This document shows positions 1-36,182 of a DNA stretch of 36,182 bases, one piece after another (the first letter of the stretch is position 1; every line of letters begins with the position of its first letter). A model generated the notes under the pieces. The model was given only the letters and a program-made list of their open reading frames with translations, did no database searches and was not told the origin of the DNA. The stretch comes from a virus, in the IMG/VR virus record IMGVR_UViG_3300046387_000022, positions 1 through 36,182 of that record; one strand, written 5' to 3'. A program made the translations under genes and the position numbers.

Positions 1-40
1 ATTACCGTACAAACCACGTTCTACCACCAAACGCCATTAC

Positions 41-69
41 TTGACATAACACGTTATATGAGCGATAAT
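41..69 (+). promoter_or_regulatory. sigma70-type promoter, near consensus
   Basis: A perfect -35 box TTGACA (41-46) is followed after exactly 17 bases by GATAAT (64-69), five of six matches to the -10 consensus; TAATAT (66-71) is an overlapping alternative. Transcription would start near base 76 and read into the leader ORF and the first genes. The preceding 40 bases hold no gene that I can support. This is the best host-type promoter seen in the window and suggests that the plus-strand operon is read by host RNA polymerase. Confidence 0.75.
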
Positions 70-98
70 ATGTCCTGTCGGTCGGGAAGGAGAATTTT

Positions 99-152
99 GT
101 GTTACACAGAACTATCTACACGGCTCCGAACCACCGGACACATAAGTTATAG
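99..152 (+). CDS. candidate 17-residue leader peptide
   Basis: A strong Shine-Dalgarno sequence AAGGAG (87-92) sits six bases before a GTG at 99 that opens a 17-codon frame ending at TAG 150-152. A TTG at 97 would give a 21-codon frame ending at 160-162. Both frames stop inside the first copy of the palindrome (144-165). Without such an ORF the strong SD has no evident purpose, because the next gene has its own SD at 181-186. A ribosome translating it would reach the palindrome and could alter its folding. The peptide has no recognisable function and may be chance. Confidence 0.35.
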   Translation: MLHRTIYTAPNHRTHKL

Positions 153-165
153 GAGCCTATAACTT
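144..165. repeat. palindromic element, copy 1
   Basis: Perfect 10-base inverted repeat AAGTTATAGG / CCTATAACTT separated by AG. The core GTTATAGG-N2-CCTATAAC recurs at 823-840 and 2451-2468. This copy ends 26 bases before the ATG at 192, just upstream of that gene's SD. It could be the operator of a dimeric DNA-binding protein or, as RNA, a hairpin with a four-base loop ahead of the ribosome binding site. Confidence 0.85.
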
Positions 166-191
166 TCACATCAACAAAACAGGAGACAGCA

Positions 192-452
192 ATGTCAGAT
201 GATCTGAATGCGGATATGGAGGAACTACTCCGTCGATACAAAGAGATAGATGTTGAGATTAGAACCGAGCTTTACAGGTTGATTGATTTTCAACTTGCTC
301 GCAATGAGCGGCTAGAGAAAGCGTTGCAGGAGATCGCAGGTGCTAAGTTGTTTAACAGTTATGACCCTGCCGACTGTACCGAAGAAGTATTCGGAGCGGG
401 GCGTGCCCTTATTCAAAAGGCTAGAGACGCAGTAAGGAGAGACAATGCGTAA
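192..452 (+). CDS. hypothetical protein, 86 aa
   Basis: First standard-length gene of the plus-strand operon. The ATG at 192 has a good SD (AGGAG, six bases upstream) and lies shortly after palindrome copy 1. The product is acidic at the N-terminus and mostly predicted alpha-helical (Glu/Leu/Arg-rich from residue 8 to about 50), with one Cys and no signal peptide or membrane segment. It overlaps the next gene by eight bases, so the two are probably translated in a coupled way. I do not recognise a family. Its position directly behind the strong promoter fits an early phage protein, which is inference only. Confidence 0.7.
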   Translation: MSDDLNADMEELLRRYKEIDVEIRTELYRLIDFQLARNERLEKALQEIAGAKLFNSYDPADCTEEVFGAGRALIQKARDAVRRDNA

Positions 453-816
453 GGTAGAGAAAAAAGTTATCGGTGCGTTCGTTAACGGCGACACCAAGAT
501 GGTAGGCAACACCATGTCTACACGCGACCCCGTAACCCATGACCTAAACCTGCTACTGCACGGCAACCGTATTGCCACCATGTCGAATCGAGATGGGGTA
601 AAGAAGTTATGGGTATCTTGTGGTGGGTATGAAGTAGACGGTAAGCCTGTACCGTCGCGCACCACGCAGTCACGGCTCAATGCGCTGTTCAGTTTGCTCA
701 ACATGCCAGAGCGTGTGTACATAAAGAACCGTGTTCAGTATCTCGACTGCCGACGCTACGGCACCGTCAACCTCATGGCACTACGCAAGAGCGCGGTGCT
801 TGTATCAGTTCACTAA
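445..816 (+). CDS. hypothetical basic protein, 123 aa
   Basis: The ATG at 445 follows AAGGAG with suitable spacing and overlaps the end of the previous gene. The product is rich in Arg, Lys, Asn and Thr, has no membrane segment and looks like a small beta-rich soluble protein. Residues around 50-70 include GGYEVDGKPVPSRTTQSR, a pattern seen in small phage proteins of unknown role. It ends seven bases before the second palindrome. No function can be assigned. Confidence 0.7.
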   Translation: MRKVEKKVIGAFVNGDTKMVGNTMSTRDPVTHDLNLLLHGNRIATMSNRDGVKKLWVSCGGYEVDGKPVPSRTTQSRLNALFSLLNMPERVYIKNRVQYLDCRRYGTVNLMALRKSAVLVSVH

Positions 817-822
817 CCCAAA

Positions 823-840
823 GTTATAGGAACCTATAAC
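823..840. repeat. palindromic element, copy 2
   Basis: GTTATAGG (823-830), AA spacer, CCTATAAC (833-840). The identity with copy 3 extends over 26 bases (818-843 against 2446-2471). It lies between the stop at 816 and the SD of the gene at 864, with its last base 23 bases before that ATG. Confidence 0.85.
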
Positions 841-870
841 AAACCAACGATAAGGAGTTCCCAATGGAAC
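841..870 (+). repeat. 30-base direct repeat, copy 1 (start-site cassette)
   Basis: Bases 841-870 are identical to 1417-1446. The repeat spans the untranslated spacer, the SD (AAGGAG) and the first seven bases of the coding sequence (ATGGAAC), so two adjacent genes share the same initiation region and the first two residues Met-Glu. It directly follows palindrome copy 2; the second copy has no palindrome in front of it. Confidence 0.85.
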
Positions 871-1415
871 GAGTAATTTTGCCCGAACCGATTGATAACA
901 TGCCAACCGTCATCTTTGACATCGACGGCACACTGGCTGACATCGAACACCGGAGGCACTTCGTCACTGGCAAGAAGAAAGACTTTGACGCCTTCAACGC
1001 AGCGATGGTCAACGACACACCCAACAAACCTATAGTGGATTTATTGTGGATGTGTGAGAACGACGCCAAGCAGATCATCTTCTGCACTGGACGTATGGAG
1101 CAGTACCGTGAGGTTACTCGTAACTTCTTATTGGATAAGTGCTGGTACTCGGCGGCGTATAACGAGATTTTTGACGAAGACAAGGAGCAGTACCGCGAGT
1201 CCATCGAAGCTCATCTGGATACCTACCTGATGATGCGTCCTGACAACCGTAGGCATGACCCTGACAAAGACATCAAGCAGGACATGCTCAACGAGATACT
1301 GAAAACCGTGGACAAGAGCAACATCTTGTACGCAGTAGATGACCGCCAGCGTGTGGTCGATATGTGGCGATCCAACGGCATAACCTGTTTGCAGGTAGCC
1401 GAAGGCAACTTTTAA
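864..1415 (+). CDS. HAD-family polynucleotide 3'-phosphatase (PseT C-terminal domain-like)
   Basis: The 183-residue product has the HAD motifs in order: FDIDGT with Asp19/Asp21 (motif I), FCTGR with Thr75 (motif II), and AVDDRQRVVDMW with Asp159/Asp160 (motif IV). The C-terminal stretch through CLQVAEGNF is characteristic of the phosphatase domain of T4 polynucleotide kinase/phosphatase, which removes 3'-phosphates from nucleic acid ends. No P-loop kinase domain is present, so this would be a phosphatase-only version. The family suggests a role in DNA or RNA end repair; the substrate is unknown. The start at 864 has a clear SD; an internal Met at residue 13 is also possible but lacks one. Confidence 0.85.
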   Translation: MERVILPEPIDNMPTVIFDIDGTLADIEHRRHFVTGKKKDFDAFNAAMVNDTPNKPIVDLLWMCENDAKQIIFCTGRMEQYREVTRNFLLDKCWYSAAYNEIFDEDKEQYRESIEAHLDTYLMMRPDNRRHDPDKDIKQDMLNEILKTVDKSNILYAVDDRQRVVDMWRSNGITCLQVAEGNF

Positions 1416-1416
1416 T

Positions 1417-1446
1417 AAACCAACGATAAGGAGTTCCCAATGGAAC
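1417..1446 (+). repeat. 30-base direct repeat, copy 2
   Basis: Exact second copy of 841-870, containing the SD and start codon of the gene at 1440. It starts two bases after the stop codon of the phosphatase gene. Confidence 0.85.
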
Positions 1447-2375
1447 AAGTAAGCAACATTCAATCACTGGCGGCAACGCCTACCATCAGCAACGTGCCGA
1501 GCATCAGTTCAGGATCTATGCTGGTGCAACTCAATATCTCTGTGTGGACAGCGCGTAAGAAAGACAAAGCCGCGTCAGCCAAGGTAGCCCGTGACAGCGG
1601 CGCGTCAGCCAAGGCCGGTAACTACAACAAGAACCTGCTCGCCGGTTGTACTGAGTTGGAAGACCTAAAGAAGTTTGTAGGTAACGCACGCAACGAGCAC
1701 TATGCGATGACTGTGCCTTGGTCTGATATGGGTATGCGTCTGATACCTACGTCTGCATTCTTTGACTACATCAACCACATGACAGGTTTGGAGCAAGAGT
1801 TCTGGCGGCTCTACAAACTGTTCGAGGATGCGTACCAGTGGCGCACGTCTACTGCGATGGCAGAGCTGGGCAATATGTTCGATCACAACGAGTACCCGTC
1901 CGTTGACGATATTCGTAGAAAGTTCGGGTGGGGTTTGTCGAAGCAACCGCTACCTGAGTCTGGTGACTTCCGGCTCGACATACCCAACGAGCAGCAGGAA
2001 ATACTCAAGCGAGAGTATGACGAGTTCTACGGTGCTCAGATACAAAGCGCGGTCAACGATGTGTGGGCACGGCTCAAGAAGAATCTCGACACGGTGCTAC
2101 GTCAGCTATCGCCGAAGGACGAGCTAGATGCCAAGGGCAATCAGAAATACAACAAGCTGTATGACAGCGTATTCGATACGTCCCTTGACCTGATCCGCAT
2201 GATGCGTGACTTCAACCTGACTGGCGATACACGCATGACGCAAGTGGCTGACCAGCTAGAGAATGCGCTGTATGGCGTGAACACCGACGCACTCAAGAAC
2301 AGTGAGAGCTTACGTCTTGAGAAGCAGCAAGAGGTCAAAGACATCATCCGCAACCTACCGTCCTTGGATCTGTAA
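1440..2375 (+). CDS. DUF3150-like protein, partner of MoxR/VWA module
   Basis: The 311-residue product begins with a low-complexity segment, then a beta-strand-like QLNISVWTARKKDK stretch, an Ala/Ser/Lys-rich segment in which ASAK is repeated, and a long helical body. The N-terminal pattern, size and position immediately before a MoxR ATPase and a VWA gene match phage and plasmid proteins of the DUF3150 family, whose biochemical role is unknown. The Trp/Tyr-rich middle (about residues 95-190) is probably the folded core; the C-terminal third is charged and helical. The start uses the duplicated initiation cassette. Family assignment is by pattern and context, not by search. Confidence 0.6.
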   Translation: MEQVSNIQSLAATPTISNVPSISSGSMLVQLNISVWTARKKDKAASAKVARDSGASAKAGNYNKNLLAGCTELEDLKKFVGNARNEHYAMTVPWSDMGMRLIPTSAFFDYINHMTGLEQEFWRLYKLFEDAYQWRTSTAMAELGNMFDHNEYPSVDDIRRKFGWGLSKQPLPESGDFRLDIPNEQQEILKREYDEFYGAQIQSAVNDVWARLKKNLDTVLRQLSPKDELDAKGNQKYNKLYDSVFDTSLDLIRMMRDFNLTGDTRMTQVADQLENALYGVNTDALKNSESLRLEKQQEVKDIIRNLPSLDL

Positions 2376-2383
2376 TCAGATTC

Positions 2384-2424
2384 TTAGGTCTAACACCAAA
2401 CACCATGTATAATGGTGATTCACC
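2384..2424 (+). promoter_or_regulatory. probable promoter with overlapping dyad operators
   Basis: A perfect -10 hexamer TATAAT (2408-2413) has only a weak -35 (TTAGGT, 2384-2389, spacing 18). The -10 lies inside a dyad CACCAT-N5-ATGGTG (2401-2417), which overlaps a second one, GGTGA-T-TCACC (2414-2424). This arrangement is typical of a promoter covered by a regulator. It lies in the 113-base gap before the MoxR gene and is followed by palindrome copy 3. Confidence 0.5.
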
Positions 2425-2450
2425 ACAGGGCAATACCGCCCACAACCAAA

Positions 2451-2468
2451 GTTATAGGAACCTATAAC
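2451..2468. repeat. palindromic element, copy 3
   Basis: GTTATAGG-AA-CCTATAAC, identical to copy 2 including flanks (26 bases in all, 2446-2471). It ends 20 bases before the ATG at 2489 and upstream of that gene's SD. Confidence 0.85.
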
Positions 2469-2488
2469 AAAGCAACTAGGAGATAGCA

Positions 2489-3595
2489 ATGAGCTACGCA
2501 CAAGCAATGTACGCACTGAACCTTGACCAAGCCGGTGCGCTAATCAAGTCGGTCGGGCACCTTCGCACTTTTCTACTTCAAGGTCACATGGGCACAGGTA
2601 AGTCATCACTACTTACCACGCTAGCCGCTGACCCTGATCTGTCGAATCATGTGCCGTGCTACTTCGACTGCACGACTAAGGACTTGGGTGACATCACGCT
2701 ACCCAACATCAAGGTCAATCAAGATGTGCCTTACGTCACATACGCAACCAACGAGGAATTGGGTGCTCACGAGAACAAGCCGATTGTCCTGATGATTGAC
2801 GAGTTCGGTAAGGCCAACCCCGCAGTCAAGAATGCCCTGTTACGTCTGATCCTCGAACGTAAGATCGGCAGCTACACGCTGCACCCCAACTCTATTGTGT
2901 TTGCTACGACTAACCTCGGCAGTGAAGGTGTGGGTGACTTGTTACCAGCACATGCCCGTAACCGCATCACTGTCGTCGAGACCAAGAAGCCCGATGCTAT
3001 GGAGTGGGTCGAGTGGGGTATCGGCAACGGTGTCGATCACACAATACTGGGCTGGGTCAAAGACAACCCGCAGGTCATGCAGGACTTCCGTGATGTGCCG
3101 AATCCAGATGACAACCAGTACATCTTCCACCCAAAAGCAGTAGATCGGGCTGCGTTCTGTACACCACGTTCACTACATGCAGCGAGCGATATATTGCAGA
3201 ACCGTGAGGGGCTTGATGACAACACGTTAACAGCAGCACTCATGGGCACTATCGGTACTCGCGCAGCTATGGACTTCATGGCGTTCCTCAAGCTGGCTGA
3301 CCAGCTACCGTCGCTAGAGTCAATCAAGACTGACCCCGACAACGCCACGGTGCCGACATCAGCATCGGCTACTTGCATGGTGGTGTTCCGTTCACTGTCA
3401 ACGGTTGAGCGTGACTGGATGGATGCGTGGATGACTTACATGCTGCGCCTCGGCACTGAGTTCCAGAGTTTGTTTGCCAACGGCGTTCGATCCAGCAAAT
3501 ACAACAAGGCCAAGCAGTCTATGGTCATGCAGAACAAGCAGTTCACTCAGTGGGCTATCGACAACAACTACATGTTCGCAGCGGACAAGGTGTAA
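2489..3595 (+). CDS. MoxR-type AAA+ ATPase
   Basis: The 368-residue product has a Walker A motif GHMGTGKS (residues 32-39), a Walker B motif IVLMIDEFGKA (about 98-108) and a following sensor-like ATTNLGSEG stretch, the order seen in MoxR AAA+ ATPases. MoxR proteins act as ATP-driven chaperones or remodelling factors with VWA-domain partners, and such a partner is encoded nine bases downstream. The C-terminal half (after about 200) is helical and specific to this branch. The SD is AGGAG before the ATG. The gene follows a probable promoter and palindrome copy 3, so it may head its own transcription unit. The substrate in phage is unknown. Confidence 0.85.
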   Translation: MSYAQAMYALNLDQAGALIKSVGHLRTFLLQGHMGTGKSSLLTTLAADPDLSNHVPCYFDCTTKDLGDITLPNIKVNQDVPYVTYATNEELGAHENKPIVLMIDEFGKANPAVKNALLRLILERKIGSYTLHPNSIVFATTNLGSEGVGDLLPAHARNRITVVETKKPDAMEWVEWGIGNGVDHTILGWVKDNPQVMQDFRDVPNPDDNQYIFHPKAVDRAAFCTPRSLHAASDILQNREGLDDNTLTAALMGTIGTRAAMDFMAFLKLADQLPSLESIKTDPDNATVPTSASATCMVVFRSLSTVERDWMDAWMTYMLRLGTEFQSLFANGVRSSKYNKAKQSMVMQNKQFTQWAIDNNYMFAADKV

Positions 3596-3604
3596 GGAGG
3601 TAAC

Positions 3605-4924
3605 ATGCTAGCACTAAACCAACAACTGACCGCCGAGCAGCGGATCGCCAAGGCAGTCGTGGACATCACGGCACACGAGCGGTACATCGCACTGGCTGGT
3701 GTTCTTATGATCGGCACCAAGACTGTCAGCGATGACATACCAACTGCATGTACCAACGGACGCGATGTGGAGTTCGGACGTGCGATGGTCGATGAACTGA
3801 CCGATGCCGAGCTTCGCTTTGTCATGCTGCACGAAGACGAGGGCCACAAGCTACTACGTCACCTAACAACTTACAGGTGGATGTACGACATTGATCCGGG
3901 CCTAGCCAACCAAGCATGTGACTACTACATCAACGGCACCATTGTGGATGACAACCGTGGAGACGAGTTCGCCAAGATGCCTACCGGCAAGTACCAAGGT
4001 CTGTATGACGAGAAGTTCCGCAAGCCCGATGGGTCATGGATGGACTCGGCTGCTATCTTTCACAAGCTGAGAGAAGAACAGCGAAGGCAGCAACAGGGCA
4101 ACGGCAACGGCGAGGGCAAGGGCAAGGGCGACTGTAACGGTACAGTTCTTACAGACCCTAATGGTCAACCCAGTAACGGGTCAGGTGGTGGCAACCCACA
4201 AGGTACGTCTTCCGCCCAAGGCTTTGATGAGCATGATTGGGAAGAAGCCAACAAGCTGTCGGACGATGAGGTCAAAGAGCTTGAGAAAGAGATCGACGTG
4301 GCAATACGTCAGGGCAGCTTGATAGCTGGCAAGCTGGGTGGCAAAGGCAACCGCCGGTTCGATGAGCTTATGCAACCGCAGGTCGATTGGCGTGAGGCAC
4401 TGCGTGAGTTCATCCAGACCACATGCACCGGCAACGACTACTCCACATGGAAACGTCCCAACCGCCGATACATTGGTGCCGATGTCTACTTGCCTAGCGG
4501 CATCAGCGAGAGAATCGACGAGCTTGTACTTGCTATTGATACGTCAGGGTCTATCAGCGATCACGCTGTCGCTCTGTTTCTATCCGAGGTGCAGTCTATC
4601 TGTACTACGGTCAAGCCCGACAAGGTTCGCGTGCTGTACTGGGGTGACGAGGTTGTGGGTGACGAGTCATACGAGGCACATGAGCTAGTTGCGCTGGTCA
4701 ACTCCACCAAGGTCAAGGGCGGTGGCGGCACCGATGTCGAGTGTGTTGTCGAGTACATGCAAGATCATCAGATCAAGCCGCAAGCGACGGTCATCCTCAC
4801 CGATGGCTACTTGTTCGGTGACTGGGGTACATGGGACTGCCCGACATTGTGGTGTGTTCTGAACAACAAATATGCGACTCCCGACAACGGCAAGGTCGTA
4901 CACATTCAATCAAGTGATATGTAA
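3605..4924 (+). CDS. VWA-domain protein with degenerate metallopeptidase-like N-terminus
   Basis: The 439-residue product resembles the VWA-like/DUF2201 family. The N-terminal domain carries HEDEGHKLLRH (His76-His86), which resembles the family's zinc motif but has one extra residue between the first two His. A Gly/Lys/Gln-rich linker (about 160-205) joins it to a VWA domain with MIDAS residues DTSGS (Asp312, Ser314, Ser316), a later GGGGTD Thr and ILTDG Asp. VWA domains bind metal and protein ligands and pair with MoxR ATPases. A perfect SD (AAGGAGG) precedes the ATG, and the spacing implies coexpression with the ATPase. Confidence 0.85.
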   Translation: MLALNQQLTAEQRIAKAVVDITAHERYIALAGVLMIGTKTVSDDIPTACTNGRDVEFGRAMVDELTDAELRFVMLHEDEGHKLLRHLTTYRWMYDIDPGLANQACDYYINGTIVDDNRGDEFAKMPTGKYQGLYDEKFRKPDGSWMDSAAIFHKLREEQRRQQQGNGNGEGKGKGDCNGTVLTDPNGQPSNGSGGGNPQGTSSAQGFDEHDWEEANKLSDDEVKELEKEIDVAIRQGSLIAGKLGGKGNRRFDELMQPQVDWREALREFIQTTCTGNDYSTWKRPNRRYIGADVYLPSGISERIDELVLAIDTSGSISDHAVALFLSEVQSICTTVKPDKVRVLYWGDEVVGDESYEAHELVALVNSTKVKGGGGTDVECVVEYMQDHQIKPQATVILTDGYLFGDWGTWDCPTLWCVLNNKYATPDNGKVVHIQSSDM

Positions 4925-4934
4925 GGAGAAGGTA

Positions 4935-6011
4935 ATGAGATACGGATATAGGATGGGACTGGACTCGTTTTGGCACGTCGAGCGTAGATACAACAACGTC
5001 AAGCCGTTGGTCAGCAAGTACCACAAGAAGGAGGATGATCTACGTCCTGCTCACAGACGGGATCGTAAGTGGGAACACATTGTTAAGTTATCACCTACCT
5101 GCTACGCCTTGTGCGACGGTGGATACGGTGATCCGATATTTACTCGCACCTACGCTGGGCGCGTTTCAATACCTACGTCGAAAGCAGATACACGCAATCT
5201 GTCACCTATTGTGTGGGACATCCAAGTGCAACCTGATGGGACATATGTAGAGACGGTCAAGGTACGCAACGGGTCAGGCGACTATGCACATACCAGCCGG
5301 TATCAGTTTCTATATGAGTTCTTACCCAAAGGTCTGCTGTATGTCGGCGGCAGTGATGGTAGGCAGCACATCGCAATTGCAGGGAAGGATGCTAAGTATT
5401 ACCTACCCAAGAGTTGGTCAGTCGAGGAAGCGCAGTGGGACTATTTTGTGAGCCGCCCCAAGCCTGAATTGTGGACTGAAAAATACCAGCGTGAGGATGA
5501 CCACAAGCATCTAGTGTTTGCTAGACAGGCATACGTGCCAGACGCAGAGCTTATGGAGAAGACTGGTGTACTTCCAAACAGCTTACAGCCTTGGACACTA
5601 ATCAGCCCTGAGTTCAAGGCAGTCAACCCCAAGTCGCGTGTGGACAAGAAGCGTAAGAAAGAACTAAAGCCGTATCTCGATGAGTTCTGGCGGTGGGGGT
5701 GTTCTGTAGGAAAGCTGTTACCCATAACCGACTGGGAGTATACGCGGGAGGTCAAGAAGCAGCTACGCGATGCAGAAGTGCTTACGAGCCAAGGATATTG
5801 GATGGCTACTAATCGGTACAATGGTGATAAGGTACAACATATACTCACAACAAGTAGCCATGAACTACGTCTACCACTGTTAACCATGTTTATGCTAACA
5901 TCTGATATGAACAACGCTGTTACACCAGATGACGCTAAGAGAGTACGCGCACAATTCAATCGCTGGGCCAACAACGCCTGCGGTCTAGTTACAAGGACAA
6001 AAGGAGAATAA
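4935..6011 (+). CDS. hypothetical protein, 358 aa
   Basis: I chose the ATG at 4935 because AAGGAG (4923-4928) lies just upstream and it starts after the previous stop; an in-frame ATG at 4872 would overlap the VWA gene by more than 50 bases. The product is soluble, rich in Tyr, Trp, Lys and Arg, with no membrane segment. It begins MRYGYRMGLDSFW. The middle is beta-rich and the C-terminal third helical. I do not recognise a family. Its place directly behind the MoxR and VWA genes and two bases before the next gene suggests it belongs to the same functional block. Confidence 0.75.
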   Translation: MRYGYRMGLDSFWHVERRYNNVKPLVSKYHKKEDDLRPAHRRDRKWEHIVKLSPTCYALCDGGYGDPIFTRTYAGRVSIPTSKADTRNLSPIVWDIQVQPDGTYVETVKVRNGSGDYAHTSRYQFLYEFLPKGLLYVGGSDGRQHIAIAGKDAKYYLPKSWSVEEAQWDYFVSRPKPELWTEKYQREDDHKHLVFARQAYVPDAELMEKTGVLPNSLQPWTLISPEFKAVNPKSRVDKKRKKELKPYLDEFWRWGCSVGKLLPITDWEYTREVKKQLRDAEVLTSQGYWMATNRYNGDKVQHILTTSSHELRLPLLTMFMLTSDMNNAVTPDDAKRVRAQFNRWANNACGLVTRTKGE

Positions 6012-6013
6012 CT

Positions 6014-6895
6014 ATGGGGATAAGAACACGTATGCCAAAAGGCGAATTATTGATGAGGGTACCAACTTCGGGGTTTACTGATGTAACAGACATGCCTTCG
6101 CAGAGTTTACAAAGGTTTCAGCAGGCGTTGGCAAAGAAGATGCGTGGTGTGCAGTTCTACGTTACTAACGTCAACGTAGCTTGGGTCTACTACCCGCACG
6201 AGCCGTTTGCGCGGGGTAGGATAATTGCCCGTGAGACACCCTCCCTCCCCGATAATTTTTATTGGGAGGTCGAAAGCCGCAAGATTGAGAACGGTAGGTA
6301 CTCATCTGCCAGTGCCGAGCACCATAGGCATGGTAGTGGGTATTTAGCCACTGCGGTCAAGAAGGCTGCGGCAGCACTAACACCGTGGTCTATATACGAG
6401 TTAAGCACGATCCACAGCAAACTTTACGAAGCGGGGCGTTACCAACAGATAAATGAGGTACACGAAAAAGTTACGGATGCCGCGCACTATCTGGGGGTAA
6501 GTCTCAACTCTCCTGCGCTTGACACACTAAAGGCTTTAACGAACGAGATACTCGACGTGAATGTAAGGACTAAGGTACAGGATCTAGTGCTTTATAGTCA
6601 GAAGCACTCCGATATGCAGTTAATTGGTGCATCGCCTATGTTTGTATATGTGGGGCGTACCCCGCACGGACATCAAGTATTGGACACTTTGCGCCTCGAC
6701 GCTATCAGCTACAGCTACACAATAGGGAGTGAAGAATCGAAACGGTACTGGGCAGATGACTCCGCACCAGCGTGGCCTAGCGACGAGTACACCGAGTTAG
6801 TTGGTAGGTTGAGCGTGTTGAGCATGGCTACTGAGGGTGACTTTATTAGTGGTGTCGGTATGAAGGTTGACGAGGATATGTTCTATGTCTGCTAG
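6014..6895 (+). CDS. hypothetical protein, 293 aa, shares C-terminal motif with next gene
   Basis: The ATG at 6014 follows a clear AAGGAG. The product is an unrecognised soluble protein. Its last 35 residues include LSVLSM and end in GVGMKVDEDMFYVC, a pattern (VG-hydrophobic-basic-x-x-ED-x-F-aromatic-V) repeated at the C-terminus of the next gene. This suggests a shared domain or a partial duplication. It overlaps the next gene by 11 bases. Codon use is slightly more AT-rich than in the MoxR/VWA genes. Confidence 0.75.
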   Translation: MGIRTRMPKGELLMRVPTSGFTDVTDMPSQSLQRFQQALAKKMRGVQFYVTNVNVAWVYYPHEPFARGRIIARETPSLPDNFYWEVESRKIENGRYSSASAEHHRHGSGYLATAVKKAAAALTPWSIYELSTIHSKLYEAGRYQQINEVHEKVTDAAHYLGVSLNSPALDTLKALTNEILDVNVRTKVQDLVLYSQKHSDMQLIGASPMFVYVGRTPHGHQVLDTLRLDAISYSYTIGSEESKRYWADDSAPAWPSDEYTELVGRLSVLSMATEGDFISGVGMKVDEDMFYVC

Positions 6896-7232
6896 AGATA
6901 TTTTGTTTAGGGCCGCTGCTGGGACTGCGAACTTAGATATGTTACGCATGATCCAAGATATAGCCACCACGCTAGGTAGCCAAAACAAGTTAACTCATAA
7001 AGGGCCAATCTACCATGTAAAAGTAGATTCTGACAGGGATGTATGGCAGATCACCTGTTTAGGCACAGAATGTATTGACTCGCCGTATAAGCCTACTTAT
7101 TATGGCGTGGAAACCCTACCTGCTGACCTGCGGAAAAAGCTGGCGACTTTGCATATGTTAGAGCCACAACAATCTGAGGTAGCCGAGGTAGGGCTGCGGT
7201 CAGGCGAAGATAGCTTTTGGGTTTATGGTTGA
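6885..7232 (+). CDS. hypothetical protein, 115 aa
   Basis: The ATG at 6885 is preceded by GAGGA eight bases upstream; a TTG at 6867 would lengthen the protein by six residues but lacks a good SD. The C-terminus LATLHM...VGLRSGEDSFWVYG parallels the end of the preceding 293-residue protein. Similar endings are common in small phage proteins of unknown function. It has no membrane segment and the fold is probably mixed alpha/beta. It overlaps the preceding gene and stops 34 bases before the nuclease gene. Confidence 0.7.
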   Translation: MSARDILFRAAAGTANLDMLRMIQDIATTLGSQNKLTHKGPIYHVKVDSDRDVWQITCLGTECIDSPYKPTYYGVETLPADLRKKLATLHMLEPQQSEVAEVGLRSGEDSFWVYG

Positions 7233-7266
7233 CAAAACACCGATACCAGTTCCCAAGGAGAAACAG

Positions 7267-7590
7267 ATGGCAATGACACCGGAGGCGAAGGTTAAGAAAA
7301 AGGTGGCGGCTGCACTAAAGCAGTTGGGTGCTTATTACTTTTACCCCGTGACGGGCGGGTACGGTAAGAGTGGTGTGCCGGACATAGTGGGGTGCTACAA
7401 CGGTAGGTTCTTTGGTATTGAGTGCAAGGCGGGGAAGGGAAAAACCACTGCACTGCAAGACATGAACCTGAAACAGATTACAGCGGCGGGTGGAATCGCT
7501 GCGGTAGTGGACGAGGACAACGTGCACATGGTGCCGGACATCCTCAATGAAAAAGAAGTAGATGAGCGTCAAATGGCGTTCGATTTTTAA
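7267..7590 (+). CDS. VRR-NUC domain nuclease
   Basis: The 107-residue product is a single-domain VRR-NUC protein of the PD-(D/E)XK superfamily. It shows GVPDIVGCYNGRFFGIECK with Asp39, Glu52 and Lys54 as the catalytic residues and a helix containing Gln after it (ALQDMNLKQI). Stand-alone phage VRR-NUC proteins are structure-specific DNA endonucleases thought to act on branched intermediates. The start at 7267 is chosen for its SD (AAGGAG, 7255-7260); an upstream in-frame ATG at 7225 overlaps the previous gene and has none. Close to the polymerase and other replication genes. Confidence 0.9.
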   Translation: MAMTPEAKVKKKVAAALKQLGAYYFYPVTGGYGKSGVPDIVGCYNGRFFGIECKAGKGKTTALQDMNLKQITAAGGIAAVVDEDNVHMVPDILNEKEVDERQMAFDF

Positions 7591-7603
7591 TAAGGAGACC
7601 GAG

Positions 7604-8056
7604 ATGGCGAATGGAACTAAGGCAGCGAAGCTGCGTAAGTATTTTGAGAAAAACCCCGATGCGACAACGAAGCAGGCGGCTGAGTGGGCAAACTGTAGTT
7701 ACGGAAACGCTTACGCGATCAAGCGAAAGTTGTGTGAAGAAGCAGTAACAAGTTCTGAGGAACAAGCTACACCAACCAATACCCACGTTACCGTAGAAAA
7801 ATATGTCGCATCGACTCCAACGGCAATGTTGGGATCGGGACAAACAAGTGACGGTAGCACTGCATCCTATTACGAGTTACCTGATGGCGCTAAGGAGCTG
7901 CAAGACTTGATTTCGTTCAAGGACATGAATGCTCAAATGGGCGAGATATTTCGTGGCACCTACCGTTATGGAGAGGCATCCCACAGTGATCGGCTACGCG
8001 ATGCCAAGAAGATCCGCTTCTATATAGATGCCGAGATCAAACGTCTTGGGGGTTAA
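7604..8056 (+). CDS. HTH protein with DUF3310-like C-terminus
   Basis: The ATG at 7604 follows TAAGGAG. Of 150 residues, about 5-45 resemble a helix-turn-helix/winged helix (KQAAEWANCSYGNAYAIKRK), then a polar linker, then residues 95-150 resemble DUF3310, a small phage domain recognised by a conserved Tyr/Arg-rich helix pair and a terminal helix (here RLRDAKKIRFYIDAEIKRL). DUF3310 has been proposed to bind nucleotides or DNA, but its function is unsettled. The combination of a DNA-binding-like head with this tail is not one I know well. Alternative: an ordinary phage replication accessory protein. Confidence 0.6.
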   Translation: MANGTKAAKLRKYFEKNPDATTKQAAEWANCSYGNAYAIKRKLCEEAVTSSEEQATPTNTHVTVEKYVASTPTAMLGSGQTSDGSTASYYELPDGAKELQDLISFKDMNAQMGEIFRGTYRYGEASHSDRLRDAKKIRFYIDAEIKRLGG

Positions 8057-8057
8057 G

Positions 8058-8336
8058 GTGAAGCCGAAGGTTGATAAGAATGTGCCGATACCGCCGAGGG
8101 GCGGGAACAATAAAACAAACAGCAAGTACAAACACCTAAACAAGATTATCGAATCGTGGGAAGTAGGCGACAGCGTAGCCTTTGAGTTCGTTGCAAAAAC
8201 TACGGGAAAGGACAGGCGGTCTTCCTATTCGCTCGAAGCAACGGCTCTCGTAGGCAGGGCAAAAAAAGCTGGGCAAAAAGCATCTATGCGCGTTATGGCT
8301 GATGAAGGCGTGATTCGAGTTTGGAGGGTGGAATGA
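8058..8336 (+). CDS. small protein, VGDS...RVWR family, paralogue A
   Basis: I favour a GTG at 8058 (G-rich SD at 8047-8052), giving 92 residues; an ATG at 8028 would overlap the previous gene and add ten residues. The N-terminal 25 residues are Lys/Asn-rich. The rest has the pattern W-x-VGDS-x-x-F...aromatic/basic helix...GVIRVWRVE. The same layout occurs at 8699-8965 and 19172-19402. These proteins are frequent in marine phages and have no known function. The stop overlaps the next start as ATGA. Confidence 0.65.
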   Translation: MKPKVDKNVPIPPRGGNNKTNSKYKHLNKIIESWEVGDSVAFEFVAKTTGKDRRSSYSLEATALVGRAKKAGQKASMRVMADEGVIRVWRVE

Positions 8337-8518
8337 AGAAGTTTGTAGTAACTTTCACGGAGACCGTAGAGCGTCAAGTGCTGGTGGAGGCTAAGACCGC
8401 CAGCGATGCGCGTAATACGGTAGAAAACAATCGCGGTGCTTGGAGTACATGGGTAGAGAAACCGATAACAATAGACGTGACTATCTCTACCGTTGCGGAG
8501 AGGAAGCCTAATGAGTGA
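8333..8518 (+). CDS. small protein, 61 aa, first of a tandem pair
   Basis: The ATG at 8333 overlaps the previous stop (ATGA) and has GGAGGG at 8323-8328. The product is MKKFVVTFTETVERQVLVEA followed by a helix with SDARNTV, then a short beta segment. It aligns with the next gene product over FxVTxxETVxxQVxVEAK. I read a beta-beta-alpha-beta fold. The function is unknown. Confidence 0.65.
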   Translation: MKKFVVTFTETVERQVLVEAKTASDARNTVENNRGAWSTWVEKPITIDVTISTVAERKPNE

Positions 8519-8699
8519 TGAACCATTGAAGACTTTTTATGTGACTGTTGAAGAGACCGTCTCAGTGCAGGTGGCAGTGGAAGCGAAGAACGAAGAGGAA
8601 GCGCGATACCAAGCGGTAGATGACTGCGGCACGATAGTTCGTATGCCTATAACCACAGGTAAAGTTGTTATAGCTATATCTGAAAGGGAGCGGGTGTAG
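8511..8699 (+). CDS. small protein, 62 aa, second of a tandem pair
   Basis: The ATG at 8511 is preceded by GAGGAAG and overlaps the previous stop. The product contains FYVTVEETVSVQVAVEAK followed by EEEARYQAV, matching the preceding protein in length and motif order, which points to tandem duplication. The stop TAG shares its last base with the GTG start of the next gene. The function is unknown. Confidence 0.65.
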   Translation: MSDEPLKTFYVTVEETVSVQVAVEAKNEEEARYQAVDDCGTIVRMPITTGKVVIAISERERV

Positions 8700-8965
8700 T
8701 GGAGGATGAACTAGAAAAAATCGTGATCGAAAAAGGGGTGCTGTTGTTTGATAAGCAGTATAAGCATCAGCGCCTATATGAGAACACGTTAGACCGTATG
8801 TCTTTGGGGGATTCGTTTGTAGTGAATGATCCTTACGGTGGCAAGGTACGGGCGTTTCGGGTATCTGCCAGACGTAGGGGTTGGAACATTACGAGCCGTA
8901 AGATAACCAATGACGGTGAATACCGCGTCTGGTTGACAGAGAAGGACGGTAAGTCATGGACTTAA
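8699..8965 (+). CDS. small protein, VGDS...RVWR family, paralogue B
   Basis: The GTG at 8699 overlaps the previous stop and has AAAGGGAG a few bases upstream. The 88-residue product has the family pattern: helix, then MSLGDSFVV, a basic helix (RVSARRRGWNITSRK) and a terminal strand GEYRVWLTE. It is related in layout to the products at 8058 and 19172. Its position directly before the polymerase gene (ten-base overlap) suggests cotranslation. The basic helix could bind nucleic acid; this is inference. Confidence 0.65.
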   Translation: MEDELEKIVIEKGVLLFDKQYKHQRLYENTLDRMSLGDSFVVNDPYGGKVRAFRVSARRRGWNITSRKITNDGEYRVWLTEKDGKSWT

Positions 8966-10788
8966 TAACCCTCGACTTTGAAACGTATTACAGCAAAGAT
9001 TACTCGCTGACCAAAATGACAACCGAAGAATACATCCGCGATCCTCGCTTTGAGGTAGTGGGTGTAGGCATAAAGGTAAACAATGGCAACACAGAATGGG
9101 CTTCTGGGACACGCGAGGAACTTCAAGGGTACCTTGACGAGTTCAACTGGGCCGACAGCATGGTGCTGGCTCACAACACTATGTTCGATGGCGCTATATT
9201 GTCTTGGCTCTTTGATATTCGTCCTCGCGTTTGGGCTGATACTCTGTGTATTGCCCGCGCTCTACATGGGGTGGAGGTTAGTGGAAGTCTCAAGGCACTT
9301 GCGGAAAGATATAATATAGGTGCTAAAGGCACCGAGATACTTAACGCGCTAGACAAACGCCGCGAAGCGTTTACTGATGCCGAGCTAGACCGCTACGGCG
9401 ACTACTGCATCAACGATGTTGAGCTTACCTACAGGCTCTTTAATAAGTTCTTGAAGCAAGGATTTCCCAAGAAAGAACTCAGGATCATTGACTGTACCCT
9501 GCGTATGTTCATTGATCCCATGTTGGGACTAGATAGGGACTTACTTGAGGATCACTTATACGACATCAAAAAGCATAAGGATAAGTTGTTATCTGATGCT
9601 GGCATAACGGATAAGAAAGAGTTGATGAGTAACGACAAGTTCGCTGCGTTGCTCACGGACAAGGGTGTCCTACCACCAACCAAGGTCAGCGCCACTACAG
9701 GTAAAGAAACCTACGCATTCGCCAAAACCGATGAAGGGTTCAAAGCACTAGCTGAACATGAGAACTCAGAAGTGCAGGCGCTAGTGGCTGCGAGGCTAGG
9801 CAACAAAAGCACCTTGGAAGAAACTCGTACACAGCGATTCATTGACATATCCCAGCGTGGGACTCTGCCGGTTCCTGTGCGGTACTATGCGGCACACACT
9901 GGTAGGTGGGGTGGGGATGACAAGATCAACCTGCAAAATCTACCGAGCCGTGGGCCAAACGGTAAGATGTTAAAGAGAAGCATCGTCGCGCCTGAAGGAT
10001 ACACACTTATAGATTGCGACTCGTCGCAGATTGAAGCTAGGGTGCTGGCGTGGTTCGCTGGACAGGATGACCTGACCAGTGCGTTCCGTAAGAAAGAAGA
10101 TGTGTACGTCAAAATGGCTGCGCGGATCTACGAAATACCCGAAGACCAAGTAACAAAAGATCAGCGGTTCGTCGGTAAGACTACGATCCTCGGCGCTGGG
10201 TACGGCATGGGTGCGCTGAAATTCCAAGCACAATTGAAATCGTTTGGAACTGAAATAGAGTTGGATGAAGCAAGGCGCATCATTAATATATACCGTGATG
10301 CGAACTGGAAGATCAGTCATGTGTGGCGGGAAGCCCAGAACATGATTATTCGTATGGAGAAGGGAGATACTTACCAGTTTGGAAAGAAGGGCGTGATTGA
10401 AGTTATAGGAGACCGGGAATCTATACGTCTACCGTCTAAGCTCCTTATGCGTTATGAGGATCTCAAGGGGGAACAAAACTCTCAAAGTACGGAATACACC
10501 TACAAGACGCGCCGAGGCCGGACACGGATCTACGGTGGGAAGGTGATCGAGAACGTCTGCCAAGCGTTAGCACGTTGTGTGATAGGCGACCAGATGTTGT
10601 TGATAAACAACAAGTACCGTACGGTACTAACAGTTCACGACTCAGTTATAGCATGTGTACCTGAGTCTGAAGCAGAAGAAGCCCAGCAGTACGTCGAGAA
10701 GTGCATGAGGTACGTTCCGACATGGGCAAAAGGATTGCCGCTAGAATGCGAAAGCGGTATGGCTAAAGCATATGGAGATTGCGAATGA
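8956..10788 (+). CDS. polA: family A DNA polymerase with 3'-5' exonuclease
   Basis: The 610-residue replicative polymerase has exonuclease motifs LDFET (Asp7/Glu9), AHNTMFDG and YCINDVELTYR. Polymerase motif A is DCDSSQIEAR (catalytic Asp355), motif B R404-x3-K408...G-x-x-Y416, and motif C VHDS (His561, Asp562). By alignment to E. coli Pol I, Leu412 occupies position 762 and Ser563 replaces the usual Glu of HDE. Published viral surveys link the Leu762 type to temperate or slowly replicating phages. There is no 5'-3' exonuclease domain. The length fits phage Pol A proteins. It overlaps both neighbours, as expected for one cotranslated replication operon. Confidence 0.97.
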   Translation: MDLITLDFETYYSKDYSLTKMTTEEYIRDPRFEVVGVGIKVNNGNTEWASGTREELQGYLDEFNWADSMVLAHNTMFDGAILSWLFDIRPRVWADTLCIARALHGVEVSGSLKALAERYNIGAKGTEILNALDKRREAFTDAELDRYGDYCINDVELTYRLFNKFLKQGFPKKELRIIDCTLRMFIDPMLGLDRDLLEDHLYDIKKHKDKLLSDAGITDKKELMSNDKFAALLTDKGVLPPTKVSATTGKETYAFAKTDEGFKALAEHENSEVQALVAARLGNKSTLEETRTQRFIDISQRGTLPVPVRYYAAHTGRWGGDDKINLQNLPSRGPNGKMLKRSIVAPEGYTLIDCDSSQIEARVLAWFAGQDDLTSAFRKKEDVYVKMAARIYEIPEDQVTKDQRFVGKTTILGAGYGMGALKFQAQLKSFGTEIELDEARRIINIYRDANWKISHVWREAQNMIIRMEKGDTYQFGKKGVIEVIGDRESIRLPSKLLMRYEDLKGEQNSQSTEYTYKTRRGRTRIYGGKVIENVCQALARCVIGDQMLLINNKYRTVLTVHDSVIACVPESEAEEAQQYVEKCMRYVPTWAKGLPLECESGMAKAYGDCE

Positions 10789-10976
10789 AGGTCAGAGTTA
10801 TTTTTGGGCTAGTTACTTTTTGGTTGGCGGCGTCAGCTTACGCTTACCACTACCACGCATGGCAGCTAGTCAATGAGTTTGAAGGGCAGCACGGTAAGAA
10901 AGTTTGTAATTGGGAGTGCCAAAGTGGGCACTTTACTACAACATCTGGCTATGGGTACTGCCCAAGACCGATGTGA
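10785..10976 (+). CDS. small exported protein, 63 aa
   Basis: The ATG at 10785 overlaps the polymerase stop (ATGA) with TGGAGA upstream. Residues 1-20 form a signal peptide: Lys/Arg start, hydrophobic core (VIFGLVTFWLAASA) and an Ala-Tyr-Ala site, cleavage likely after residue 20. The mature 43 residues are His/Tyr-rich with Cys41, Cys45 and Cys59. There is no lipobox. An exported phage peptide encoded between polymerase and nuclease genes is unexpected; superinfection exclusion or another envelope effect is possible but not shown. Confidence 0.65.
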   Translation: MKVRVIFGLVTFWLAASAYAYHYHAWQLVNEFEGQHGKKVCNWECQSGHFTTTSGYGYCPRPM

Positions 10977-11194
10977 GTTACGTTATTTTGTTTACAGGTA
11001 CGCCGCTCATGGACGGTAAGTACACTCATATTGAAGCTGCTTACGATGCCAAAGAAAGATTCATTAGAAGATTTCCGAAGCTACGGTTTGACATAGCGCA
11101 GGTGGGCGACAAGTTCGATCTTAGTGACGACATCTTCTGGGCGAATTATAAAGAGCGTCTCGAACAGGTGTACGACGAGGACGATGAAGATTGA
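10973..11194 (+). CDS. hypothetical acidic protein, about 73 aa
   Basis: The start is uncertain. A GTG at 10973 overlaps the previous stop (GTGA), the pattern used elsewhere in this operon; an ATG at 11009 would give 61 residues and a TTG at 10910 would give 94. The product has a mixed body (IEAAYDAKERFIRRFPKL, then VGDKFDLSDDIFW) and a very acidic C-terminus (DEDDED). I do not recognise a family. The stop overlaps the TTG start of the next gene, so the two are probably coupled. Confidence 0.55.
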   Translation: MSYVILFTGTPLMDGKYTHIEAAYDAKERFIRRFPKLRFDIAQVGDKFDLSDDIFWANYKERLEQVYDEDDED

Positions 11195-11862
11195 GTGTAG
11201 CACCGTGGTCATTCAGTAAGATCAAGGCATTCCAGCAATGTCCTAAGCAGTTCTACCATGAGAAGGTGCTCAAGCAGTACCCGTTCAAGGAGTCTGAGGC
11301 TACGTTGTATGGAACAGCTTTTCACGAAGCTGCGGAAGAATACATCCGCGACGGTGGTGAACTTGACTCACGGTTCAGCTACGCACAGGGTATGCTCGAC
11401 GCGCTAAACGCCAAGAAGGGCGAGAAGCTATGCGAGATCAAGATGGGGCTTACCGAGGATCTGGAGCCGTGCGACTTCTTTGATAGTAACGTATGGTTTC
11501 GTGGTATCGCAGACTTATTGATACTAGATCGTGAGGAAAGGCTAGCTTGGGTTATTGACTATAAGACAGGAAAGTCGGCAAGATACGCTGATAAAGGCCA
11601 GTTAGAACTTATGGCTCTAGCGGCTTTTAAGCACTACCCCGAAGTGGAGACTGTTCGGGCTGGGCTATTGTTTGTGGTAAGTAATGATCTGATACGAGAT
11701 CGCTACACCATAAAAGAAGAGGAGAAGTTGTGGACTAAGTGGCTGGGTAAGTACAGCGACATGGAAACAGCTTTTGAGAACGATACGTGGAATCCCAACC
11801 CCAGTGGATTGTGCAAAGCATGGTGCCCTGTGTTGGAGTGCCCACATAACGGAAAAAACTGA
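11191..11862 (+). CDS. PD-(D/E)XK nuclease with Cas4/AddB-type Fe-S cluster
   Basis: The 223-residue product starts at TTG 11191, overlapping the previous stop, which gives the family N-terminus PWSFSKIKAFQQCPKQFYH. Catalytic residues: His45 (GTAFHEA), Asp108 (IADLL), Asp123 and Lys125 (DYKTGK), then QLELMA. Cys17 with Cys208, Cys212 and Cys217 forms a set typical of the Cas4/AddB Fe-S cluster. Such phage nucleases degrade or process DNA ends as exonucleases in replication and recombination. No Cas genes or CRISPR array occur in the window, so a recombination role is the likelier reading. Confidence 0.88.
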   Translation: MSVAPWSFSKIKAFQQCPKQFYHEKVLKQYPFKESEATLYGTAFHEAAEEYIRDGGELDSRFSYAQGMLDALNAKKGEKLCEIKMGLTEDLEPCDFFDSNVWFRGIADLLILDREERLAWVIDYKTGKSARYADKGQLELMALAAFKHYPEVETVRAGLLFVVSNDLIRDRYTIKEEEKLWTKWLGKYSDMETAFENDTWNPNPSGLCKAWCPVLECPHNGKN

Positions 11863-12137
11863 TGCCGTACAAGAACAAAGCGGATCGTAAGAAGCAGAAG
11901 AACCCGCCAGTTGGCAGTCCCGCACACGAAGCTAGGATGGAGCGACAGCGTGCACGGCGTGCTATGGATAAGGCTGGACGCGATGCCAACAAAAACGGCA
12001 AAGCTGACAAGCGGGAAGGTAAAGATGTCAGCCACAACAAGATGTTGAGTAAGGGCGGCAGCAATAAAGACGGTGTGCGTGTGGAGAGCAGGAGTGCTAA
12101 CCGCAGTCGTAATGGCAAAAGCCCAAGACGTAGGTGA
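11862..12137 (+). CDS. small basic HNH-like protein, 91 aa
   Basis: The ATG at 11862 overlaps the previous stop (TGATG). The product is extremely rich in Lys, Arg and Asn. The C-terminal part, DVSHNKMLSKGGSN then RVESRSANRSR, resembles small phage proteins with a VDHxxPLSKGGSN...NRS pattern, a reduced HNH-type beta-beta-alpha metal motif. Here the usual Asp before His is Ser, so nuclease activity is doubtful. Nucleic acid binding is likely from charge alone. The family call is from memory of the pattern, so treat it as tentative. Confidence 0.55.
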   Translation: MPYKNKADRKKQKNPPVGSPAHEARMERQRARRAMDKAGRDANKNGKADKREGKDVSHNKMLSKGGSNKDGVRVESRSANRSRNGKSPRRR

Positions 12138-12223
12138 GAGAAGAGCTTAGGGGTATTCTCATGGGCGCGGGTATTGCAGCGTCTATATACTTCGTAGCGT
12201 TTATTTTGTACCTACTAGCTTAA
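12134..12223 (+). CDS. 29-residue single-span membrane peptide
   Basis: A GTG at 12134 overlaps the previous stop (GTGA) and opens 29 codons to TAA 12221-12223. After a charged start (REELRG), residues 8-28 form one hydrophobic helix, ILMGAGIAASIYFVAFILYL. The GTGA overlap is the same as at other junctions in this operon, which supports it being real despite its size. Small membrane peptides of phages often act in lysis timing or exclusion; no role is shown here. Confidence 0.5.
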   Translation: MREELRGILMGAGIAASIYFVAFILYLLA

Positions 12224-12238
12224 TTTTCTCATCTGAAA

Positions 12239-12247
12239 TGATATAAC
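12239..12247 (+). promoter_or_regulatory. extended -10 promoter of the candidate RNA gene
   Basis: TG-A-TATAAC matches the extended -10 form TGN-TATAAT with one mismatch; extended -10 promoters tolerate a poor -35 (here TTAATT at 12220-12225, spacing 16). A start six to seven bases downstream would fall at about 12254, the first base of the outer RNA stem. Confidence 0.5.
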
Positions 12248-12253
12248 TATGGT

Positions 12254-12448
12254 GTGGGCACAAAACGTCGGGCGAGCGGTGGCGTCCGACACTCCTAGCA
12301 GTGTAAGTCATACTGCTTAAAGAAAGGGTGAGATGAAGTGCGCTCCCACGACTAGGTTTTGTTGCTTGTTTCCCTAGATTATTGGCGTGAATCTCATCGA
12401 CCACCGCATTTTTACTGCGTGTAGTGGACACCCACTTCGCGCTTTTTT
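12254..12448 (+). ncRNA. candidate structured phage RNA, about 195 nt
   Basis: This 241-base gap (12224-12464) holds no convincing gene but strong RNA structure. A possible closing stem pairs GTGGG (12254-12258) with CCCAC (12345-12349), extended by CAC/GTG across a bulge. Inside are two hairpins: GTCGGGCG/CGTCCGAC (12267-12274 with 12283-12290, eight pairs including one G-U, eight-base loop) and AGCAGTGT/ATACTGCT (12297-12304 with 12310-12317, eight pairs, five-base loop). A third hairpin CTAGG/CCTAG (12352-12356 with 12373-12377) follows, then an intrinsic terminator. With the promoter at 12239 this reads as a complete RNA gene. An alternative is a cis-acting leader for the helicase gene. 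It matches no RNA class I know and is not a tRNA or tmRNA. Confidence 0.6.
12417..12448 (+). terminator. intrinsic terminator before the SNF2 gene
   Basis: Hairpin AGTGG-ACAC-CCACT (12423-12436), extended by GCG (12417-12419) pairing with CGC (12438-12440) across a small internal loop, followed by six T (12443-12448). It lies 17 bases before the helicase start, so it either ends a separate RNA or acts as an attenuator. Confidence 0.65.
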
Positions 12449-12464
12449 GCATGGAAGGGTATAT

Positions 12465-14000
12465 ATGAAAGTCATAGACAATAAAGCATTGTTACTGCGT
12501 CTGCGCGATCCTCAGAAAGTCACGAGTATTATCCCAAAGAGTAAGGAGTTATCAGATAACCGAGTGGTGGTTAACTGGGGTGTAGACGAGACTCACGTAC
12601 TCAAGAACTTAAACATCAACGCTCCGTCACCCATCGAAGGGCAGTACCAATGGACAGGTAAGTACAAACCTTTCGAGCACCAGAAATCTACGGCGGGGTT
12701 CCTCACACTCAATAAACGTGCGTTTTGTTTCAACGAACAAGGTACAGGAAAGACCGCCAGTGCTATTTGGGCGGCAGACTTCTTGATGAAACAAGGCCGT
12801 ATCAACCGCGCTCTTGTTATCTGCCCTCTATCTATCATGGACTCGGCGTGGCGAGAGGACTTATTCAGCTTTGCCATGCACCGTAAGGTGGACGTAGCGC
12901 ACGGTTCAGCAAGTAAGAGGACTGCTGTAATCGAAAGTGATGCAGAGTTCGTGGTAATAAACTATGACGGTGTAGCAATCGTAGCGGACGCTATAGCCAA
13001 TGGAGGTTTTGACTTAGTGATCGTGGACGAGGCGACTCACTACAAGAATGCTCAGACTGACAGGTGGAAAACGCTAAACAGGCTGCTCAGTCCTGACACA
13101 TGGCTATGGATGATGACAGGCACTCCCGCTGCACAAAGCCCACTAGATGCGTACGGTCTGGCTAAACTCGTTAACCCGAAAGCTGTGCCACGCTTCTTTG
13201 GTTCGTTCCGCGATCAGGTCATGTATAAAGTGACTAACTTCAAATGGGTGCCCAAGCCCGACGCCACAGACACCGTGTTCAATGCGCTGCAACCGGCGAT
13301 ACGGTTCACCAAGGAAGAGTGTCTGGATCTGCCTGACATCATATACACAACCCGCGATGTACCGCTCACTCGCCAGCAAGAAAAATACTACAAAGAATTA
13401 AAAGACCGCATGGTCATGGAAGCTGCGGAAGAGACAGTCACGGCAGCTACGGCAGCGGTCAACATGAACAAGCTGCTGCAAATCAGTTCTGGTGCGGTGT
13501 ACACCGATGACAAAGAGGTAGTGGAGTTCGACATCAAGCACCGATACAAGGTGCTGCGTGAAGTGATCGACGAGTCTAGCAAGAAGGTTCTGATCTTCGT
13601 GCCGTTCAAGCACACAATACAGCTACTTACCGACAAGCTACGCAAGGACAAGATACCCACCGAGGTCATCAGCGGGGCAGTAAAAGCTACTGACCGTACG
13701 CGCATATTCAAGGAGTTCCAAGAGACAGATACCCCGCGAGTGCTGGTCATCCAGCCACAGGCTGCGGCACATGGCGTTACGTTGACCGCCGCGAACACAA
13801 TCGTATGGTGGGGGCCAACCAGTTCGGTGGAAACATACGCCCAAGCTAACGCACGGATTCACAGGGCGGGGCAGGATCACAAATGTACGATAGTACAGCT
13901 ACAAGGGTCTCACATAGAAAAGCGCGTGTACGCACTACTAGATAACAAAATAGACACACATACAAAAATTATTGATCTTTACAAAGAAATACTTGATTAA
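12465..14000 (+). CDS. SNF2-family DEAD-like helicase/ATPase
   Basis: The 511-residue product has superfamily 2 motifs: YKPFEHQ, GTGKT (residues 93-97), DEAT (188-191), MMTGTP, VLIFVPF, then the C-terminal RecA-like domain with QAAAHGVTLTAA and QANARIHRAGQ (460-470). It belongs to the compact phage SNF2 branch that translocates on double-stranded DNA and probably assists replication or recombination. I chose ATG 12465 because GGAAGGG lies just upstream; an in-frame GTG at 12387 would start inside the terminator region. No extra accessory domain is visible. Confidence 0.93.
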   Translation: MKVIDNKALLLRLRDPQKVTSIIPKSKELSDNRVVVNWGVDETHVLKNLNINAPSPIEGQYQWTGKYKPFEHQKSTAGFLTLNKRAFCFNEQGTGKTASAIWAADFLMKQGRINRALVICPLSIMDSAWREDLFSFAMHRKVDVAHGSASKRTAVIESDAEFVVINYDGVAIVADAIANGGFDLVIVDEATHYKNAQTDRWKTLNRLLSPDTWLWMMTGTPAAQSPLDAYGLAKLVNPKAVPRFFGSFRDQVMYKVTNFKWVPKPDATDTVFNALQPAIRFTKEECLDLPDIIYTTRDVPLTRQQEKYYKELKDRMVMEAAEETVTAATAAVNMNKLLQISSGAVYTDDKEVVEFDIKHRYKVLREVIDESSKKVLIFVPFKHTIQLLTDKLRKDKIPTEVISGAVKATDRTRIFKEFQETDTPRVLVIQPQAAAHGVTLTAANTIVWWGPTSSVETYAQANARIHRAGQDHKCTIVQLQGSHIEKRVYALLDNKIDTHTKIIDLYKEILD

Positions 14001-14050
14001 GTCATTACCTACCACTATATTGCAGTTCTCGGCAATGGAAGGACGAAAAC

Positions 14051-14461
14051 ATGGCTGATGCGAAGAGTGTGGGTGGTATACCCCTACCGAAATTGACCAG
14101 AGCTTATTTGAAAATCAAAGAGGAAAGGGATCGGCTATCCGCTGAACACAGGGAAGCTGACGAAAGACTCGTCAGTAAACAAAACAAAATCAAAAGCGCG
14201 TTACTGGACTACTTGAAAGAGAACGACATAAAGAGTGTCAAGACGGATGCTGGTACGTTTTACCGTACGGTTAAGCAGAAGTATTGGACTTCCGACTGGG
14301 AATCTATGCACGAGTTTATCCTTGAGCATGAAGTTCCAGAGTTCTTGGACAAGCGCCTGAATCAGAAGAACGTACGGGAGTTCTTAGAAGAAAACCCAGA
14401 TCTTCTGCCCAAGGGCTTGAACGTAGACGCAGAGTTCGCGTTAACGATAAGGAAAGCATGA
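14051..14461 (+). CDS. conserved phage protein, 136 aa, unknown function
   Basis: The ATG at 14051 follows GGAAGGA. Residues 15-60 form a likely coiled coil (ERDRLSAEHREADERL). The rest has TDAGTFYRTVKQKYWTSDW, then a helix with EFLDKRLNQKNVREFLEENP and LPKGLNV, a pattern I recall from many marine and other phages next to replication genes. The function is unknown. It may contact a helicase or nuclease neighbour; that is only context. It overlaps the HTH gene by four bases. Confidence 0.7.
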   Translation: MADAKSVGGIPLPKLTRAYLKIKEERDRLSAEHREADERLVSKQNKIKSALLDYLKENDIKSVKTDAGTFYRTVKQKYWTSDWESMHEFILEHEVPEFLDKRLNQKNVREFLEENPDLLPKGLNVDAEFALTIRKA

Positions 14462-14706
14462 TGGAGCAATTAGTTCCGATTGAAGATGTCGCCAAGTACT
14501 TTGGTGTGTCATTATCCACGGCCCGTAAATGGGTGAGGGATGGGGTAATACCAGAGAACACGTACATCAAGGTAGGTAAGACTCAACGGTTCGCTTTGGC
14601 GACCATTGCTGACGCTCTGCTAAAAGGCCAAACGGCTGTAGAAGAGCCTGCAACAGTGAATGAAGAGTTTGACCCTACCGACTTTGATCCTGATGCGGAC
14701 ATTTAA
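14458..14706 (+). CDS. small MerR/excisionase-like HTH protein, 82 aa
   Basis: The ATG at 14458 overlaps the previous stop; a second ATG follows directly. Residues 5-55 match the HTH_17/excisionase form: VPIEDVAKYFGVSLSTARKW, then a wing-like GKTQRFALATI. The C-terminal 25 residues are acidic (DPTDFDPDADI). Such proteins bind DNA as small regulators or excisionases. With no integrase in the window a regulatory role is more likely. It is a candidate ligand for the palindromes near the left edge, but nothing in the sequence proves this. Confidence 0.75.
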   Translation: MMEQLVPIEDVAKYFGVSLSTARKWVRDGVIPENTYIKVGKTQRFALATIADALLKGQTAVEEPATVNEEFDPTDFDPDADI

Positions 14707-15377
14707 TGCGCCGAATCAGCTTACAGGGTAATAAGTTCACTGGGTTAGACTTCCAAGCAGACGCCACGTCGATAGACGTAATCATCGTGAACGCAGCAGC
14801 AGTATCGCGCTCGTACTACAAAGATGCCTACGATCCTAACGCCAAACGCCTGCCTACGTGTTGGTCTAGCGATACCCAGAAACCTTCACCCGATGTGCCG
14901 TCAGACCAGAAACAAAGTGCGCGGTGTATTGACTGCTCACAGAACATCAGGGGTTCCGGCGCTGGAGGGGGTAGGGCTTGTAGATTTAGCCAGCGACTAG
15001 CGGTTGTTGAAGAAAAAGCGTTAGACACTGTGTATCAACTACAAGTTCCTGCCTCATCCATATTTGGTAAGGCTCAAGGTAGAAGTTCTATGCCTCTACA
15101 GGCTTATGCCAAGTTCTTGAGTGGGCATGGGACGCCCAGTGCAGCAGTGGTGACGAGGATAAGTTTTGATATGGGTAGCCCTGTACCAAAGCTGTTCTTC
15201 TACCCACAAAGACCGTTAGAAGAAGAGGAACTACGTTTGGTCAGGGGAATAGTGGATGCAGATGACACGTTAGCAGCAATAGCTTTCGACGTTGCTCCGC
15301 ACAACCGCGAAGGTTCGCCCTTCGCTGCGACTGAAGGGTTCGATATAAATAGCCAATTAGGAGACCAAAATGGCTGA
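14706..15377 (+). CDS. conserved phage protein with four-Cys putative zinc site, 223 aa
   Basis: The ATG at 14706 overlaps the previous TAA. Cys52, Cys74, Cys77 and Cys92 (CIDC in the middle) look like a zinc-binding set, followed by a region that reads VEEKALDTVYQLQVPASSIFGK. This is a recognisable family in marine phages, usually beside the SSB gene as here, but without assigned function. A role in single-strand DNA handling is an inference from position. The gene overlaps the SSB gene by eight bases. Confidence 0.7.
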   Translation: MRRISLQGNKFTGLDFQADATSIDVIIVNAAAVSRSYYKDAYDPNAKRLPTCWSSDTQKPSPDVPSDQKQSARCIDCSQNIRGSGAGGGRACRFSQRLAVVEEKALDTVYQLQVPASSIFGKAQGRSSMPLQAYAKFLSGHGTPSAAVVTRISFDMGSPVPKLFFYPQRPLEEEELRLVRGIVDADDTLAAIAFDVAPHNREGSPFAATEGFDINSQLGDQNG

Positions 15378-16119
15378 AGATTTTATGTACTACACAATTG
15401 AAGGCGTAAAAGCCTTGTATCCGAAACTCGACGCTACCTACAAGTTCGATAACAAAGCGAACGGTGGGAAAGGCGGTTCTGTTAAGTGTGATCCACTGGA
15501 TGACGGTGCGGAATACTCTATGTCTTTCGTAATGTCGGAAGCAGAAGCTAAGGCTCTATACAAAGCAATGGCTGTGGCTTACAAGTCCAAGAAAGAAAAG
15601 GGCTGGCCCGATAAGTTTCCGCTACCGTTCAAGAAGGACGATGACGGCAACTATATCGGTAAGGCTAAGTTGAAAGGTGCTTACGGCACTGACAAGACCA
15701 CACCCCCGCTACAAGTTGACGCGCAGAACAACAAACTGCCGACAGACTTTCAGTTGACTACCGGCAGTACCGTGAACCTTGCTTTCACTTTTGTACCGTA
15801 CTCTATGCGGGACAACGGCGTTAGCCTACGCCTGAACGGTGTACAGGTAATCGAATACGTGCCTATGGTGTCACGCTCGCCTTTCGGCGTTGTAGAAGGT
15901 GGCTTTGTAGCACAACCTGATAACCCGTTTAATGATACTACCAGTAGTGTCAAAAGCACTGACGTTGCGTTAGAGGATGACGACTCTGATGACATATTCG
16001 GTGATGAGCCAGATACCTCTCAAGTAGAGGAACCAAAAAAGGTCGTGAAGAAATCTGCCCCCGCACCCAAGGAAGATGACGACGATCTGAGTGCCATTGT
16101 TGAAGGTTGGGATGACTAA
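15370..16119 (+). CDS. T7 gp2.5-like single-stranded DNA-binding protein
   Basis: The 249-residue product has the phage SSB layout: a beta-rich OB-fold core (residues 15-180) containing GAEYSMSFVMS, LPTDFQLTTGSTVNLAF and GVSLRLNGVQVIEY, then a Pro/Asp/Lys-rich linker and a strongly acidic tail (EDDDDLSAIVEGWDD) with an aromatic residue near the end. In T7 gp2.5 such a tail contacts polymerase and helicase. The SD TAGGAGA precedes the ATG. It coats single-stranded DNA and should work with the polymerase and primase-helicase of the same operon. Confidence 0.85.
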   Translation: MAEDFMYYTIEGVKALYPKLDATYKFDNKANGGKGGSVKCDPLDDGAEYSMSFVMSEAEAKALYKAMAVAYKSKKEKGWPDKFPLPFKKDDDGNYIGKAKLKGAYGTDKTTPPLQVDAQNNKLPTDFQLTTGSTVNLAFTFVPYSMRDNGVSLRLNGVQVIEYVPMVSRSPFGVVEGGFVAQPDNPFNDTTSSVKSTDVALEDDDSDDIFGDEPDTSQVEEPKKVVKKSAPAPKEDDDDLSAIVEGWDD

Positions 16120-16135
16120 CCTCTAACAATCACTC

Positions 16136-16195
16136 CGCTATGGCTAGGGGTTCTCTTTTCCCCGAAAAAGATGCGCCGACATCCCTGCCATAGCG
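16136..16195 (+). promoter_or_regulatory. structured leader before primase-helicase gene
   Basis: The 99-base gap between the SSB and primase genes contains a perfect nine-base stem CGCTATGGC (16136-16144) / GCCATAGCG (16187-16195). Inside it is a second hairpin GGGG (16147-16150) / CCCC (16160-16163) with a U-rich loop. No T-tract follows, so it is not a standard terminator. It ends 24 bases before the ATG at 16219, whose SD is weak, so the structure may control translation. Confidence 0.55.
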
Positions 16196-16218
16196 TACTC
16201 TCGGCATTGGGTGCAACC

Positions 16219-19149
16219 ATGAATACAAGAGAATTTTTACGGTGGGTATTACCCACAGAGGGTGTATACGTCGCCCTTCAATATGACCTAGCGTCGAACG
16301 GAGTTCGGCAGACGTACTTTCATTCGACAGATGAACTAGCAGAAGCCGCCGAGTACCACGACAGTGAAGGGTGGGATATGTACTTTGCGTTGAGTAACTT
16401 CAAAGAAGAAGGTACCCGCAAGAGTGAAGACGCCAAGCAGATTAAGTCGTTCTTTTTAGACCTAGACATTGGCGAAGACAAAGCTGCTAAGAACGAGGGG
16501 TTTACTACACAGAGGGAAGCACTACTCAGGCTGCAAGAGTTTCGTGTAGCGTTAGAATTACCAAAACCTCTTATCGTTAACTCTGGGCGTGGCGTACACG
16601 TTTACTGGGTGCTGTCAGAGTCCGTAGCGGTAGAACAGTGGAAAGTAGTAGCTGACCAGTTCAAAGCCAAATGCAAAGAGTTCGGGCTTGAGATAGATCC
16701 CGCAGTTCCCGCCGATATAGCGCGAGTGCTGCGTATAGTAGGCACACACAACCACAAGCCTGAGACACCTGCGCCAGTAGAAGTCATAGGCAACACCCCT
16801 GATACGGTTAACTTTGACTTTTTTGCCAGTAAATTGGGGATGGATACGATACCAGTTCCCAAGAAGTATGCGCCTGCCGAGGGGCCAGCAAGCCTACGCG
16901 ATGCACTGATGAGCAACATTAAGTATGAATTCAGAAGCATACTGCTCAAAGCGCAGAACGGTAATGGATGCGAGCAACTACACCGCATAATAAAAGGTCA
17001 GGCCGAGACGAGTGAGCCTATGTGGCGAGCAGGGTTATCTATCGCCAAGTTTTGCGTAGACGGTGAGAAAGCCGCGCACAAGATCTCAAACCAGCACCCT
17101 GAGTACACGCCTGAACTAACGCTCAAGAAGTTAGATCTTATCAAGGGGCCGTACCGATGCACGACATTCGACGAAAACGACGGCGGTATCTGCACGGAGT
17201 GCCCACACTGGGGCAAGATCAAATCGCCTATTATTCTAGGGCGTAAGATACCCGAAGCCGAAGTGAACGAAGACGGTACGTATGTAGTTGAGTCAGATGG
17301 GCCAAGCGATCCGATAGAAGGTACGCTTGTTGCGGAAATTGTCGGTCAAGAACTTTCCACAGAACACGTTATACCAGTTTACCCACGTCCGTATTTTCGG
17401 GGGACGAACGGTGGTGTGTACGTCAGGAACATAAGCCAAGACGGTGAGGTTGACGAACACGTTATTTACCACAATGATATTTACGTTACGCAGCGGGTGA
17501 TGGATGTAGAAGCCGGTGAATCTGTAGTCTGCCGGATACACCTGCCCCAAGACGAAGTACGAGAGTTCACCCTGCCGCTTACGGCGGTTACTTCAAAAGA
17601 GGAGCTACGCAAGCAGATGTCCATGCAGGGCGTAGCTGTCCCACAAATCAACGACTTGATGTTATATATGATTACTTGGATAAACGAATTACAAGCTACT
17701 GCTACAGCAGATATAGCGCACCGACAGTTCGGTTGGGCTAACGACGACATGAGTGCCTTTATCGTAGGTGATAGAGAGATACACGCAGATCACGTACGGC
17801 ATAACCCCCCGTCTACGTCTACCGCTGCCTATATTCCGTACTTCCAGCCGAAGGGTACGCTCGAAGCGTGGAAGAAGATGGCTAATTTTTACAACACGCG
17901 GCCTGAACTTGTGATGCACCAGTATGTTGTGTGTACAGCGTTTGGCTCCCCCCTGATGAGCTTTCTACCGCAGAATGCCTGCGCGTTACACATACACACT
18001 AATCTCAGTGGATGCGGTAAGTCAGCAGCCGTACGGGTAGCGTCTTCGGTGTGGGGGGCCGAGAAAGGCATGATGACCCCCGAAGTTTCTACCGACTCGT
18101 TCAAGTTCAACCGCGCAGAGCTGTTACGCAATCTACCGTTTTACATAGACGAGTTGACCAACGCAGAGTGGAGGCAACTGAGTAATTTGGTTTACCAAAT
18201 ATCTTCTGGGGAACAACGTGGTCGTATGGCTGGTGGGGCTAACCTTGAACGCGCTCGTGGTGAATCATGGCACTTCTTGTGTGTTACCACCGGCAATGCC
18301 AGTGTCGTCGAGCGTATTGCAGCAGGCAAACAAGCGCCGAAAGCAGAGGCGCAGAGGATAATGGAGTGGAGGGCAGAGCGTGTTTTCAACGATACCGAGA
18401 GCAAGAAGGACACCGATGGCTTTGACATGGCTCTCAAGAACAACTACGGACACGCAGGGCCGATCTACATTCAGTACGTTTTGCAGAATCTGGAGGACGT
18501 TAAGAAACTCGTACTCAAATTTCAGCGTCTAGTCGATGAGAAAGCAGGGCTTACAGCGGAAAATCGTTTCTGGTCTGCCGGAGCGGCTACCACCCTAGCT
18601 GGTGCGTACATCGCCAATAAATTAGAACTGGTTGACTACGATATGCAGGCGCTGTTCAAGTGGACTATTAAGTTACTCAAAGCAAACCTACGGGCGGTGG
18701 ATGATATGGGCACGACAGTAGAGCAGACTCTTAATGACTACATCACGGAAAACTACAACAACATACTGATAATCAAGAGCACGGACGATCTACGCAGTAA
18801 TTCTGGCAACGGGCTGGACAGCATCGTCATACCCGAAGCACTACCAAAAGGTAAGTTAGTGGCGCGGTATGAAACGGATACAAAGAAGGCGTACTTGGTG
18901 CCGAAATACCTAAAGTCTTGGTGTGCAGCACATCAGATAAATTACAGCGCGTTCGTGCATGACCTGATAAACAAGTTAGGTGGTAAGCGTGGCTCTATGC
19001 GGTTGGGTAAAGGCACTCACATAGGATCAGCAATACCGGCAGGTCGAGTGCTAATAGTTAACTGTAACGTGTTCGGCACGACTGATGAAGATGACGTAGC
19101 TGATGAAACTGATGAAGCTGATGAAAGCGAAAATAGTCTATACGAATAG
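16219..19149 (+). CDS. primase-helicase (AEP PrimPol + zinc site + DUF927 ATPase)
   Basis: The 976-residue product joins an archaeo-eukaryotic primase domain (FFLDLDIG with Asp81/Asp83, NSGRGVHVYW with His127, then ADIARVLRIVGTHNHK) to a Cys/His cluster (Cys314, Cys325, Cys328, His330) and a DUF927-type helicase/ATPase domain (Walker A SGCGKS, 597-602; Walker B FYIDE, Asp644/Glu645). The tail is acidic. It should make primers and unwind DNA at the fork. I chose ATG 16219, although only a weak GGGTG lies upstream; an ATG at 16171 lies inside the leader stem and adds 16 residues without resemblance to the family. Confidence 0.9.
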   Translation: MNTREFLRWVLPTEGVYVALQYDLASNGVRQTYFHSTDELAEAAEYHDSEGWDMYFALSNFKEEGTRKSEDAKQIKSFFLDLDIGEDKAAKNEGFTTQREALLRLQEFRVALELPKPLIVNSGRGVHVYWVLSESVAVEQWKVVADQFKAKCKEFGLEIDPAVPADIARVLRIVGTHNHKPETPAPVEVIGNTPDTVNFDFFASKLGMDTIPVPKKYAPAEGPASLRDALMSNIKYEFRSILLKAQNGNGCEQLHRIIKGQAETSEPMWRAGLSIAKFCVDGEKAAHKISNQHPEYTPELTLKKLDLIKGPYRCTTFDENDGGICTECPHWGKIKSPIILGRKIPEAEVNEDGTYVVESDGPSDPIEGTLVAEIVGQELSTEHVIPVYPRPYFRGTNGGVYVRNISQDGEVDEHVIYHNDIYVTQRVMDVEAGESVVCRIHLPQDEVREFTLPLTAVTSKEELRKQMSMQGVAVPQINDLMLYMITWINELQATATADIAHRQFGWANDDMSAFIVGDREIHADHVRHNPPSTSTAAYIPYFQPKGTLEAWKKMANFYNTRPELVMHQYVVCTAFGSPLMSFLPQNACALHIHTNLSGCGKSAAVRVASSVWGAEKGMMTPEVSTDSFKFNRAELLRNLPFYIDELTNAEWRQLSNLVYQISSGEQRGRMAGGANLERARGESWHFLCVTTGNASVVERIAAGKQAPKAEAQRIMEWRAERVFNDTESKKDTDGFDMALKNNYGHAGPIYIQYVLQNLEDVKKLVLKFQRLVDEKAGLTAENRFWSAGAATTLAGAYIANKLELVDYDMQALFKWTIKLLKANLRAVDDMGTTVEQTLNDYITENYNNILIIKSTDDLRSNSGNGLDSIVIPEALPKGKLVARYETDTKKAYLVPKYLKSWCAAHQINYSAFVHDLINKLGGKRGSMRLGKGTHIGSAIPAGRVLIVNCNVFGTTDEDDVADETDEADESENSLYE

Positions 19150-19171
19150 TATATACAGCGGCGCAGGGCAG

Positions 19172-19402
19172 ATGGCGAATTTAACACTCAGGACGTATGA
19201 CTTAAACCCTGATGGGGTACGCATCGTCGTCGATTGGAGTTCTATGGTAGTAGGTAGTTCGGTGTTCGTGCCGTGCATAAACACAGACAAGGCGTTACAA
19301 CAGATCAAACGTATTTGTGTGGATGATATGGAGTGGGATATACGGGCTAGATCGGGCCTAGAAGGTAATTTTTCAGGTGTTCGCGTTTGGAGATTGGTGT
19401 GA
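19172..19402 (+). CDS. small protein, VGDS...RVWR family, paralogue C
   Basis: The ATG at 19172 (weak SD AGGG) opens 76 residues. The product has MVVGSSVFVP, a basic helix (ALQQIKRI) and the terminal GVRVWRLV, the same order as the products at 8058 and 8699. It is the last plus-strand gene before the terminator. No function is known for the family. Confidence 0.65.
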   Translation: MANLTLRTYDLNPDGVRIVVDWSSMVVGSSVFVPCINTDKALQQIKRICVDDMEWDIRARSGLEGNFSGVRVWRLV

Positions 19403-19462
19403 TACGATTCGCCCTGATAAGGTCTCTCGGTCTCCTCCCACGTAGGTCTTATCTTCCATCCG

Positions 19463-19506
19463 CCCCCCTATCGTGATCTCCCCTTCTCACGGTAGGGGGG
19501 TTTTTT
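19463..19506 (+). terminator. strong intrinsic terminator ending the plus-strand operon
   Basis: Stem CCCCCCTATCGTGA (19463-19476) pairs with TCACGGTAGGGGGG (19487-19500), 14 pairs with one G-U, ten-base loop, followed by six T (19501-19506). The last T abuts the stop codon of the converging minus-strand gene (19507-19509). No T-tract follows the hairpin on the minus strand, so it acts mainly on plus-strand transcripts. Confidence 0.92.
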
Positions 19507-22500
19507 CTACAAGAACCCTTCGCCTGAATCCACCGTACGCTTCATGTACGGCGATAGCGTTGTGCCGTTGTGCATTTCCGCAGAACGAGTCTCGTGCCCA
19601 CGTATTGACCTATCAATAGTGTCACCTGTTATACGCTTCTGGCGATCTCGACGCACGGCTCTGGACTCGTTGAACTCCCGCATAGATTGTCGAGCGTCAC
19701 GCATACCTTCTCTGTCACCGAATCTCTTAGCAACGTAGTAACGTCTCAGCAGGTCACGGCGTTTAGCACTCGCAGCTATGTCTAAGCGTTTGGCTGTAGA
19801 TGTCTCGTCCGCTTGTCTGGTGTAATCGACGGGTGGGAACCCTAGTAGCTGCGTTAATAAATCGCCGTTTGTAAGGTCATCGTAGATAGGATCGCCACGT
19901 CGAGTGAGAATGCCCTCATCCCTTGGGTATCTGATAACAGCTTTATAGGCGTTACGCACTGCTCCCGGCATTAGGTCTTCTATACCACGCTCTATCTCGC
20001 CTTCACGTAGTTTGTCTATACCCTCTCTACCCCGCGCATAAATGCTCCATGCAGGGCCACCAAACAGGTGAGCAATCTCTTCTTCTGGAGACGGATCACT
20101 GTTAAACCTGTCAGCTTCAAACAGCAGGTCAGTTAGCTTAACGCGCTGTGACACATCAACCCCAGTTATCTCAGACAGAGCGCCCTTGAATAGCACTTCG
20201 CTGTCTAGGTACTGCCGCAGCATAGTGTCGGTGTCTTCCTCGTAGTCTTCTCTAAACATGTCGATAAGCATGGAGACCGCACCGTACAACGGTAGACCCT
20301 GCACTCCAGCAAAGAACAAGGCGGACAGGTGTACACCGGCAAGCTGTTTCAGAGCCTCATTACGTAGCTCTCTGCTTTTAGCATCATCCCCCGGAAAGAA
20401 GTTTTCCACAGCTTGTCTACCAGACTTAAACATCGTGTAGTACATCTGTATGCCGTACGCTTTGTACATCAGCGCAATACGACCTAAACTCTCACGGGCG
20501 TACCGTGGGCCAGTTTCTAGTGTGGCACCACCGTTGATTAGCTGTGTTTCACGTACGGCTTCTTCAGCGGCTTTCTTCTTATCACCGTTAAACTTCTTTA
20601 GTGCTAGCTTATACGCTGCCACCATCGTGACTTGGCGGTTCATTACTTCTGCTTCATGGAACATAAGAGCCGAAGCGTTTGTCACCGCGTCCATCTTAGA
20701 CATCTTGCGTCCCGCCTGACTCGTGCTGAGTGTGTCGGCAATAAACGAGGAGTTGAGTTGGCCCCGCCGAGCAGCAAGTTCCATCAACGGTAGGAGGTCT
20801 ATTAGTTCGTCTGCGCGTTCCTTATCTATATTTAAGTCTTTACGCACTTCGTAAGAGACTTTGCCATCTTTGTCGCGGGAAAACGTATAGTAGTTATCCA
20901 GCGATGGCATTGCCTTGTCTTTGAGGGCTTCTCTCGCTGCGTTGAGATCGCCTTTACGTAGGGCTTCTCTTATAGACCGTGGCGTTCTTGCGTCTCCGAC
21001 TAAAGTAGCTATGTCTTTGTTCGTTGGAGAACCCATAAACAACTTAGTAGCACCACCTAGAGCGTCCCGCGTAGCCCCGAACCCATACTTACCTGCCAAC
21101 ATCGGGTATGCGAACAACGGTATCTGTGACAAGTTGACCAGTGCAGACGAGGCGTTGAAGCCGATTGTCCACATGAATGCCATACGGTTTGAGTTTTTAG
21201 CAAAGCTGTCCAGTGGCGGATTGACGGCGAATCTAGCGCGGTCTTTTACCTCTTCGATTTCTGGACTGTTCGCATCTGCCATTTTAGGGTTGGCTTCGAG
21301 CATCTCTTGTACGGCGTTGTCGATTAGCCGTGAGTTTTTAATACGCTCTACCTGCCGTGCCAGATCAAAAGCCTTCGTACGCGCTGCTTCCACAGCATCT
21401 ACGTCATAACCTTCAGTGCCCTTACGTCGGAGCAGTGACTTAGCAAAAGAAGACTCTGGCAGGTACTCAATGAACAAACGTGTTATCTGTTCTTGGACTT
21501 CATTGAAGTTTTCTTTCTGTGCGGGTGTCATCCCTTGTTTCTGCGCTTCCATAATACCCAGTATGCTGGAGACAAAAGAACCAGAGGGCGCGTCCTCATA
21601 AGAGGCTTTGTCACTAGGGCTGAACGTCGATATTTCGTAGCCTTCTGCTTCGTAGGCTTCCGCTGCCCTGAACCGTTCCGCAGCGTTCTCGTATGCAAAC
21701 ACGGCAGAGTCCGCACCTTCCTTGGGGTTCTTCACAGACAGGAAGTACGTGCCAGTACGAGTCAGCGGGAAGTATGGTTCCAGCTTAGTCGCCTCTAACA
21801 TCTTAGCGTATAGACCGTTCTTGAGGTTGGTCTTCGCTTGTTCTGCTATGGGTAGCCCGTCGATGCGGTTTTGCAACGTGTCATTAAGCTGGTCGTACTG
21901 ATCTTTATACAGCTTACGCAGAGCGGTGTAGTTTTCCCTACCTCCGGCACCAACCGTCTTACTGTTATAGATCGCTCGCAGTTCTTTATAGCGGTCTATC
22001 TTTAACTGTTTTGTACCGTCTACGGGTTCCGTGCCGTAGCGTTTTTGTGCCTGCTGTGGCGTCAGCTCTGGGTCTACTTGGTCAACGGTGCTGTCGTAGA
22101 TTAAGTTATTCCACGCTTTAACCGTTTCTCCAGACTGTTTAGCAGCCCACTCGCGTATGGGTTGTAGGCTGTTTCTGACCGCCTGCTCTGCGGTAGTTAG
22201 GCCACCACGTTGGTTTTCTATGGCAGCAAAAACTTTATCAACACCGACTACCCCCGCCCTTTCAAGCTCCACTTCAACAGCATTATTCGGTAAGAAGCCA
22301 AGTATTTTACGTTTTAGTCCGGTGTTTTTCTGCCCTGCTGTGAGTGCGCCGTACTCGCCAACTATTCTTTCTTTCGCACGCGCTATCGGCCCTTTAGGTA
22401 GGGCGTCCTTGAGTCTTTTCTCTACTCTACGTACGCCAGCAGGATCAGTCATAGATGCTAACAAAGGAGCGCCACGGTGCTTGGCGGCAGGTGCCAGTAT

Positions 22501-25329
22501 GTCTTCGATTAACTGTTGAGCTTCGCGCTGTGCAGTACCACGTTCTTTACCCAACCCAAGGAAGTTAGATACCACGCGGATGAATTCTTGCCAGACACTA
22601 AGCGGCCTACCGTCTGGGTTGATTCGAGCTAGCTCACCTTGGAAGGTGGGGTTAGTAAAGGCTTCAGCGACAAACTCTGCTACGTTCTTAGACCCATAAG
22701 AGTTACGTAGGTACTCTTTGCTAGCCTCATGCAGCTTCATCAACTTCTTGGTAGTCGGATGTGACGGATTCTTCAGAGTGTTGATCGTTGCAGCGTGCGC
22801 CATTTCGTGCAGTAGCACGTACACATCTGTGTAGTCCTTGTTCAGTACGATTGTGTTGTCTGCGGTTATAAACCGCCCGTCAACTTGCCTACCATCTACC
22901 GTACCCAACTGGCTTGGGGGTACGATCATTATTTTAGTATCACCAGTAAAGTCAGACAGCTTCTTTGCTACGCGAGATATAAATTTATCTCCTGACTTGT
23001 TAGCTAGTTCTAGTAAGGCTCGACGTAGTTCGTTGTTACGTACCGCACGCTTTACAGTGTCAGGCAGCGAAGCATCCAACACCTCGGTGTAGTCTCTCGG
23101 AGGTGCGTTGAGGACTTGTTCGGATGCAACACGCATAGCGTCTGCTTTACTGAGACCTTCTTCTTTTACGAGCCTGTCTCTTTCTGCACGGCGTTCGGCT
23201 AGGAGGCTTTGTTTGTCGGCAGTCTTTTCCTCTGGGGCACGTAAATCTACGTCCGCCGCAGGTTCTTCTACAGTGGGTTCTGCCGGGGCGGGTGTAGGTT
23301 CCTTCGCCAAAACCTCTTCTACGGTAGCTGGTGTGGCTGCGGCAGTGGCTGGCATAGCCCGCTCTGCACGGCGTTGAGCCTCTACAGTCTCTTGAGGTAT
23401 GACTTCTTCGCCTATATCGGCAAGCTGCTCGTTGGCTTTTACACCTTCTTCAGTAGCTTTCTCTAGCTTCTTCTCGGCACGCGCCAGCTTGCGTTGGTTA
23501 GCCTGCGTTGGCTTTGTTGTTACAGCTTCTTCGGCTTTAGTTACTTCAGTTCGGGCTGCGTTAACCTTGGCTACTGCCGAAGTAACCTTTCGAGCTAGTG
23601 CACCACGCTGTTTTCTTGCTCCAGCAGCAGGCTGTCCAACGCTTCTTCCAACATCTCCCACTGCTCGTCCGTCAGGCACAGCAGCGATGGCGGTATCTTC
23701 ACCGACTGCTGTAGGCTCCACGCCTGATATATCAACTGCATCGCCTGTTCCACTTCTTGCTGCGACAGGTTCTCTTTTGCGCGGGGTAGGTAGATCACGT
23801 TGCTCACTTGGCACTCCTTCTAGCAATCGGGTAACACCACGCCGAACCTTTTGAGACTTTAGACGGTTAGCTTCGTTAGTTAGCTCAACCCGAACTTCTG
23901 GGTCGTCTAAGTCTTTACCTATAACACGTTTACGTACGGCAGCATTCGGCGCGAAACCGGCGGTAGTAAGGTCTTCTTCTGTGACAGGACGTGTTTCAAG
24001 CGCAGGTGCAGCTTCTGGCGCTACTGCGGCTTCTTCTGCTACAGCAAGTTCGGTCGGAAACAGATCGGGCTGTTCCCGTTGGGCAATCTCAGCACGTTCG
24101 CGACCCGTTCTTACTTCATCAGATACTGGCTCTTCAGTAATGCTTTGTTCTCTAGTACGCCTAGCTAGGCGCTCTCTTTGCTCTTCTCTGCCTAGTGCCT
24201 CGCCTTCCGGCGTTACAGCTAACGTCTCACCAGCAATGGTCTCACCTTCTGGTGCGGGCAACCCTTGTAACTGCGGCCCAACACGTTCTGGCTCTAGCCC
24301 CGGCAGCGGTAACTGGTCAGGGCTTACTTCAGCGGCACGTTCCCCCTCAAACAGTCTGTCTCGCTCTTCCTGATCTATGTCGTCTATGACTTCATCTATC
24401 TTAGGAGTACGTCTTTCTGCGTCATCGAACAGTTCTATTTGGGTGCCTGCCGGTACGTCAGCTTCTTCAACGGCATCGCCAACAGTCTTACCTGCTTTTC
24501 GCGGAGCAAATAGATCAACAAGTCCCTGCAAGATGGCACCTGCTCCACCGCCTAGTGCGGCTTCTTCTGCGGTACCGCCAAACGTCTCAGCAGCAGCGTT
24601 GTACTCCTGTTCGTTCAAGTTCTGTAAGACGTTAGATGCAGCTTCTTGCGCACCTTCAAATCCGCCTGTCACACCTGCGCTGTAGATGCGCTCGCCAATG
24701 GTCTCGACTTTCTCAGGCGGTATCTTGTCAATGAGCTTGTTTAGAGTAGGTAGGTCAGCGAACTTAACTACTTTCGCAACGGGTAGAATATCTAGCAAAC
24801 CGATTGCTGTGCCCCGTAGGGCGGCTTCGCCGCGTTCTTGTTCCGTGGCACCGGCAGCACGAGCACGCTCACTTGCCTCACCAGTACCGGCAGCACCAGC
24901 AGCTAACGCGCCAAGACCTAGAGCAGCCGTGCCGGGGGCACCAGCTATACCAGCGGCAACAGGTATAGAAGCAAGACCAGCGATGGAACCAAGCGCGGAG
25001 CTTAGTTTGTAAGTAACAGATTCTGGGTCTCCACCTTCAGGGCGGAAGGACTCAGCAATAGACTGTATCTTCTCTCTTGCAGCTAGTTCGCTTTCTTCTT
25101 CCAGTGGCGCAGCGAGACCGAGTGCAGCCATCTCACCTACACCGACAACACCCGCACCGAATCCAGAGGTAATGTCCTCGAATATGCCGGTTTCTCGTGG
25201 TGCAGGAGTAGGGCGAGGAGTAGTGCGCCCCGCTAAAACAGCTCTTAGCGCGGTTACAGCTTCTGTATCTCCAGTAGCTAGAGCATTACGGTACGCACGA
25301 AAAACCTTTTCTCTGGATACTACTGGCAT
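19507..25329 (-). CDS. giant polyvalent virion protein (zincin HEMAH and LPD38-like domains)
   Basis: The 1940-residue product has Gly/Ala-rich hydrophobic segments near residues 50-190, a long Pro/Glu/Ala/Arg-rich low-complexity region (about 290-760), a zincin-like motif HEMAH (His841-Glu842-His845), then a long helical body. The C-terminal third (FMWTIGFNASSALVNLSQ onward, ending with GFPPVDYTRQ) resembles the LPD38 domain of phage polyvalent proteins. Such proteins are packaged and may enter the cell with the DNA; peptidase activity is untested. A nested gene overlaps residues about 508-578. It is probably among the last genes of the virion transcript. Confidence 0.8.
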   Translation of the reverse strand: MPVVSREKVFRAYRNALATGDTEAVTALRAVLAGRTTPRPTPAPRETGIFEDITSGFGAGVVGVGEMAALGLAAPLEEESELAAREKIQSIAESFRPEGGDPESVTYKLSSALGSIAGLASIPVAAGIAGAPGTAALGLGALAAGAAGTGEASERARAAGATEQERGEAALRGTAIGLLDILPVAKVVKFADLPTLNKLIDKIPPEKVETIGERIYSAGVTGGFEGAQEAASNVLQNLNEQEYNAAAETFGGTAEEAALGGGAGAILQGLVDLFAPRKAGKTVGDAVEEADVPAGTQIELFDDAERRTPKIDEVIDDIDQEERDRLFEGERAAEVSPDQLPLPGLEPERVGPQLQGLPAPEGETIAGETLAVTPEGEALGREEQRERLARRTREQSITEEPVSDEVRTGRERAEIAQREQPDLFPTELAVAEEAAVAPEAAPALETRPVTEEDLTTAGFAPNAAVRKRVIGKDLDDPEVRVELTNEANRLKSQKVRRGVTRLLEGVPSEQRDLPTPRKREPVAARSGTGDAVDISGVEPTAVGEDTAIAAVPDGRAVGDVGRSVGQPAAGARKQRGALARKVTSAVAKVNAARTEVTKAEEAVTTKPTQANQRKLARAEKKLEKATEEGVKANEQLADIGEEVIPQETVEAQRRAERAMPATAAATPATVEEVLAKEPTPAPAEPTVEEPAADVDLRAPEEKTADKQSLLAERRAERDRLVKEEGLSKADAMRVASEQVLNAPPRDYTEVLDASLPDTVKRAVRNNELRRALLELANKSGDKFISRVAKKLSDFTGDTKIMIVPPSQLGTVDGRQVDGRFITADNTIVLNKDYTDVYVLLHEMAHAATINTLKNPSHPTTKKLMKLHEASKEYLRNSYGSKNVAEFVAEAFTNPTFQGELARINPDGRPLSVWQEFIRVVSNFLGLGKERGTAQREAQQLIEDILAPAAKHRGAPLLASMTDPAGVRRVEKRLKDALPKGPIARAKERIVGEYGALTAGQKNTGLKRKILGFLPNNAVEVELERAGVVGVDKVFAAIENQRGGLTTAEQAVRNSLQPIREWAAKQSGETVKAWNNLIYDSTVDQVDPELTPQQAQKRYGTEPVDGTKQLKIDRYKELRAIYNSKTVGAGGRENYTALRKLYKDQYDQLNDTLQNRIDGLPIAEQAKTNLKNGLYAKMLEATKLEPYFPLTRTGTYFLSVKNPKEGADSAVFAYENAAERFRAAEAYEAEGYEISTFSPSDKASYEDAPSGSFVSSILGIMEAQKQGMTPAQKENFNEVQEQITRLFIEYLPESSFAKSLLRRKGTEGYDVDAVEAARTKAFDLARQVERIKNSRLIDNAVQEMLEANPKMADANSPEIEEVKDRARFAVNPPLDSFAKNSNRMAFMWTIGFNASSALVNLSQIPLFAYPMLAGKYGFGATRDALGGATKLFMGSPTNKDIATLVGDARTPRSIREALRKGDLNAAREALKDKAMPSLDNYYTFSRDKDGKVSYEVRKDLNIDKERADELIDLLPLMELAARRGQLNSSFIADTLSTSQAGRKMSKMDAVTNASALMFHEAEVMNRQVTMVAAYKLALKKFNGDKKKAAEEAVRETQLINGGATLETGPRYARESLGRIALMYKAYGIQMYYTMFKSGRQAVENFFPGDDAKSRELRNEALKQLAGVHLSALFFAGVQGLPLYGAVSMLIDMFREDYEEDTDTMLRQYLDSEVLFKGALSEITGVDVSQRVKLTDLLFEADRFNSDPSPEEEIAHLFGGPAWSIYARGREGIDKLREGEIERGIEDLMPGAVRNAYKAVIRYPRDEGILTRRGDPIYDDLTNGDLLTQLLGFPPVDYTRQADETSTAKRLDIAASAKRRDLLRRYYVAKRFGDREGMRDARQSMREFNESRAVRRDRQKRITGDTIDRSIRGHETRSAEMHNGTTLSPYMKRTVDSGEGFL
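23595..23807 (-). CDS. nested gene, 70 aa, overprinted within the giant gene
   Basis: On the same strand but shifted by one base from the giant gene, a GTG at 23807 follows a strong SD GAAGGAG (23814-23820) with a six-base spacer. The 70-residue product reads like a normal globular protein: MSNVIYLPRAKENLSQQEVE, then two amphipathic helices rich in Gln/Glu/Leu and TDEQWEMLEEALDSLL. The giant frame over this stretch is Ala/Gly/Pro/Arg low-complexity. The nested codons are unusually G/C-ending (mainly CTG for Leu, CAG for Gln), unlike the neighbours. It is likely a real small gene of unknown function. Confidence 0.6.
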   Translation of the reverse strand: MSNVIYLPRAKENLSQQEVEQAMQLIYQAWSLQQSVKIPPSLLCLTDEQWEMLEEALDSLLLEQENSVVH

Positions 25330-25335
25330 ACGAAC

Positions 25336-27090
25336 TTACTGCGCTAGTTTGTTCACAAGAGCTGTTAAATCAGGATTTAAGTTTATACCGTCTGGGGTTC
25401 CACCACCGCCACTACCGCTTAATACGCCTGCACGCCTTTGAATGTCTTCCTCAAAGTCGTTTATACCCGCTCTTTCTAACATCTGAGTAAATTCAACGGT
25501 CATAACCTCAAGCCTATCTATAGCAGCATTAACCTCTTCCTCGCTGCTAGCCATATCAAACCCAGCATCACCCATAATTTCTTTTTGCACATCGGCCTTA
25601 GCCTGCAAGAATTCAGCCGCTAGTTGTGCATAAGCTAGTTCTTTATCCGCTGCTTGTTCCGCAGCGGCACGGCGATCTTCCATCTGATTCAAGAACAGTT
25701 CGAGCTTAGTCTTAGCTCCCTGTATGTCGGCATCAAATGCACGATCACCTTCAGCAATAGCTATTTTTACGTCGTCCGCTGCGGCACTTTGAAGTGCAGC
25801 GGCAGCGGCTCGTTGGTCTTTAGCCAGAACCTCAACGGCATCTTGACCTGATTGAATCTGAGAACCTGCTATGTCCAGATCAAGCTGGATCTTCTCATTC
25901 TCAATACCAAACTGATCCGTCAAATTTTTACGTGCAGCGGCTTCTTGCTGCACACGTTGGTTAAACGCACCTGCGCCGAATCCAGCTAAGGCAGTGCTAC
26001 CTCGACCCGCAGCACCCAAAAGACCCGCTGTAAGTCGCTCTCTACGTAACTTAGCAGGATCTGTCTGTTGCGCTTGTAGCTCTTGCATACGCTGTAGTTG
26101 AGATTCTTTCGGCCCCAATTTACCTTCCTCTCGACCAATAGCGGCTTCAAGAATACCTTTGGTGCGGGCTTCAGCGGCTTTTCTAGCGTCTTCACGAGTA
26201 CCTTCGGGTTTGATGCCCGTATCTTCTAAGAGAGTTCCCGTCATGTCCTGACGCTCCGTGCCCACAACAGTAGGTGAAGGTGTAGGTGGAGCTAACCCTA
26301 GAGCTTCAATTCCTTGTGGTTTCGTAGCATCGGATTCAACTTTGGGGAGTTGAGGAGCTAGTACACCCATACCGCCCATATCAGGTGTTGTGCGTTTAGT
26401 AGGTGCCGCAGATGGTTCTGTTTTTGGAGGGCCACCTAATGCTGCTGTAGGGTCATACTCTTCCGCAAACTGACGTTGTGCTCGACGTGATCCGGCTCCG
26501 GGCATTTTACCCGCTAATGCTTGAGTTCTAGCAGCGGATCTAGCTTCTCGTGCCTTACGTGTGAGGATGTCTTTTTTAGCCATCTCCCTGTTTCTGGGGG
26601 TGTCTAGTTGTTTGAATCGGGATAAAAACTCGCTGATTTCTTCCTCAGATACCGCAGATACCGGCTCTTCACTACCTTCAAAAAACGCAACAATGCCACC
26701 ACCAGCCATCATAGCGGGCTTCTGTGGGCCACCCATAGCAGGTAAGCCTTGCTTGGCAGTGCGCTGTACGTTCTGCTGCGCTCTTTTGTTGATTTCCCCA
26801 AGCGTACCGGCAGTGCGCTGTGCAACGTCGCCTAGCTTTCGGCCTCGCTCCTGCTTAATCATGCCAAGCACTTCTTGCTCACGCTGCTGTGCAATCGTGG
26901 CGGGGTTCTGCTGCATCTGCATCTGCATATTACGAGCGGCAGCTTCTTTCTCGCTTTTAAGTTGCTGTAAAGCAAGGAGATCTACTAGCTCTTGGCTCTG
27001 CTGATAGCGTTGTTGCAGTGCTTGTGGATTGCTCTGGTAGGCATCTTTCTTGCGAGATACTATTTCACCTAAACCCTGTGGATTAAGCAT
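25336..27090 (-). CDS. virion-associated helical protein, 584 aa
   Basis: The start at 27090 has GGAGG upstream and overlaps the previous gene's stop (TAATG). The N-terminal 110 residues are Gln-rich and helical, followed by GGGIVAFFEGS near residue 130, a short Gly-hydrophobic segment also seen in the 229-residue neighbour. A Pro/Thr-rich linker (about 215-290) leads to a long Ala/Glu/Gln-rich helical C-terminal half. No catalytic motif is seen. Context and composition suggest a structural or ejected protein. Confidence 0.75.
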   Translation of the reverse strand: MLNPQGLGEIVSRKKDAYQSNPQALQQRYQQSQELVDLLALQQLKSEKEAAARNMQMQMQQNPATIAQQREQEVLGMIKQERGRKLGDVAQRTAGTLGEINKRAQQNVQRTAKQGLPAMGGPQKPAMMAGGGIVAFFEGSEEPVSAVSEEEISEFLSRFKQLDTPRNREMAKKDILTRKAREARSAARTQALAGKMPGAGSRRAQRQFAEEYDPTAALGGPPKTEPSAAPTKRTTPDMGGMGVLAPQLPKVESDATKPQGIEALGLAPPTPSPTVVGTERQDMTGTLLEDTGIKPEGTREDARKAAEARTKGILEAAIGREEGKLGPKESQLQRMQELQAQQTDPAKLRRERLTAGLLGAAGRGSTALAGFGAGAFNQRVQQEAAARKNLTDQFGIENEKIQLDLDIAGSQIQSGQDAVEVLAKDQRAAAAALQSAAADDVKIAIAEGDRAFDADIQGAKTKLELFLNQMEDRRAAAEQAADKELAYAQLAAEFLQAKADVQKEIMGDAGFDMASSEEEVNAAIDRLEVMTVEFTQMLERAGINDFEEDIQRRAGVLSGSGGGGTPDGINLNPDLTALVNKLAQ

Positions 27091-27920
27091 TAGGTAGTAC
27101 CTCCATTCGTGGGTGGAGTTCCGGCACCACTGCCACCAGTAATCAGATCAATAAACTCGCTAATACCGCCTGCACTACCCAAAATAGTAGATAATGAGCT
27201 AGGTTGGGCATATGAGTAAGTTTGCGCTGCAATCGGCAGTCCTTGCAGTAGTGACTGTTGGAATTGAAGCCCTTTGAAAGGAAAGTCACGCTCTTCACGA
27301 AACTGTCCATAATCAGCAGCTATACCCTCTTGTTCTATTGCTCGTTGTTCAGCCCCACCAGCACGTTGGGCACCTAATGCCTCTAGGCCAAAACGTCTAT
27401 CAGCGGCTAGTTGGTCTCTAGCTTGGTTATACGCCTGTGCATACCCTGTAGCACGAATGTTGGCTAAATTTTGCGCTAGATTACGTGCCCCTTCAGACTC
27501 CATGATTGCTTGTCGAGAACCCCCAAAAGCTCCAGCCTGAGTAAGTCTACTAGCATCTGCTAGTCTTTGACGTTCTGCATCACGAGTCGCCGCCTGCATT
27601 TGCGGTTGGAGTGACGCCTCTAAGTAGGGGTTCATGTACTGTTGAGCAGCAGCCGCATCAAATGTAGCGGGAGTTGTTGGTACGGCTAAATTAGCTAGTC
27701 CTGTAAAGGCTTGTTGTTGCACTCCTGATGGGCCAGCAGTTAGTGGCCCCATATAGGCTTGATAAGGTTGATTGGCAAGCGCCTCACCTTTGCCGAGCAT
27801 TCCAGTAACATAATCACCAGCAAACTCCGCTAATGCGCCTGACCTACCCACTTCTTGTCCCACATTGGGATCATTAGGAACAGTTACACCACCACCAGTT
27901 TCATACTTATACATACTCAT
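27090..27920 (-). CDS. virion-associated protein, 276 aa
   Basis: The ATG at 27920 has AAAGG upstream. The product carries YQAYMGPLTAGPSGVQQQAF, NPYLEASLQPQMQAA, LTQAGAFGGSRQAIMESE and FPFKGLQFQQSLLQGLP, a pattern I recall from many marine phage virion proteins. Most of it is helical and Ala/Gln-rich; the ends are Gly-rich and flexible. The neighbouring genes suggest an internal or tail-associated protein, but no specific role is established. Confidence 0.75.
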   Translation of the reverse strand: MSMYKYETGGGVTVPNDPNVGQEVGRSGALAEFAGDYVTGMLGKGEALANQPYQAYMGPLTAGPSGVQQQAFTGLANLAVPTTPATFDAAAAQQYMNPYLEASLQPQMQAATRDAERQRLADASRLTQAGAFGGSRQAIMESEGARNLAQNLANIRATGYAQAYNQARDQLAADRRFGLEALGAQRAGGAEQRAIEQEGIAADYGQFREERDFPFKGLQFQQSLLQGLPIAAQTYSYAQPSSLSTILGSAGGISEFIDLITGGSGAGTPPTNGGTT

Positions 27921-27925
27921 TGCCT

Positions 27926-28615
27926 TTATGCGGGTAACATCTTTTGAGGTTTAATTTCTTTACCCTGTTTTGGATTACCTGTACGTTCTTTACGTACTCT
28001 GGTCATCATCTGATGTAGCTGTTTTGCACCAGCATCGGAGTTACCGTTACCTAAATGACTTACCACATCCGCAGGTATAACAAACTCTCCGTCACTTAAA
28101 CGGGCTTCTTGACCGCCTTCTATCCTTGCTGGAATCTTATCAGCCATACCATCCGTAGCACCACCTAAGTAGTACCCTTTGTTCATACCAATTATACCAC
28201 CAGCGGCTGCTTTTTGAGGAGGCATGTTAAGTGCTGCCAACCCCTGTGCTTGTGTTCTAGCTTGTTGCCGCGCTTGCTCTACAGACATAGGCTGACGCTC
28301 TGGACGATCTGCATACATAACATCGCTAAAATACCGTCTACCACCTGATCCGGGCCTACGGTCAGAATCTTGTTGCATGGGTACACGTTCGCGTACAGCT
28401 TCATATTTTGGAATACTGCCCTGATACCCAACTACAGGTGTTTTAGAGTCCATAAGCCCAAACTCTTTTAGAGCTAAAGAACCACCTACACCACCTACAA
28501 ATCTACCAAGATCACTACTAAAAAAGTCACCAATACTACTGAGAAAGCCTCCGCTATCTTCTTCAGATTCTGCCTCTGCCGCAGATGAGACTAAATTATT
28601 CCACCAACTACTCAT
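27926..28615 (-). CDS. virion-associated protein, 229 aa, conserved C-terminal domain
   Basis: The ATG overlaps the previous stop (ATGA). The N-terminal half is low-complexity with a Gly/Phe-rich segment. The C-terminal half has [20 protein letters not shown] followed by [29 protein letters not shown] and [12 protein letters not shown], a strongly conserved phage pattern ending in LPA. It is common in marine phage structural blocks; its role is unknown. The AGGI segment recurs in the 584-residue protein. Confidence 0.75.
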
Positions 28616-31600
28616 TTATCTTCTCCAATAATCCGTAACAACTCTTCGTTTGTATCTATCACACCCCCACGTTTGCGTGGTATAGGGGGTAAAACAGGTA
28701 AAGAAGGTGTGTTTCTTGGCTGTGGTCTGTCGATTGTACCGTAAGGTGTGGGAAACATACCTGCACGTTGTTGTGGCCCCAATATACTACCAAAATCATA
28801 CAGATAGTCGATCTGAGCCAGCGGAGACTGTTGCACCGTAACTTGTTGCCCTGTTAAATCTGCGGCTCCCATCAACTGATCGAACAAATCCCTACGTTTG
28901 GCTTGTTGAGCTTCTTGTGCAATCTGCTGTTGTATTTGTTGTTGTGCCTGTTGCTGCTGTTGCGCTAGCTCTTGTTGCGTAGCATATATGCCTGTAGGGG
29001 CAAATTTACTCTCAAGATCAAACAGCACGTCCTGCCCTGTTGCAGCTTGTTGCAGCAGATCCAAGTCGGTTTGGTCTATAACGCCATCACCTGTTACGTC
29101 ATAGGCTAGCTGTTCTTGCGTAAACGTGTATGTTTCGGGGTCATTAAGTGCTTCTTGTTGCGCTATAAGATCGGCAACAAAGTCAATGTCCGCATCAGTT
29201 ACTTCAGAAGCGGGCTTACCTACGAGATCGGCAACGGCCTCTATTTCTTCGGTCAGTGCACCCTCAGTGTCACTAATGGCACGTAGAAGGTCAGCCTCTG
29301 TTTCACCGATTGCTGTGCGTAAAGACTCTTCAGACTCACCAATACGCTCAAGCAAGGCTTCTTCTGTGATGCCAAGCTCTTCAGCGAGGTCAGAAATTGC
29401 ACCGCCTAGTGCAGCATCTCTGTCGGCACCCGCTTGCTCTGCTTCGTCAATCTTGTTTAGAAGATCACGTTTAGCGGTATCAACGTCGCCAGACACATCT
29501 TCAATAGCTTTAGCTAGTGCTTCATCACGAGAAAGTCCTTCCTTCTCGTATTCGGCCATCTTATCGAGAATGCTCTTTTCAAGATCATCTATATCTTCAG
29601 ATAGGCTCGACTCTAAATCAGCTAGCTCGTCCTTGAAGTCTTCTCGTATAGAAAGCTCAGAGTCCGATATAGCATCTAGCAAATCTTCTTTTGTTGTACC
29701 TAAATCGCCAGCAAGCTCTTCTATTGCTTGTGCTAACGCTTCATCACGAGTTTTACCTTCTCTTTGTAGCTGTTCTATACGATCAGTAAGTCGTTTTTCA
29801 GAACCTGCTATCTGATCTAGCAACACGCCCGACTCGTTATCACCTATACCATCGCCATCGGTGTCCGTAGTTTCATCTGCATTTTCAGGAAACGCATCTG
29901 TGTTATCACCTACACCGTCACCGTCTGTATCCACCGATTCATTTGGATCATCAGGAAAAGCATCAGAATCATCAGGCACGCCGTCATTGTCAGTATCGAC
30001 GGGGAGTTCAGGTTCTGGCTCAGGTTCTGGCTCAGGTTCTGGCTCAGGTTCTGGCTCAGGTTCTGGCTCAGGTTCTGGCTCGGGTTCTGGCTCGGGTTCT
30101 GGCTCAGGTTCTGGCTCAGGTTCTGGCTCAGGTTCTGATTCTGGTGGTGCTTCGTACTCAGGTGGTTCGTACCCCGTATCCTCTTCGGGTAAAGTACCGT
30201 CTTCACCTACGCCAAAATCTTCGCGTGCAGTGGACTCTGGGTTAAGCGTTTCAATGCGGTCTAAGAGTCTATCTATCTGTTCAGACGTTGTATTTGGATC
30301 ACCAAGTAACCCATCTAACTGAAGCATTAGCATGTTTTCAGAGTAATCAGATACATTATCTGACGCATATTTTTCTGATTTGCCTATAAATGCGGCTAGA
30401 TCTTCTTGTGTCGGGGCATACCCAATGTCGGTAAAATAGTCTAGTGCTTCATTTCTAGTGGTGTACTGCGCGTCAAAGTCTGAACGAAGCTGCCCTAACA
30501 CGGTATTTGCTTGACCCGATTCGGTTTGACGTACGTATTCGGCAGCTTGTTCTTCAGTTAACGTCAAACCCTCACGAGCTGCGGCATCTATGACTTCTTG
30601 CGCGTCGATGTAGCTGCGATCTACTAGATCTGCAACGCTTGCTTCTAAGCGGTCTTCGGCACGATTGCCGGTAAACTGAAGTATGTCGGCTTCAGTAGGC
30701 TCATAGTCTGGATTTTCAGCTTGAAATGCGTCTCTGGATTCGGTGTACGTAATGTAGTCGGCATCAAACGCATCATTTAGCAGGCTAGTTTGTAAGCCGC
30801 CATATTCATCACTGGTTATGCCAAACTCTGCTAGGGCCGCTCTAGCCTCTGCATCGTTAATTAGCCCGTTTTTAGCACCTTCTATCGTGGCATTTATACC
30901 CGCATGAGTAGAACGTATAGCTCCAGCTAAGGCATCTTGTGCGCTATCAATACCCAATACGGCTGCTGTGACTCCGCTACCACCAACAAGACCTCCCATA
31001 CCCGCAGATGCTATTGCGGCTCCCCAATCGCGGTTTGGGTCTACTGATTTTAGAAAAGCCTCTAGTTGTGTAGAAGTTAACGCTTCTTCTACATATTCAA
31101 AAAGACCCTCTGTACCTATAGTTTTTGCAGCTTGCAGCCCTGCAACGAGAGAGTCTCCAGCATCAATACGATCACCTAACTCTTTTACCGCTTCTGCTAC
31201 TTTTGGATCTAAGGTGCCCTTTCTGCCGCCCAATAAAAACTTATCTAATGCTTCGCCGCCCATACCGTAAGAAATAAGCGACAGCACAGCAGCAGTGCTA
31301 CCATTAAGCATTGCAGCGTTATGAGCAAACTCGTGGATCTCATCCATTTGCCCTGCAAACAGTCCATTTGCATTAAGTAAGTTGCCAACAGGTATACCGG
31401 CAGCTTCCATAAGAGCTACTGTAGCTTGGTTGTTTTCTTGTAATTGCTTTAACTTTGCATCAAATGCCTCGTCATAAGCCCCGTCAGCACTACCACCAAA
31501 AGCCTCACTAGCATCAGTGGCGGCAGCGGCGGACATGCCCGACCTTATGCCTATTTGATTTGCCGCGACCTTGGCAGAAGCAGATACTGCACCTTTACCT

Positions 31601-34512
31601 GCAACTTTTGCTGCGGCTAATGTGGCACCCTTTGCTATTGCTCCTGCACCGCCTCCCACGAGTAAGGGGCCAACTTCTTGAAAAAACTCTACCCCTGCAA
31701 TCTCAGCCAGCATGATGGTTGGGTCGTCAACAAATGCGTCTGCCCACGCCTGAGTGGTGTCCCAGAACCCCTCTGCCTCTTGTATCGTGCTCCACATTTC
31801 TTTAACACGATCTTGATACCCTTCGGTATTTGCGGAGTCACCAAGCTCAAGAAGTTTGTTTACCTCTTGCCCAAATTTTAAGTCGTCGGGGCGTGTCCCA
31901 AACAGGTAAGTAAGCCCCAGCATGGCTTTGGTAAAGCCCGCACCCGCACGAATCATATTTGCAGTGGTGTTAACTACACCTGCTTCTAAATCAGCAGCCA
32001 GTTTACGAGCTTTTGTTTCATCCATGCCGGAAGCAAGCATGGCGGGTAGGATGTTTTCAGATACGTTATTAGCGGCTTCTACAGCATCCTGCGCCATTTC
32101 GTAGACGCTAATACCGTTAGCCGCACTTTCTGCGCCATTTTCTTTGACGTACTCAACGCTTTCTTTGTTACCTGTAACAGAATCGGTACGACCTAACTTG
32201 TCTGTGTACGCTTCTGGGTCACTGTTACGTAGTTGTGCAAGCTCATTAAGATCCAACGCAGATACAGCATCTACAAGCCTGCCGGTAAGCTCCACACCAG
32301 ACTCTTCTAATAGTCTTAAATGGCTGTAGCCTTCACCACGCAACTCTACATATGCGTTCATAGCGTCTAAGCGGAAGTCTGCGGGAACAGAACTACCTCC
32401 GTTAGCACGATCTTCTTCATACATAGCATTAGCTATTTGGTCTATTGCTAACCCAATAGACGCTGCTCTAGCTTCTGGAGACACTCCGGGCAAAAGTTGT
32501 TCTGTGGTGTACTTTGTGCCTTCAATGTTTAGTTCAGTTACCCCGTTAGCAATAAAGGTATTTGCTACAGAGGTATTAGGATCTGCGATCCCAGAATCTT
32601 CTTCAAAATTAAGTGTGGTAGCAGGAGCTTCTTCTCCAAAAGACTGTCCAAGTAAGTTGTTAAGTGTACTTCGTGGGTCTAATCTATCCTCTAAAGAAAT
32701 TCCTGCTGCGTCAAGATATGCTTGAAACGGTGGAGCATCTATAATTTGGTCGGCAAGTTCAAGTTTTTGTTCTAGCGGTATGTCTTTAGTGTTACGAAAA
32801 ATGTTAGTCCATAAAGAAGGTTTCTCACTAAACCTTATCTGTAACCCGTTAGCATCTTCAAATATAGGAACCCCGTTTTCATCGACTAACCCAGCACTGG
32901 GTTTATAGCCTCCTAATACTTCAGACATTTCTGCGGCTCTTGCCGCTTCTATATTAAAAGCAGCGGTACCGTACTTACGTATATACTCATCTTCATTTAG
33001 AAGATCAGAAAACTCCTCACGCTCTAAGTCTTGTTGTGCTTTAGTTAGCCCTGCTACACCTTCAAAACCTTCAAACTGGTAATCAATACCTTTCGCTGCC
33101 GAGGCTATGTCTGTTTGACTTGGTGAGAATAAATTACCTAACCCCTTACCAGTGTCACGTAGCACCTCGCCCATCTTCTCGAAGAAGGTGTCTTTATTTA
33201 TCCCTGCTATGCCCCCACCAGATAGGATGTAGGTGCCAAGCCCCACGGACAAAGCATCGTCAACATCCATGCCTTGTGCTAAAGCTACTTGAGTTCTGAC
33301 TAAGCCGTTTACTAACAAGCCTTGGTCTACACCTGCTCTATCAAGCAGTTCGGGGGTAAGTCCCACTTTACTAAGAGCAGAGCTAGTAAGATCTGGGCCA
33401 AAAGCCGCGAGTACGCCCGCAGCAAGATTACCGCTAATAGCACCAGAACCCACTTGTGCAGTTGCGTATAGAACTTTTGCTGTGGTGTAAGCAGCGTTTG
33501 CCGCTTGTGCCGCTTGTGCTGTAGCCGCAGTAGCATTAGCTCCGGTGTTTGCGGCATTTGCCGTATCGGCGGCTTGTTTAGCGTTACTTAGTTTTTCAGC
33601 GGCAGTTGCACCAATAAAAGCTAATCCTGCATTTTTAAGTACGTCATCAAAATCACCACCAGATACAACAGTCTGCCCTGCGGCTACTGCTGCGGTAGCA
33701 GCGGCTTTTGATATACCTAACGTATTTGAAAGCATCCCCGGCAAGTAATACGCAGCAGCGATGGAGGCAACAATCTTAAACGCTTTTTGAAAATCCCTAT
33801 CCCTAGACTCATACGTACGCATTTCGCCGTACGTAAATGGATCATATAGATACGTAGATCCGTCTTTTGTCTGGCGCATGGGGGCAACATCATACTTACC
33901 GTACAATGCTTGAATCATTGGGTCTTCTTCAAACGCAGTTTTTATTGCGTCTTGGTATCCCATCCCACGAGTTAACTGTAAATAAGGTATCTGCTCTTGG
34001 AGAATAGGTTCAAGAAACGAATGAAGTTCAGCAAGTTGTGCTTCTGAAGAACCCGTATGACTTTTTAAGTTGCCACCAAACCGACCCAATTTTTGTGCTA
34101 CAGGTGAAAAATCTACTCCGTAGTATCCACCAAGAATAGTAGCTATCTGTTCAGGAGACTCGGCAATAGATAGCACCGCGTAGGCGCTTTGAGCTTCGGC
34201 CTCATTTCGCTCTTTGTTTGGGTCAAATATGTCAGTAAGGTATTCAGGCGCATCTGAATTCTTCATGTAGTTTTCAGGTGACACAGACACTTGTAATGGC
34301 CCGTCTCTTCCTCTACCGCCGCCCTGATTAAATTTAGCGCCGCCGGTATTTCTATACCCCACATCTTTCAGCGTGGGCATAATAAGATCTTCGTAGGTAT
34401 CGTCGTACCAGTCATCGACGTTATCTACATCGTCTATTTCGTAATAGTTAGCACCCTGCGTTAATACATCTTTGTATTTATTAATAAATGCTTGAACAAA
34501 GTTGGTAGCCAT
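28612..34512 (-). CDS. giant virion protein with Ca-binding repeats and Glu-Pro rod
   Basis: The ATG at 34512 has GGAGG seven bases upstream. The first 1300 of 1966 residues contain Ala/Gly-rich hydrophobic blocks (about 240-420 and 980-1190), with HEFAH at 1060-1064. Next comes a Glu-Pro rod of about 40 residues (1461-1500), thrombospondin-3-type calcium repeats ([15 protein letters not shown] and two more, about 1505-1557), a long coiled coil (about 1558-1790), a dockerin-like EF-hand ([14 protein letters not shown], about 1803-1820), and a Gln-rich tail. The hydrophobic blocks suggest a membrane-penetrating internal protein; the calcium repeats and rod suggest an extended surface arm. Which applies is unresolved. 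Confidence 0.8.
30011..30130. repeat. 12-base tandem repeat, ten units
   Basis: Unit GGTTCTGGCTCA (plus-strand reading), ten copies in a row; units at 30071 and 30083 end in G instead of A. A partial eleventh unit follows. On the minus strand each unit encodes Glu-Pro-Glu-Pro in the rod of the giant protein. The length is divisible by three, so unit gain or loss would keep the frame. Confidence 0.95.
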
Positions 34513-34835
34513 TACGACACCTCCAGCAGGCTAGCAACAACGTGTAACCTGTTAGCAGTGGCGGCAGTAACTTTTAATGTTTCAGATTCTTCTACCACTA
34601 GAGGCGCGGTAAGTAGTTCTACTGTGGTATTTGCTCCCACCGCTTTAACCTTGAATAAGCTAAACACTGCACTATCAGCATCAGTAATAGTTACAGTAAT
34701 AGTATCTGCGTTACCAGAGTCCTCGGACACTAGAATAGACTTAACAATGCCTCTCTTTGCTGTTGGGCAGGTGTACAGCGTGGTTGCGTTAGTAGTAGTA
34801 AGATCTACCTTGGCATTTCTGTACAGATTAGACAT
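34512..34835 (-). CDS. small beta-rich structural protein, 107 aa
   Basis: The ATG at 34835 overlaps the previous stop (TAATG), so translation is probably coupled. The product is Thr/Val/Ala-rich with alternating hydrophobic residues ([40 protein letters not shown]), as in beta-sandwich head, tail or fibre proteins. It has no membrane segment. Similar small beta proteins are found in phage virion operons; an exact position in the particle cannot be given. Confidence 0.7.
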
Positions 34836-35029
34836 TAGCTAAAAAACCATCCAGCAGCTTGTGCTTGAGGGGATGTGCTAGCATCCCGCACTGCTTTGTC
34901 AAGCTGAGAAAAATACAGCCGAAGTGCATTGTTAAACTGATTGAAGTCCCGCTGGTTGTACTGCTGTGGTGGATTCGGCAGGGCAGGGGCTACAAAGTCT
35001 ATGTCATATCTGGTGGTATCTACAGGCAC
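34835..35029 (-). CDS. small virion-operon protein, 64 aa
   Basis: A GTG at 35029 overlaps the stop of the upstream gene and has GGGAG upstream. The product is DFVAPALPNPPQQYNQRDF, then NALRLYFSQLDKAV, a form common in marine phages: a Pro-rich N-terminal half and one amphipathic helix. It may be an assembly or scaffold-like factor; the function is unknown. Confidence 0.65.
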   Translation of the reverse strand: MPVDTTRYDIDFVAPALPNPPQQYNQRDFNQFNNALRLYFSQLDKAVRDASTSPQAQAAGWFFS

Positions 35030-36182
35030 TATCGTCTCCCATCGGGGCGTATATCAAGTCGAGGTGCCCCTAACTGCCACTGCACACCCAAGTCTGCGGA
35101 TTGTACCTTTATAGATAACTGTCTACCACGCACACGAGTATTTACTTGTGTAGTGTACTTTTCTACTGGCACCGTAGCAGAACGAGTTACCGTACCACTG
35201 CTAGACCCGCCTTCAGACAATGGATCGTTCCGCCCAGAACCAGACGACTGCAAAGGCAGTAGCTCAAACGTAGCCGCAGGGCTTTCGGCAGTAGACCCCT
35301 CAAACGTAATATCAGGAAGCAAACGTCGTATAAACGAGAACCTATCACCATCTTCTATATCGAACTCACCAGAAGTAATGAATGCAGTAATAGCCGCCCT
35401 TGTGCCACTTTCGTTGTCGTCTACACCGTCTTCGTGCGTGACTAGATTGTTACTATAAGTAGCCGCAACGGGGAGTTGGCGTATACCAGTATCTAACCAT
35501 GCAGACCTAGCCAAGCTGCCAAAGTACCAAATCTGTTGCACGTAATTATAAACAACGTATTTATCTACAGTTGAAGAACTGTTTGACGGGTAAAACCACC
35601 AGACCTCATCAAAACCCTCGTTAGTACCTGCAAAAACTTGTTCTACCTGTTCTTGATTTATGTCATTGAAAACGTGTCTTTTTAACGCACAAGGTAGGTT
35701 TTTAACTCTGCCATCGTACGCATAGAAAGAATCTGCACCCATCCAATAAGTTATATCATCAGCATATACTGCGGCATTTTGTGAGGCTATAGATACGTTA
35801 TCTCCAAGCAACTGAGACCCCCATACAGCAGGTGCACCCACATACTGTAGAGAATAGAGGGCTGAATCAGTCCAGACTAAAATTTCTTGACGAGACTGTA
35901 GAGCAGTTACTATTTCTGACCCTTTAGAAAGACGTAAATCCCCTGCTTGATTGTTAGCTGCGGGCGTCCAATTTACAACACTTTCTTGATCTGACCACCG
36001 TACCAACATTGGATCTTGTACAGCAGACCCCAACGTATTAGCACCAAAGCAAAATACAAACCGGCTTACGTCAGATACCAATATGAAGTTCTGTTTGGTT
36101 GGTGTGTTAGAAGCACCTGACAGAGCGGATAACTCTACTGCCCGTGTGGTAAGCCCGTTAGTGGCATCCCAGTAGTAGATAC
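35029..36182 (-). CDS. tail or stabilisation protein (P22 gp10-like), 5' end outside window
   Basis: The frame stays open to the right edge (383 residues visible), reading IYYWDATNGLTTRAVELSAL upstream of the first possible internal start, so the gene is cut off by the window. The visible part has repeating beta strands with Trp/Tyr/Asp (MLVRWSDQESVVNW, ILVWTDSALYSLQYVGAP, TYWMGADSFYAYDGRV, EVWWFYPS), as in beta-propeller-like phage stabilisation proteins such as P22 gp10. It is the first minus-strand gene seen here, so the promoter lies further right. Confidence 0.75.
   Translation of the reverse strand, partial: IYYWDATNGLTTRAVELSALSGASNTPTKQNFILVSDVSRFVFCFGANTLGSAVQDPMLVRWSDQESVVNWTPAANNQAGDLRLSKGSEIVTALQSRQEILVWTDSALYSLQYVGAPAVWGSQLLGDNVSIASQNAAVYADDITYWMGADSFYAYDGRVKNLPCALKRHVFNDINQEQVEQVFAGTNEGFDEVWWFYPSNSSSTVDKYVVYNYVQQIWYFGSLARSAWLDTGIRQLPVAATYSNNLVTHEDGVDDNESGTRAAITAFITSGEFDIEDGDRFSFIRRLLPDITFEGSTAESPAATFELLPLQSSGSGRNDPLSEGGSSSGTVTRSATVPVEKYTTQVNTRVRGRQLSIKVQSADLGVQWQLGAPRLDIRPDGRR

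Follow-up and report, generated by a model that had tools for sequence, protein, structure and literature searches.

The window, that is, the whole stretch of DNA that was analysed, comprises one viral record of 36,182 bases. Upstream of its gene for an SNF2-type DNA helicase lies a gap of 241 bases (12224-12464), a length that results from a 29-codon ORF ending at 12223. This ORF (12134-12223) is conserved, lies between a gene of 91 aa and the RNA described below, and probably encodes a small membrane peptide. An earlier note on this DNA had placed the gap in an otherwise gapless operon; the size of the gap was correct, but a second one occurs at 2376-2488. Within the RNA element no plus-strand ORF of at least 60 aa was found, and ARAGORN, applied to the window and to 23 loci, detected neither a tRNA nor a tmRNA. 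A direct repeat with 14 of 15 positions identical joins 12406-12420, which overlaps the 3' end of the RNA, to 12486-12500 in the start of the SNF2 gene.

Within the gap, two eight-pair hairpins, an outer stem, a third hairpin and an intrinsic terminator had been described, with the fold beginning seven bases after a -10-like motif. All of these features were recovered on reading the sequence (Table 1), the motif ending at 12247 and P1 starting at 12254. The multi-stem fold as listed was nonetheless incomplete, for helices P4 and P6 and a pseudoknot between a hairpin loop and the 3' tail had been overlooked, and with them the two pseudoknots that define the fold. Similarly, the proposed RNA of about 195 nt stands as a new RNA belonging to a covarying family, hereafter type A, but not in its length, since the self-contained part measures only about 155 nt.

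Table 1 Features of the type-A RNA and its surroundings. Positions refer to the window unless a record is named
Feature	Position	Strand	Remarks
Extended -10-like motif TGATATAAC	12239-12247	+	Promoter function doubtful
Type-A RNA, self-contained double-pseudoknot fold	12254-12408	+	About 155 nt; block conserved in 42 distinct sequences
P1, 5' strand GTGGG	12254-12258	+	Partner 12345-12349; covaries
P2 hairpin, 8 pairs	12267-12290	+	GUCGGGCG/CGUCCGAC, loop AGCGGUGG
PKa GCGGTGG, loop strand of long-range pseudoknot	12276-12282	+	7/7 pairs with 12401-12407 in all 42; double changes at 6/7 pairs
P3 hairpin, 8 pairs in the window	12297-12317	+	AGCAGUGU/AUACUGCU; length and sequence vary among members
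A-rich joining segment AAGAAAG	12320-12326	+	Conserved AAAGAA type; A columns invariant or nearly so in A1
P4, 5' strand GGTGAGAT	12327-12334	+	8/8 pairs with 12391-12398 in all 42; double changes at 5/8
Internal loop GAAGT	12335-12339	+	Conserved in A1; faces GA/CA at 12389-12390
P6, 5' strand GCGCT	12340-12344	+	Partner 12384-12388
P1, 3' strand CCCAC	12345-12349	+	Outer stem; P1 crosses P4/P6
P5 hairpin CUAGG...CCUAG	12352-12377	+	Variable; differs among members
P6, 3' strand GGCGT	12384-12388	+	Partner 12340-12344
P4, 3' strand ATCTCATC	12391-12398	+	Partner 12327-12334
PKb CCACCGC, 3' strand of long-range pseudoknot	12401-12407	+	Partner PKa
Intrinsic terminator	12417-12448	+	Hairpin 12417-12442, T6 12443-12448; in MFE fold; 18 nt before SNF2 start
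SNF2-type DNA helicase gene	12465-14000	+	Downstream of RNA; phrog_62, E 3.3e-111
Type-B sites	L010:2512-2783		Also L005, L014, L022, L027, L030, L034, L036, L236 and others
Type-C sites			Just 3' of type A in L016, L019, L034, L038, L101, L202, L215 and L228

Fold and covariation of the type-A RNA

Folded as a single sequence, the window element was mildly unusual (z = -1.77; 14 of 200 shuffles were equally stable), and relatives were therefore needed to settle the reality of the fold. A scan with the SNF2 protein yielded 80 viral loci. The nearest relatives (L002-L004) carry the same element. A diverged copy, with joint changes in two stretches that are not adjacent, was seen in L034 and L036 (SNF2 protein 85% identical). 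Further copies were collected with three degenerate DNA patterns and with a fourth that left the outer P2 pairs free; this one recovered almost the same copies and, in addition, L334 and L335. Once chance matches had been removed, 42 distinct sequences remained. Alignment A1 contains 41 of them, forming 19 single-linkage clusters at 85% identity with a median pairwise identity of 56%. Three members, G030 (found by the model, R1), L334 and L335, stand outside both the alignment and the model. R1 assigns the window 122.4 bits (E 1.3e-32 at 12249-12409), a match by construction since the window is a member of the model.

From 5' to 3', the RNA is composed of P1a, P2, P3, an A-rich joiner, P4a, GAAGU and P6a, followed by P1b, P5, P6b, CA or GA, P4b, two bases and PKb. 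P2 consists of GUCGG/CCGAC with conserved GNGA and CRU and holds PKa inside its loop. Because P4/P6 crosses P1 and PKa/PKb crosses all other helices, the type-A RNA is a double pseudoknot, an unusual fold.

In A1, 95.9% of the pairing cells hold standard pairs compared with 83.2% in shuffles, double-sided changes occur in 19 of the 30 pairs, and covariation scores 0.450, where shuffles average 0.196. None of 500 shuffles attained the double changes or the covariation, and no measure was reached by more than one of them. When the partners were slid against each other, pairing dropped to 35-49% and covariation to 0.119 or less. Over the 42 sequences, pairing was complete in the pseudoknot (294/294) and in P4 (336/336), counts to be read with caution, since PKb and P4b were placed by best pairing and the search pattern dictated P2. 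P6 lies at a fixed offset and played no part in any search; it is still 95.1% paired, with double changes at all five of its pairs. P2 itself is near-invariant among the members found by a pattern that fixes it; the pattern with free outer pairs revealed the compensatory changes UUCGG/CCGAA and CUCGG/CCGAG in L334 and L335. The three members outside the alignment form 21/21 pseudoknot, 24/24 P4 and 15/15 P2 pairs with new sequences, and P4 of L334/L335 is wholly different (GACAGCAU/AUGCUGUC). Since shuffled versions of the 3' stretch of the window element gave the full joint match of 15 pairs in 29 of 20,000 cases, this match is modest evidence in a single sequence, and it is the agreement across clusters that carries the case. 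Conserved pairing in related phages, which the earlier note had proposed to look for, is present with very strong comparative support. On these comparative grounds we regard it as virtually certain that the element represents a structured RNA family.

The same helices bear on the strand. In P1, the pseudoknot, P4 and P6, 82 G-U but only 4 A-C combinations were counted. As an A-C combination corresponds to G-U on the opposite strand, the excess of G-U indicates that selection acts on the plus-strand RNA, which runs in the same direction as the genes on either side.

In a degenerate scan covering 84,980 genomes of bacteria and archaea, 64 hits appeared, none of which was counted as a member, the conserved P2 strand and loop being missing; the pairing test alone does not separate such hits, many chance hits reaching 7/8 plus 6/7 pairs. 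Searched by blastn with five members, phage isolates yielded short matches only. One of these, exact over 24 nt and located in Erwinia phage Pastis, scored 9.6 bits with the model and was rejected.

Putative promoter and terminator

The RNA had been credited with its own promoter and its own terminator. The sequence TGNTATAAY occurs five times in the window compared with 2.1 expected, and 9 of 100 shuffles reach five. An extended -10 did not recur upstream of 19 representative members, and the motif was found in the closest relatives of the window only. Near chance frequency and not conserved in the family, it cannot be upheld as a promoter of the RNA.

The terminator hairpin is present, and its attribution has to be revised. 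A scan of the gap for a consensus promoter and terminator listed nothing, the hairpin at 12417-12448 being passed over because of a 1x1 internal mismatch. The same hairpin precedes SNF2 in L005, L006 and L014, where the slot is occupied by another RNA element and type A is absent; it therefore belongs to the slot upstream of SNF2 and not to the RNA family. No terminator directly follows the fold in L036, L205, L213 and L218, one is lacking after most other members, and the set of promoter, fold and terminator was seen only in the window and its close relatives.

Just before the ribosome-binding site of SNF2, a terminator-like hairpin is found in the window, L005, L006, L014, L020 and L041, with compensatory changes recognizable by eye. 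Such conservation suggests that the hairpin may control SNF2 by read-through or attenuation.

Gene neighbourhoods, companion elements and possible role

Type-A RNA was found in about 60 viral records, counted as distinct contigs plus G030, L334, L335 and the window; R1 matched 58 loci in one set and 11 in another, the two sets overlapping. Exactly one copy was present in 24 of 30 whole records searched and none in the other six, counts that concern records, many of which are fragments. Relatives of near-complete size without type A exist (G003, 58.9 kb; G007, 58.2 kb), and the RNA is therefore dispensable.

The type-A loci fall into about nine gene neighbourhoods. In the clade of the window the RNA precedes SNF2. 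Elsewhere it precedes a 412-aa gene of unknown function, follows a Sak4-like ATPase, or is located between an SSB-like gene and a DUF3799 nuclease, between a DNA polymerase-like gene and a PDDEXK_1 nuclease, or between a ThiS-like and a ThiF-like gene (L236), the SSB-, Sak4-, ThiS- and ThiF-like names being read from the sequence and not profile hits. In L101 a tRNA, called by Rfam and separate from the element, lies directly upstream. The RNA has kept to the replication/recombination part of the genome. Downstream of the element in L335 (~8635-8778), an integrase-like ORF was noticed by eye, which suggests that a temperate phage is also among the carriers.

A single copy in 24 of 24 match-bearing records and shifting neighbour genes are the traits of a stand-alone non-coding RNA, and they favour an RNA gene of its own over the leader of SNF2 that had been considered in the earlier note. 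Together with the absence of a fixed neighbour, ends that lie in helices and, in one case, a tRNA on the 5' side, the single copy fits a processed RNA acting in trans. We give a probability of roughly one half to the reading that type A is a stand-alone, non-coding double-pseudoknot RNA which is processed from an operon transcript and acts in trans. It would be made within the transcript of the early/replication operon and released most likely by processing, exonuclease trimming or cuts in the flanks leaving the compact fold. Processing is plausible because both ends are in helices, P1 at the 5' end and the 7-bp pseudoknot at the 3' end. The freed RNA would then act in trans during infection, most likely by binding a host or phage protein or ribonucleoprotein.

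A possible, albeit doubtful, alternative is a cis-acting intercistronic element, i.e. a riboswitch, a translational or attenuation leader, or a stabiliser of the mRNA end, serving the downstream gene; in the window, it would work with the terminator to attenuate SNF2. The conserved unpaired nucleotides of the core (GNGA, AAAGAA, GAAGU, CA) are aptamer-like, and confinement to the replication/recombination region would suit a cis function shared by the operon. The 3' end of the RNA, formed by the pseudoknot strand, lies 22-30 nt ahead of the next start codon in L205, L213, L218 and L036, and in the window the RNA is followed by the terminator. A cis leader should, however, remain linked to one gene or pathway, and the shifting neighbours argue against it: the downstream genes are unrelated between lineages, and no gene or pathway is conserved over the neighbourhoods. 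Neither is a cis function favoured by the single copy in every type-A-bearing record, nor by a terminator that is kept where the slot holds another element and is missing after most other members. Attenuation of SNF2 is thus disfavoured as the function of the family, while it may operate in the lineage of the window alone.

The slots of type A also harbour companion elements (Table 1). Type B, about 60 nt long and covarying, forms a three-way junction in which the loop CCCGUC is paired to GGCGGG on the 3' side; in an alignment chosen by hand 95.6% of the cells are paired, a value reached by 0 of 500 shuffles. It is present one to three times, with up to four tandem copies also noted, usually beside type A or replacing it, and is absent from the window. 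Its variants alter both pseudoknot strands (CCCAGC/GCUGGG in L014, CCCACC/GGUGGG in L236). Type C, noted by inspection, is a conserved element of about 90 nt with GGGGTACGGCC...CAACCGGATGCTCGG...GCCCTGCCCC followed by a T-run. Upstream of SNF2 in L064, L074, L081 and L045, elements similar to type B were observed that are longer and have one more hairpin upstream (CCGACCTAGCCCCATCGGTGAGCGAAGCGGGGCT core); L081 has two tandem copies. The intergenic slot can be seen as a hot spot where phages exchange structured RNA elements.

Such swaps, the shifts in location between related genomes, and a compact multi-pseudoknot fold with a conserved core would also suit an RNA with self-cleaving or other catalytic activity, or the RNA component of a small mobile element hopping between intergenic sites of phages. 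We consider this improbable, given the single copy per record, an intergenic position at every locus inspected, and the lack of both a common adjacent protein and a deducible cleavage site. The Cas12f1-like/TnpB domain PF07282 was absent from 21 records, some of which may be fragments, whereas the control search was positive in 6 of 14 named genomes. One neighbour, in one lineage group, weakly resembles the IS110-type Transposase_20, below the Pfam cut-off. A link to the bridge RNAs of IS110 was rejected. The omega RNAs of TnpB/IscB elements are likewise compact, pseudoknotted RNAs of phages and transposons; an assignment of type A to the omega RNA of TnpB was rejected as well, there being neither the domain in these records nor a match in Rfam.

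A role in DNA replication, such as that of an origin transcript or a primer RNA, would agree with a single-copy, structured transcript in the replication module. It is highly improbable, as large relatives lack the element and GC skew is positive across 12.2 kb, changing sign near 19.5 kb, where the coding strand switches.

Beyond the stand-alone, trans-acting RNA favoured above, we propose, speculatively and with little confidence, that type A represents a novel RNA machine of phages (a ribonucleoprotein component, a host-factor decoy or a ribozyme) and forms with types B and C a set of interchangeable islands, a modular non-coding layer of these genomes. So far, few non-coding RNAs of phages have been found to adopt complex tertiary folds, and most of these have no settled function. 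The small size of type A makes it amenable to structural work and reporter assays, and its covariation model is clean; with its recurrence in many uncultured phages, a search with this model could turn up an isolate.

Comparison with known RNAs

The claim that the element matches no known class held for the whole covarying family. Searched against Rfam 15, the window element had no match at the gathering threshold or at E<=10 except for an lncRNA match below threshold on the opposite strand, and divergent members had no gathering-level match at the element, with sub-threshold noise only for L236. Neither type A nor type B matched any Rfam family, and type C is not in Rfam. Family and fold of type A matched nothing in Rfam 15 or in the open-licence literature, and an earlier automated listing in catalogues of viral structured RNAs is possible. 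Phage-borne structured RNAs with unresolved function are as such already known.

Type A resembles the core of group I introns in the order of its crossing helices, P1 corresponding to P3 and P4 to P7 of the intron, with hairpins in between. It differs in being intergenic and much smaller, no intron sequence elements were recognised in it, and it has no Rfam match. The int-alpA RNA (RF02996) is likewise short, structured and phage-associated; its model has 71 positions and no double pseudoknot, and does not match the window element. On a contig related to the window phage, a match to int-alpA RNA was observed (L058:4392-4463). For type B alone, a predicted likeness to the flavivirus xrRNAs concerns the three-way junction, a hairpin loop that pairs with the 3' tail, and tandem copies. 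Type B occurs in the mRNA context of a DNA phage and has no sequence relation to xrRNAs; the likeness is one of topology.

GOLLD and ROOL are ornate non-coding RNAs of phages and prophages with multiple pseudoknots, often found near tRNAs and of unresolved function; many GOLLD members exceed 800 nt (PMC12286853). Both are much larger than type A and differ from it in sequence and fold, and neither gave an Rfam match at gathering thresholds. Being, like type A, phage-borne, multi-pseudoknotted and non-coding, they are nevertheless its closest counterparts in kind.
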